Shown here: positions 1-64,000 of the stretch, in pieces
Layout: every line of letters begins with the position of its first letter
How positions within the stretch are numbered: the first letter of the stretch is position 1
From: Paramarasmius palmivorus
Lineage: Eukaryota; Basidiomycota; Agaricomycetes; Agaricales; Marasmiaceae
Assembly: GCA_037176845.1 (NCBI GenBank)
Contig: JAYKXP010000152.1
Coordinates: 40,655 to 104,654 of the forward strand
Direction: 5' to 3'
DNA length: 64,000 nucleotides
Program-made: the position numbers and the translations under genes
Notes under the pieces: generated by a model
Told to the model about the DNA's origin: nothing
Database searches by the model: none
Seen by the model: the letters and a program-made list of their open reading frames with translations, nothing else

Positions 1-1669
1 GGTACAGTAGACGGCACCGATGGCGTGACGAAATTGGGAAGAGGCGTAAATAAGCTGTCTCTGTAAGAGTAGAGTACGGAGTGGAATCTGCATGTATATC
101 TTTGGTCGAACGTGAGATTCTATTCGTTGTAAATGGAAGGCGGGAAGGTGAGATGCATATCGAACGAACATAATGTTCAGGGCAAGGGTGTGGATGACAT
201 GTCCGTAGTTGAATGCAAGAGCATAGACTAGATATCTAGTATCCGCTAAGGACCAGGAACGAGCAAGAAGCGAGATGGACGTACTTTCTCTTTGGGCCAA
301 CAACCCAAATCAAACCCAACCCCTACCCGAATCCAAATACTCCACGTAATCCACCACATACTCTCTTCTCCCGCATGGATAAACACGAGCTGATCAACGC
401 ACAGGTTCCTACATATAGGGGTCTGCACGCGTCTGTATACTGCTCGATCCCCTTGTCCGGAAACCCACTTCCAAACCCACATCGCCAGGTCTTCTCAATA
501 ATTGCACCCGATCAATCGTCTCCGTCGCTTTTCCATCACCGGCTGAGAAGGAAGATGATCGATAGACGAGGGATTATGCGTGTGAGGTTCGTCATCGATG
601 ACGTTGCAGGGCAAAGGGCTGTCATCGTCGGCGTTTGCGGGGGAGCAACGATGGGGGTATGAACAAGGTATTCAATGCGTATTATCTATCTTGCGAGTCA
701 ATAAAGAGACGAAAAAGAGACGAAAAAAAGGGAAAACGGTTAACGCACCGAGAAGGGGTTATCAAGGATAGAAATTGTCCAAATAGTGAGCTGGTAGGTC
801 AAACGAGTCCTGTGTTTTTGGAAAGTTGCAGAGCAGGTATGTGGATTGCGACGAACTGCGCGGAGAATTAGCACGAAAAAAAAAAACCAAAAAACAACCG
901 TGACTCACTCTGAGCACCAGAAGGATTGAAGCGAGATTACATAGTCGAGGATCTAGGGCCTATCCCTTTCCTAATCCTCATCAACGCTCGTAGCTACTTG
1001 AACTGCTGAGAATGGTTGGCGGTGTGTCCGAATATAGTCAACGCGAAGATGATCAAGTTTCAGGATAAAGGGTTATAAACGGAGCAACGAGGGGAATGCG
1101 AGGGATGTGTGGAGCTTCTTAGGGATTGAGGGAGCGGTCGATATGGATGAAAGAACTCAAGAGAGCGTTGGCTCTACCTAGAGCGGCATGAGGGATGAGA
1201 GTGTTGTAGAATGCGTGTGACATACCTGGAGTCCCCTAGACCAACGAAGACAACGATGTATAGCGCTCGAAGATCTTGAGTTGAAGGAGGCGCATTGTGA
1301 TTGAGCTTTGGCTCGTCATTGTTGTGGTAGCAGCGAAAGAATTTTTGAGCCACGTGCCCGGGTCTGTGTTCGGATCGGCATCCTCGGCTCCGGAGATAAG
1401 ATTGTGATAAGCGAACGCAAACCGAGCAATAACGTTTCTCCCACCGACTACCATGTCCTTACGAGCCACCTTCCAATCTTTCAATCTTCCAACCTTCCTA
1501 TCCATAAACATATTTTTCCATAGGACATCAGAGAAACCTGAGATGAGAAGTACCATTCGGCCCTATTTAGGACCGGTGCCGTCCGCGAAATTCCGCGATC
1601 GCAAAAATTTTCATTTTCAATTCCGTTCCTCCTTGGTTCCTCCACTATCGTTGTCGCTGCTCCCCCATT
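1..1669. other. No supported gene
   Basis: Only short, mutually overlapping open frames occur here (for example 375-662 on + and 1236-1556 on -). None carries a recognisable motif, signal peptide or consistent splice pattern. The stretch just before 1670 is pyrimidine-rich, which suits the promoter of the next gene. A partial gene running off the left edge on the minus strand cannot be excluded. Confidence 0.5.
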
Positions 1670-2759
1670 ATGTCGGACGAAATCGATCTCATCAGGATTT
1701 CCGCTCCTTGCTCAGGTGAGTATTGTTCTAATCTCTCAGAAGTCATTCCATTAACTGTATATCTGGCCTGTTCAGTCCCGACCTGTAGCCTCTTAGCAGA
1801 CTTTGTTGTTTTTGGACAAGAAGGTGCTGATATTTTCCATTATGGCGCGCACACTCGTGAGATGGGCGCTTTCAACCTCAACATGCGTCATTGCCTAGAA
1901 CCTACTCGCGACGATCCAGGGGCTGACGATGCACCCAAGCTACTACCCAAGTGTGAGCCACTCGGTATGGGAGAAATATCCAGAAAGGCCATTCAACTAT
2001 TCCTCCAATTATGCCATAATCTCCACCCGAAGGACGAACCCGACCTGTTGAGCCCGGAATTCGGTCTGGAAACTCTACTCCAAGTAGCAGATAGAGCTGA
2101 TTATTGGGGAAACTATCGTGCGGTGAAAGAGTGTACAAGGGCTATAAGGCGCGTGTCCCGTTCATTCTCACTCAGCAATTCGCTAAATCGAGGCTCCATA
2201 CCAGTGATATCGCACTGCAATCACACGAAAACGCCATCCGAGTGCTGATATGGGACTATCGACACGGTTATCATAACGCCGCAGAGCACCCGTTTGACTC
2301 CAACAAAATCAATGAAATAGCACATTTCGCCACATCCTCGAGAGCACTCTCCTTCGACGAAGAACATGAAGCCGATAGAACTCTTCCCGGATTCTCTCGT
2401 AGCTATGTCCGTGGTATTCTTTCTCAGCCAATTCACCGTAGTAACTGATATGATCGCAGAGTCGTTTCAGAGATGAATGGCGGAATTCAATGCAGAAATA
2501 CCAAGAACATCTCGAGCCGCAGACCTCTCTTAACAAAAAGGACAGCAAGTGGAAGGACTGTTTCGGTTTCATCCTTAGGTATCTTGACTATCCAACGCTT
2601 TATGTGGAGCGGGCAGCTATTATCACCAGCAAGCGACTAGGAACAACCCTGGAGAGTTTCGAAAGAGAGGCGGCGGAAATCGTGCGGAACTTACCGAAGT
2701 GGCGAGATGTATGTCAAAAGCAGAAGATGTCGATGCAGAGAAGTCCAGGTCATGTTTGA
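1670..2759 (+). CDS. Hypothetical protein, BTB/POZ-like architecture
   Basis: A reading frame can be followed through four exons. The ATG opens MSDEIDLIRISAPCS. An intron starts at the GTGAGT near 1716 and ends at TTCAG near 1775. A second intron of 54 nt begins at GTGAAAG after NYRA (near 2120) and ends at CTCAG, returning the frame in phase. A third begins at GTCCGT after SRSY and ends at CGCAG near 2458. The protein ends PGHV at the TGA. The order of a divergent N-terminal fold, a central AIRVLIWDYRHGY helix and a C-terminal WKDCFGFILRYLDYPTLY segment resembles Agaricomycete BTB-like proteins, whose usual role is as Cullin3 adaptors. I see no diagnostic BTB core, so the family is an inference, but the gene looks intact. 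It lies tail to tail with the GH76-like gene. Confidence 0.55.
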
Positions 2760-3032
2760 TATGGCAGATCCTGATAATTTATCTTAAATTTAGCCTTTAA
2801 TTCGTTCACCAATTCAACGGTATTTCCCCATTATCACCATCTCGATCCGTCGGGAGTAGGTGACAACGTACATGGGTCCTCTACCAATCGAGGTTGCTCA
2901 ACATTACTCCACGACGAACAGATTACAGCCTGTCCTGTTATTTTTCGCACTACACCGTCTCTCGATATCCTATCCATTAAGTGCGATACGCAGATACTAG
3001 AATACTGTAACGAACGTAGCTATTGAATAAGA

Positions 3033-5267
3033 CTATACCGCTTCCGCATATGTGGGAGGTAATCGCCTAGATGAACGATCCGGTCTCCAACCACTATCGT
3101 GGTCTCGTTCTTCCTCAGAGTAATCATCATCTATAAAACTCTTCACGCTCCGACTGACTGAGATAATCAATGAGAACGCACCTTGACGTGTCACTCCCCC
3201 TGGACCTCCGTCCTTGACTTGCCAATGCGACGGTGCATTACTCTGATTGACCACCCGCTTTTCTGAAATTCGCAACATGAAAGGGTCGGCTGGTGGTAAC
3301 GGTTGAATAGACCGCGGTTTTCCATTGCGACGACGATGACGACGAATGGCAAGGATGATGCCTAGCGCCAAAAGTACGAGGAGGACGATCCCTCCAATAA
3401 CTCCGCCAATAATACCTCCGACAGGAACATCAGTACTTCCCCTTGTCAAGCTGCCATTATCCGACGTCAATGCATCTGCCGGTGCCATACCAATCCCAGC
3501 CAACAGCGTGTAAGAGATAGACAAGCGTGTCTTCATATCCAATGATGATGACTCTGAGCTGTTCCAGCCCGTATACGAGGGATCCGAGGTGATATTCCGA
3601 TGAAATTCATTATACTGCTCAAACTCGTTAGATTAACTATCTCTCAATTGATCATGATGAGAAACTCACCCGACTTGAAATGTAAGCCCCAATGTAAGCC
3701 TGCATATCACTGTAGGCGCCCAAGTTCTGGTGCGCCGTGTATAGACTGAAGAGTAGCTCTCCCATATTCAGCGGCGCTATGTTAAACACAGGCTTTCCGG
3801 AACTATCCTTGAATTCATCCTTATCACCAGCAGCGTGCCAAGTATCAAGCACGGTGATTGCATCAACAATTTGTTCCCTGAGTCTGTCATACATATTAAC
3901 GTTCAGTAACTCCCAACACGAAAGCAAGCAAGTAACCATACTAACGCTGTCTCGTCGAACGAATTCTTCGCCGCTGATAAAGTCGTGTTTCCGTCGAGGT
4001 AAATAGGTTTGGCCACGCCATTGCCGAGGTAAAATTTTCCACCACAATCGCTACCCAAAGATTTGGTATCGAATGAAGAGAAAGAATCCTCTAGAACATT
4101 GGCAATTCCTTGAGTACGTTCTGCGAACGATGGTTTGAATGTATCGTAGTACTGTCGTGCACTGAACCTAGACATAGAACGGGGTTTACGGCTGTGAGCC
4201 TAGTAATGCATACGACTTACTTGTGCCATAGCCTGAAGAATTCGTGGATTCAGTATTGCTTTAGTGACAACGGCCACAGAAACTTACGTGTTGGTATAAA
4301 ATTCGATGCTCACACTACTGGAGTTCGCGAGAAGCATTTGCTACAATATCACTTAGTCGCCAAGGTAAGCGTGTCATATGAATGATCCACTTACCCCGTC
4401 CGGCCCAGGTTCTGATGCCCAGATCGAGTCGTCAAGGATAGTATCCATCTGTGAATTGTTGCGGAAGTCTATGGAGCAGAGTAAAAAGTCTCGACGTATC
4501 CAATTGACTAATCTAACCCACCTTCGAAGCAGCGATTCGGAAACAATGGTGTTCCAATTGGTTTGCCTGCAGACGCGGAGTTTGCTGTTCGTGATTGAAG
4601 GAAAAAATCGATGCCACTCGGTATATCTTCAAGAACGCTGCCTTTGCCGTAGTACTTGATGGCCTGCTGAGCCGCAATTCCATAGAGACTATATCCGAAT
4701 CTCTTGTTCTGCAAAAGCCCACTTCATACAAGATTAACTTACAGTACATAGTCGGCTGAAGATGCCTCACTATATAGTATGAATAAGGGACTTTCGTCAA
4801 ATGAAGGATCGTGACTGACGTAGAAGCAGTGGTAAGGTTACCATTGCCACGGGTCCCGCGAAGATCAAAGTACTTTCTGACACGTTCCATGTACCTTGTT
4901 TGATTTGATAGCCCATCAAACGCGGCAAGTTGTGCAATGAGCCTGGCAGTGTTTGATAGACTAGTCTTTGAGCCATCTTGCAATCATGTCAGGGAAAGTT
5001 TCCCAGCGAAGAGAGCAAATGTGCGTACTCTGAAGCCCGAGGAGCACATTGGAATCGAGCATCGCCATAGTTGTATCCAACGCCTGCGCTGCGATATCAA
5101 TTCGTTCTTGTCGTGACATGGTAATGTTGGATTCCTGGCCAGTCGAAATGAGTATTGTAGGGGTGAATGATAAGGATAACCCGTACAGTCCATCTGGAAT
5201 CGGGAACGAGCTGTGCCTGCACTAATGTGTTGACCGTGAGCGATATGAGAAAAAAAGAGAGTAGCAT
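3033..5267 (-). CDS. GH76-like secreted protein with C-terminal membrane anchor and PPxY tail
   Basis: The protein starts MLLSFFLISLTVNTLVQA, a clear signal peptide. An intron follows RWT, and the next exon gives MSRQERIDIAAQALD, the start of the alpha-helical (six-hairpin) fold seen in Agaricomycete glycoside hydrolase family 76 proteins. Further matching pieces are ARLIAQLAAFDGLSNQTRY, FGYSLYGIAAQQAIKYYG and LYTAHQNLGAYSDMQAYIG. GH76 members cut alpha-1,6-mannan or help wall assembly. The last exon holds a Gly/Ile/Leu-rich membrane span (GGVIGGIVLLVLLALGI), then an RRHRRR stop-transfer cluster and a cytoplasmic tail ending RLPPTYAEAV. About eight short introns are needed. I could not place the catalytic Asp pair, so activity is unproven. 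A paralogue lies at 16336-18743 and a broken copy at 38.7 kb. Confidence 0.6.
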
Positions 5268-5296
5268 GGATGGATTTATAATTGAGTCTCCAATTC

Positions 5297-5306
5297 CTTT
5301 ATAATG
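5297..5306 (-). promoter_or_regulatory. TATA-like element of the GH76-like gene
   Basis: On the minus strand CATTATAAAG lies about 30 nt before the ATG at 5267. A second A/T element, ATTATAAAT, lies just before the ATG. The spacing implies a very short 5' leader, like that of the paralogue at 18743. Confidence 0.35.
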
Positions 5307-8242
5307 GGCAAGCCTGATTAAAATCATACCGCGCATCTTGGGTACAGCCACGCTTCTCCTTCACAACCCGTTGATATTTCTCATGTTATATCAATGCCGA
5401 AGCAGTCGTTGATTACAATCTGTCATATGTGGGAAAGAACTTACTGGAATGTGTCAAGATGCATCATGGCCTTCCGGTGCGTTATCTCTCCGACTCGGGA
5501 CGAACATGAAACGAACGACACATTCAATACGAGTACACTACCAGATCTGACGGCGCGCAATCATAATCATCGGGAGTGGTCAAGGCAGCCTCTCTTCATA
5601 GTACATAGCAGAGATCATTCCACGTAGTCTCCGCTTCTCTCGTCACGTATCCCCTGCTCGTCTCTTCCCCGTTCCTGCAACTGGCATTCACGACAGTCGA
5701 AAAGGATTGGTGCTCGCATGCAGTACAAAATTATGAGTATGGGAGGAGGCGAGATGAGTATGGCTCTCTGGGTAGGATAAAGCAAACGCGCAGAATCTGA
5801 GAATCTGAGTGAGAAAGACGACGTGGGGATCCCGAAAAATGGAAAGAGACCAGCAGGCTGAAGCCAATTGACCCCAAGACAACTGCGCGGACAATCCTCG
5901 GGGTGATGAGATATAGACAGCGTTAGTAAGAGCCTAGGAAGGCGAGGCGAGCGCAAGATGCTTCTTGAATTATCTTGAGGAACAGGTTGCGAGAATTGAA
6001 AACTGTTCTGTAATGCCACTCGCCTCCTCTCCTTCTCCTTCAAACGGATTAGGGTAGCATTCCATTAACAATGAACCATCTTCCCCAGTTAGGACGTTTG
6101 CGGAATTCTCCAGCGCGATATCCACCATATCATCCATACCGAGTCTCATTTCTAATTCCATAGCGTTACTAATATCCAATCAGGATCTTCTCGGGAGTGT
6201 TGTGAACTCTCTGTCGCGTTTTCGTCAGCTAGAAGTTTTCACATGGGCCCAGGATCGCAAAAGTGTCCTTCGATCTTCACCAGTGACACGCAGTTACACC
6301 CCACAAACCGAGTACGAACACGTGCTGCGCCTCAAGGCAACTGTCTATATGTATAAACTTCCTCGTGAGCCACACTGCCATCTATGCTGGCCGTATCTAC
6401 TCTTCCCTGTAGATGTACTTTACTGGAAACACGGAAGATTAACGACACAACGCTGACACTCGATTCGGTCGTCTGCCGATGGATGTACACCCATCTCAAG
6501 AATAAGACACCCAGTAGTAGCGTGGTCTCCGAGCTCGACTGGGACCTTTGTCGTCGGTGATGAGGATCATTGCTCGATACGAAAACAAGAATGTTCCTGT
6601 TACCAGGTATACGGCGCTGAGGATGATGACCTATGGTATGAAAGCGGGACTTTGGATTTGCACTGAATAGTGGTAGTTAATGGTGCAATGAGCTTTTGTA
6701 TGATTCTATTTTTGAGATCGATGAGTTTGATTTTGACTACCCCGCTGCCTGCGGACAAGATACGGAAGCGGCCAAACGACATTGATACAAATTTGATGGA
6801 TTGATGATGTTGGAACAAAGGCTGTCATACGATGATCACACCAAACGTTACATGTAAGGACTCTTCATTGGTACATTATATTGTATTGACACTTGGGAGT
6901 CCTCAAGTTTGCTGTCTTGAGTGGTACCTAGTAAACAAGTCCAAAATAACGGCAATAGCCCACAGTCTGATGCAGCAGTAGTACTGACTCTTGGCTCTGC
7001 GTCTACAAGAATCTACGTACTGATACTCGTCGCCTCATGGTAAACTGGTATACTTGTGCTCTTCTGACTCCATCGCATACTGAGTTGACTTTGGGGAATC
7101 GAATGAGGATTACTGTATGCTATCTGCTTCGTTGAATATGCCACGGTGAGGATCTGAGCAAACAGCATTAGTGGCGCTACAATGCTCACCCAACCAGATT
7201 GCAGTAAGCAATCGTGTCACGTTAACTGCCGTTAAAACACGCTGAGATGTTTGTCTCGCAAGCAGTGATCATCGTGAGAATAGTCCTTGATATCAGCGTT
7301 GCAAACGGAGGTATGGGTGACAAAGTCAAGACTCGGCCACATCGAAGTATAGCACACAATTCCATCACTCTACGGTCTATCGAACAGGATGTTTATAATG
7401 GGACTCGAAGACATACCTGCCACGGTGTACTGACCCACAGAAGACGTTTTTCCTAGTTCAGTAAAAATGGCATAGCATGCGGCGTTGTTCGATGCAGTAT
7501 GTGTCGAGTGAACACTCTTTCAGGAGAGACCTGGCCGCAGTACCTTTGTTGCATATTATTGAGACCCGAGTAACTTTACTCTGACGTTTTGACAGAATTC
7601 TTGAGGTGAGTCGCAGAGCTACGATGAAGGGGGTGCATTCGGGGAAAGCCCCTTTGTCTCAGGCTGATACTATTCACGCAACTTGTGGCTTAACATTAGG
7701 CTTTGATCTTGACTAGCAAGTTGTACAATTCCGAAATTTATAAAGATCTCCAGGGGTTTTTGTATCTATTCAATACACTCCCGAGTTTGTCTAATATTCC
7801 TTCGTCGTAATATCACGATCTCTTTGAGTTGAATACTTTTGTGTTGTGCTGTCATATTCACGGATCACTTGCAAGCTCTGCTGAGTACATTCACTGCGCA
7901 CCAGCTACAGTACCAAGGCTATGAGCGTGTCGGTCACGGTTCAATCTCATCGGCGGAAGTTCCTCGCCGTGGTTCGCGAAAGTACTAGCGTGACATACTT
8001 CACTTGTCAAATTCGAAAGCGAGATGCCTCTCACACACGTTGTCCTTGGTTCGATCTCATCCACTGTGCATGATACCGATCTCATGGTCCATCTTATTCC
8101 TTACAGTGAACTTGCAAGCGAGAGAATGAGATATAAGTAATGCCCTATTTGACTAGTAAGTGCATCATTACCTTACTGCCCTTGTACTGGTATCTCTTTC
8201 TTGTGGTCATCAGACATCCCAGCATTTTTCATTTAGACGACT
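5307..8242. other. Long gene-poor stretch with a possible gene remnant
   Basis: No complete gene is supported. Between about 6190 and 6560 on + there are open pieces in different frames (ending CRWMYTHLKNKT ... LDWDLCRR) that resemble the C-terminal end of an F-box/LRR type protein but cannot be joined without frame jumps. A 70-residue open frame on - at 5970-6179 has an acidic composition and no known motif. From 6560 to 8240 I see nothing coding. A TATAAG lies near 8130, about 110 bp ahead of the precursor gene at 8243. Confidence 0.4.
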
Positions 8243-8715
8243 ATGCGAATCTCTACCGTTGCCTCTGTAACCATGTTCTTCCTGCATGCCAGTGGGCTCC
8301 CAATGACTATGGTACGTTCACTCGCGGGAGAATCCTCGTAATCGACGTTCTTGATCTGAGATTCCTTGTGCAGAATACGCCTGCGCAGCCTGAAAACAGG
8401 AAGTCGAACTTCCGTACTGAAGACGTCGAGGTGCGGCCGTCATCGTCCTCAATTCCTCAAAAAACTACTAAAGCCATTGTGTCTTAGCTTGACAATACCT
8501 CCGCCTCTAAAACAGAAGACATCTTCGCCGTTCGTCTAGGGCCACCGTACTGGGCACGCCACGAGGGGCATACTGTTCGTCCAGGGCCCCCGTATTGGAA
8601 ACGTGATTCCGGGGATGACGCCACGGAAGGTTCTAAGGACAGTCACGTACGTCCTGGCCCACCTTATTGGAAACGCACAGGCGAAGGCCGTAGCATCGTT
8701 GATCTCCCAGAGTAA
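8243..8715 (+). CDS. Kex2-type repeat-peptide precursor (VRPGPPYW repeats)
   Basis: Three exons give a predicted protein of 117 residues. Exon 1 (8243-8311) encodes a signal-peptide-like start, MRISTVASVTMFFLHASG. A 62-nt intron (8312-8373, GTACGT...GTGCAG) leads to exon 2 (8374-8430). A 57-nt intron (8431-8487, GTGCGG...CTTAG) removes an in-frame TAG and opens exon 3 (8488-8715). Exon 3 carries VRLGPPYW followed by AR (residues 57-66), then VRPGPPYW-KR at 72-81 and again at 96-105, with acidic spacers between. KR is the cleavage site of Kex2. The repeats differ mainly at silent third positions, which suggests selection on the peptide. The last cut leaves an acidic tail ending LPE. This is the layout of fungal repeat-peptide precursors (pheromones, KEPs, dikaritin RiPPs). 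The -RPGPPYW core resembles the -KPGQPxY/W end of ascomycete alpha-pheromones. Function is unknown. The GTGCGG donor is the weakest point. Confidence 0.7.
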
Positions 8716-8985
8716 ATGCACCGATTGGTGTTCTTGTTACCAAGGCATTCATAGCGACAGGTGATATACTTGCCTTTGGTCCCGGACCATATTTTTCCTT
8801 CAACAACTTTGCCTCTTTCATTCGGGATTAGCCTATCTTCAGTTTCTTAGCCGTAATTGCTTGTTATTTCATCTGCTACTGTCAAATTTCGGACTGATAG
8901 AGTACACTCAGCACGAATCGTTAATATAATGCCCTTGAGATAAATCTTCAGTGATGCGTGCTTTGGAGAAACTAATATACCTCAC

Positions 8986-10236
8986 CTAGTTATCTAATTT
9001 CCAAATCTTAGCAACCAGACTGACTCTCGGCGAATAATCCAACAATCCAGCGTGAAATAGCGGATCCACGTAGATGGGTGCACACCATATGAGCCATCCA
9101 ACCACCCATAAGTACCCCACAAATCGACACCTCCCAGAATAATCTCCGAATGCATGGATCACACCCGACTCCACCGTGATCGCCATGGCTTGGAGCACAA
9201 AGAAAAGTATACTTTGAAAGGTCGTGAAGCTGCGATGAAGCACTATGTCACCGAGATAGTGTATCGCACCCGATAGAAAGAAGGCCGTGTAGCACACAAC
9301 GAGGTTATATGACACGCTCCCGCGGTCAAAGCGAAAGGTCCTAGAGGCAAGGAATCGACCGTATGGCAGGATCATCTGAAGAAGCACGAATGAGCAAGGA
9401 ACGCGGGACTTTGAGGATGTACGGAGCCCTTACTGGACGGAAGAGTTGATGCCAAGTACGTCTGAAACTAGTAGCTTAGGTCTCAAAGAATAGAACCAAT
9501 CACAACTCAAAGCTTACCCCCAAAATCCGCGGATAGTCGAAGCATATCGAACGCTCCCAAAGAGCGGCGGCCACTCGTGAGGCTTTGATAGTCCTAAACA
9601 CACAGAGACTACTGAAGTGATATCGTACATCGCTGACATAGACGTGGCAGCAGATATCGCAAACGCTCCGGTGTTGACACATCTCCAAATGAAGGTCGTA
9701 TCGGCGATGGATGGCCCCCCGACGTGAAAGGCAGGTATGAGCCCTAAGTAGGCGTTTAGCCCATCGAGAAGGAAGAATTTGATGGATCCGGTGATTATCT
9801 GCTTCATCACGAACGATATAGGTTTTGTTGACGCCACAGGGGATGGGGATATAGCAGATTTGGGTTCGTGAGACCATCCGATGCCTCGAGGGGTACAAAG
9901 GAGCTTGAAGGACGTCCTTATCCGCGAACTAAATGATGTGTGCCCTTTCCCATCCATTGCATCTCCGGTGCCCGTCTCAATGGGCGTGCTGTCTATTACA
10001 CTCCACGCAAATGCGTTCAGGAAGAAGCTAACGAAGTATAGCACCAGTGCATAATCTGCGACTACGTTCCCGAGAGTCATCACAAAGATGACTCTGTACA
10101 AGACGAAGACGAGGGGAATCAAGCATAGTTGTCGAAACTGTGATGGTTTTATTTCGATGGCGATCCAATACGTGAGCAAGTACAGGATAATGTACCATGC
10201 TGGGAGTGAGGATCGTGCGTGCGGTTGGTTTGTCAT
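8986..10236 (-). CDS. Wax-synthase-like membrane-bound O-acyltransferase
   Basis: The protein begins MTNQPHARSSLPAWYI and has repeated hydrophobic spans (for example YIILYLLTYWIAIEI and FRQLCLIPLVFVLYRVIFVM). The key signature is split by introns: WPPLFGSVRYASTIRGFWG at the end of exon 1, then RTWHQLFRP in a short exon, which together form the RxFWGRxWHQ-type box of wax-synthase-domain proteins. The last exon contains FFLSGAIHYLGD, whose histidine fits the membrane-buried catalytic His of the MBOAT-like fold, and ends KIWKLDN. Fungal members transfer acetyl or acyl groups to hydroxyls of small molecules, often terpenoids in natural-product clusters. It converges with the repeat-peptide gene (270 bp apart) and is divergent from the pseudokinase gene. 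The exact substrate cannot be read from the sequence. Confidence 0.75.
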
Positions 10237-10752
10237 GCTTTGCTATTGAATTAGAGGGGGAGCCAGCCGATGAAAACGTAGGTGTCAGAAGGCAGAGAGG
10301 AAAGAATACGCTTTCATTAAACTGCACGAGGTGCATGAGGGCAGGCTGATGAATCCACTGATGAGAAGCATCGCGGGACAGTTTAATAGAGACGTACCCC
10401 ATCTATCCGAAGGAAGTCCCAATTTCACCAGTCTGCCGTCTACCAGTGCACTATTCATCTTAAGGGAGTTGGAAGTTGAGCATTTGGTATACGATGAGGG
10501 GAGCAACGACAAGTGTACTACTCGTGTCCGTCGTCAAGCAAAAAGAACATTATGACACGTGCTATGATTTCATTGTCTTTACGTACAGTACGCCCGGCAG
10601 GCACAAGCGAAATCACAAGTTGCGCTAAACCATCGTCACCGTTGCTTGCTTCCCTTTCTCCCCCATCTCTCCCTTGATATCGTGAGTACTCCCCACTGTA
10701 TTGTACTCCTCGTCTCTCAATTCTCCGCGCCTACGATAGGTCACGCAATATC

Positions 10753-12572
10753 ATGTCAACGAGTCCCCAGTCATTCAAAATTGGCGATACCCTCAACGCA
10801 GGACGATACAGCATTACACGACGACACTCCAATTCCGTTTGGATCGCCAGCGATTCGCGGTGAGAATTCAGCTCATATTTTGACCACTTGTTCCTGATCA
10901 AGACGCTTACAGAAATTCTCGAAATGTATCAATCAAACTAGCGTCATACTCCCAAGTAACCGAAATTCTCAGAAGACTGGCTTCAGGCGGAAGTGAACAT
11001 CAGGGGAGGTTTTACGTTGCAAAGGTACTAGATTACTTTCGGTGCGTGAAAATACTTGTGGCTTCACTCAACCAAGCTCACCCCTCGGATAGACATAATG
11101 GCACCCAGATCTGTGTTGTATTCGAAGCATTTGATGACGATCTTCCTGAGTACTGATTTGATTCATTAATTCTCCATCTACTAAGCCCTTCCCATTTAAA
11201 GATTGGTCAAACATCACAAGCCACGCGCCCCACCGCTTAATTTGATCAAACAGATCACCACACAACTGCTTTCGGCGCTGGATTGGTTACATCGGTGTTG
11301 CGGGGTAGTCCATGGCGGTAACTGATTTCATCCTTCCCTGTCGCCTATGTATCAATCGCGTTACCAGATATCAGACCTGAGAACATATTCGTCGCAAGTT
11401 ACACGGCAGAGAAGATTATTGTCAAGATCGGCAACTTTGAGAGCGGTATGCTTAGCCTCAATATCCATGAGCATCTCTGACATGCTATTTTTATATCTGG
11501 AGGCTCCTCTCCTTCCAAACAGCAAGCTTCTCTATACTCACCACCGGAGTCCATACTTGATTGTTCAAACTCTCCGAACCCAAGCATCGACATATGGTCA
11601 CTTGGTTGTATAGTACGCATCACCAATTGTTTCCTCTTCTCCTCGTTCATGGGCGGCCGGCTAGATCTTTGAGCTCCTCACTGGTGGCGATCATCTTTTC
11701 AATCCCCATAGCGGAAGCAAGTACAGTAAGGTACTTGCTCGAACTTCGTCATCGTACCGCTAACCAACGTTCTCAAACACCACAGAACGAGGATCATCTA
11801 GCCCAAATTATCGAACTATTGGGGCCTCTTCCCTTATCTCTTACTCAATCATCGACATTCTTCAATAAAAGTGGTAAGTTCATTGCACTCTCAGTGTTCT
11901 TCGTGTATCAACACCAAGTTACAGGCAACTTGATCAACATTTCGAGCCTCAGTCCGTGGTCCCTGGAGGCGGTGCTTCGGGAGAAGTATCGTTTCTCTGA
12001 AAGTTCAGCAGAAAAGACCGCTTCCTTCCTGGGACTGATGCTGCAGTATGTTGTTCCCTATTGCGTTTCGTATTAGTTCTGAGATGTCAATGAAGTCCCG
12101 ATCCAGTGTCTCGACCTACGGCAGCGCAGTTCATTCGTCATCCGTTCTTGAAGGTACGATTCTGTTTTGCTACGTCTTTGGTTCTCACTTTTACGGACGC
12201 TCTTTAGATTTTATCTCCACCATCTTCCGCTTCCACTGGTCGGTACAAGAAGACCTCAACCGCATCCACACCAGCCAACTCTCCACCTCGCCAAAACGCA
12301 CAAAGAAGGACAGGATGGGGTATCATCGACAACCCAGGCGAAGGGAACGCTGGTGGACCTTTGGGCTACGTCTTGGGCGGTGTAGGAGGTACGACCGTGC
12401 TTGGATTGATTGGTATGATTGGTGGTGGTGGCAGTTTAGTTGGAGGTATTGCTGGTGCTGCTATTGGTGTGTATCGTCTTTTCCCGTGTTGGCACGTCCA
12501 GCTCATGGCATCGGAATATATAGGCGGAATAGAGGGTTCAATGACAGGTGGTGGAGCGCGTGTACCCCGTAA
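10753..12572 (+). CDS. SRPK-like protein kinase, probable pseudokinase, with glycine-zipper C-terminus
   Basis: The spliced frame runs MSTSPQSFKIGDTLNAGRY, then VSIKLAS (beta-3 Lys kept), VTEILRRLASG (helix C Glu), LLSALDWLH, VVHGDIRPENIFV (catalytic loop), SPPES, SIDIWSLGCIIFELLTG, EDHLAQIIELLGPLP, LSPWSLEAVL and PDPVSRPTAAQFIRHPFL. These are SRPK-family features in the right order. Exon ends lie near 10859, 11041, 11149, 11317, 11445 and onward, each restoring phase. Unusual points: the glycine loop has no glycines (RRHSNSVW), HRD is HGD, and the DFG triad reads NFE (GGC AAC TTT GAG), so the metal-binding Asp is gone. After the kinase fold comes a Ser/Thr/Pro linker and a hydrophobic Gly-rich run (GLIGMIGGGGSLVGGIAGAA). 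The last exon boundary is uncertain; the stop is at about 12572 or 12582. Confidence 0.7.
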
Positions 12573-12663
12573 TTCGGACTGAGGATTAGAATATACGAGC
12601 GAACAAATTTTTGATCGTATCTGAGGGAGAGCTGCGAGTCACCATAAGCCTCGGCTCTCACTG

Positions 12664-12751
12664 GTCTTGGTCGCTTAGTGGTTAAAGCATCTCGTTGTGG
12701 CACAATTTACGCAGCTCCGAGAAGCCGAGGGCTCGACTCCCTCCCGAGACA
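12664..12751 (+). tRNA. tRNA-His(GTG), intron-containing
   Basis: The acceptor arms GTCTTGG and CCGAGAC pair over 7 bp, with discriminator A. The D-arm is GCTT...AAGC. The anticodon stem TCTCG/CGAGA carries the loop TTGTGG...C with anticodon GTG at 12697-12699. A 16-nt intron (12701-12716) sits after position 37, the standard eukaryotic place. The T-arm is GAGGG-CTCGACT-CCCTC. A73 fits eukaryotic cytosolic tRNA-His, where G-1 is added after transcription. Confidence 0.85.
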
Positions 12752-13429
12752 TTTATTTTGGTTCCCCGAGACCTTATCGATCTCCAGTCGCATTTCTTGA
12801 GGTCAGTGTCGCCGGGATTAGATTAGTTTTGAGCCTCAGTGCACAGGTAGTGTTACTGCCAACAAGCCAGTATCATTGTTTTCGATTTGACCATTTCACC
12901 ATATTCCACAGATAATACATGTAAATGCTACGTATAGTATACGCAACATTTTCAATACTTCACAATCGATCTATTTGTCTCTGGTCTATCAAATAATGTT
13001 TTCCAGGCATACTGACAGTGTAACTAGGGATATTGGTGCGTCGTCGTGCACGGAAACTGCATGGCAGATCAGGGCGATACCATTTTTGGTATACATATGA
13101 CCTTGTCCATCACTGCTGTTTCTCATACCATCGTCCATCGTCCAACGGCTGAAATAGGGAGTTACTGGCACGTACCACATATGATCCTCCCAATCAATCT
13201 CAAGTCGTTGTTGTGGGATGATGGAGACCTAGGGCATTTCTGGTATACCTATGTTTGATGGTAACAACCCCCTCAAGGGTGCCGGGCTGGTTCTGCGTCT
13301 CGGCTTCCTGTCATGTTCAAGATTAGTACCGTTGCAAGCTGAGAGTATCACATTTATGGTGACGGTTTTCTTTCTTCCTGGTTATGTCATGGTTCATGAT
13401 ACTTTCATCTTCTAATCGCTTCGCTCGCG
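12752..13429. other. No supported gene
   Basis: The stretch holds only short open frames without recognisable motifs, between the tRNA-His gene and the metalloprotease relic. Confidence 0.5.
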
Positions 13430-13730
13430 ATGGCTATCGAGGTGGTGATCAGCATTTCTGTGGACATCAGCGGTCCTCCCGGCCATCTTAGACGGTCTCA
13501 TATTCTCTGCAACCGTCACAAATACTGGGTCTGAGGCTGTGAAGATACTCAAGAATACCATCCTTGAGGGAGATCTACCTACCTGTTCGTTCTTCGTTAC
13601 AAAGCACGGTGCAGATGTTCCCTTTGCAGGTGTCATTGCAAGTACCACATCATCATAACCGAACAGTTCACTGAGGTGAACTACAGCTTTGTATCTGCCT
13701 GTCCCATGCAGCACATACCTTTATTCGGTT
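13430..13730 (+). pseudogene. Relic of an M35 (deuterolysin / peptidyl-Lys type) metalloprotease
   Basis: The frame from 13491 reads ILDGLIFSATVTNTGSE then LPTCSFFVTKHGADVPFAGV. The ...ATVTNTG(S/D)E... box followed by LPT.(T/C)F is the N-terminal beta-domain of fungal M35 metalloproteases. The preceding strand (VISISVDISGPPG, from about 13446) is in another frame, so a frameshift lies near 13480. A stop follows FAGVIASTTSS. No HExxH zinc motif is visible downstream to 14.3 kb. The gene is therefore a fragment. Assignment rests on one domain. Confidence 0.45.
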
Positions 13731-15072
13731 CGGCAGGAGCGTTATCGATCATGTTAGTGAGGTCACTGAGTTACACCCATCAGCTTCCGCCTTGTGACTT
13801 ATGATCTGCCGTAAATAGAACCTTCAAGTTCAACCTCCAGCACATCACCTCCTTCCATTCTTCCTCGTCTGTGCAACTACCCATTCTATTGAAGTAATCA
13901 GAGGTAAGATCATTCAAGGGTGTCAAGCATACGAATGCACCGAGTTCTCGAAGAAGGGTTCCCTGGAGCTGGCATATGTTCTCTCGTGTGTTTCTGGATC
14001 AAACGACTCATTCCAGGGCACAGCTTCAGCGAGGCCATGTTGATATCCTCTCTTTCCTTTATCTCCTGATCTTGGAAAGACGTCACGATATTCGGACGGT
14101 ATTTGAAGACAAAGGTAGATCTACTCTATTTTGGGACGTTCACCGTCCATGTTAATTCGGCCGTGGTAGTCTCAACTACCCAGTGGGTCTGGTACCGATG
14201 TAGTTGCTTATAGCGTGAGTAGCACCTCTTAGTATTGATATCACAGTGCTGATAGAGGGCATCATATTTACGTCTGCCTTGTTTTCATTCAACTACCTCT
14301 AGAACAAATTTGTGGCTTCCCTAGTGGGGCTGGCATCACCCGGAGAGGTGGTCACAGTGCTACTATGCTATATTAGGTTCTATTTCTATTCTTTTCTTGT
14401 TTACTGCTCAGTCAAGGTGTTTCCTCAACTGTCGAGCTTGTGCAACTGCCTCGACTATATCAATCTTTCGGCAGTGGACCAACTTTGCAATACAAATAAC
14501 TATAATAAAAGCTAGTCTTGAGACCCACCATGAAATGTATGTAGTATGTTGCGAGTCAGGTATTATGGCGCGAGGCAATCTGCTAGGCGGCAAGAAGACA
14601 ATACAACTTCGAAGTATAGAACTTCTCGAAGTACAGTGATGGATGTAAATGATCAAACATTAATTGTTTACGGCAGGCTATCTACCAATACGATGATAGC
14701 TGTCACCCCATGGTAACCAGTCGGTAAATAAGTAGAGCCGGGATTTCAATCACTCTGGGCGACTTACGTCCAACCCTATCTAAGCTGGGGCGCAATCGGT
14801 ATGCACATTTGACTAAAAACTCGAAGACCGGTCATTTTTGGCTCGTGAACTATAATTGGACTCTCATACAATCCCACACATTAGATCGAATGAATGCACA
14901 TCGCCTCGTACGTGAATCGTGATTGATATCCATGTATCGCACCTCAGCTGGGAGTGGCGCCGTTGATCCACGCCTCAGTATTGCTGTGTTGCGCTTCTGG
15001 CGGCGTTGTCACCCGGGCTCTTATATAGAATTCCTCAGCTGTTGACAGAGCTATCCGCCTTGAACTCTCGCT
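13731..15072. other. No supported gene; possible further decay of the protease gene
   Basis: Short frames only. Some pieces on + near 13730-14110 may be the rest of the M35 gene but no catalytic motif can be read. Around 14300-14520 are A/T-rich short frames with no motif. Confidence 0.4.
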
Positions 15073-16260
15073 ATGTGGTCGCTTTTCCTGTAAGTTCTCA
15101 CGTTCCTAATTTCAATCTAGCTGATCTCGATTGCCAAAGGACTGCGCTGGCTTTATGCATAACAATTGCGAACACTTTTAGCATCGCTCCCTTACCATCG
15201 ACAGTTACAGTAGATGCTGACCTCAACGTTACATGGTTTCGCAATTCAACCGAGACTCAGGGCTTTGTCTTGGTGAAAGGTGAATCGGGCGAATCCCTCC
15301 CGTCCACGAACGGCATTGTGTATGTGACAGCGGCGGCAACTCAAACCATCGGAACAGTACAATTTTCCTTTTTGCAAACAAAGTGCGAGAGTTTATTCTA
15401 AGCTCGATACTCTTTGCTTATTACTTCTTATCGTAGGACTTTCGAACTGTATGCAGTACAGACAGATAGCGATGGGACAACGTGCGTCCATGTAGTTCTC
15501 CTCGTCTCAGGAGCTTAATTTCTCTAGATCTTTAACGATTTACACCTACCCAAAGATGGTGGTTGCGCAAGCAAGCCCTACATCAGGGTACGGAATATCC
15601 ATTGAGTGTAGTTCCGGCCATCTTTCCAACTGCAGGAGCCCGAGTGAATCCCAATCGACAGGCTCGGGGATGTCTAATACAAGAATTACAAACGCACATT
15701 CCACTAGCACCACTTGCACCACTACCACCCAGCAAAGTGTCCAGTCTCCTGCTGAAACAGATCCGAGTGGCAGCACACAATCCGCCTCCGGGACCAGCAT
15801 GATCATCGGCAGTACAGTTGGTGGTGCCGCCCTCATTACCTTTATGGTCTTCCTCATTATGCTCGTCCGTCGCCGAAGGAAACATCGCCTATCGACATCT
15901 ACACTTCGTTCTGGTCACTTTGACAGGGAGCGTATGATCGTGGCTCCCATCGCGCCAGCAAAATCTGAGGTCCTCTACAGTCCCATTCGGTCTCCCAGTA
16001 GTATCTCCTCAGCACCTTCTTACACTGAAACTGCTGTCACAGTGGAAACAGAGAGACCCAGAGCAAGAACGGACAGACAGATGGAGATAGAGGAAGTGAT
16101 ACTGTCCCTTGAAGCACAAATGATCAGACTTCCTCGAACGACCGGACGACCTTCACCTGAAGAGTCAGCAATTCGAGCAAAGATTGCTCGGTTACATATG
16201 TTGAAAATGGGCGACTGGGCACTGCAGAGATCTGACGAGAAGCCACTAGAGATGGTGTAG
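15073..16260 (+). CDS. Single-pass surface protein, Ser/Thr-rich ectodomain
   Basis: Exon 1 (ATGTGGTCGCTTTTCCT) joins across an intron of about 50 nt to give MWSLFLTALALCITIANTFS, a good signal peptide. The next exon encodes a beta-rich part (STVTVDADLNVTWFRNSTET). After two more introns (near 15382-15434 and 15480-15528) comes a Ser/Thr-rich stalk (HSTSTTCTTTTQQS). It is followed by one membrane span (IIGSTVGGAALITFMVFLIM), an RRRRKHR stop-transfer cluster, and a cytoplasmic tail with IEEVILSLEAQMIRL near the end. This is a common Agaricomycete surface-protein plan of unknown function. The first acceptor is AAG rather than CAG, so that boundary is less sure. It converges with the GH76-like gene, with 75 bp between stop codons. 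Confidence 0.65.
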
Positions 16261-16335
16261 TGATTGTTAGTGGTATATATGGACACGAATGTACAGTAAA
16301 CTTTGGGTATATCTACGACTACCAAATATTCGAAT

Positions 16336-18743
16336 TCATTTCGCCTGATTATGGTCCTGTTCGTATGCAGGCGGACGTTCATTCCGATCTGGTCGCCACA
16401 TCCTATGATACAGCGCCCGTACCATCTCTGCTACTTCCTGTGAAGGTACGCCGTCCAGTGTTACCGTATGTTCTGTCCTCGTGCGAGACGCTTGAGGTGA
16501 TTCCGTATCCGCTGAGACTGACTGGGGTTGCTCTGGAGGGGAAGGAGAATGATCAGCACCTTCGGCTACCCGTACAGGCCTGATCTTGTGCTGTGGAGAT
16601 GACGAGGTGTGACTCTTATCATTATGGAGAGATTTGGAACTGGGCGTAATCTGTGTGACCGTCTGTGACATGAAAGGAGTCACCTCGTAGCTGGGATCAA
16701 GGTCGTAGTGCAAGTCTACAGGGGGCTTTTCTCGTTCCTCGTATTTTCGTCGTCGACGGCGGGCGAAGAGGAGCCATAGCAATCCAAGTATCAGGAGAAC
16801 AACGACACCACCAACTACACCACCGATGATTGCACCGATTTGCTTTGACTTTGAAGGCGGGGATGGAGATGTGGGGTCACTCATTCCGGAATCATTGGTT
16901 GCAAACACCTCAATTCCATCGATGAGCACCTGAGCCGCAGCAGCCTGTCCAGCAGGATCGAAGGAAGATGTAGGCACCCCGAGCCATGAAGAACCGTAGA
17001 CATTGCTTCCCCCAGGGTTTTGTCCACGAACGGCATTGTACTAGTTCGTAATTAGACATCGCTGAACTAGAGGTTAGGATGGACTCAACCCGTACCTGGA
17101 CCCCGAGAAATGTTTTAACAAACTGCACCAAGTCGGAGCGCAATGGCATACTTTGAGCTTTTACTCGCCTATATGCCTCGGACAATCCACGAACGAGGTA
17201 CATTCCCCCGCCATATTCGCCACCGTTGTTCACTGTCATGCAATGTAGGTGTATGCAAGGAATAAGACAAGCCCCAAGACTCACTGGGTACGTTTGGTAC
17301 GACACCGGTGGGGCTTGGCCAGGTTCCCAGAGTCAACTTGAATATACTCTCTACAACTTGTTCAAATCTAGAATACAAATTTACAGTCAATCAAAGTTAT
17401 GCGAATGGAAATAAGACGTACAAAGTCGCGTTCGCATTTGGGAGGCGGCATATTCCCTCCAGAAGCATGCCAATCGACGACTCATTGAAAGAGTTTTGTG
17501 GAGCTTGTGATTCTGCGCGCTGAATACACGCATTTGGGTCGCCCTTCACGGAGATTGATCTTGTTGACCTGATTGAAGCCGTACTTTGTGACGATGTTTA
17601 AGTGGGAGTTAATGAAGTTGAGAGACTGAAGAGCTTCAGTGATATATTGATCGTCTTGGGTCGCTTCACCAAGTGATGCGGAAAGCCTGAGACCAACATG
17701 TTGGCTTAACTGCGCCGAAAAGGACGACAAGAGCACGTACAGGAAATATAATCTAGTATGGTTCGTGAGCATGATTCGTTTTTGAGGCCAGTCGCAGACG
17801 CACCCAGTCTCAAATATCCCAATATCTGTACCGTTCACATCCACTTCCTACCATAAGCTTTATCTCTCATGTCAAGTAAAACGAACCAGTGAAGCACTTA
17901 CTCGAAATGTGGCTCCCTTCATCGACCTAGAGTTGTATTCAGCGGGTATGTAGCAGAAACGGAGACGAAGAACGTACTGCGAATCACATTCCGTCAAAAC
18001 CTTGAAATTCTTTACGGAGTCTGATTCGGATACAAAGTTCTGCCCGGTGATTGTATACCGCTTCATCTTCACCCAGTTATCCTGCGCGGCACCGAGAGCC
18101 TCCTTATCTCCGTACGCAGCGTAAGCACGAGCTGCAGCGTACCCGTACCGCCTACACTAAGTCTAGTCACACTAGAGGATCGTGCATGGGTTGAATACTC
18201 ACAGGTAATCCTTGACCTACAACAACAGTAGCTCCTCAGCCGAAATTACATGATCTGTAAAGGCCAGCTCACGCACCTGCCACTTCGATGGAGTTACTGC
18301 ACCTCCGATCAGTGACCACCTGATGTAGTTTGCAAGACTTTCGAACGTCTTTTGCTTTGTGACATAGTCGAAATTAGCCAGTACCCCAAGAAAATCAAAT
18401 GTATCGCGTTCGTCACTGTCTGATGGGGTGCTATGGTCACTGGACAGTGTAAAAAGAACAGTAAGGAACATCCACTCACCTGGAAACCTATAAAACGCCG
18501 AGTCGAGCATCGAAACGCCTTTGCGTAGGGCTGAGCTAGCAGAGTCGAGAAGCTCTTCGTTTGTTTGAGCTACTTCGGTTGACTAGAGTCGTGATAAGTC
18601 GCTCGCTAGTCTAAAAACAGAGAAAATCGAGTGCTCACCCAAAGTGATGGAGTCTTGTCGAATGTGGGGTCGAAATCCGAGCTGGATTGTGCAAACGCCG
18701 AGACGACCAGCGTAAAGGTACCCAAAATGACATGGGTGATCAT
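16336..18743 (-). CDS. GH76-like secreted protein with C-terminal membrane anchor and PPxY tail
   Basis: The start MITHVILGTFTLVVSAFAQ is a signal peptide, followed by SSSDFDPTFDKTPSLW. Later exons give ALRKGVSMLDSAFYRFPG, DFLGVLANFDYVTKQKTFE, YTITGQNFVSESDSVKNF, TDIGIFETGC, GGGMYLVRGLSEAYRRVKA and FVKTFLGVQ. The order and spacing match Agaricomycete GH76-like proteins. The final exon has a membrane span (IIGGVVGGVVVLLILGLLWL), the basic stop FARRRRRKYEERE, and a tail whose end contains RPPAYEQDH. About nine introns are implied. The role is probably in wall mannan turnover at the plasma membrane, but catalytic residues were not confirmed. Paralogue of the gene at 3033-5267. Confidence 0.65.
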
Positions 18744-18771
18744 TATCAACAGAAGGCTCTTCTCAGGTCCT

Positions 18772-18779
18772 CTTATATA
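18772..18779 (-). promoter_or_regulatory. TATA box of the GH76-like gene
   Basis: On the minus strand TATATAAG lies about 30 nt before the ATG at 18743. The spacing parallels that of the paralogue, suggesting a conserved short-leader promoter. Confidence 0.45.
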
Positions 18780-20844
18780 GTATTTTCAGTGTAGCGACCC
18801 TGAATCGTAGTATGCAGAAAATCAAACGTCGCCAAGATGTGTATCAATCAACGCGGTTGGCGCGTTGCACTGATGTCGCTCGCTCAGACGAGTAACTATG
18901 GCCAGGATCAGGGCCCTTGGATCAAGTTTCAGAAAGACAATGTGTTTCACTACAATTGATACTCACCATGACTCCGTATTTTTTTCCAAGTTGAGCCAAA
19001 GGCACCTTGTCCTCATCGCCCCAAATCTTAGGCGACACAAAAGGAGACTTGTAAGGTGAAAGCAGCTAGTGTATTTCGGTGTATCGCTGAATATCTTCCG
19101 GTAATGGATCCATTTGGTGGTGTATAGTACAGGGCGAGGGACATACACAGCGAAAGCCAGATGAGAGCTCGAGAGCAAGAGTCATCGGTTTTGTAACGTA
19201 ATGACACTTGACATGCTTGACAGCTTGACACGTGATATTTTTTCTCTGACTCGGACCACTACCACTGCCGTCCTGCTAGTCCCTTCGTCAGCGCACCGCT
19301 AATGATCGATGATGCTACTCTCCAGCTCAGAGCAATAGTCAGTCATCCCCTGGCCTGTCTGAGAACTACCGATGTCAAACCCTCTGCCATGATTAGTACA
19401 CCACTCTGCCGATGACAATCGACTCATTTGCCTCACACGCTTCAAAGTTCTTCTTTGCCAAGCCCTGGCATTGAGTTGAATGGGATAGGATTCCTGGGTA
19501 TCGATGGGTGCTAGCTGCGATGGAAGCCCAAAGAGATGCATGGAAGCCCTTTGAAAATCTCGGTCAAGGTTAGTTTCACCCTCTATATCCAGTGGACAAA
19601 AACCGACAACTTCTCCATCGGAACTAGAACATGCGTCGAGTTGGAACCTGACTCTCACCGGTGCTTAATTGGAGGCCCATTGGGCGGAATCTTTGGTTCT
19701 TCTCATCGCTTTAGCGACATTACTCTGCTGCTGGAGACGGAGCTCTTCCGCTTTTTGCTGATAGCCACGCTGTTGACATCAACGATTCGGACTCCACATG
19801 GGAACTACGTCATTACCAGGAGAAGTCATCTCAGCGATGGAACCCTCGTGCCAGAGGACAACCGCCACCGATGGGAATCTTCTGCGCAGCATAGAGCACT
19901 TTCGATAATAGGGTAGCAGAGATGGTACGCGTCCATCGACGTGGGATCCAGATCATGCCGCCCGCATGCGAGGCTAAACACCCCAGTCGATCATAGATAT
20001 CATCAGGATGATCGAGAAGAAGATGGAATGCCAAATCCGGAAATCGTGTGACTGCACTTAGCGCTAGTAACCCTGTATAGGATCAATGTCGAAGATTTGG
20101 ATTTTCCTCTGTCTATAGGATAGAGTTCAGTAGGATGTGCAAGAGGATCCACCAACGTTTGTCGAGTGATCACTTGACCTACCCTGCCATCAATCATCGT
20201 CTGATATAGAGCGTTTGTTGCCTATGCCATATGTTGATTAGGTTTCTACTCTTACTGGTTGCCGCTATGACGACCACTATCTCTCGCTGCTTCATCGGTA
20301 CGACTCAGGTTAGGTGGCACAGTTGCAATAATAAATAATTCAATGGGAGCTTCGAATGGCTTACCACCGAAGGCGATCATTAGGTCAGTTGGCTTCCATC
20401 TACCCTGGACTCTTGGCATGTCAAAAATTCGACATCTAGTGCTACGGTATAAATCGAGCTCTGAGGAAGTTGCTGTGTAAACATTGATGCCCTGATTCTA
20501 TGTACCGGTCTGGTATAGGCGACGCGATTTTCGGGATTGATCCCAAGTTTGATGATATATACGCCACAACGAAACAAAATCAACACGAGAACAGGGTTTG
20601 CTGTATATGTCAGGCTTTGTCTACATCTCCATCAAATTGTGTGTCCACAGAGATCAAAGGATCAATATCAGATGTAACCAAAACCATAGCCTATCCCTGT
20701 CCACGAGGTACGGGTTGGGTCTGCCTAGACGAGACTAAACCTGTGCAGAAACGTCTTCTCTCCAAGCCCCGATACTTAAAGGGCGCTCTAACAGGTAACT
20801 ATCCTATCACCCATCTTTAATCCTCATTTTTTCTATTGACTCAG
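18780..20844. other. No complete gene; scattered open frames
   Basis: On -, frames at 20003-20197 and 19831-20034 (containing DHPDDIYDRLGCLASHAGG) would join with a one-base shift into one unrecognised protein, which then continues in broken pieces (EELRLQQQSNVAKAMRR) toward 19700. On +, 20500-20820 is open with no known domain. These may be a decayed or strongly divergent gene. I could not identify it. Confidence 0.35.
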
Positions 20845-22123
20845 ATGTCTGCGATCACGATTAGCGCGATCACTATGCCGATAGAGTGTATGCTTTACGG
20901 TGGGTTCCTCGGCTCTGTTTTTCCGCTTCGTAGAGCTTCAAGTTACCTATCTCATTAGGTATCCTCGGAGCTATGTTTGCAAGCTACATATTTCTGGCGC
21001 AAAAAAGACGCACACCTCAAAACTTTATGGTCATCCACACTGTTGGAATCGCAATGTTCGTCCTGGCAACGGTGGTAAGCACAATATGTACGTAGTCTTG
21101 AGCATTATCTGATAGCATCCTTAGCACGTTGTGCTGAATGTACACCGCACTATAACAGCCATAGCAAACTCCGACACTGGGACCTTGTTTCACAGTGGTA
21201 CTTTGTTCTTATCAGAGTGGTTGCGATCGACCTTCAGATACTGCTCGGGGACGGATTTTGGGTAGGCGTAAATACTCCGCTGTCTCATAGCTAATGTCAG
21301 TGGTAGCTATATAGGCTGTATGTGGTCTGGATGGGAGACAAGCGGGTCATGATTCCTTTCATAACAACATTTCTGGCCTTCTGTGTACTCAGCATTTTCG
21401 GCCTGATTCAATACCGGAGTTTATCGGATAGCACAGGTTACATCCCGAGCGAACTCGGAGTTTTAGGTGGCGCGTTATTCGGCCTGGCACTCGCTACAAA
21501 CCTTGGATGCACAGGTGAATGTCGCTATTGCGGCCGCCCGTTTCTAGTTGCGCTAATCTCAATCCCTATCATCAAGTACTCATTTCAGCTTAAGCTATAT
21601 CGCACGACTTACGCAGTCAGAAATATCCGAAACGATACAAATCCAAATGCTCTCAAGACACTGATGCACCTGGTCGTTGAGTCAGGAGCAATATACACGC
21701 ATTCCTGCTCATGCTGCTCGTCTTTGTCATTTGTCAGAGTAAAGTAAGTGCGATAACTATGGAATTGGTGAGTGTTAATGCCATACTATCCGGCACTATA
21801 CTGATGGCTTTTCAGATGGTACAAGTGGTCGTAAGCACGTAAACTTCTGCATTCTCATGTCTTTGACAATATCCCAGGGAATTGTTTTCTTTATCATGAT
21901 GCTACCCGCAACACTTGCAGGTTGGCGTGCCGATGAAAGTTTGAAAAGAGAGTCACCACCCAATGGACCGGAGCCAGATGATCAGTACCCTTTACATGCT
22001 CCTCGTGGCTCGAGATATGAGCGAGGCCTAGATATAGATATAGCGTCTCCTCCAGAGGTTCTTCGTCGACGGACAATGGTGGTCCATGTCAATTCTTGGA
22101 AGACGGTCACAAAAGGATCCTGA
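20845..22123 (+). CDS. Polytopic integral membrane protein (Agaricomycete 7TM-like family)
   Basis: Exon 1 reads MSAITISAITMPIECMLYG. An intron of about 65 nt (GTGGGT...ATTAG) leads to GILGAMFASYIFLAQKRR, the first membrane span. Later pieces are VIHTVGIAMFVLATV, WYFVLIRVVAIDLQILLG, LYVVWMGDKRVMIPFITTF, YAVRNIRNDTNPNALKTLM and FFIMMLPATLAG. A short intron (about 37 nt, GTACGT...CTTAG near 21087) restores the frame between the second and third spans. The tail is Pro-rich and ends SWKTVTKGS. The family has a hydrophobic core with an (L/W)YVVW box and a HLVVESGAIY box near the last spans. It is abundant in mushroom-forming fungi and has no known function. The gene appears intact. Confidence 0.65.
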
Positions 22124-22707
22124 AATGATCACAAATCTAGTATAGTTTCCGGAATTATCCTAGGGCACTAGTCGGTAAATTGTACGAATTACCAGTATCT
22201 CGAACGAAAACTTACTTTTTGCTCTGTTGGCGGCGCGCCCCTGGAGTAAGGCTAATCCTGTTCTACCACATCGCGTTGTTCGAGCGGAGGAATCTCTAAC
22301 ATCATGCTCCTCCTGCCTCATCATCTTTTTTGGGCATATATTATCGCGCATAATACATGTTTATTACCAAAAACTCGCTGCCATATAGTATACTCGGCAT
22401 TCTTGCCGTATTTTGATAGTTTGCTTGCCTATAAATCTGGTGAATGACTTTTTTACTCGAAATAATGCATGGACCACCACTGTGTATTGGGAGAACAATG
22501 CCTTCGAGGTCTCCCATCAAATATCTGTGGCAGTACTATTGTTCTCATTCTGTGGCCCTCAGCTATTACTCTGGGTCTGACTCACCGTATATAAATGCGT
22601 CGCAGCTGTAAGAGGTATCTTGACTGCCTCTCACTTTGCTGTGACTACAACGTGAGTCGATCTTCCTCTCAAATTGTGTTATCTGATGCTCAAGTTCCGG
22701 AACCAGG
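22124..22707. other. Intergenic, no gene seen
   Basis: Short frames only; A/T-rich around 22340-22470. Confidence 0.5.
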
Positions 22708-24509
22708 ATGGCAAACACGGACACTACGATCTCACGAATGCCCCCCGAAATCATGCGCGAAATATTTCTGCGCTGTCCCCACAGCAAAAGTACTCTCTCC
22801 CCCACCGACACACCCTGGACGCTGACTCGAGTCAACCGAAGTTGGCGTATCATCGCATCCAAGACCTCCGAGCTCTGGCGTACGGTTCACATTGACAACG
22901 CCAAGGCGACGATGTCCAACATCACTTCCCTGATTCCACTAGCCATGGAGCGCACTAACGAGCAGCCCATTGACGTTACTTTTGACTTCAAACCTATTTC
23001 TGATCTCGCGCAGAGACGTGATCCGCTCTTTCGTTCCCGTACTCGTAGGGGAGAGTGGAAAAAGGAAGAAGACATTATGGAACACGCGTTCAGGACCCTT
23101 CTTATCAACACCAAATCACGACAGTGGCGTTCATTGGTAACCTACTCCACTCCATCCAAGTCTCGTACGCATCATGAGCGATGTGTTGGAGGATATCAGA
23201 GCGAGCTTTTTTGAGAACCTCAGAAAGCTTGAGGTCCTTGAGCTTCCTTCTGGCTTCAACAGTGCACCCGAACTGGTTCATTTCATCACAGAGTCTCTCG
23301 GACATCTCCCGAGCCTCAGGCAGCTACGCGTTCTAGAGGCGGTACCATCACTACCTGATGATACTCTTGCGCAGTTACAGACGTTTGGGATCGCCGGCGC
23401 TATAAACGTGGCGGATCTGAAACACATCCTCGAGAAAACAACATCCCTCACCAATCTTCATATCTCAGACGTCATCTGCTCCTCGATGCCACAATGGTAG
23501 CTCAGACAAGGATCAACCTCCCACCGACTCTTGAAGTACTATCCCTAGACAGTTGGCAGATACCCAGTTCATTCAATACCCAGTCACTTCGCGTCTTGGT
23601 CATTCACCATCTGGATTACGAAGCCGCCGGCTTCGTTGCCTCCGAGGCAGTCGATCTAACTAGCCTCTCCAATCTCACTCTCAAGAGCTTTCCGCCGATG
23701 GATCGTACCATTCTACGCATTCTTCAAAGACTCCGAACATCGAGGAACTTGTTCTGTCGGGACACGTTGGAAATCATCTCTTGAAATCGCTAGTCGCTAG
23801 CGAATCGAGCACCCAGGATGCCTTTCTCCCGAAATTGCATGCCATATCCATCACTTCTTATCCAACATTCAAGATTTCTTTATTCCATAGTCTCATTCGA
23901 TTCACGTTCTTTGGATTATGGACTTTGCACCTGCTCGATATGGCAAACCATCCACAACTCGGATACTGGTAGGACAGAAGCTATCATCCTTTCCAATCAC
24001 AAGCTTCTGGGAGATCCAGAGTTCATATTACGCGAATTGCTGTATGCATGGGAGTGCCAGGTAGCATCTTTGGGAATGGTGTTCGATCCATCTATGATGT
24101 GCGTGAAAAAAGATAATGAGGTGAGTCGTGATTTATCCAATGAATAGTATCTAGGAAAAACTTGCTGAAATGCTTTCCTTAGAACCTTGAGCAAACAGCT
24201 GGATGAGATTGTGGGTTTCATAGAGGAAATCGGCGCGACGAATGTTGAGCTCTATCGTCAGGTTTATCACAACGACATGGTCGTTCCCGTCACCGATGTC
24301 TATTGAAAAAGCTGTATTCGGAAAAGACAGATGGATGTTTCTTGATAGTTAGAATTCATTCGGTCGCAGCGTTTGGGCGATCTTGGAAGGAGTTGGATGA
24401 TATGGAGAGGGATACGCTTGGCTGGGATGTTCTCAAATTGGGCTTAGATATCACCCCCTTGTTACCCACCTTTCATTTCGCACCTCAATTTGTACTCTAT
24501 TCATTGTGA
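22708..24509 (+). pseudogene. F-box / LRR-type protein gene with several frameshifts
   Basis: The start MANTDTTISRMPPEIMREIF, then TPWTLTRVNRSWRIIASK and SELWRTVHI, is a typical Agaricomycete F-box domain (substrate adaptor of SCF ubiquitin ligases). The reading frame then breaks repeatedly. Near 23150-23175 it shifts to the frame of RASFFENLRKLEVLELP. Near 23495 a stop after SSMPQW is followed by RINLPPTLEVLSLDS in another frame. Near 23730 it shifts again to PNIEELVLSGHVGNHLLKS. These shifts lie inside leucine-rich coding sequence without plausible intron borders. Later pieces run to 24509. The gene is decayed, unless the indels are sequencing errors. Confidence 0.6.
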
Positions 24510-24698
24510 CCGAATGTATCAGTGAGGGTATATCTTGAAGGGTATCAAATCCGGCAGTGATCTGGGAGGCGCAACTAATTGCTAATGTGGCATAAAACAT
24601 AATGGTATACTAGATTGAGAGCGGTATCGACTGTATCCAGATCCATATCTAGTGAGCGTTCATCGTCTACTTGGCTCGTATGTGATCTAAAAAATCGA

Positions 24699-25780
24699 CT
24701 AAATAGTCAGCGATCGAATCAGTCGGATAATGAGAAATGGAGTACGCACTCTAGCTAGAACCGAATCTACTTCGCCCCTAATAGTCCGACTAATCACCTC
24801 CCGCATCGCAGAGCATTCAACTGTATGACATGTACTACAGGCCAAGCCACCTCTACCTGCGAATGCTTTATGAAGCAGGCTCGCTGATATGGTATCAGCG
24901 CATGCATACAGGCAATCGCTATACTCCTGTTTTCGCATGTACTCGAACAGCACCTCGACGTTCTCTCCAGATACATCCTGTGCTACCTGCGCCCTCAAGG
25001 ATGGGTATGTCCTACATGTATACGAGTAACCACCAGATACACCCCATCCTCGCGTTGTAACGAACCTAGGGGTGTGATTCTTGATAGCCTCGGAGCATCT
25101 TTTGTGGTATTTGAGAAGCTGGATGAATTCGCCCACAGTGAGGGAATCCATTTCGGGAACCTGAAGCGATGTGAGGCGATGACTCTGTATTCGCACGACA
25201 CGCTTAGCAGCCTCTTGGAGTAGGTCGTCTGGAATAGAGGTCCTGTTTTTCCAGAGTGTACCGAAAACCTTCAATGTGATGGGGCCTGCTTCGCTGGGCG
25301 CAACGTACGTGAGGGATATGAGTGTTCGAACCTCCCTCGAAAATAGCCAGGTAGATTCCATCTGATACTTTATCATCGTCAGGAGGAATGTCGTAATCTC
25401 CACATACGTTTGTGGGCCATTGGGGGGTTCAACTCCGGGGTAGATATGGCGTAGGAGGCAGTCGAATGTTTACACTATCTTCTGCAATGGGAATGGAATT
25501 CGTTTTCGCGGTTTCCGTCCGAGCTTTCGGGCTGAGGGAGAGTGAACATGTCGTGGAAGAATGGGGAAACGAAAGAAAGGATGGCACGATGGACATGGAA
25601 AAGGACGTCATCGGAGGTGCGGATGGCAAGATCAGCTCCAGGATCGTTGAACGGTGCGGCTGCTACCTGGAATGGTGACAGTGCTTGTGTTCGAGCTCTC
25701 GTTTGGAGTTGCTTGTTCAGAGGACATCTTAGTAGTTGACAAAAAACGTGTTTGGTCATGAGACGTTGAACAGGACTCAT
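24699..25780 (-). pseudogene. BTB/POZ domain gene with frameshifts
   Basis: PFNDPGADLAIRTSDDVLFH then VHRAILSFVSPFFHDMFTLP is the BTB core of a large Agaricomycete family (adaptors for Cullin3 ligases). After QPESSDG the frame moves to KTNSIPIAEDSVN, and one base later to CLLRHIYPGVEPPNGPQTYV, the family's normal continuation. The last frame stays open through SREVRTLISLTYV to the end. A likely natural start, MSSEQATPNESS, is in yet another frame. Three shifts within 250 bp argue for decay. The C-terminal half is well preserved, so the loss may be recent. Confidence 0.55.
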
Positions 25781-25988
25781 TACGTTAACACCCGTACCGA
25801 GGAACCGAAGAAGCTCATGCCACGTGGGATGGTTCTTTTTCCTACTCAGGATGATTGCTTACGTTCTCTCTGTTCTTCCTCCTTGGGCGACAAGCTAAAA
25901 AACGAAGTTGGCGTATGAAGGTATTCCAGATAGTCATTTTTCTACCAAAACCAATCATTTAACTGCGCTACAGATTGCCATCCCAGGA

Positions 25989-26117
25989 ATGTCTCGTTTT
26001 AGTAACCCGCTCGTTGTGGCTACTGCCTTCACAGTATCGCAGACACTTCTCGCAGCACCCGCATGTACTGATTTCGCGCTGATTGATGGACCCCCTTCGG
26101 AATCTACCTTCTTTTGA
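25989..26117 (+). pseudogene. Truncated secreted-enzyme leader, cutinase-like
   Basis: The frame gives a good signal peptide (SNPLVVATAFTVSQTLLAAP) followed by ACTDFALIDG and then stops after 42 residues. A Cys followed by (F/Y)xLID is the usual start of fungal cutinase-family esterases, which continue ..RGTxE. No continuation is seen in any frame. It may instead be a tiny secreted peptide of its own. Confidence 0.25.
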
Positions 26118-26595
26118 TGCTCGTTCGTTCTTCGCCCCATTTTCGGAAGCCTTTACGGTTGCCGAGCTGGCTCAATTTCAGTTTCTTGCCAAAAGCGAAA
26201 CATCTTGATTCTATGTATTGCGAATTACCAGGTTCATTGAGAGAACATAACTACCGTCACGTAGGATTACGTTGCACCTCTCGCTCTGGGTGTACTGGTA
26301 TTAAACTGCGATAGCACCTAACCGGTGAACAGTTCGACGACCGAGACACTTTGCAATGTTCTTCGGCAGATCAGTGCTTAGCATACCGCCTGACACACTG
26401 GCAGACTCTGTCTCTTGCGAGTCGTGAGGTTGTAGTCTCGTTAGAGTAGCGAGGAAAGGAGGGGGATTGACGGAGTGACCCTGTGTTATTACAGTCTCAA
26501 ACGGTATTCTTCCTTGAAACTGGCTTTTTATTATAGCTACTCCAGTCCGAAATATTCTGGCTTTACATGTGGCAAATTTGACAATGGATAAGCAT
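26118..26595. other. No gene seen
   Basis: Short frames on both strands only; downstream of the membrane protein gene that ends at 26596. Confidence 0.45.
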
Positions 26596-28123
26596 TCAAG
26601 CTGTACTATCTGTGCTGGGAGATTCCCGATAGTCTCCTGGATGCGACGTTCTGCCAATAATGAGAATTCTGCTCGCCCCTGTCGAACCCCCTTCAGAGAG
26701 CGTCGATACAGGGCGCTCATTGAATGTTTTAATAGCCTCATTTACGCTCGAGAAACTGAGTCCTAGAGCTATACGCACGATGACAATCGTCTGCGATATT
26801 CCCTGGAGATGCTTGAGTAGGCCGCAACATTGAGGCACCAACGGAGACTTACAGCGAACTGTAATGACTGAGCTACGAAGAACTACCGTAATTCTTTACT
26901 TGCGCTCCCGTGATAGGACTATCATCCCACGTGCATAGCCGCATTGTGGTCTGGAGAATGAGTGGCACCGTGTATACCATGCCGGATTCAGCGCTGGTGT
27001 GCGCGAACAATTGTTCAGTGCTGAATGTGAGGCTGGACAAACAAAGTGACACATACATTGCGATAAGGACTAGCTTATACATACGCTGAACTGGTGAATC
27101 CAGGTAAATCATCGCTTTACGAGCAATATAACAGACCCGCGCGCCTAAAGATGAAGAAGTCATACGATTCCATGTTGACAGAACATCCCTACGTACCAAG
27201 AATGACCGTCAGTAACAAATTGATAAAGACAGTATTCAAGTCGACTGCAGAGAGAATATAGAATGCCCTGTTCGCATCAACTCTGTTGATGGAAGTGTCT
27301 AGATCCGGAATCGGAATGATGAAGAATGGGAACGATGGCATAATTCCTCGTGTCATATTTCGATACAGCTCTCGAATAGAAATTACTTCGAGGGCTAAGT
27401 ATAGGAATAATTAGAATAATATACTTTTTAACGATAAAATCAGCGACTTACGTATATTGACTATGCATAAGAAAATCGGAAGGACAATAACACTGCGCTT
27501 CTTCTGCCAGACCATATAAGAGCGCCAAATCTGTATCTCGCATATCATTAGGCAGACTATACATTTCAAAGCCTGCGTACCAATACTCCATCCGCTAGCA
27601 TGCTTGAGAAAGAAGTGAGAAATAAAGCTGTTTATTTGTTGTACACGTACTTGGAAAGGAAGAAACAGCTCAATCGAGCTGCAGTAGACCTAGGAGTATA
27701 TCTTGTCAGAAACGTTGATATCTCGAAAAGACCCAGTACCATGTGATATTACCGATAATCCAGGTATATCTCAGAGAGAAGCTGCAGGTTCCGTGTATTG
27801 AAAACAATGTCTCCCGTTACAAACAACAACATCAAGACTAGAAGGGTATAGTGAGCTCGGCGTCTTGGATGTTTCCGGGTGTGTAGAGCATATATGCTGA
27901 GCCCAAACAATACTAGATATATCCCTGAGACCCTGCATCAGCACTGCAAGGGGTCCAAAATGCACGTGTCCATACCATACAAAAGAAATGCACACTGTGA
28001 AAGCCATTAGCGCGGCACTCTAAGCGTAAATAAGGCAAGACATACGCTTAGTGCTGCTGTATACCTCGGGATGAAATCTGCATCATGTCGGAGTTCCACT
28101 CGGTCACTGCGTAGCTGGGGCAT
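26596..28123 (-). CDS. Polytopic integral membrane protein, paralogue of the 32.8-34.1 kb gene
   Basis: Starts MPQLRSDRVELRHDADF. Hydrophobic pieces recovered across several introns include YTLLVLMLLFVTGDIVFN followed by TRNLQLLSE, then ARVCYIARKAM, SPVQRMYKLVLIA, and finally TIVIVRIALGLSFSSV before a polar tail ending SPSTDSTA. The order (early spans with an FNT(R/L)(N/I)LQ box, a middle arginine-rich loop, a late ESG-type span and the ...IVRIALGLS span) is that of a large Agaricomycete family of unknown function. At least seven short introns are required and I did not verify each, so small lesions could have been missed. Confidence 0.5.
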
Positions 28124-30439
28124 TGCGTGAGGATCCAGTCAGAAATGGCGGCAAGCATGATACTTATACTTGATATACTAAGACATCTTCTCAGCGCCAG
28201 TCGGTCTGACAACAAACACGCTTGAACCTATATCAATCAATACGAATCGGTCAAACGGTCTCCAACGGTGTTCGTGTGGCTGCACTAACACCATTGAGTC
28301 TGCCATAGGACGCCACAGCCAAATACAAGTCAAAGTAATGGCGCCTAACAACGCACCGTGAAGTACTTATTCTCTCATAGTCAGGAGATCTCGCACTATG
28401 ACTCAAGCCACAAATATACATGACTCATCCCGGGATCTAATACACTCGCAAGAAAGAAGGAGCGCTACTTATGTCTTATGATCAGCTGGCGCTTATCGAT
28501 GAGATGATTCCATCTCGCAAGCACACAAGAAGCTTCTTTAGTAGAGGATGTCATCATCAACTAAGCACGATACCCTGATGGCCGGTAAGATATCGTAGGT
28601 TAATTGCCAAGATGACAATGAAGGATTGTGCGCTGCAATTCCGACTTCGACTCTGGAAAGGCTTAGGGACACGCGAGGGACCGTCCACGTGTCATTTCGT
28701 TGGTCCCTGGGAATGCCACGTGATATAGCATCAACAAAATTTTGGCATTGACGAAATCGCTCGACCCTTTCTCTTTCCTTCACCCCATCGCGATATGTCC
28801 GGCCTCTCAGCCAACTCTGGTCAAAATAGTCAGCTTCCTCCTAGGGTTCGTACTACATCTTTAGTTCTGGAATCTAAGAATATAGTGTTCATCTCCTTGT
28901 GTCCTTGACCATTGTTGACCGTGTCCGACATACCTTCAGAAGGCTGCGCACATGCTCCACCGTTGGCTCCATCCAGAAACTTGAACCAAACGAAGCCCTC
29001 TGATTACATCCAATTCCACGCATCACGCTCACAGACGACTTCCCTTCCCTTGCTTTCGGCGATACACTCATTCACTTCCCCGACCCGACCACTTGTGCCC
29101 TCGAACTTGAAGGATGTGCGGTGATGAGGGAAGGGTGGATAGAGAAATGAGAGCGGATGGAGGGGATAACAAATCGGCCTCATGCACAGTAGAGGTGGGG
29201 AGCAAGGACCTGAACACTCCCATTGCACACTCGCATATTCCATACCCATCAAGCCTCAGATCGTTTTCCGTGGATGAAGTGAGGAAGCAACGGGATCATG
29301 CCATGGCTACAGGTCCATGGATGTCAGGATACACCCTGGTACGAAAGGAATACACACCACACGCCTACAGTCCCCGATCATACTCGAGCGTCCGAGGAGC
29401 CATGCGCGGTACGGGAGTATTTCGTTCAGGGGAATATGTGGGTGTTGTGCGGTTGTTCATGTTGAAGAAACGGGTTCGAGTTTCCAATCCCATGGGGTAG
29501 TCCTAGCTACGCGAGGTACGTTAGTATTTTCTATCTTTTTCATTGGTCTAATTCTCTGTCTGTTATCCTTTCGGCACTGGTCAACTACATCATCGATAAC
29601 AGCTCGAAGGATGCTAGAACACAAATTAGGCATTATATGTACTACGTGGCCAGGTCTACGTTGAAGTTCCAACAGGATTACTAGACACGAACGCCATGCT
29701 CACACCGATTCCTTTTCGATTCCATCTCTCGAGCTCGCACGGATATCGCCTCTCCTCTCATTCTACGGAGTATTCGCAAAGGACGTGTACTCATACATGA
29801 TGGAGAGTTCGTCTCTTTATTTTGACACTTAAACCTATATTCTCAGAAACCTCGATACCCACTTTCTGCTTTCGCCGTCGTTGATGCTTAACCGAACCCT
29901 TACACTATTGAGTCTCCTTGAACAAGCTACTTCATTAGATATGACCGCACTTTTTATGGATAAGGCTCATGTGAATATCAGCGTCTATCGTGCCCGGGTT
30001 CACCAGAAGACTTAGATCTCTCCTTGAGTTCTCAACACGACGGTGCCAGTTCGTGGCGCTGTAGCTCCGCCAGAAGTCCGATTTCCTACCATGTAACTCA
30101 AATTTAAACAGGGCAGCATTTGATATCGATACATGTCTTTACACTTGCAAATCGCGCGGTGATGGTGCCAACGCAAGAGTATGTGATGAGGGCAGCAGAA
30201 GTATATTACAGCATATTCGATACTAAAAGATGTGAGTAACGCGAGGATGACTAGACCTGTAACCGATCCTTAGTGACGATGGCAAGCGTACTAGGCGATG
30301 ACGAAATTGCAGCAGACAAGCCCCAAATAGCATTCCGTAATAGTGGTTCTGAGTCCGAAAAGCCGAGCTTACACGTGAGCGGAACAAGAACTATAAATTG
30401 ACCGATTCAGCTCATTACACATCTTTGACAATTACCACC
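28124..30439. other. No confidently supported gene
   Basis: A plausible start MSGLSANSGQNSQLPP lies at 28796 on +. It is followed by a possible GTTCGT donor, but no coherent continuation could be chosen among overlapping frames at 28900-29660 (for example 29114-29500). From 29.7 to 30.4 kb all frames are interrupted. This may be another decayed gene. Confidence 0.35.
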
Positions 30440-31955
30440 ATGGCCTCATCCGAGTTCCCTGCCATTTGACGTCTGGGAGCACATTGCTCTGTTCATTCCT
30501 TCTTCTACGCTTCCTTCTGTATGCCTGGCATCGCGGGATTAAACACCATTGGACTATGTCGACTATATCGAGAAATCGTTCTCGAAGACAATCACCGTGC
30601 CGTGAGGTGTATGAAAACCTTGGTGCAGAATGATCGTGCGGCGGACGCAGTTAGGCGCTTTCAGATCCAGTAGTGAGTAGCAATAAGTATTTGTTTCATT
30701 GTCCGTTGATACTGAGGCAAGTTGCTCTTTAACAGTATTGATCTTTCCCCCGAAATGCCGTGGCTTGCAAGATTTTTACGACACCTGTCGAACAGTATAC
30801 GTCGTTTATACAAGCTACAACATCTTACTCTCAATTTTCTCACCGACGTCGATTCGCCCAATATCGATTTCATATTCGACGGTTACACACTCCCAGAATT
30901 GAACGATCTCCAGATATCTGATTTGCCTATAACTCCGTGCCTTACTACATTTCTTGTTCGCCACCAACGCCAGCTAGAAAGCCTCGAAATACACCCAAGT
31001 CCAGATCACTGGCCCAACGCGAATCACAGCTTACAGTGTCCAAATTTATTCGAAATGGCAACTACGCCAGCAGTCGCAATCCACGTTTTGAATACATTCT
31101 ATCTTCCCGAACTTGGGAATTCTCTCAATATCGTGGTTGGACGACGATTTCGGAGATCATGATCGGGAGTTTCTCGCAGTAGCTGGAAAGTACTACGCTA
31201 AGAAAAGGCCAATGGTTACCCGCCCCCCAATTTTACGGTGATGAGATGTGGATGGAACGTTAATTTCATTAGAGATCTTTCCTTTCATGTTCCCGCCATC
31301 CTTGCTCTCAAGGTTTTATGCTTTTTATTACCAACGGAGCCGCTCGAAAAAGTACGTTGGGACTTGTTGATGTTTGCATTAGTTGACGTAGTCTCAGATA
31401 TTCGTTGAAGATGTTTTAGATTCTTTGCCTCGGTTCGAAAATTTGGAGATGTTTGAATGGATCCCCCTTAGCCGCTGGGATGGCATTCCACCTTCACCGT
31501 CGTGGCATGATCCGCAGTTCGAGTATGAGTTTTTGTTACGGTTCAAGGCCCGCTGTCCAAAAGCTGATCTTTGTGTGCTTCCTTGTGAGTAAATACCATT
31601 GGATAGTCTTCCTATCTGCTCATATTTCGGCAAGATGGTGTTGGTTGGAGGCATGTCGTCGATGACTTATGGGCGATCAATGACATCACGCTAAAAACCG
31701 ACTCTCCGACGTATCAATGGTTGTATAGCCATGTGCGTAACAAATCACACCCAGCGCAAAGAACACTACTTTCATATCTTCTTGAGGAGCTCGTGCAGTG
31801 TTTCCCCGCCCGCCTTTCTGTGCTGCAGATATTATCGCAAAATACGAGGATGAGAAGATACCTGTTTCGGAAGAAACTGCGATGTGCATTATGGCGATGG
31901 GAATGATAGCATACCTATGGAAATTTAGATACACTCTCTCGTCGGGTCGAGTCAT
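30440..31955 (+). pseudogene. F-box protein gene, heavily decayed
   Basis: The ATG at 30440 begins MASSEFPAI then a stop. In the next frame LPFDVWEHIALFIP is an F-box helix. Further on, frames at 30722-31162 encode leucine-rich stretches (LARFLRHLSNSIRRLYKLQ, LPELNDLQISDLP). Several stops and frame changes interrupt the rest to about 31955. The match to the F-box/LRR family is good at the start but the gene cannot make one protein. Confidence 0.5.
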
Positions 31956-32754
31956 TAATGGGCCGTAACGATCAGTAATTGTACTAACCGTGTCGTATCC
32001 ATGTCTTTCTTGCTAACCCTGTGTGCGTGTGTTATATCATTCTTCCACTCACTTTGGCATTCGTCGAAACGATAAACGTTCCTTCCAGTGAAACCGAGTT
32101 GTCGTTTAGCCGAGTAACAACGATTCAATATCAGTTATTGTTGTAGCTAACTTAGTTACATTCATGTCGGCTTGATCTTCCTCAGTATGGATCTTTCTCC
32201 CATTCCTTTTGCGGTGTATATACGACGACTACTCAAGTACATTACTCGCTTGTTGCTCCTGTACCACCATGTCGCCCGTGTCAGCCTATCTCTTTCTTCG
32301 TAGATGTGGCTCATCTGACCGCTAGTCCAGCTCGGTAGCCCCTACTACAGTGTGTGATGAAGTCGACATGCCGTGGTAGCTGAGTGGGCCAGTCCGGCTT
32401 GGACTATGCCAGTAGCCCCTACTACATGGTCCACTACCTTGGACCCGGCGAGAGACTGCACACATTCGATGCTACGCTCTGCCTTGAAGACTGTCATACT
32501 ACCTACCAGATTTGAGACTGGGAATCAAGCTATGGGTACACACAATAATGTAGTAATGATTAGGTGAACAAAAGAGGGTCAAAGCCTCACCCGTGATAGA
32601 GGAGACATGCCCTCTCGTTGCGACATGGTGTTAGAACTGAGCATAAAGTGAAGCTGAAATGGTAGAAAATGGGGGATTTCCATTCCCAACTTCCTCAAAA
32701 TCTACAGATTACAAGATACAAGCGATTTTTGTGCGGGAAGATGTTCCTGGTTGT
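31956..32754. other. Fragment related to the locus at 35.47 kb
   Basis: At 32270 an ATG starts MSPVSAYLFLRRCGSS. Two blocks are shared with 35.5 kb: CTACTACAGTGTGTGATGA (32342-) and CCTTGGACCCGGCGAGAGA (32437-). The order and spacing are similar, so both loci derive from one ancestor. No intact frame follows. Confidence 0.4.
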
Positions 32755-34125
32755 CTACTTATATCGGTGACTCGGTAGAAATGGCACTCGGTAAAGTCTA
32801 TGCATCCGAGTACCCAGAGAAAGTAGTAATCCCCTCACTAATCTGGAAGCGGGTCTATTAGATATTGTTTGAGTGCCTTTCCCTTTCAACGATGCTACCG
32901 CTTCTTCCACGTTTGTGAAGGAAAGACCAAGGGCTATCCGGACGATTATCAACGTCTGTGCTATTGACTACAGTTTGTGAGAACTTTTCAAGTTCAACGA
33001 GCATGAAGAGCTTACGGCGATTTGATTGATAGAACTTTGGAAAAGTACAATGGTAAAGGCCAAGTTAACCGCCGTGTGAGGATGCGGCCTGAACCTTGCG
33101 ATGCAAAGCATGATCGTGGAGTATACAACAAGCAAATGGGGTACACGAGACCAGATTCAATGCTAAGCTAGCCGTTAGAATGATCTGCTCGTTAAACGAT
33201 TGTGTTTAATACCTTGCGATAATGACGAGATTATACATCCGCTTTACTGGAGTCCTAATACCTGACATAGCCCGGTGTGTGATATACAATATTCGCCCTC
33301 CTGCAATGGTAATTAAAGTTCGTATCCAAATGGCGAAAGATAATAAATCTTACTAACCAAGGATAAATGTGAGGAGGAGATTAGTGAAGGCCGTACTGAG
33401 ATAGATTGCACAAGCAACCTTGTTGGGAAGGGAGTCCGCAACGTAACCTGCTTCGATATCCTTTGCGATCCTTGCCCCAACTCCAAGTTGGATGATCCCC
33501 CACTGCCATCCGCCGCTGTACTCAGCAATTAGGACCAGAGCTAATGCTTTGATTGCCCATGTTGAGAGACGCTCATTGATGAATTCCAAAGGGAACCTAC
33601 TGTGATTTGCAATACATAGCACTGTAGGGATGACTAGAATTTTCCATCTTTGTTGCCATACGATATAGCAACGCCAAAGCTGGGTTATCCTTATGTGTCA
33701 GTCAAAACTATTCGCATGGATCTTGAAGTTGGCTTACCATTATGACATCTGCCACCATGCTTTACAGCAATAAGAGTAACACATTCCACATTTTTCGGAA
33801 CTTACTTGGACAGGAAAAAAGATGTGGTTCGGCCAATAGCGTGTCTACAGAGGAGATCAGGAACGTGTTATGTATAGAAGCGATCCAGGCCAGACACTCA
33901 CAATGGAAATGTTGACAGGGTCGATGTAAAAATGTCTTGCAGAATTAACGTGTTAAAGATAACCCCGCCACTTGTCGAGATGAAAAGCAATGTCAATAAA
34001 ATGCACTGGAATAGATGATTTCGGCATCTTCGCTTCAGGAGCGTGTATATGCTAAGAATAGCTAGGACTAGGTATCCACCTAAATGAAAACCATCAATCC
34101 TAAGCGGGGGAAGGTAAAAAGGCAT
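32755..34125 (-). CDS. Polytopic integral membrane protein, paralogue of the 26.6-28.1 kb gene
   Basis: Recovered segments in order are GGYLVLAILSIYTLLKRR, LLTLLFISTSGGVIFNTLI, ALALVLIAEYSG, VADSLPNKVACAIYLSTAF then TNLLLTFILG, a PVKRMYNLVIIA-type loop near 33240, and MIIVRIALGLSFTNVEEA before a basic tail. It shares the FNTL(I)LQ, VKRMY and IVRIALGLS boxes with its paralogue 6 kb away. The N-terminus is uncertain; the ATG at 34125 gives MPFYLPPLRIDG, but an upstream exon may exist. It lies between decayed F-box loci. Function unknown. Confidence 0.45.
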
Positions 34126-35465
34126 TTACCATATAGTAAAAATGAGACCTAAACGACGGTATATCAGCTCGGCACCATTGTCAGAGACAACTCAAAATTG
34201 CGCACACTCAATGTCACTGTGTACCGATAGAGGCCAAGGCGGATGGGTTGATACATGGTTTCTAAAGGACATGATTCACTGGACCATGAGGCTACTTATA
34301 CTAAATAAAACTCCCATTCCTGGAGCATCAATAATTCCAGGAAATTCCTTGGAGACAGTGATAAATTGGTATCAACTGCGCATATATCGCTAAAGGCATA
34401 GTCGTTGAGACAGTATAGCATTTGAGGTGGAGCCCATCAGGAGTATCCAAGGTCCGTTCTACAGCTCAAATGTTGCGGTTACATCCGTAGACCAAAGCGA
34501 GGAAGAACGCGGGAAAACTGCAGGCTACGCAGCTTCATCTCGCCCTCGAAGGATAATGATACCCTTGATCATCCATTCACACATTGAAAACCTGGCCGGT
34601 TTCGTGCATGATTAGCTACATTCAGGATTAATCCATTTGATGTTGGCTCGGTAGCATCCAGATGACTCACCTTAGTATATAGCGGGCCTGTAGATCCTTG
34701 AGTAATGGGTGAGTGGTCTGTACAATCAAGTATGATGGGAAAAGCCGCCTTCTGAGCTTAAAATTACACGTCTGACTGGGTATAAGACCAAAAGTGATCG
34801 AAGGGTTTTCTTTTAACATACTTAGACAGGATGTCTGATCAACCGCGTATTTACAACCAGTTCCATCAACATGCTACCCGTGATACTTACCAGGAAACAA
34901 CACTGACGCGGTGGGATTCAATCGTGAATAATACGGGGTCATCAAGGACAGTTGCTCTAATATCATCCCGCTCGCAGTTACCCTGCCGTCAGAAGCGCGC
35001 CTTGCGTTTCAAAAGGATGTAAATACTGGATATAAACACTACCTTCAGGCAATGTTAACATGGCCAAAATCTTGATAAGATGAGTTTACACTAAGTGCTG
35101 TGCACTCCCTGGTTCTCGTTGCTTATACTGATATGGCGCAAGAACGGAATGTTATTTTTGGCAGATATCAGTGGATTGTATACTATGAGCCATCATGCGC
35201 TGTAAACGCTGCTACCGACAGGTTGATACGAACGATTTGAACAGGATTCGTTTTGCACGGCAAAGCCGTGTCCTACTTGCGTCTAGACCAACCCTTTCTG
35301 ATACTCTCCCTTACCTTCTGTTGGTCGCACATAGAACTGGAAAAGGTAAAGATTAGCTTCGCCACTGATTGTTCGCCATGACGTCAATAACACTTTAAGG
35401 ATATTAGCGCTCATACCAAGACATTAGACATCTACTCACTTGTAAGTTGCCGCTCCTTTACCACC
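34126..35465. other. No supported gene
   Basis: Short frames only (for example 34142-34393 and 34831-35022 on +), with no motif or signal peptide. Confidence 0.45.
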
Positions 35466-36310
35466 ATGGCGCCCGCGTCGTCCCAGCTCTTTGTAGCCGA
35501 CCCGAACGCTTTCCCGGCTCAGTAGTCCTTACTACAGTGTGTGATGAAGTCGAGACGCCAAGACTGCTTATTTTCGATCCACGACCTTGGACCCGGCGAG
35601 AGACTGGACATATTTGATGCTATCCCAAGAGGATGTTGAAACCGGTGTTTCCCCGGTATGTTACCCAATTACTCTCTGCATTGAATAACGTATTACCAGC
35701 ACTTACCTTGGGCAATTTTTCCCGTCGTCATGATCCACTATGTCTATTCCCCAAACTACCCTCAGTATCTCTAAAACTCCTTTCACGGTGTAAACAGCGA
35801 CCCATTCAAGGTGGAAACCCTTGGTATTCACTACTCCCTTTCATGAGATGTACCCCTGTATCGCCTTGCCGCGACTGGTCAATCTACCTCGTTGACCATT
35901 TCGCCCTTTCCTAGGCTATTTTCTCGAGCCGTCATCATAATGCTGGATCTTAAGTCTAAACTCGGCCCTACGCTTGAGCGCCTAGAGCTCGGTTTTCACT
36001 CCTCAATCCCAGTTGGGATGTCGCAACACCTCTCATGTCCTAGCAGTTTCCTTGTATCCCGACTGTTGTTGGGGACTGTTATGATGAGTACTACCTGGAA
36101 CATGTTCTACCTAGCCTCATGACATCGTGCTACCCAACCGAAGATGAACGTCTGGAGGAGATGAGTTTGGCTCAATCGTGTCTTATCTGTTTTAACATTT
36201 TTTTCGAGAGGATCTAGAGATATTCGAGTCGCAGTGTAGTGGCAAAAATGAAGATCTAGCGCCGGTATGGTATAACCCTCGGGTTCAGTACGAATATTGC
36301 ATCTCAAACT
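35466..36310 (+). pseudogene. Decayed gene, probably F-box/LRR type
   Basis: ATG at 35466 gives MAPASSQLFVADPNAFPAQ then a stop. Leucine-rich pieces in shifting frames follow (LSALNNVLPALTLGNFSRR, LDLKSKLGPTLERLELG). Two sequence blocks are shared with 32.3-32.5 kb. The pattern of leucine-spaced strands fits the C-terminal half of F-box proteins, but no F-box helix is readable. Confidence 0.35.
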
Positions 36311-36565
36311 ACGCTGTCCCCATTTTACAAGCTCACCGGGCCCTGTGAGTTCCCAGTAGTACTAGTGTATGAGATGTCGATTAGGGTGGTGCTTATTGGG
36401 TACACGTCGTACGAGATCTATGAGTAATCGATGAAACCGTTCTCAATACTGACTCTCATCTGCTACCTTGGTGAAGTGCTCGCCCCTCGCATCGATAGGG
36501 ATACTTGTTTTGGAAGGAACGGTTCAACACGTATGAGGTCCGCTAGGGTTTAGCAGAATAACACA

Positions 36566-36653
36566 GATCTCCTAGCTCAGCGGTAGAGCGTCGGATTCCA
36601 GTTTCTCGACTGTAGCATCCCGAAGGTCATCCGTTCAATCCGGGTGGAGATCA
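36566..36653 (+). tRNA. tRNA-Trp(CCA), intron-containing
   Basis: Acceptor arms GATCTCC and GGAGATC pair over 7 bp, with discriminator A. D-arm GCTCAGCGGTAGAGC. The anticodon stem starts TCGGA with loop TTCCAG; anticodon CCA is at 36598-36600. An intron of about 16 nt (36602-36617) precedes the 3' half (CCCGA), leaving one A-C mismatch at the loop end of the stem. T-arm ATCCG-TTCAATC-CGGGT. Confidence 0.8.
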
Positions 36654-38699
36654 GATTACCGAAGGGCCTACAATTTTGCCGGTCACCGGTCACCGGCTAT
36701 CACTCGCGTTAGGGTTACTCAACGAGGGTTGTGCCTGTGCCTTAAATTTGCCACGTGTGTCGCTCTGTGTCTCTGTTGTTATTTTTTTCTTGCGTTCCAC
36801 CGACCACCACCGTTCTTCAGTTTAAGCTCTCCCAAACAACATCAGCTCTCTTGGCTAGTGATTACGGCCTCGCCGATAAGTAGCCTCTCTTAGCTATACT
36901 TGGTCTCAACGACTGTCTTTAATTCCTTCCTCTTGCTCTCGGTTCGGACGATCAGAGGCTTAGCTGCGACTCCGCCTTTAGACCAGGGTTCCAGATACAC
37001 GAGTGTCAGTTGGAGAGATTCCGGAATGTACGTCCTCTAATCACTCACCGTCTCAATAGGTCATGTATTTCTTTCAGGTCGTTACGTCTTCCTGGTTGCT
37101 CCGACATGTCCCCCACTCCCTCGCTCCGCCTTCAATGTTTACCTCCACGGTCCCTAGATGACCAATCAAACATCCTTTACCCTTCCTCTATGTCTTTTGC
37201 TCCTTCCCCATCTTCAAAGAGCCGACAGACTGCCACAGATTTGTATCGAAAAAGACACGAAGCTTGCGGTCCCTTGCCCAACCCAATACCATTCACCTAC
37301 CCATTATACCAGGCGTGGTGCAGGCTATTATCAAAAATATTACCGGCGTTGACTCTATGTTTCGTCCCGATTCAAGAACCCCAATCTCAGGCGATCGTTC
37401 GATGGGTTCACTGTCAGAGGCATCCAGTGTTGAACCTAGGAAGTTCTCATAAGTGGTCGAAACAATGCAGAGAGGGGGAGGAGGGAAAGGAAGTTGACTG
37501 GGTGTCTGGTTTGGAAGTATGGATGTCTATTCTTCACGGAGTCGAAAATACATGCCACGTGTGTTCACATTCCTTCTTTTCATTTCGGCCCGATTTACAG
37601 CTTCCTTGCTTCGCTTCCAGAAAGGGCTTCGATAAATGTGAAGGCATGCGCCTTACATTCAACCACACGATATCCTCCAGAACCACTCACAGAACCATCG
37701 ATCTAGGCCACTCATCACCCATTTCTCTAAACACCCGAGGATAGCGGACTTTTTCTACGTGACCCAGGCCCAGACCCTTCATATCGCTTGCACCTTTTAC
37801 ATAACCAGACGTCGGCTTTATGAGTGAAAATACGGGCGTACAGAGTGGAGGAGAAGACCAAACACATACACCAACACGAAGATACCCGATTCATACCCAG
37901 TTCCACCTATACGCTTCCAACAACATCCCCATTCTCCCTAACTCGCTATCCTGGTGGGGATGATGATGTCCGTCACAGTATGAAAGTTGGGCTGGTGGCC
38001 GTTTTTTGGGTGACGAATGACGACGGCAAGGAACTTTGGCAAGCGGCTCCGGTCCGATTCTCCTTCTGATTCCGCTCTTGCCCCACGTTTTGATGCGCTT
38101 CCTTTGGAACCAATCTCGACACATCCTCTCGTATCTCCGCCACATTATCCGCGTAGTACTTGCGTGTCGCTCTTGACAATAATCGGATGTGTTGCTTGCG
38201 TGTTAACATCGTGTCCGAGTCTAGCCACGTACTGGCCATGTTATTCAGTTTGCCGCTAATTCTGGAGTCTGATAGCACAATTCTTAGACGCCATACCCAA
38301 AACCGTCTGGAAAATATGCGAAGACGTCGAATCGATTCAAGTGGATTGCATGACATCTGATACCTCTTGGCTGTTTCGTTAGCTCCGCCGTCAAAAGATC
38401 CCAGAAACAAGACTCTCCACACAGATATGTTACTCCCTCACTTATCGTACTCTTCTCGTTCAGCTTGTTGTTCACGCACAACTTGTTCCAAACCCGAGAT
38501 GGACCGCACGTACCTTCATTCTACTTCATTGATGTCAATCTAATTCCCGATGATCTGGAGACCAAACAAGGAACGAATCTATAAAGCTCCTCAAACATTG
38601 GATACGACTATATTAATACTCAATTCGAGCTTAATCCTTCAAGGTATGTAATTTTTCTATGGTTCACGCTCTGTGTATCTTCTGACATTGGCGTAAAGG
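36654..38699. other. Possible hypothetical gene, not resolved
   Basis: A 244-residue open frame on + (37010-37744) overlaps other open frames, including one with VVQAIIKNITGVDSMFRPD at 37310-37445, so the true frame is unclear. A pyrimidine-rich stretch at 36780-36960 resembles a promoter. On -, 37973-38422 is open for 149 residues (HIRLLSRATRKYYADNVAEI) with no known motif. Confidence 0.3.
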
Positions 38700-39622
38700 G
38701 AATCTAGCAGTCGATTGACCAATACTGCCCAGGCTCATTACACAACTTGCAGCGTTTGACAGGTCATCCAACCAAACGAGGTACATGGAGCTGGTCAAAC
38801 GGTACTTTGACCTTCGTGACGAAGTGAGTCTCTCAGTTTGTATGCGATGAGAAGCGTTTGAAGTAACCGCATTAGCATGTACGATTCGACATTTCATGTT
38901 GGTGTTATACCAGCGGGATTATAGATTCGTTAGCTCTGGTGAACTCTTTATGGAATCGCAGCTCAGCAAGCCATCAAGAGCTATGACATGGGTAAGATAC
39001 TGGGAGATATCCTCAACAAGCTTGATCCTGTGTTGCGTCAACGAACAGCTCGAGAAGCACAACAGATTTTCGTAACAACTCCCTAATGGTTGGTATCCTC
39101 GATGACTCGAGGGCCGATCATGCTACTGCACCCAACTTGATGTTTCGATAAATACAGCTTGGGTTTCTTAATAATTCTAGCAGGGTTATTATACAAACAC
39201 GCGATTAATGCTATTAGTGACTCGAAATCCTCGAAATTACCGGTAAATGAACCTCTCAGTCTATACCATTATCTTTGGAGCCACATTTCCGACTTGAGCT
39301 CCAGGTTCAGCGCCCAGCTGTATCTCGACACGTTCCAGTCATCGTTCGCAGGACGTGCGCATGGGATAGCCAATGTTGTGGTGAACCCGTTCCCGTTTTA
39401 TCCCTTCGATATCAAGTTCAGGGATACTCGCAATTGCGACTTCCAATACGGTGTCTAATCAGAAAGCCGTTCTAGACTCTATGCGTCGAGTTATGAACCC
39501 TTGGTATACTGAATAGCTTTCCAGCTAACCCGTCACAAGACCAACGTAATCCAAATAGTGGATGGATATCGGACATTATTCCTGCCCGATTACCTCCTCC
39601 GTATGAAGACGTAGTCCGATAG
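38700..39622 (+). pseudogene. Broken third copy of the GH76-like gene
   Basis: Pieces match the gene at 3033-5267: RLITQLAAFDRSSNQTRYM (near 38730-38790, preceded by a one-base shift), YGIAAQQAIKSYD-like sequence near 38950-38990, and RFSAQLYLDTFQSSFAGRAH near 39300-39360. The locus ends with ARLPPPYEDVVR and a stop at 39620-39622, matching the LPPTYAEAV tail. The signal peptide, several middle exons and the membrane span are missing, so there have been internal deletions as well as frameshifts. Confidence 0.65.
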
Positions 39623-39879
39623 TATAGATGGACTGTATTACGGTGTAACTGAGGACCGGCAGTTCGGCCGCGACTAGTTTGGTACATATGGCAAACCCGG
39701 GGTAATTGCTGAAAGTGGCAAAGTTCAGTGTTGGCCTAACGCCTAATCAGGGTGTATGCTCCCCACCGGTTTGTATGATAGTTCATACCATGACACTGAG
39801 AACATAACCAGGAACTTTGTGTAAAATGCCGCAAGTACAGGCAAGTACTCAGATCGGCAGGAAGTAAGAAATCTAGGGG
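39623..39879. other. Intergenic, nothing seen
   Basis: No gene or repeat recognised between the GH76-like relic and the AAAGACC-rich block. Confidence 0.4.
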
Positions 39880-40800
39880 GACGCCTGGGAATTGCGCTTA
39901 GCTCGCTTCCTTCGGTTGTCACCGAGGTTTTTGTCTACGCGAAAAATATCTAATCAAAAATATCTAAGCGAGAACTTGAACGGGGCCCCGGAGGGGCCTC
40001 GCGCCGAAGGCGCGCAAGCGAAGTAGAGCTTCGGTTAGCGAAAAAGACCCAATGTCACAGTGTGACCGAGGACCAAACAACGGCTGCCGAAAGAGGCCGC
40101 TTACAAAGTGACAAGCCCGCGGCAGGTGTGATCTTGCAAGAACAAGGGCAGGAATTGGGGAAACGAGGAAATTACAGCAAGTAGATAGGCCAGAGAGACA
40201 CTGTATTCTATGTATGATATAGGCTACTGTACGCGCGGGAGCGCCGGAAAAAATGGTACATATATCGCGACTTTTTTGCTCTCGGCAACCCCGGTGAGCT
40301 CATATGCCATAACTTAATGTACCTATTGACAATGATTAGCGACGGGACGGTGGACCCCTCCGAAAATGACGAGACGGTCTTTTTATTCATCAAAACGGTC
40401 TTTTATGCGCTTCTGAGGTGTCGGAAACCCTTCCAATGAGGGAAAAAGACCGCAAAAGACCCGGATGTTCACTCCGGCTGTTCATCTCTACTGCCGAATC
40501 AAAATTCTTCCAATATCTAATGAGTAAATCGTTAAAACTATCATTTTGAATCATTAGATAGAGCACAGTATCGATGAACAGCTGTATGAGAGATTTTGAG
40601 AGGGCATAACACCCATAACACTGACATTGAGGGAAAGAAACCATGCCGGTAATGTTTGTCTAGACAAACATGACCACCAAAAGACCGCATCACCGACGCC
40701 TGCCTAATTAAGCGAGGAAACCGTGACGTGAGCGTGACGATCGGGTCTTTCTCCGGATAGAAGCTTGTAGAAACTTCACGAGTCACGGCCCCGAGTCACA
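39880..40800. repeat. Gene-less block with AAAGACC motifs and GC-rich hairpins
   Basis: The 7-mer AAAGACC (or GGTCTTT) occurs seven times: 40043, 40376, 40397, 40445, 40455, 40680 and 40744, mostly in the longer form AAAAGACC(C/G). At 39980-40035 three short hairpins sit in a row: GGCCCC-GGA-GGGGCC, GCGCC-GAA-GGCGC and CGAAG-TAGAG-CTTCG. A 20-nt perfect palindrome lies at 40652. No coding capacity is seen. It could be a non-autonomous transposon or a regulatory cluster; end repeats were not found. Confidence 0.4.
40652..40671. repeat. Perfect 20-nt palindrome
   Basis: ATGTTTGTCTAGACAAACAT is its own reverse complement with no spacer, as for a binding site of a dimeric protein. It lies inside the AAAGACC-rich block. 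Confidence 0.7.
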
Positions 40801-41848
40801 TCATAGTAACCCATGACCAGTACTGGTGACCATGATCAAAATTTCGAGAACGTTCATCGAGTCAACACGGCGTTGTTGTTGCAGATACTGCTGCTGGGTA
40901 GCATAGAGTACCTATAATGGACAATACAACGACGAAATGATGTGTAACAAAAGGAGTGCATATGTCATGATACTTATGGGTCTGGGATGAGTTCTGAGAC
41001 CACAAAGATGTCACCAGCCCTGAGGGCCTGACTGGGAGCATCGTGAAGGAATAGGTGGGCCTAAGATGAGTCCCAAGACCACGAACACGTCTCTCTGCAT
41101 CACGAAGCTAAGAACCCGATAAAAGGACTCACTGACATGAAGCGCTGAGCAAGAACCTTGTTTGACGAGAAGCGGCAGCAGAAGGAGCCGAGAAAAAGGA
41201 GCTGCTAGTGGGCGGATGATGGTTGAGAAGATAGAACAGACGAAACCTCGGCTGGGGTTAGAATTTGGAGTTGTGGGAGACATCTAAGGAACGCCGAACC
41301 TACGATGATACGAGTAGAGGATTTCGCTCACGCAAGAAGTTCAAGAAAACGCCATACTATAGCGTCCTACGAAGGGTTGGCTTGCTGTGTTCTAGTCTAT
41401 TTGACCATTCATTATCTTGTCATCACCACTAGGGATCGGTCACAAGTCTATGTTGTGCTCTTCAATCAAACTACTTTTCAAGTACGACCGAAGACACTGG
41501 ATACTTGAACACCGTGTGTAACATCCCTGCTACTTACACTTCCTAATCAGAGAGCGATGCTGCTTTTCTGAACTTGCCGAACCAATTTCAACACCCAAAC
41601 TCAACCGGCTCTACTGTGAGACGGGGCAATCCCGACTCAGTGAGTACGCTGACCGGTACTAGCTCGTCAGGTAGGTCATAGTGCAATTTAGCTCTAATTT
41701 AGTAGCTGGGAAGTTGTATCAAACAGGGATATTGTTACAAAGAGAATCAAACAACAGCGGAAGAGACAGGAACTTAGTAGCGCGGCAGACACTGCGACGA
41801 CGATGAGCAAGGTGAAGGACCAGCAACGTGGATAAGGACCTACAACAC
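40801..41848. other. No gene seen; short imperfect duplication
   Basis: The phrase GATGAGTTCTGAGACCAC at 40987 recurs as GATGAGTCCCAAGACCAC at 41065. The reverse-strand frame at 41011-41283 has no motif. Confidence 0.4.
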
Positions 41849-42342
41849 TCATGCTCCGAAGCCGTAAAGCGTACAACCCGATCTCTTCAAAGCATAGACA
41901 ACGTCCAACGCAGTAACGGTTTTACTATAGAACACTGAGAATACAAATCAACGCTGAGTTCATAGGATAACATACCGCTTGGCGTGTTCAGTGTAGATGA
42001 CTGAGTCACGGACGACGTTCTCGAGGAAAAACTTTAAGTCACCACGGGTATCGTCATAGATGAGACCAGAAATACGCTTGACACCACCACGACGGGCGAG
42101 ACGACGAATGGCAGGTTTTGTGATACCTAATTGATGTAATTGATGAAATGGGAAAAGGCGAGTTAGCAGCGAGCGCGGTACCGAGCAATGAAGACGCCAA
42201 CGCACCCAGGATGTTGTCACAAAGCATCTTACGGTGACGCTTAGCACCACCCTTTCCGAGTCCCTGCAAAGAATATTAACGATGAATTTGAGTGTAGAAG
42301 TGACCTAGTACGCACCTTCCCACCCTTTCCACGTCCAGACAT
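41849..42342 (-). CDS. Histone H4, divergent copy
   Basis: Four exons (42342-42316, 42263-42206, 42126-41976, 41924-41849) splice to 312 nt, or 103 residues with Met, exactly H4 length. All introns have GT-AG ends. The product starts [20 protein letters not shown] and ends TLYGFGA. Acetylated lysines K5, K8, K12 and K16, and H18 and K20, are kept. Compared with the near-invariant H4 sequence (numbered without Met) it has M21, C23, L27, D52, D53, D57, F60, V66, I71 and C95 (TGT where CGT encodes Arg). The core IxGLIYxxTRG and [20 protein letters not shown] boxes remain. H4 wraps DNA with H3. Here no H3 gene lies beside it, although fungal H4 genes usually pair with H3. It may be a variant or a decaying extra copy. 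Confidence 0.9.
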
Positions 42343-42697
42343 GATATTCGATAAGACTTGGCAAGGGGAAAGGAGTAAGTTGTGTGGCCCTAAGGGAGAT
42401 GGTGGTGGTTGAAGGTAGAGATGTGTTGTTGACTCCAATTTGTTCCGCACACCTTTTTAATGCATAGAAGCACGTGAGCCAATACGCGTTCCAGAATCAA
42501 CAAACATGTCGTGTCTTTTACAAAGGTCTTACGCGCCAAACAGATTACACAGCAAAATGCGCACAGACACAGACCAAACAGAACATTCCTTATCATAGAA
42601 CGTGATTAATGCAAGGTAGTTTTGAGTGAAATAAAAACCCAGTCTCTGATGGAGTAGGTTGGCGGACAGGCTAGCACAGTGCCCGAGACGAAATGCT

Positions 42698-42740
42698 AGG
42701 ATAAGAGGTGAGTCTACGCCGTAGACTCACCTCTTATCCT
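42698..42740. repeat. Perfect inverted repeat, 21-bp arms with 1-nt spacer
   Basis: The left arm begins AGGATAAGAGGTGAGTCTAC and the right arm is its exact reverse complement, separated by a single C at 42719. A looser outer pair, GATGGAGTAGG near 42649 and CCTACTCCATC near 42753, extends the dyad. It lies about 360 bp upstream of the H4 start. Confidence 0.9.
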
Positions 42741-44071
42741 GACTCCACACCCCCTACTCCATCGACACGCGTCGAACAGCTCTACGGTTTTGTCAAAGAA
42801 AAGTCTAGATGGCTCAAGGGCCTCAGATCTCTCCCGATCGTACTACAACTAGCTCGCATGGCAAATGCTGTAAATAACGTATTTAAGGCCGGCACTATTC
42901 CCACACGGAATAGGAAATCCACGTAACTAGTCTTCAGAATCAGAATACATCACTATCACTGACGATTCTAGCACCAGGACTACTGAGGACTACTGTGGGC
43001 TGAAGTGAAGTTGAGACATGAAAGGTGATGCGGTGCGACAAGACTTTCGAGTTGTTTTTTCCTATTGCCCAAGAGAAGAGATGCTTATAGCATTGAGCCG
43101 TACTGGGCTTTGATAGCGGTAGCGGATGTGGGCGTGATTCTGTCCCTCGGGGTCCTGTCCTCTACTCGATCCTACCCAATTCCGACAAGGACATTGACAC
43201 TCTGTATTCCCATTGAGAAGCAATCTTGTCGGTGGCGCCGGCTGGCAAGTTAGCTTCATTCCAGAAAAGGTATACATATGGTGATTGTGAAGTTTGATTG
43301 GAAGGAAAGTGAGACGGGCCTCCATTACTTACCAGTGCCAACACATCTCGGCTCGAGTGACTCTTTGAAGTTTTATTCGAGTGAAGACAAGAGAGTGTAA
43401 GCTGCCCAAGCGATGAGGCAAGAAAGATACTCAGATTACGGTACAGCATAAACGGAGTAAAGTCACATGGGGGGTACCCCCCCACGCGAGCTCGCTTCGG
43501 TACGAATCCGATCGGGAGAAATCTGAGACCCCTTGAGATGGCTTGTCTTGATTCCATCAAAGTCAGGAAGAACACTGGTGGAAAAAGCCCAATTCAACGT
43601 TACCATGTCTGCGCTTGATATCGAGACAAGAATGATCTCAGTCACGAATCCCGGGCGTTTATTTAGAGGCGGTATCTCCTACTCTTCCTCCGTGATCGTT
43701 TTTTTTAAAAAAGACGATATCATCATGTGGAAAGAGGCTGGGTAGAAGCATGATTAACGCTCCTCTGTTGAGATCTCGGCCCACTATCGGTTATGATATG
43801 TCGCTTCCCATCTGTGGCTTGTTCCTTCGAGAGAGGTGCAAACTCCTCTCGACTCCTTGGTTAATCATAATTGAAATGTGAGTTATCTTTCGCCTGCGGC
43901 GCGTACAGTGACATGAAATGACCAAACCTCTTGATGCTATATACCGGCGAAATGGCGAGATCAATAACCATAGCCACATTCAAATTTGTTCCTACGAGAC
44001 TCTACAAAAAATGTGATTACTCATAGCTCTGTGGCTCCCAGATATGTCATGATAAATGGTTCGCAGCGCGA
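42741..44071. other. No confidently supported gene
   Basis: A 72-residue frame on + (42708-42926) and a set of frames on - (43062-43979) are open, but the latter overlap in three frames. Hydrophobic pieces on - near 43960 (MAMVIDLAISPVYS) and 43430-43380 may belong to a membrane protein gene. I could not build it. Confidence 0.3.
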
Positions 44072-44155
44072 CTGTATATCATTTCACGTATTCTAGTAAT
44101 TCTTCAACTTCCTTCTCCTCGTCCACGACTACTTCGATGGCACAGGTCAGTGGAA
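44072..44155 (+). repeat. Direct repeat, copy 1
   Basis: CTGTATATCATTTCACGTAT and the next 60 or so bases recur at 46212 with few changes, up to the ATGGCACAGGTCAG start region. It marks a local duplication of a surface-protein gene. Confidence 0.8.
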
Positions 44156-45085
44156 CGGCGAGATGATAGTGGGTCAAACTAGTACATAACCGCAGTGGGA
44201 GAAACACCCTGTACGTTTTTGGCCCAAACTACCCTTTCCATTTGTTCGTTAACGCAAGCATTATCTCCAGGCCGAACCTACGAGCGTCTTCGACAGATAT
44301 GCAACAGTAACTGTGCTGTTCTCACCGTCACATTCATCAATTGTACTCTTTCGGAGTTGCCGCAGATCACGTTGGGAATTTCAACTCTGAGCCTACAGGT
44401 GATTTTTGCGATGATCCAACAGCATTGCATTTACACTTAGCCACATGTTATGTTTAACGTACGTCCTTCCTTGTGTCAACAGGCTCAATTATCATCGGCG
44501 CTCCCGTATCAGGTGCCAGGTTGGGTTTGGTCAACATGGTATTGATGCGCGTTCGTCCATTTGCTTTGGATATCTCGGATTCGAAGCAAGCTCAATACTC
44601 AAAAGCGACTGGAACGTATCAAGACTATCTTGTCGGACACCGGGGTCATTTTTGTTCTCGAGTACTCAATGGAACGTACGTCTTTGTATTCCGTTTGTTG
44701 TCTTTCCCCTACTCTAAATTGGTATGTAGGCTATCTCCCGGCATTCAGGTCGCAGTGTGCAGGCAAAACGTCAAGATCTTCGATAATTTATATACAGGAT
44801 CGTATTGGAAGGACGGTTCTTGCTAGGTATCGTGGGATTCTTACAGTCGACCTGTCCCAACGTCCGTTTCATTTCCTAGGTTCTAGTACGTAAATCATTT
44901 CCTGTGATTCATTTACTTGGATCCAAACCTTCAACAGTGAGCATGTATCCGGACCCTGTACAAGAGATTGAAACGAATTAGGCGAGCAGGCGTTCACGAA
45001 ATGCTCGAAAGCTACACCGGTAACACACTCTGCTAGCATCTTTCCTACGAATTCGGGTAGCATTCCGTTCTCCCAAGCAACACTA
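44137..45085 (+). pseudogene. Decayed copy of the Cys-rich surface-protein gene at 46.9 kb
   Basis: It opens MAQVSGTAR and stops at once. Later it contains TYERLRQICNSN, as in the intact copy, but the exon that should encode CDDQTAEGCCCNSIAFTLNM has lost about 19 bases, deleting the CCC cluster. A FGQHGIDA-like exon near 44520, a YLVGHRGHFCS-like exon near 44630, an IQVAVCRQNVKIFDN exon near 44745 and a SEHVSGPC-like exon near 44938 still follow in order. Stops and shifts prevent one protein. Confidence 0.65.
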
Positions 45086-46865
45086 TGACGGCTTATGTAT
45101 ACCCTCAAGTTCTTCCTACTCACGACCTCAAAGACAGCATTGACCTCTGTCAAACCGATGCAGACGCAGTTGTAGTCCCAGGAAGGATGGCCGCTTTGGA
45201 TGACGAATCACCAATGACTTTTTCCTTTACCAATCACTGTACGTTATTCGTCGCTGAATACATGCATACGACTCATTCTGGCCCTTTTCTCAGGGACAGT
45301 AGCAACAATCAACTTTATCTCGCCTAACATCCGCTTGTACCGGTACTACTGCGGATTCACGTTTGAAACTTTGAGGATACTTGGGAAGTGGCTCGTTGAT
45401 GAAACGCAAGCTAACACACCTTTTCTGGATCGATAGTCCCTATGGAGCCTGTGTCCTAACGTGCTCTTCTACTACTCAAGGTTGTCTGCTGTTACTGATT
45501 CACTGGTGTTACAGCCTCGCCACACTACTGGAACATCAGGGTCCAGGGCTGTCGGTATCCAACTGCATTGGTGAATCCCGTATACTACGATACGGTGGAG
45601 CCCCAGTCAAATTTGGTATAGAACCGAGCTGTAACGAGGCATTGATTCAGGCAACCAAAAGAGGAGCAGCGGTAGTCTCCACGCTGAGTAGCTTCGGATT
45701 AGTATTGTCGATTGACAAGATAAAAACGGCTCAGGTCTCTGCAGTACGCAGCTCGTGACCTATGGCACATTTGCAATTCCAAAACAAGTCGTGGTAACAT
45801 TGGCGACGGTCGGCCCTTCATGACTGCAGTATTTACGTCATCCAGGGCTCTCCTGGACTTAGGATCTCGGACAGTTTTAACCTCCCAGGAGCACTAGAAG
45901 GTTGTATTTTCATAGACCTATCTATACCCGATTTTCTGCGGCCCTAGCCCTCTCCATCTGGTGACGAGTGTGATTTGAGACACGCTCCTCGGACATTTTC
46001 GTTCTCAGCCTTCTTTTACCGTTATCGAAGCCCCGCCGTCGGATCGCTATCAGATTTGTCGAAAAAAATTTTTGTCGGCCCCGAAGTTCCACCGTCGAAG
46101 CCGAAGTATATTTTTAAAGCCATGAAGTCACAGAAGTCCACATCGCAGACCACAGTCTCACCAGAGAAGGTCCAACAACCCAGCATTGCCGCAGCCGCTA
46201 CCGAAACCACCCTGTATATCATTTCACGTATTCTAGTAATTCCTTCAACTTCCTTCTCCTCGTCCACAGCTTCTTCGATGGCACAGGTCAGCGGGACAGC
46301 TCCATCAGAGAGCCCAGCCCGCAATGAGCAACTCAAGCGTCAGTGAGTACTTCGGTGTACGTTCCATATCGCATTTGGAAGGGTGGGCTGCGATCTGGAG
46401 TCTGAAGCCGGCAAAGTACTCTATATATGGTGGTATTGGACCGATTCAGTATGGATACTATATTCGAATGCGTCTATCTATAAGTGTGTGAGCGAATTCG
46501 TGTCAGATTTGATCCTTGAGTTGAACAACCGAATAGAAGTTGACTTCGATTCGATCTCACTGATGAGCAAGAGGTGTTCATGCGATGGCCCTTGCATACT
46601 CCAAACGTTGTCACCCTATCCCTTGTTCTCTTGTTCGCGATACCGTGAGCATTTTTTCTCCTGTATCTGACGTTCTTTATATGAAATATACTAGGAGAAT
46701 CTGGCATGCATGCCAGGCGCAAAGCTCATCAAGTTTGGATGGTTGCATCACTGTTTCCGAAACGGTCACGATGGAGACAAAATACGTTCACACGACAACA
46801 GCCCGCTTTGCTTAGCGCGTATATAATCAAGGGTGCTTGATCCCTCAAGCCTCAAAATTCCTTCC
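45086..46865. other. Remnants, no intact gene
   Basis: At 45200-45420 pieces such as ESPMTFSFTN and TVATINFISPNIRLYRYY, split by a probable intron, look like a beta-sandwich domain of another surface protein, followed by stops. At 46212-46345 the direct repeat and a start MAQVSGTAPSESPA form a third, quickly terminated copy of the Cys-rich family. From 46350 to 46860 only short frames occur. Confidence 0.35.
46212..46297 (+). repeat. Direct repeat, copy 2
   Basis: Second copy of the repeat at 44072, 2.14 kb away in the same orientation. Confidence 0.8.
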
Positions 46866-48229
46866 ATGACCCAGATGGCGAAGGTCAGCGGTACGGATAG
46901 GTGCGCGGATACTGGATCCGACTGGTACATCACTGCAGTAAAAGAGACACCCTGTACGTTTCACTCTACGCTTCGCTCTCTTGTCTCGATGCTAACCTGC
47001 TCTATTTAACTGGAAGGTAAAACCTACGAACGGCTTCGACAAATATGCAACAGTAATTGTACGTCCCACAATTCATCACTACACTTAGTGTCGTGATTCA
47101 TCATCTAACCAGATCGTGTTGGTGCCTTCAATTCGAAGCTTCCAGGCAGTCTTTGCGATGATCAAACAGCAGAAGGTTGCTGTTGTAATAGTATTGCATT
47201 CACACTAAATATGTTATGTTACACGTACGTTTTCTCCTCGAAGTCGCCTAATTATACAAGTCTTACTCGATACAGATGTCAGTTCGGCTTTGGCACACAT
47301 GGCGTTGATGCACGTTTGTTGTCTTTGACACTCCTATATTCTGCCATTTTTTTCAAAGTGCCCCCTTCAATAGCTATTGGAACGTATCAAACGTACCTCG
47401 TAGGAAATCGAGGTCATTTTTGCTCACCGGTGCTAAATCAAACGTGAGTTGCTGAGATTGGATACTCGGCTTTTCTGATTGGGCACACAGAATGTCGCCT
47501 GACGTCCAGACTGCGGTATGCAAGCAGAATATCAAGATTTTCGATAACATATACAACGGTTCGTTTTGGGCTGATGGTGCCTGGTATGTGTCTACCACCA
47601 ACGGTACGCTCATTGAATTGAAGATTATTGCTTGCTTGGCATGGTCAGGTTTTAGTGAGTTGGTTCCAAATATCAGGTCTGTATAATGACTGATCTACAT
47701 CTTCAGCGAGCATTTATCCGGTCCGTGTACTTTAAATTGGAATACAAACGGGGAGAATGCTTTCACCAGTTGTTTGGAGTTGAGCACAAACGCGACCCTG
47801 AGCAGTGGTGTTCCATTTACGCCAGCAACAGTTACTGTGATGGCGACTAATACCACTGGTAACAGACTTGGAGCTGGGCCAATTGCGGGGATTGCAGCCG
47901 CCGTGGTGGTCGCCATCTTCGTGACGGGTGTAGTTTTATTTAGATTTTGGAGAATCGGAAGAATGCAGAAGCAGGGAGACCGTGGGTGATATTCGTCGCT
48001 CAGACTTCGAGATATTGATGAATTCTGAGAACTTCCAGATACTACCGAAGTGGCGCCGTACAACTTTCTCTCAGCACCCGCACCGCCGATCGTTGCCTCG
48101 GTGAGACATACGCGCGCGGGGAAATCTCGAAGACAGAAGATAGCTCTAAGGCAGCCATCAGAGCAGAGTAGACAGGGACAATTGGTCTCTGAGTCTTCGA
48201 GGGCCTCGCCTCCATCTTACGAAGAGTAA
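46866..48229 (+). CDS. Cys-rich single-pass surface protein with PPxY tail
   Basis: The frame starts MTQMAKVSGTDR (46866, or Met at 46875) and runs through WYITAVKETPC, TYERLRQICNSN, YRVGAFNSKLPGSLCDD, EGCCCNSIAFTLNMLCY and FGTHGVDA. It continues YLVGNRGHFCSPVLNQ, PDVQTAVCKQNIKIFDNIY and SGPCTLNWN. One membrane span follows (AGIAAAVVVAIFVTGVVLF). A last intron (about 48 nt, GTGGGT...TCTGAG near 47984) leads to TTEVAPYNFLSAPAPP and an end SRASPPSYEE. This is a widespread Agaricomycete extracellular family with a CCC cluster and no known function. No clear signal peptide is seen, so an upstream exon may be missing from my model. Decayed copies lie just upstream. Confidence 0.6.
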
Positions 48230-49037
48230 TATGTACCACATACTCGAGTTTGTGATGTGCGTGATTGTTGTTATAGCTTCAACCGTAATGAGTGCGATAC
48301 TCTTGAAGTTTTAGAGGCGCGATCTCTGGATCAACAAGGTGGGCGGGATATGTCATCGTTAGACGCTGCGCAGTGATTGATTCCTGGTGGTCACAGGAAG
48401 TGCCCAAGCAATCCCCTACAGCGCTTAGCCAACGTTGAAGGTACAAAGGAAGGCGAGAGACTGAGCCACCAGGGCGGGCATTGGCCTCTGGAAGACAACG
48501 TCACCTCCTTCGTATAGGACTTGTCCCGTTATCAATGGCGATGGCAAATAAAGAAGTCAAACCCGTGATATGAACGAGTTGAGGTAAGTTATAAGTAGAA
48601 ATGCATGTAAATGAGTCATGATCACTAATCACACTGTCCCCGCAGTGTCATTCATGCGCATACAAGCATGATTGATGATCATGATCAAGGCCAGCTCTTG
48701 TCTCTTTGGTTGTATCGGTATATTATCTGTGTCCTTCTTGGAATTGCGCACTCGCCAACATACCTGTTAGCTTCGTGATAGGTATTTGAAATACTTACAT
48801 ACCTTTGTATGAATTTATCCCGGGCGATATTCCCAATCTTTATGTGCATAGATAGAAGGCCTTCATAGCATCCTATCACTGACTTTGGCACTGTATTTGA
48901 CAGCACCCGGTTCAGTATCGAATTAGGTTTACAGCTATCAATCACTGTCATTGATGCCGTTTTCATCGCGCGCGCATATATCAAATAAAAGCAGGATTGC
49001 TTACGGCCCCACTTTCTCTTTACCTGCTCGACGAACC
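48230..49037. other. Intergenic, nothing seen
   Basis: Only short frames; no repeat or RNA gene recognised. Confidence 0.5.
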
Positions 49038-49354
49038 ATGAAACTACCAGTACGCATCGTATGCCTCCTCCTATTCTCTTCCGGTATCAACGCCGTCATT
49101 GTTGAGTTCTGCACATGCTTCTACGTACCCAACGACAAGCCAGTGGCAATTACTGATCCAACAGCGACCGGGTTAGTTGAAATCCAGTTTTTCGTTCGTC
49201 AGAATTGAACTACTGACAAAACGCATACAGAGTGTGCTGTAAGGGATCGGAAACAGGTTGTGATCTCGAGTATGGTTCACGTACGTTGGCATTTCAGGAA
49301 TGTTGTACTGCACATGGGCGGTACACACGTTGCGCGAATTACTTGCCTGGGTGA
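49038..49354 (+). CDS. Small secreted cysteine-rich protein
   Basis: Exon 1 begins MKLPVRIVCLLLFSSGINA, a clear signal peptide. A 59-nt intron (49172-49230, GTTAGT...TACAG) is in phase. The mature part is about 66 residues with 8 Cys in the order CxC, CC, C, CC, C (FCTCFYVP, VCCKGSETGC, ECCTAHGRYTRC). Even Cys number and small size suggest a disulphide-stabilised secreted protein. The spacing is not that of hydrophobins, which have C-CC-C-C-CC-C. It may be an effector-like or antimicrobial protein, but nothing in the sequence fixes the role. A second Cys-rich frame (49638-49847) follows without a signal peptide. Confidence 0.65.
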
Positions 49355-50975
49355 TTGGTTAGCAGTGGTTGATGGGATCAGAACGTTGTACCAAATAGTC
49401 ATACCCTTTCCGCTTGTCCAGTGTCACCTGGAGATTTGGAATAGTGAGAAAGCTCGAGGATTGCTGGTGAAAGAATATTTAGCGACCCAGAGGTTGAAAG
49501 TACTCTGCCATGTGTATGAATATCCGGTCCGAATTGGTAACGGCATTGAGTAGGAGTCATCGGCCGAATGTACCGAAGAGCGTCTAATAGTAAAGGTCAA
49601 CACCACGTGGCTTGACATCGCTTTTTTCACAACCACAATGTCCTCCTCGGTCGCGATTCATATGCTTTGTAAGGGTGCTTCTTTCGTGTCGTCGATGAAT
49701 GAACCGTCTTGCTCAGGAGATCCTCCCCAGATGGAAAAGGAGAAGACGTTCAACTTTCCTCCATGCTGCAATTCTCAAACGACTAGGGAACAACTCGATA
49801 TCCATAACGGACTCCTAATACTCAGAGCGTGCTGCGGGGCATGTTAGCAGAAATGAGATGAGATCGATGAGAGTCTGTTCGATGATACTCAAAGGCTTCT
49901 GTATGGTACGTTGTCGGATTGTGCTACCCTAACGAACACGGTCCTAACTCGCACTGTCAGGCTTTGGTGCAGTACTCTTTCCGGAAGCATATGAGCGACA
50001 CTTCGCAAGGACACCCAATGACCAACCTCGTCCGTGCCTCCAAAAGCGTCCTGATGTCCATCAAGCAAGGCAGAACCGAATTAAATCCAGAACTGCCACA
50101 TACATTAACCACCACCGTTTCGCCTGGAGTGAACATCGCCTTCGTTCTCCCTCGTTTCGCCCAGACCTCTCCTCCATTTCCCTTCGCACGGGCAGCCTCA
50201 CCCACACCACTCCCGGTTCCGCCTTCTACCTCCGTGTTACATGAGACTATGGGTTTCAGAGGTGGAACTACAAAACTCAAGGAGGTAGCTGGTCGTGTTT
50301 ATCGGTAAACGAATCGGGCTAAGGAGCGACGAAGGCATGTCTTCAATTTCTGCCTCGTCTTCTTGGATTTGGTAGACTGACATCGTGATCTAGCCTAACT
50401 TATGTTTGAGCTCTGCCTTGTTCCGGAAGTGCTCCTTATGCGGCTCACGGCGACAGGTTCCAGACGCGGTTGAATGCATGGGTATGTGGTTTCAGCAAGT
50501 TTCGCATTGAAAGATAGGTACTCAGGAGTTTTACTAGCAGTCTTTTGGACCTATGGATACTGATTCTGGAACTTCTTCCTGATCATCCTTCGGATCGTTA
50601 ACTAGGATATCACTTCCTGCCTTCATAGAAGTTGTGGTTCAGAGGCTAACTGAGCTCTTAGATCTTGCTAGATTCGTTAAATGCCATAAAGGTGTTCAGT
50701 GTTTCGTCGACTCTCGAAGGATTTTAGTTCTAGTTCCCGCGATCCTAGCAAGAGTCTCTCCTGCGATATCATTGGAATGTCATTACATGTTAGTCAAGCG
50801 AGCATTGGCATTGGCATGCCACGCCCACGCCCAACGAGACTGAGACCAAGAGTAGTGATATCTCAGGAGCTCTCCATCAACATCACCAACGAGCCTGCGC
50901 TCGGATATCACTCACCGAGAGATCCGACACAAGGCAGAAGCGTCTTTTGATCAACGGCGCAGAACGGCGCCCGTT
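49355..50975. other. Unresolved frames left of the transposon
   Basis: An open frame with a start MSDTSQGHPMTNLVRASKS runs from 49991 to 50308. Another, 50699-50950, has a polar, Pro/Arg-rich end (PRPRPTRLRPRVVI). Neither has a known motif and I could not join them. 50.3-50.6 kb shows nothing. Confidence 0.3.
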
Positions 50976-50981
50976 GATTGA
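50976..50981. repeat. Target-site duplication, left
   Basis: GATTGA immediately precedes the transposon's first base; the same six bases follow its last base. Confidence 0.65.
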
Positions 50982-53397
50982 TATGAGTGTTAAAGTGTTC
51001 AAAAAATAAATACAGTCCCCGGTAATAATTTTCTGGTCCCCCGTTAATAATTTACCTACTTTTGTGACATTCCAGTACATTACTTCCCCCGTCAATAACC
51101 TAGTAAATCGCCGGTAATAACACAAAAATCCCCCGGTAATAACACTCTTCGACGAAATACCCCCCGGTAATAATCGGCTATTTCGGCAAAAGGCTTTCCC
51201 ACGCACGTGGCCTATGTCGAATACATCTTGAACACATCCTCAGTGCTCAGGCATCATGATCTAAGCTCAACTGAGTATGGGATCTGATCTGGGATATACT
51301 TAAGTACTTGAATATGAAACATTTGGGAGTCCCTGACGTGTAAAGGATGGACCATAGCCACGTATTTCTGCGTGACTTGCCAAAAGGGACTTTCCCATGC
51401 ACGAACAAGGTTTTCAGTGTGGTCCGGAAAGCAGACTCGCCTCTTGAACCTAATTATTACATTGTAGCCATTGAGTACCTTGAGTATTGTATGGGATTGA
51501 ACGTGGCGTCTCGAGTCCTGATGGGCGCTTACCGTTCAACGGTGTTGACCAGGATTAAGCGCCGACCTTTCCTCACAAATGCGAAGATTTTATTTGGATA
51601 TGCAATATTTGGTAGTCCCTGATGTGTAGAGTATAGATTATAGCCACGTACTTTGACACGTATGAACAAGGTCTTCAGTATTGTTCGGGAAGCCAGCTCG
51701 CCTCTTGAATGTGATTCACTGCTAAAAGTATCACAATTTGACTAGTCATTGTCGAGTATGTTGAGTATGGAATTGAACACCTCATGCACATGAGTTGTAA
51801 TGGACTCTGCATTACGATAGGGGCCATTCCCACGCTATCTGCACATCTTCAGCTGCACTCGGATAGCTGCCCTGCCATTCAGATATGATTCAGCAAGGTA
51901 TGAACAGTGTGGAGCTTGGTTGAGAGCATTTTTGGAGTGACTTCTGAAAGGGAATTTCTCACACATGGACAAGGTCCTCAGAGAGCTGGCTCATTGATCA
52001 TATGCGACTTGGATTGTATGTCTTGTTTACATTATGGTTAGTTATAATCAATAGTAGGCATTTTTTTCAGTACTGAATGATATTGAATGCGTGCTAATTG
52101 ACCAGAGCTACCCAATATGGTAAGGCCCCAAAATGTCTTGCCGAACTTGCAAGAATATGGGAAGTACCTTCCTGTACAGAGATCACCATTATTCAACTGT
52201 CATTAAATACCTTGATATCATAACTCCATGGGAAAATGCTTAGCCAGATATCGATCAATTCTTGCACAATGTAATTCAATGAGGGCAGAAATGATGTATA
52301 CCTCACGAGAACTTCCTCAGGTAAGGGCTTCTTGACGTTCATGATATTCGCACTTCAAGAAGCTGAGGTAGTATAGGGTGTACATGATTATTATTCGTAC
52401 GACCAATAGAGTAACCAATCATCAATTACTCCACATAGTCAAACTTTTGCCAATCTGAGCAATAGGTATACTGCCTATGGGGATAGATCTAGGCTTGACT
52501 CTGTATTGTGTATATATGAAGAACTAACTTGGGTGGGAATCGGCTTCATACAACTGACCTTGACCATCCTGCGGAGGATAGTAAGTTGTAAGTCACTAGT
52601 TTCATTGTGTCAGCTCTTTCTGACTACGTTTCATGTTATTTGGTACATACATACTACCAATGATTCCATAGACAACTCTGATAGCTTGATCAATCGTGCA
52701 CTAACATATTATATCCCATGGAAGCAACCTAGAAATCTCCGCATTTGTGAGGACAGGTCGGCGCTTGTTCGGCGCTTAATTGACGTCAGTTCACCTTCAC
52801 TCGTACTTATACAGAATGACTACCACCTGTGAGTATAGCGCTCCATCACGACGTTCAATTCCATAGAGTACCCAATGCACTCAACAATGACTATTCCCAA
52901 TGTAATACTCTTAGCAATGATTCACATTCAAGAGGCGCGCTGGCTTTCTGAACGACACTGAAAAGTTCATGCGTGGGAAAGTCCCTTTCGGCAAGTCACA
53001 CAGAAGTACCGTACTTCTGTGTGACGTGGCTAGGTTTCATACTCTACATGTCATGGACTCCTAAATATTGCACATTCAAGTACTTAGATATATCCTGGAT
53101 CAGATCATACCTATATATGAGCTTAGATCATGGTGCCTGAGCACTGAGGATGTGTTCAAGATGTGTTCGACACGTGCGTGGGAAAAGCTTAGCCGAAATA
53201 GCCGATTATTACCGGGGGGTATTTCGTCGAAGAGTGTTATTACCGGGGGGATTTTTGGTTATTACCGGGGGATTTCGATGTTATTTACGGGGGGCGTAAT
53301 GTACTGGAATGTCACAAAAGTAGGTAAAATATTACCGGGGGACTGAAAAGTTATTACCGGGGACCTGATTTATTTTTTGAACACTTTAACACTCATA
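50982..53397. mobile_element. Non-autonomous DNA transposon with long terminal inverted repeats
   Basis: The left end begins TATGAGTGTTAAAGTGTTCA and the right end is its reverse complement, ending at 53397. Inverted similarity continues inward for several hundred bases, past the left blocks at 51190-51440 and the right blocks at 52860-53190. GATTGA flanks both sides. Inside each end, C(C)CCCGGTAATAA is repeated about every 25-35 bp: on the left near 51020, 51045, 51085, 51113, 51135 and 51167, and mirrored on the right at 53205-53365. Such subterminal arrays usually bind the transposase. Internally, a unit with ACAAGGTTTTCAG and AGCAGACTCGCCTCTTGAA is repeated near 51405 and 51670, and less well near 51980. 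No transposase or other long frame exists, so it must move in trans. I could not assign a superfamily. Confidence 0.8.
52995..53025. repeat. Perfect inverted repeat, 15-bp arms with 1-nt spacer
   Basis: GTCACACAGAAGTAC, a single C, then the exact reverse complement. The matching place in the left arm of the transposon (near 51360) has only one copy of the half-site, so the palindrome arose in this arm. Confidence 0.85.
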
Positions 53398-53403
53398 GAT
53401 TGA
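53398..53403. repeat. Target-site duplication, right
   Basis: GATTGA directly follows the transposon's last base. Confidence 0.65.
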
Positions 53404-53499
53404 CCCATATGGCACCCCCGTTGAATAAGGGAAGCTGCTAGAGTACTTCAAGAAAGATGAACATGCATCCTGTCCTTCAATCCATACCCCGTCTGAGAC

Positions 53500-54528
53500 A
53501 TGCCAAATCATACAGTTTATCTTGTTCGGGACCCTACAGGTAGGTCCACCCCCCGTGACATCGGCATTATCGTTAACATATATCACGATCTTAGAAGAAG
53601 AGTTAGCGCACATGGTGGAGCTGCATGTGAAAGCTTACGAGGGAGGTGAGGAACCTATAGCTAACTCTGCATCAAGGTTTCGTCATCATTAACGCCACAT
53701 GTAGATCAAGCAACGGGGGTAATGCTAGGGAACGATTGGTCCTTGTCAGCCGATCTGGGACGAGCAATAATCCGTGCTACGCTCCTTGAGGGTGAGCTCT
53801 ATGCAGTCAAGGATAGAGATAACATCGTATCCTATGGGGCATGGTTCTCACCGGGAACTGGACTATTTGCTACGTGAGCCCGACTTGCTTCCTTAACATA
53901 GAGAAGACACTCACGAGATTGCCGATAAGTCCTGAACAGCGAGCATTAGGCTGGGATCAGTTCTTCGAGAAGTTGAAGCCAGACATCCAGTATTGGTTCC
54001 ATCATACCGTAAGAGAAAGATAATTGGCTTTGATGGATTGAGACATTGAGCTTGACCAACGACAGTATCCGGACACAAACCAAAAGCACGCTGAAACAAT
54101 GTTCACGGACGAGGTATGATGGCCCGTATAATCGCTAAATGTCTGGCTGAGAACATTGTTCCTTGATTAGGAGCGACAAAGGCGGTGGTGGTGTCCCGAT
54201 CTTGTCACCGATCCGGAAAATCAAGGTCGCGGATATGCTACAGCGATTGTTGACCACGTATTCAAGATGGTACGCTGTGATTCATTACATGGGGAAGATT
54301 AAATCGTCAAAAAGACGTCTAGATACGAGGAACGAGGGACTTTATTGGATTAGCGACTACCAAACCAGTGAACGTGAGCTTCAGTTTGCGGTTTTTTATG
54401 GATCAAGTTGAACTAAGGCAAAATAGGTGCAAAAATATACCTCGATGGGTTTCCGGGAACGAGGTTCCTATATCATTCCATCACCAATTGTGGACCTGGA
54501 GAATCATATCCTAACTCGGGAGATGTAG
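53500..54528 (+). CDS. GNAT-family N-acetyltransferase
   Basis: Eight short exons splice to about 205 residues. The start is MPNHTVYLVRDPTEEELAHM. Then come LGNDWSLSADLGRAIIRA, YAVKDRDNIVSYGAWFSPG, QRALGWDQFFEKLKPDIQYW, WWCPDLVTDPENQGRGYA, IGLATTKPVNVQKYTSMGF and RERGSYIIPSP, ending HILTREM. QGRGYA is the acetyl-CoA pyrophosphate loop (motif A, Q/RxxGxG/A) and the YTSMGF segment is motif B. The SPG...F..(E)QRALG..QF..KL..W pattern is typical of a basidiomycete GNAT subfamily. Introns all restore phase (for example 53540-53594, and GTACGC...TCTAG after VFKM). The acceptor molecule is unknown. The ATG is only 103 bp from the end of a transposon, so the promoter may be supplied or disrupted by it. 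Confidence 0.8.
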
Positions 54529-57500
54529 CTGTACTATGAAATCTATAAGGTCCATCTCGTGAAACCGTCCCCTGTGCATGACGGCTAGTATGGATCTAGG
54601 CATGGCTTCAGACCGCTAACGTCGTATTCTGATATAATAGGATACTTAATGCTATCAAGAAACTGATGCCTGTGTATCTTGAATTCACGAAGGGAGATAT
54701 GAGTCAAAAAGACATAGGTGTGGGACGTCGCTGAGGAATTAACGTGGGAACTTATGGCTACAACATCGTCACGTGGAACGACGTCTCTTTTCTCTTTCTC
54801 TCAAACGACGATGTCCTTCTGTGCCTTTTCTTCCACCCTATACACTACTCGTGAAACAACCTCAATACCTCATCCATCCACTAGCTAAAAACATTTGCTA
54901 GCCACCCTGCAATCAATGAAGGTAGCAATACTGAAACAGACTTCCACCGTTGACCTACCTCCGCCCGCACGACAAGCAAGGTTTTTATCGGCAATAATAG
55001 CTAGTGTTGAACGCTTTGGTACTATAGGATGCACAATAGACGAAGGTGTGTACGGCCCCGCGATTGCCTACTCTCATTCTGTGTATGCTCATGTTTTGTG
55101 CCTAAATACCTCACGAGGAGCCTCGGAAGGGGCAGGAAACGACATGTGTCGAGTGTCAGGTAAAATCATCGGCGATGACACAGAGATAAATGGGAAAGCT
55201 GTTACAGAGTCTGGGAAACGAGAGGCTGCTAAACTCGGTACGTTATCCGCCTGCACCGATGAAACACTGACGAGCCATATTCTCGGTTTTTTCCCTCTTT
55301 CCTCCGTTTGCAGCTCTACCTTATGATCCACCTCTCTCATAGAGCTAGCTCCACATTTAACTACAACATCTTGAAACAAATCGACACCCAGTCTCCCACT
55401 TCACACGTCATTAACTCGGTTCATCGATAGCGTTCAAAATCCGCCTCCAAAACCCGCGCCATGCCTCGATATATTCTCAAATCAAAGGGTAAAGATAGTT
55501 GCTGGTTGATAGCTGGACGTCTTGGTACGTTTGCCTGATCACGCACTATCTTCGCGAACGGGATATCATTGAATCCTTTTTAGGTCTACATATCCACCGT
55601 CCACCCCGTAGATCCACTCTGTTCCGTTGAACGCTTTGCTTCCTTTCTTCGTTTTACCCTGTTAACCTCCATTCTACTCGTGTGATCTTATCGTATAAGC
55701 CGGAGGACGATCCAGTCCTCTTATCATAGTCTGGAAAGGAAGTATTGGGCTAGCGACTAGGCATATCTTTCTTCGCAGCCTGTTTTGAGCTGGTGAGAGG
55801 GACTGGGGCGGTGTGCTGGACTGGGAACTTCGGAAGGCTACACTCAAATTTTCGATAAAGTAAGGGGAGAGTATAGTGTGGGCACATTGGCGACCATTTC
55901 TCAGACACCCGAGATCTAGGTACTTCATACATCCTCCGCATCTCGACACACCTTCATTTTTCTGTTAACAAAATGGTCTTCGGCCGAAGACCCCAATCGG
56001 TGGAGATGGGTAACGCCAGAGATAAAGATGATTCTTTCATTTGTTGAATGCATTACCTATGTCTCGGAAAGGGCTCCGATGAAGAATGGCAGATGCGAAA
56101 GGTGGAATGTGGCGTTTTCTGGTAAGTTATCCTGTTTTGATGCTTTGGGCGACGTCACCGAGGGATGGTATTTGAGCATGGGCTCCTGGTCATACCAGAT
56201 ACAAACCGGTAGTTATAGGCTCAACGATTTTGACCCTGATGACAATCTTGCAGTCCAATCGACGGCGAGAGGTATGTTGGTTGATTCTGCGTAACTTGAA
56301 TTCTCAACATAATGACCCGCAGAAATGCCAGTTCGACCCCTGTATCTTACCCATCCGTTCGGTTCTTGTCCTCTCGAACTGTTTCTTAAATGTCCCCCAA
56401 GAGTATGCCTCGTTCCCCTGTCATATCGACTATTTGTTTCCCCGGAGAGTTTGTGTAGGCCGTGGTGTCTTACGCATCGCTCCGTCGTCCTCGCGACATT
56501 AGCCGGCGAATGCCGTGCCACAACATATCCTGATGGCCCTTACACAAAGCTCATGTGGTCTTTAAATTGACGCCGTGACTACAGCACCGGTGATTTAGAT
56601 ACCGTTGTTGTCTCCTGAGCTGAGAAAGACAATTTATTCTACCTAGGGCTCATGAGCGCTTGAAAAACCTCGATATCGGGAACACATACCCATCGCATTG
56701 GCATTGATATGTTGTTGCTTTGGGTTTGTCTCTGCATGTTCGCGATCCCGTGTTCGCTTGTGTATCTATGCGCCTCTCATGGGGAAGCAGTGGTGTTGTG
56801 GGATTACCAGGGCTGATAAAACTTTGAGATGTCCACTACTACGGGAATCGCGGCTGATGACAGGTATAGCATCTTGGGATCAGGTTCGCCGCACTTGAGG
56901 GCCCTGACTCCACATTCCGCCGACAGCACTTCGTGGCTTCTGGGCACTCAGGCCTCCATATATAATTTCACCTTCTTGCTCAGATCCGGCCTTGTTGGAA
57001 CCAATGACATGCCAGCGATGGAAACGGAGTTAATGCGATAAATGTCTGAAATGAGGCAAAGAGTCCCATAAGAGCTCTTCTGCCGAAAACCTGCTCTTAG
57101 GACGGCGTTCTCTTGATGCTCACTAGCGCTACAAGAACCATTGGGCATATGTCTACATTCTGCCTGTTTTCCTGGTGCCTATGATGCCGAGCAGAGATAC
57201 AGATGGTGAATGAAGCCACACTGTTCCCGCTTATTACACAGTGCCACGTATTATGCTTCGCATATGTTAATTATCAGGGCGAGTGCGTAGTGCGAGTATA
57301 CTACGTAAAGGAAGAACCAGGCTTAGATGTGATATCACTGTATCTTCGGGAACGTCCTGCCGATAGTTATACTGGAGCGTTATGATTGACGGTCGCGAGG
57401 CGAAATAGCCTTATTTTCAACGACGCAACATTCGCGACTCTGCGATCCGATGGAAACAAGATATGGAATATGGGACTGATAAGGGGGTTGTGGCGCTAAA

Positions 57501-59121
57501 AGTCAACAGTGATGTGGTTTGACTTTTCTTTTCAGATATACTACAACTTACCCCGCCCAAGTATTCTGGGAAAATTGGTGGCGTCTGGGCTGGCAGCGCC
57601 TCTGTGGAGATACGACAGTCATCAAAAACGAACATTTGAACGAAAGACAGCTTACAGGTTTCTTCAAACTGCTAGAGAACGTTCGCATTAATTCCACTTC
57701 AAGCAATCCCCGTTCAAGTTGGTTGCTCATCCTTTAATCCCATCTCCCATCTCCTGTTCGTTCTCTTTCAGGCCGAGCCCGAGACTTGCATTCCATTTCT
57801 GTTCGCCGATGTTTGACTACCACGATATCGGCAGTGCCCCCTGGCTGAATTGCTCCTGCCATAGCGAGTCAACCAACTTACGTAGCCCAGCGAGCAGCAC
57901 CGGTATACCTCCAGCAATCCTATCGCCGTCACCGTCAAGCGAACGAATTACCTGACTCGTCTCTTGTACAGATGCGAAACCGGCGTTTGTCTCAGCTTTG
58001 TAGAGGGAGCTTTATCTAGTAAGTGATATGATACTGCAGTCCATTCTTCATAATTATTACGGAGGTTGGTATACAAGTGCCAAAATGAACTATGTATGCG
58101 AGGTCCAAATCGGGACATTCTGAGTTGTGGGCTCCCGCTTTGTCGCTCAACAATACGAGCTGGATACCGAAGCAGTCGAGTAAAACTGTCGAAAGGTACG
58201 AAACAATGTCCAGTTTCAATACAATCTTCTGCTATGGGTCCACTGGACTATGTCTTGCTCTCAAGTATTGTTACTGTAAGCACCCATCAGTATTCGTGAA
58301 ACGAACGACAATCGCACCAGTGCCAAAAGCATTTTAATTCCCATTTCAACATTGCGTGTATCGCCCTTGGTGAATATTCTGCGTGTGAATCAACCATAAT
58401 CGGGTTGAGAACGCGCTGAAAATGATTTTCTATGGCATAAAATAGATGCCGGAATAGAAAGAAGGGATATGTACGGTCTAAACAGCGGGTATGGACTGTA
58501 ATAGGAATGGAACATTGACAATCCTATCAGATTTGCTCTTCTTCAACGCCTGGAGGTACTCATGCTTCAATTGATTGCAGACGAGTATAACCCTCTCATT
58601 CACTCGCGCGAAACGCTGAGAGTGACGAGCATCATCAAGTACAGCAACTATCGGGAACATCATCCCCGGGTTGAATGTTCACAGGACCTCCCGCCCATTC
58701 TCTATGTAGTCTAATGTTCAAAGAATTTCCTCTTCAAAATCAGTACATTTTCACCGTGAAGGAAACCTTAATCCAGCTTCCATCGCGGCAAACTTCCATC
58801 GCGGCAACATGCTCCGCCAAAAATACTTCGACAAGGGCGAATGGACAATTTGATTCACAGCGTGAATGCTAATTGACTGCTGATGGAGTAGTGCTACCTG
58901 AGGGTCCAAGCGGATGTGGCTTCGTTTCTATCAATGGAATATAAATTAGAGCGCTCTTTGGTTCCCTGGTAGTCAGCTGTGAAAGGCAGGCATGCCTCGT
59001 TTCGCTTGATGATCATTCTGGCTGATGTAAAGTATCGAGCCAATTCAACGAATTGCGCCAAACTGTACCAATTGGTTGTGGTTTAAAATTGCATAGTGTT
59101 GCAGGGCGTCATCCCATTCCC
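54529..59121. other. Long stretch without a resolved gene
   Basis: Several frames on + are open but unrecognised: 54895-55326 (143 residues, no motif), 55460-55530 (MPRYILKSKGKDSCWLIAGR, followed by a GTACGT donor), 56028-56294 (WNVAFSGKLSCFDALGD, WYLSMGSWSYQIQTG) and 57519-57737. Their short length and apparent donors suggest one or two multi-exon genes of a secreted or surface type, or relics. I could not assemble them. Nothing is seen at 58.35-59.1 kb. Confidence 0.3.
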
Positions 59122-59989
59122 ATGTCAAACAAACGGCAAATGTACACTCCCTTACCACAAGAGCCAGAGGAAACTGACCAATCTGGTGACTCTAGTCTAT
59201 GTATAATCGGTCAGATCAAATACTGACTTCCACAAAGCCAAAAAGACAACGATTGCAGTACGGCTATGGATGGGTGTCGTTGCAGCTACCACTTTGTTGA
59301 ACTTTGCCTTCGTCATCTATTTCACCTACATATCATTGGAGCTCCCCAGCTATGACCTTTCGACGCTGGAGTACGGCAACACGTATATCGGTTTTGAAAC
59401 ACTCTACAATAACACAGTGGCCATGGAGTGGAAACCGATCTTGAATAAGGCACGCTACCTTCGACCTATTACCGAGAACACACCCCACGAGGTCATGGAA
59501 GTCGACATTAGCTATAGGCTCGTTCCGGATGGCTACCTACCGTCGTCTCGGGGTCGGAAACTGATGATAAGCGAGCAGGTGAGGTCAATTATTCCCATCT
59601 CCTCAAAATGTTAACATGCTCAGATGTCCACCGTTGCACAATTTCGTACCATTGACTGGGGCATGGAGCGATGCAAGTTAATTCTTAACATTCCGCTAGT
59701 AAATATGAGCGGATTCATGTTGAATCCGGAGCTTAACAGGGTCGATGTCTGGGCTCTCGAATCAGAGTTACCTTCATATTTCAAAAGCCCAACTTGGGAC
59801 AATAAGCCTGCAAGAACCAGACTTGTTGCCACATTCACTGCGTCACCCGGTCAAAGAAACGAATCACCAACATTCCCGTGCCTTGCTGCATCAAATTACA
59901 ACTTCGAGATGGCGTGTTCGGCAGCCACTCCGTTTTGTCATCTCGATCTCATGGATGTCGAAAATAATCAATTGAGTAGGTTCGTTTGA
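59122..59989 (+). CDS. But2-C-domain-like single-pass membrane protein
   Basis: Exon 1 starts MSNKRQMYTPLPQEPEETD. An intron of about 38 nt leads to KKTTIAVRLWMGVVAATTLL and a membrane span through VIYFTYI. Then YGNTYIGFETLYNN, a second intron after SEQ (GTGAGG...CTCAG), and FRTIDWGMERCKLILNIP, VDVWALESELPSYFKSPTWD. The N-terminal cytoplasmic tail, single span, IGFETLY box and D(W/Y)GME(R/Q)CxL box match the Agaricomycete But2-C-terminal-like family, often found next to UstYa-like genes. The domain's role is unknown. It lies in tandem with the UstYa-like gene, 125 bp ahead of it. The 3' end (NNQLSRFV) could include one more intron. Confidence 0.65.
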
Positions 59990-60113
59990 TCCGTATTTCA
60001 GCAGAAAGTGACACATACATTCCTTAGTTTTCTACTTGGAGCAGAGGCAATCTATTTGAGAGTGGGCAGGGATAGCTAACATAAATAGTCCGGCAACAAC
60101 CTTTGTATCTGGC

Positions 60114-60827
60114 TTGAAAAAAATTGGTTTTGATAGGTATCAAGTACAACGGGGGATGCCGGTTCCTGTCTACATAAACCTCATAAAAGAAATACATCCA
60201 ATTCTCATTCGAGTAAATCCCATGCAGCCTTTGCGATATCCTCACATCATTATTGCAATCAATATTGCTCTGGTCAGTGTACTTGAGTACAGGATCTTTA
60301 CGTCTCAGCCATCGGATCGAGTATATGGTACGTTCCCAGTGCCAAGGTTGTCACGAGTTATTCATTACAATCCACAAGATGAAATACACTGTCTAGAAGA
60401 CGACGCATTGTGTCTCTGGCCAGTGGTTGGTGATAGGCTGGTTCGGATGTATGTACAGGATGCGAATCGTTACTCTCTTGACGACAGTCTGGAGACCGAC
60501 AGGGAATGGAAACAGCTGTTTCCAGGACACGGTATTGTCCATCTAGGCAGCAGGGGGGATATGTACCTTCCCTCCATGTTCCACCAATTGCGTTGTCTCG
60601 ACATTCTCAGGATCGGCGTGGTCCGAGTACAAAAGACCAATGGCCTGAACCATCCTAATGAGACAGAGCTCATCAGCCACTGTCTGAATTATATGCGACA
60701 AATTGTGCTTTGCAATTCCGACTTACACCTGCACCCCATTGTTAGGGAAGCACGAGAATGCGTCTGTCGGGACTGGAGGGAGGCATATACAAATCTTGGT
60801 CGAAATCAAAAGGCTTACCCAATGTAG
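60114..60827 (+). CDS. UstYa-like (DUF3328) protein
   Basis: The frame is open without introns. Starts at 60114, 60156 or 60222 are possible; Met at 60222 (MQPLRYPHIIIAINIALVSV) best fits the family, which has one N-terminal membrane span. The C-terminal half carries LFPGHGIVHLGSRGDMYLP, FHQLRCLDILR and ISHCLNYMRQIVLCNSDLHL, then CRDWREAYTN. UstYa proteins have two HxxHC-type motifs, HQLHCL and HC(x)xxLR; here the second is kept and the first reads HQLRC. Family members act as oxidases or other modifiers in fungal RiPP (ustiloxin-like) pathways, in the secretory route. No repeat-peptide precursor lies within several kb. Confidence 0.75.
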   Translation: MKKIGFDRYQVQRGMPVPVYINLIKEIHPILIRVNPMQPLRYPHIIIAINIALVSVLEYRIFTSQPSDRVYGTFPVPRLSRVIHYNPQDEIHCLEDDALCLWPVVGDRLVRMYVQDANRYSLDDSLETDREWKQLFPGHGIVHLGSRGDMYLPSMFHQLRCLDILRIGVVRVQKTNGLNHPNETELISHCLNYMRQIVLCNSDLHLHPIVREARECVCRDWREAYTNLGRNQKAYPM

Positions 60828-61580
60828 CTTTGCAATAAAAGTATAAATTAGACGAAAGCGAGACAAGAGACAATTGATCCTCAAGAGTGAAAGCTCCGAG
60901 TATATGCTATCTACATGTAACCCTTATCCTGTCACTGAGTTACCTGGAATGACAAAATATGAACTTATGATCAGCCGTTTGCCTTAGCAGGCGCTCGTGT
61001 ATCCACCGTTCTTTGCTTTATCAGTTCGATAATCATGTAAACCACATAATGCGCTGTTGCCTTACTTAGCAGTGAGAATTACATTTAGCGAGACATTTAT
61101 TGCCAAATACAAGAGGTGCCCTCGTAGATTAGATGTGTATAAATAGGATTTACAACAGAAACAAAAGAGAAGGCAAAGGACAGAGTTGGTGTTGAACTAA
61201 CAACCTCTCATTCTGCGGTGATTGGTAACATAATACCCCGTAGGGGTCGGCTCGTGGCCGGTGGATTCGGGCTGATTTCAAACCAGTCTTGTTGAATTCT
61301 ACCGACTGTTCCTTCGACACAACTCTACTGTGGCAATGATGGATGATCCAAACAGCGGAGCGAAGGACCTAGTAATATATAAGTCCGCAGCTTTGGCACA
61401 TAGGAGACTTTATGCAATGCACCCAATAGTTACGAGCAAACCAATAAACAGGAATGATTTTCCGCAAAACATTATGATCAAACACGACGCCCGAGACGTG
61501 ACCGTAATGCAGATCGACAAGTATTGCAACAAGCTAGTTTACACTGCACATAACTCTTGGGCTCAGGCCCAAATGCAGTG
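60828..61580. other. No supported gene
   Basis: A 94-residue frame on + (61330-61614) has no motif. A T-arm-like sequence on - at about 61195-61215 has no matching acceptor stem. Confidence 0.4.
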
Positions 61581-64000
61581 TCAGGAGACGTCGGCGGGCA
61601 GTGGAGGAGTGTAAGAAATTAGGACAGAAAGTAAGACATTCAACCAGTGGTCAGAGCCAATCCGGGGATGAAGAAATTGACGATCCCCTGTAGATGTTAG
61701 ATCCCGCATAGCGTTTGCACGAGGGCCAATATTGCCATTGCTATTAGGGTTCGTGTGAACGAGAATCAAATCCTTACGTTCGGTCGGACATACCAGTGGA
61801 GGCAAGGGAATACATTACGGGATATGTGCTAAATTGACAATGTGCAGACCCAATATCTTGTAGCACCGATATATGCACACATGCTGTCTCAAGTCATGTT
61901 TCCAAGTCTCTAAGTCAGATAATTAAAACTTACCAGTAGGAGATGCCATAATGTTTGCCACCTCTGAGAAGCACGAGCTTGCAACGTTTCCCATCAGCGG
62001 CCCTGAATCAAAGAATGCGATCGTTACTCCTGGGAAACCTGTGCTTATACATTCAGCTGGCAAGCGATGTTGGCTACAAAGGAAATGGTCGGGATAAGCA
62101 TATTAGTTAAGACAAAGAAGATGTAGAAGGTTCTCTGTGCTTTAGTTCCAGAGACTGTTCGCAGGTGTATTGTGCTGACGGAAATATATAGTTCGAGACT
62201 GAAATAGCAGTTTGTTGGGGCATTCTTGATCAGATCGTCATTCCCGTACATAGCTAATACTCCATATAATATTTCCACTGTTAAAGACATCGTTCCCAAT
62301 ATGAGGTCTCGATCTGTTCATACGTTTCAGGCAGAGGGGATAGGAGTGCTGACTCCACTTGAGTGCATTGAACTTATGCGAGGCTTCAATTCAATTTTTT
62401 CACACGCAACACAAGTATACAAACTTTCTATGAATAGAAAATCTTATGATGGAGTAAGTATGCTATAGCGACCGGTCTCTCTTGTTTAAAGCGCCAGACA
62501 TTTCCATAAAATGAATGTCCTTTAAAGGGTTTCTTAATCTCGTTCTGCCATGTTCCTCGAAGTCTTCCTTGGTCTTGCTGCGGCCACATCTTTTTCCTTC
62601 TCTTTACTCTATCGCACCATCCACCTCGACTATGGAACACAGTCTGTGCATTCACCGATATGAATTCAGTTTGATAGTTTGAAGACTTGTCTCTTGATAT
62701 GGAATATATTGTAACTGGATTATCTGTTTATATGTCAACCTAGGCTGAAAACAGTTCTTACAGAATTCTATAAGTACGATTACCGACACTTTGCTATGTT
62801 TCTTTCCGTCAGGCCACATCCGCATTCAAATCGAGGACTTGTTCATTATCGCCCTTTCACGCAATGGGGGAGATGTGTGGCTGTATTAACTACCTGGGGG
62901 CACAGGCATCGATAGCTAGGAAATAAGTTTCAAATCGAACTTCTACCTTTCAATGTTTTCATGATATGCATTGCCTATGATAATACTGGGCGCTCAGGAA
63001 GTCTCACAGAAGGTTCATGAATGGGGGTCACCTGCAACATTGCTTCAATGTCCTTCGACAATCCATACTTTGCAGCTGAATGACGTTGGAGGAAGGAGAT
63101 TTGAGCGGTGATAACGGCCGAGAGAATTGGGGCCCATATATTGCCGAGAATTGGCGCGCTATAATATGACTTTGTTGGCGTCGATTGGTTCAGATGGCGC
63201 GCTTATATAAAGACAAACAAATATGAAGTGGACGGAGTTACTTGGCCGTATAAAATCTGTTACACATTGTGGGTCTGTAGAACTTTACGCAGCTTTGTAC
63301 GCGAATATAAACTATCATTTTGGCATTCTATCGTTACTGTGATGAGGCCCACCTAATTACGCTCAGCCATTGCTTATCGTAATTGTATTAAATGACTGTG
63401 GTGATTAGTAACTTCAGAGTATCGGCGTAGTCGCCGGCAAGGGCAACATCGACACATGAAACAATCATCAAAGTCAATGGTAGTAATGCGGGAACAGAAA
63501 TAGTGTAGGTATAGACGGTGACCTTGTTGTTCGGGCCCTGGCCATGTTGGGAACTCACGAATAGTCTGCCAAGAAAGACATCTTGGGACTCAGAAAAACA
63601 ATCTAAATTGGAGTTAGAGTGAACAAGCTTTACATTATTGTGTACATTATATGGCTGTATTTTTTTAAGCTTTAAGTTCTGTCAAAGACTGTAGTGTGGG
63701 TCGTTATTAATATACGGGGAGGTATATGATTTGTCCAGCATCAATTGGACTGGCGATGGAATGTGATAATATCCACGCTCGGAATCAATGACAAAAATTT
63801 TTGACTGGGAATTATCAAGTACGCATTATCTGTGGAATATGGAAGTTAAGTACGATTGATGTTGTGACCACATTTGCAGACACAACCGAAAATCTTTACA
63901 CTTTGCACTATCGGACATCACAGCACGATGACGACAACAAACTCTGAGAGCTTACCTCATTGAAGAAACTGATCAAACAATTGTTTACATGTCGTGCTAA
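61581..64000 (-). other. Possible membrane-protein gene, not resolved
   Basis: On the minus strand several hydrophobic segments lie in order: ISVPALLPLTLMIVSCVDVA (near 63480), then NAPTNCYFSLELYISVST and FYIFFVLTNMLIPTISFVAN (62060-62220), then NVASSCFSEVANIMASP-like sequence near 61960. This resembles a multi-exon polytopic protein of the type seen elsewhere in the window. Frames between 62.3 and 63.4 kb could not be joined, and a TATATAAG on - near 63206 suggests a separate promoter. The gene may run off the right edge. Confidence 0.3.

Follow-up and report, generated by a model that had tools for sequence, protein, structure and literature searches.

A small gene of Paramarasmius palmivorus encodes three VR(P/L)GPPYW repeats that are real and not the product of chance. 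It lies in a stretch of 64,000 nucleotides on contig C152, referred to here as the window. Judged by analogy with peptides of other Agaricomycetes, the predicted product is a secreted, KEP-like precursor that probably yields linear peptides ending in Trp. In the reading that we favor, and regard as likely on balance, the precursor is a diverged sibling of the STE13-type KEPs of Agaricomycetes, and the copy in the window is probably a nonsense allele. We favor this reading because of the three repeats, the KR sites, the silent divergence between repeats, an intact second copy, the likely presence of the processing machinery, and the similarity to an array on contig C20 of the same genome. Counting against it are that there are only two dibasic sites, that repeat 1 ends in AR, that the STE13 signature is lacking, and that our searches returned no homologue from elsewhere.

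Organization of the putative precursor gene

The gene in the window corresponds to the NCBI hypothetical protein VNI00_017026 of P. palmivorus (Marasmiaceae; 117 amino acids [aa]), and its features are listed in Table 1. An earlier note on this DNA had described three octapeptides, two of them followed by KR; all three were confirmed. The AR behind the first repeat is monobasic and, we assume, would serve Kex2 weakly at best. If intron 1 is left unspliced, the frame stops at 8341. The sequence ATATAA at window positions 8131 to 8136, about 110 bases 5' of the start codon, is a possible TATA box.

Table 1. Features of the precursor gene, its neighbor, and the C20 array (window positions unless a contig is named)
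Feature	Position	Strand	Description
Precursor gene	8243-8715	+	ATG at 8243, stop ending at 8715
Exon 1	8243..8311	+	Start codon and plausible signal peptide MRISTVASVTMFFLHASG/LPMTM; encodes MRISTVASVTMFFLHASGLPMTM
Intron 1	8312..8373	+	62 nt, GTACGT...CTGA...CAG; absent from both NCBI proteins
Core-bearing exon	8374..8715	+	In-frame stop 8485-8487 in window copy; single exon in C95 copy
Putative intron 2	8431..8487	+	57 nt (19 codons), GTGCGG...CTAA...TAG; open coding VRPSSSSIPQQTTKAIVSQ in C95 copy
Repeat 1	8530..8553	+	VRLGPPYW; VRPGPPYW in C95 copy
AR behind repeat 1	8554..8559	+	At most weak, monobasic Kex2 site
Repeat 2	8575..8598	+	VRPGPPYW
KR behind repeat 2	8599..8604	+	Predicted Kex2 site
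Linker	8605..8646	+	DSGDDATEGSKDSH; one XA dipeptide in register, without repeated STE13 pro-sequence
Repeat 3	8647..8670	+	VRPGPPYW
KR behind repeat 3	8671..8676	+	Predicted Kex2 site
MBOAT_2 gene, wax-synthase-like	8986..10236	-	Tail to tail neighbor; three-exon model; 56% to Moniliophthora roreri protein
KEP-like STE13-type array	C20:742050-742668		Signal-peptide-like start MLVHSYLPAVLISLVAATSAAPVAL at 741799

When the octapeptide tandem was used as a protein query, its own genome gave nothing despite the presence of the gene. Such a query is too weak for short repeats, and we therefore employed a DNA pattern, GGNCCNCCNTAYTGG, which had 13 matches in the 68.3-Mb genome, compared to 8 for the backward control pattern. 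Six of the 13 were the three repeats in both copies of the gene (the second copy is described below), and a dibasic site followed none of the other seven, which argues that the repeats are not due to chance. We also looked for identical tetrapeptides occurring twice before [KR]R in the window, in 14 stretches of C95 and C152, and in one further stretch; this yielded the precursor gene in its two copies and a KRKR stretch of low complexity, and nothing else.

Spacing between successive repeats is uneven, at 45 and 72 nt. This irregularity, together with the presence of two dibasic sites only, would also suit a small secreted proline-rich protein that acts uncut, its KR pairs being incidental. 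We consider such a protein very unlikely, as KR stands directly behind two of the three cores, which is also the arrangement in the C20 array.

Exon 1 encodes a plausible predicted signal peptide, as the earlier note had proposed. The hydrophobic stretch is present and is followed by A-S-G ahead of a possible cut, in keeping with the rule for signal-peptide cleavage. The prediction is nevertheless weak, since an equally hydrophobic stretch was found in 12% of the 720 open ATG contexts of the window. The N terminus is alike in VNI00_017026 and in the protein of the second copy, VNI00_015222, save for one residue.

A second copy of the gene on contig C95

The second copy lies on contig C95, inside a 6.3-kb alignment that is 95.1% identical to the window. 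It corresponds to VNI00_015222 (136 aa), is consistent with two exons, and contains three perfect VRPGPPYW repeats. The codon that is a stop in the window copy is a sense codon here, and the C95 core exon is open throughout. The C95 copy probably carries the intact form of the gene, and the window copy, probably a nonsense allele, may be null.

Contig C152 and the region C95:127173-190994 share eight blocks in the same order, 84 to 97% identical, with large gaps or insertions between them, and window positions 59100 to 60900 have a second copy on contig C205 at 96%. The Rpb2 family matched on just 3 contigs in a genome search, so the assembly looks mostly haploid, and we rejected a duplication of the entire genome. 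The observations on C95 and C205 fit two haplotypes; in such an assembly, these contigs would be residual haplotigs or else duplicates (segmental duplication). The C95 copy is probably the other haplotype of the window copy.

The 117-residue, three-exon model of the earlier note gives the same protein as VNI00_017026, but its second intron is doubtful, as the C95 copy is open there. VNI00_017026 omits this stretch, while VNI00_015222 reads through it. In favor of the intron is its frame-keeping GTRNG/CTRA/TAG layout, which was found ahead of only 38 of the 1,569 TAG sites in the window. Against it, a GT that keeps the frame but lacks the other elements stands before 53% of these sites, which often allows gene prediction to bypass a TAG. 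Also against it, the stretch reads VRPSSSSIP..., where VRP resembles the head of another repeat, and the proposed GT lies at those V-R codons. Either intron 2 is real in both copies or it is the predictor's detour round a nonsense allele; in our judgment, the detour is the likelier of the two. The earlier note had held that retention of intron 2 in transcripts would tell against the gene. The intron may not exist, and its retention would end the protein of the window copy before the repeats, and not that of the C95 copy.

Constraint on the repeats

Between the repeats, six of the seven variable nucleotide positions in the window copy, and six of six in the C95 copy, are silent, in agreement with the earlier observation that the repeat codons differ mostly at silent positions. 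Single changes are silent in 19 of 72 possible cases, and on the assumption of independent changes, six of six would arise by chance with a probability of about 3e-4. Conversely, all six coding differences between the window and C95 copies (8300, 8414, 8461, 8485, 8537, and 8567) are non-synonymous, one of them being the stop and the one in exon 1 a missense change; a seventh difference falls in intron 1. Should intron 2 exist, two of these would be intronic, leaving four coding differences, all four non-synonymous. Constraint is thus visible only in the silent differences between repeats. The proposal that the peptide is conserved finds support there, but not between the two copies, nor in any relative outside this genome among the proteins searched. 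These patterns suggest that one peptide sequence was formerly maintained across the repeats, and they give no sign of present constraint.

We compared the divergence between the two copies inside and around the gene. It amounted to 1/69 in exon 1 and 5/342 in the core exon, compared to 90/2047 upstream, 4/270 just downstream, 56/1242 in the MBOAT gene, and 56/2165 beyond it. A decaying orphan gene, whose layout is vestigial, whose window copy has been inactivated by the nonsense codon, and whose C95 copy is under drift, would account for the in-frame stop, the six non-synonymous differences, the lack of homologues elsewhere in our searches, and the absence of a dibasic site behind repeat 1. 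Such decay would not lead us to expect that all six changes between the C95 repeats are silent or that the C95 core exon is fully open. The core exon has also diverged less than the upstream region and the MBOAT gene, though its divergence equals that just downstream. We regard decay as an unlikely but credible account of the gene.

Searches for relatives

We compared the C95 protein with a collection of 5.77 billion proteins. Two of the 236 candidates reached an E value of ≤10, both from this genome, and none came from elsewhere. With residues 62 to 136 as the query, 2 of 119 candidates did so, and again no relative outside this genome was present in the collection. This search depends on shared exact five-residue words and would miss unannotated small genes. 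As a control, the protein model of the neighboring MBOAT_2 gene retained 43 of 1,528 candidates, headed by proteins of Moniliophthora roreri (56%), Marasmius oreades (41%), and M. fiardii (44%), which indicates that Marasmiaceae proteins are covered by the collection; P. palmivorus's own MBOAT protein was absent among the control matches listed. Conservation of the repeats in relatives, on which the earlier note had made its proposal depend, was not found among annotated proteins; at the DNA level, the searches covered this fungal genome alone. One weak match, C2:38622-38828 (E 0.3), was rejected as a relative, since no Kex2-flanked repeats were seen on reading it.

In the texts of the papers searched, VRPGPPYW, PGPPYW, and GPPYWKR did not occur, and the same was true for PHAVSW, AVSWKR, and GPPYAVSW. 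On present sequence evidence, the precursor appears to be known only from P. palmivorus.

An array of Trp-ending cores in the same genome

The pattern TGGAARMGN{18,48}TGGAARMG had 89 matches in the genome, compared to 91 for the backward control, which is chance level; one of the 89, at C20:742567, was picked by eye. It belongs to an array with 13 Trp-ending cores, as counted by eye, and EAEPEAEP-type pro-sequences. The cores include VRPGQAMW-KR(D), GPPHQVTW-KKR, GPPHAVTW, GFPHAVSW, GAPQAFW-KR, GPPYAVSW-KR, and AYPHAVSW-KR. This is the arrangement described for STE13-type KEPs of Basidiomycota. The array shifts frame once, which could reflect an intron, a true frameshift, or a mistake in the assembly.

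A BLASTP comparison of VNI00_015222 with this array, made as a single pair, gave an E value of 2e-4 and aligned VRPG...WKRD...TE...PGPP...WK. The Smith-Waterman score was reached by 9 of 2,000 shuffles keeping W-[KR] and by 1 of 2,000 free shuffles. A plain count of core identities was reached by 571 of 20,000 shuffles and is weaker than the alignment score. In whole-genome searches with either precursor, the other was not returned at an E value of ≤10 among the best 5 and 2 candidates scored. The two precursors share the VRPG...W-KRD frame and PGPPY; the array differs in its 13 cores, its STE13 pro-sequences, its greater length, and its one frame change. The similarity, which was noticed after the fact, is weak but above chance and is suggestive of homology.

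A bolder reading would make PGPPYW a lineage-specific signal that split from the alpha-pheromone-like KEPs of Agaricomycetes and lost STE13 processing, with one nucleus of a dikaryon carrying an intact allele and the other a null one. If this were true, the nuclei would differ in whether they send the PGPPYW signal. We consider it improbable.

Surroundings of the gene and processing enzymes

A Pfam scan of all six frames of window positions 1 to 30000, with stops read as X, detected only MBOAT_2 (E 4.7e-6) and BTB (E 7.3e-5). The MBOAT_2 match of the neighboring gene is weak at genome scale: a genome search for the family listed 6 stretches, and the neighbor was not among them. Its relatives from the control search all carry PF13813, and the gene could serve as a synteny anchor for the locus in relatives. 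Animal MBOATs acylate secreted peptides. We considered the neighbor as a peptide acylase and found this unsupported, the gene being wax-synthase-like.

Judging from family matches, processing enzymes are likely present in the genome. The P domain of proprotein convertases (Kex2-type) was found at 2 places on contig C58, and a DPPIV_N peptidase was found on contig C144, DPPIV_N being a broad family that also matches 5 of 14 control prokaryotes. In our model, the signal peptide encoded by exon 1 would send the precursor to the endoplasmic reticulum. In the Golgi, Kex2 would cut behind the two KR, and Kex1 would strip K and R, leaving free ...PGPPYW ends. N-terminal trimming would halt at prolines and give rise to linear DSGDDATEGSKDSHVRPGPPYW, (VR)PGPPYW, or GPPYW, by analogy with DDDPEGPPAPSW and GPPAPSW of Coprinopsis. 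The precursor would probably be a shortened, diverged sibling of the Agaricomycete STE13-type Trp-ending KEPs, one of which is on C20. Its role would likely be the one proposed for those KEPs, as an extracellular signal or a biotic-interaction peptide and not as a mating pheromone.

The Tyr-Trp core and the Kex2 layout would also be expected of a dikaritin-like RiPP, in which UstYa (DUF3328) oxidases would act on the PGPPYW released by Kex2 and cross-link its Tyr and Trp to form a cyclic peptide. UstYa matched 36 stretches in the genome, of which the only one on C152, at window positions 60531 to 60746 (C152:101185-101400), is about 51.8 kb from the gene. None of the 36 lies on C95, a contig that extends for only about 3.7 kb beyond the gene, and the Pfam scan of window positions 1 to 30000 displayed just the two families named above. 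A cross-linked product is accordingly doubtful, and we give it little weight. The UstYa stretch in the window has a second copy on C205. Elsewhere, UstYa stretches are grouped on C5, C26, C84, and C205, which are possible RiPP clusters.

Comparison with known precursors

KEPs with alpha-type signatures are reported for Basidiomycota (Le Marquer 2019; PMC6339444), with 5.30 KEPs per strain and a UstYa gene near 6.1% of them (Umemura 2020; PMC7329392). Many basidiomycete KEPs end in a C-terminal Trp, and Trp-ending peptides of Agaricomycetes were detected by mass spectrometry, among them GPPAPSW and DDDPEGPPAPSW of Coprinopsis cinerea KEP 447393 in culture supernatant; in the same paper, six C. 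cinerea KEP knock-outs are described as having no phenotype (Vogt 2022; PMC9769878). The earlier note had inferred that this basidiomycete makes a novel signaling or modified peptide. A secreted Kex2-repeat precursor is still the best reading and the peptide sequence may be new, but the layout was known (PMC6339444, PMC7329392, PMC9769878).

The published definitions of a KEP call for at least 3 repeats of at least 8 aa between sites (PMC7329392) or at least 4 fragments at KR/RR (PMC6339444). The precursor contains similar short repeats beside Kex2 sites in one protein. It stays outside the thresholds, having three 8-aa repeats but two KR, which give just 3 fragments, and we therefore term it KEP-like and not a formal KEP.

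Although the mating pheromones of basidiomycetes are prenylated a-type peptides, many of these fungi also encode secreted peptides that resemble alpha-pheromones and whose use is unsolved. Taken alone, the gene adds another peptide precursor to those awaiting characterization. A genome that combines a long STE13-type array with a shorter relative, one of whose alleles may be broken, gives an opening for studying how such peptides originate and decay.

Like the precursors of ascomycete alpha-pheromones, the one described here is predicted to combine a signal peptide with repeats that Kex2 sets free; unlike them, it is without the STE13 signature. The earlier note had drawn a comparison with alpha-pheromones; the repeated XA/XP (STE13) dipeptides of their precursors are absent here. 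A search for the STE2 receptor family gave no match, and the family matched no control either, so that this result carries no weight. An alpha-type mating pheromone in a basidiomycete, which the Trp-ending, proline-rich repeat peptide and its Kex2 sites might bring to mind, is extremely unlikely, given the absence of the repeated dipeptides and the prenylated a-type peptides described as the mating pheromones of basidiomycetes (PMC9769878). The dikaritins (ustiloxin, phomopsin, and asperipin) share with the precursor, as predicted here, a signal peptide and Kex2-cut repeats, and also Tyr in the core; they differ in that no UstYa gene is found within 51 kb of the precursor gene and in that its core looks unrelated.

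The closest likeness is to C. cinerea KEP 490115, KEP 447393, and Pleurotus KEP 1091723, which have a signal peptide and short Trp-ending cores released by Kex2 (PMC9769878), as is predicted for the precursor; this likeness is drawn from published descriptions. Among measured peptides, GPPAPSW and DDDPEGPPAPSW of C. cinerea come nearest, looking like PGPPYW that carries an acidic extension at its N terminus (PMC9769878). The precursor is unlike STE13-type KEPs in that DSGDDATEGSKDSH, after the first KR, is without repeated XA/XP pro-sequences, in that it has two dibasic sites, and in that Trp directly follows PPY.
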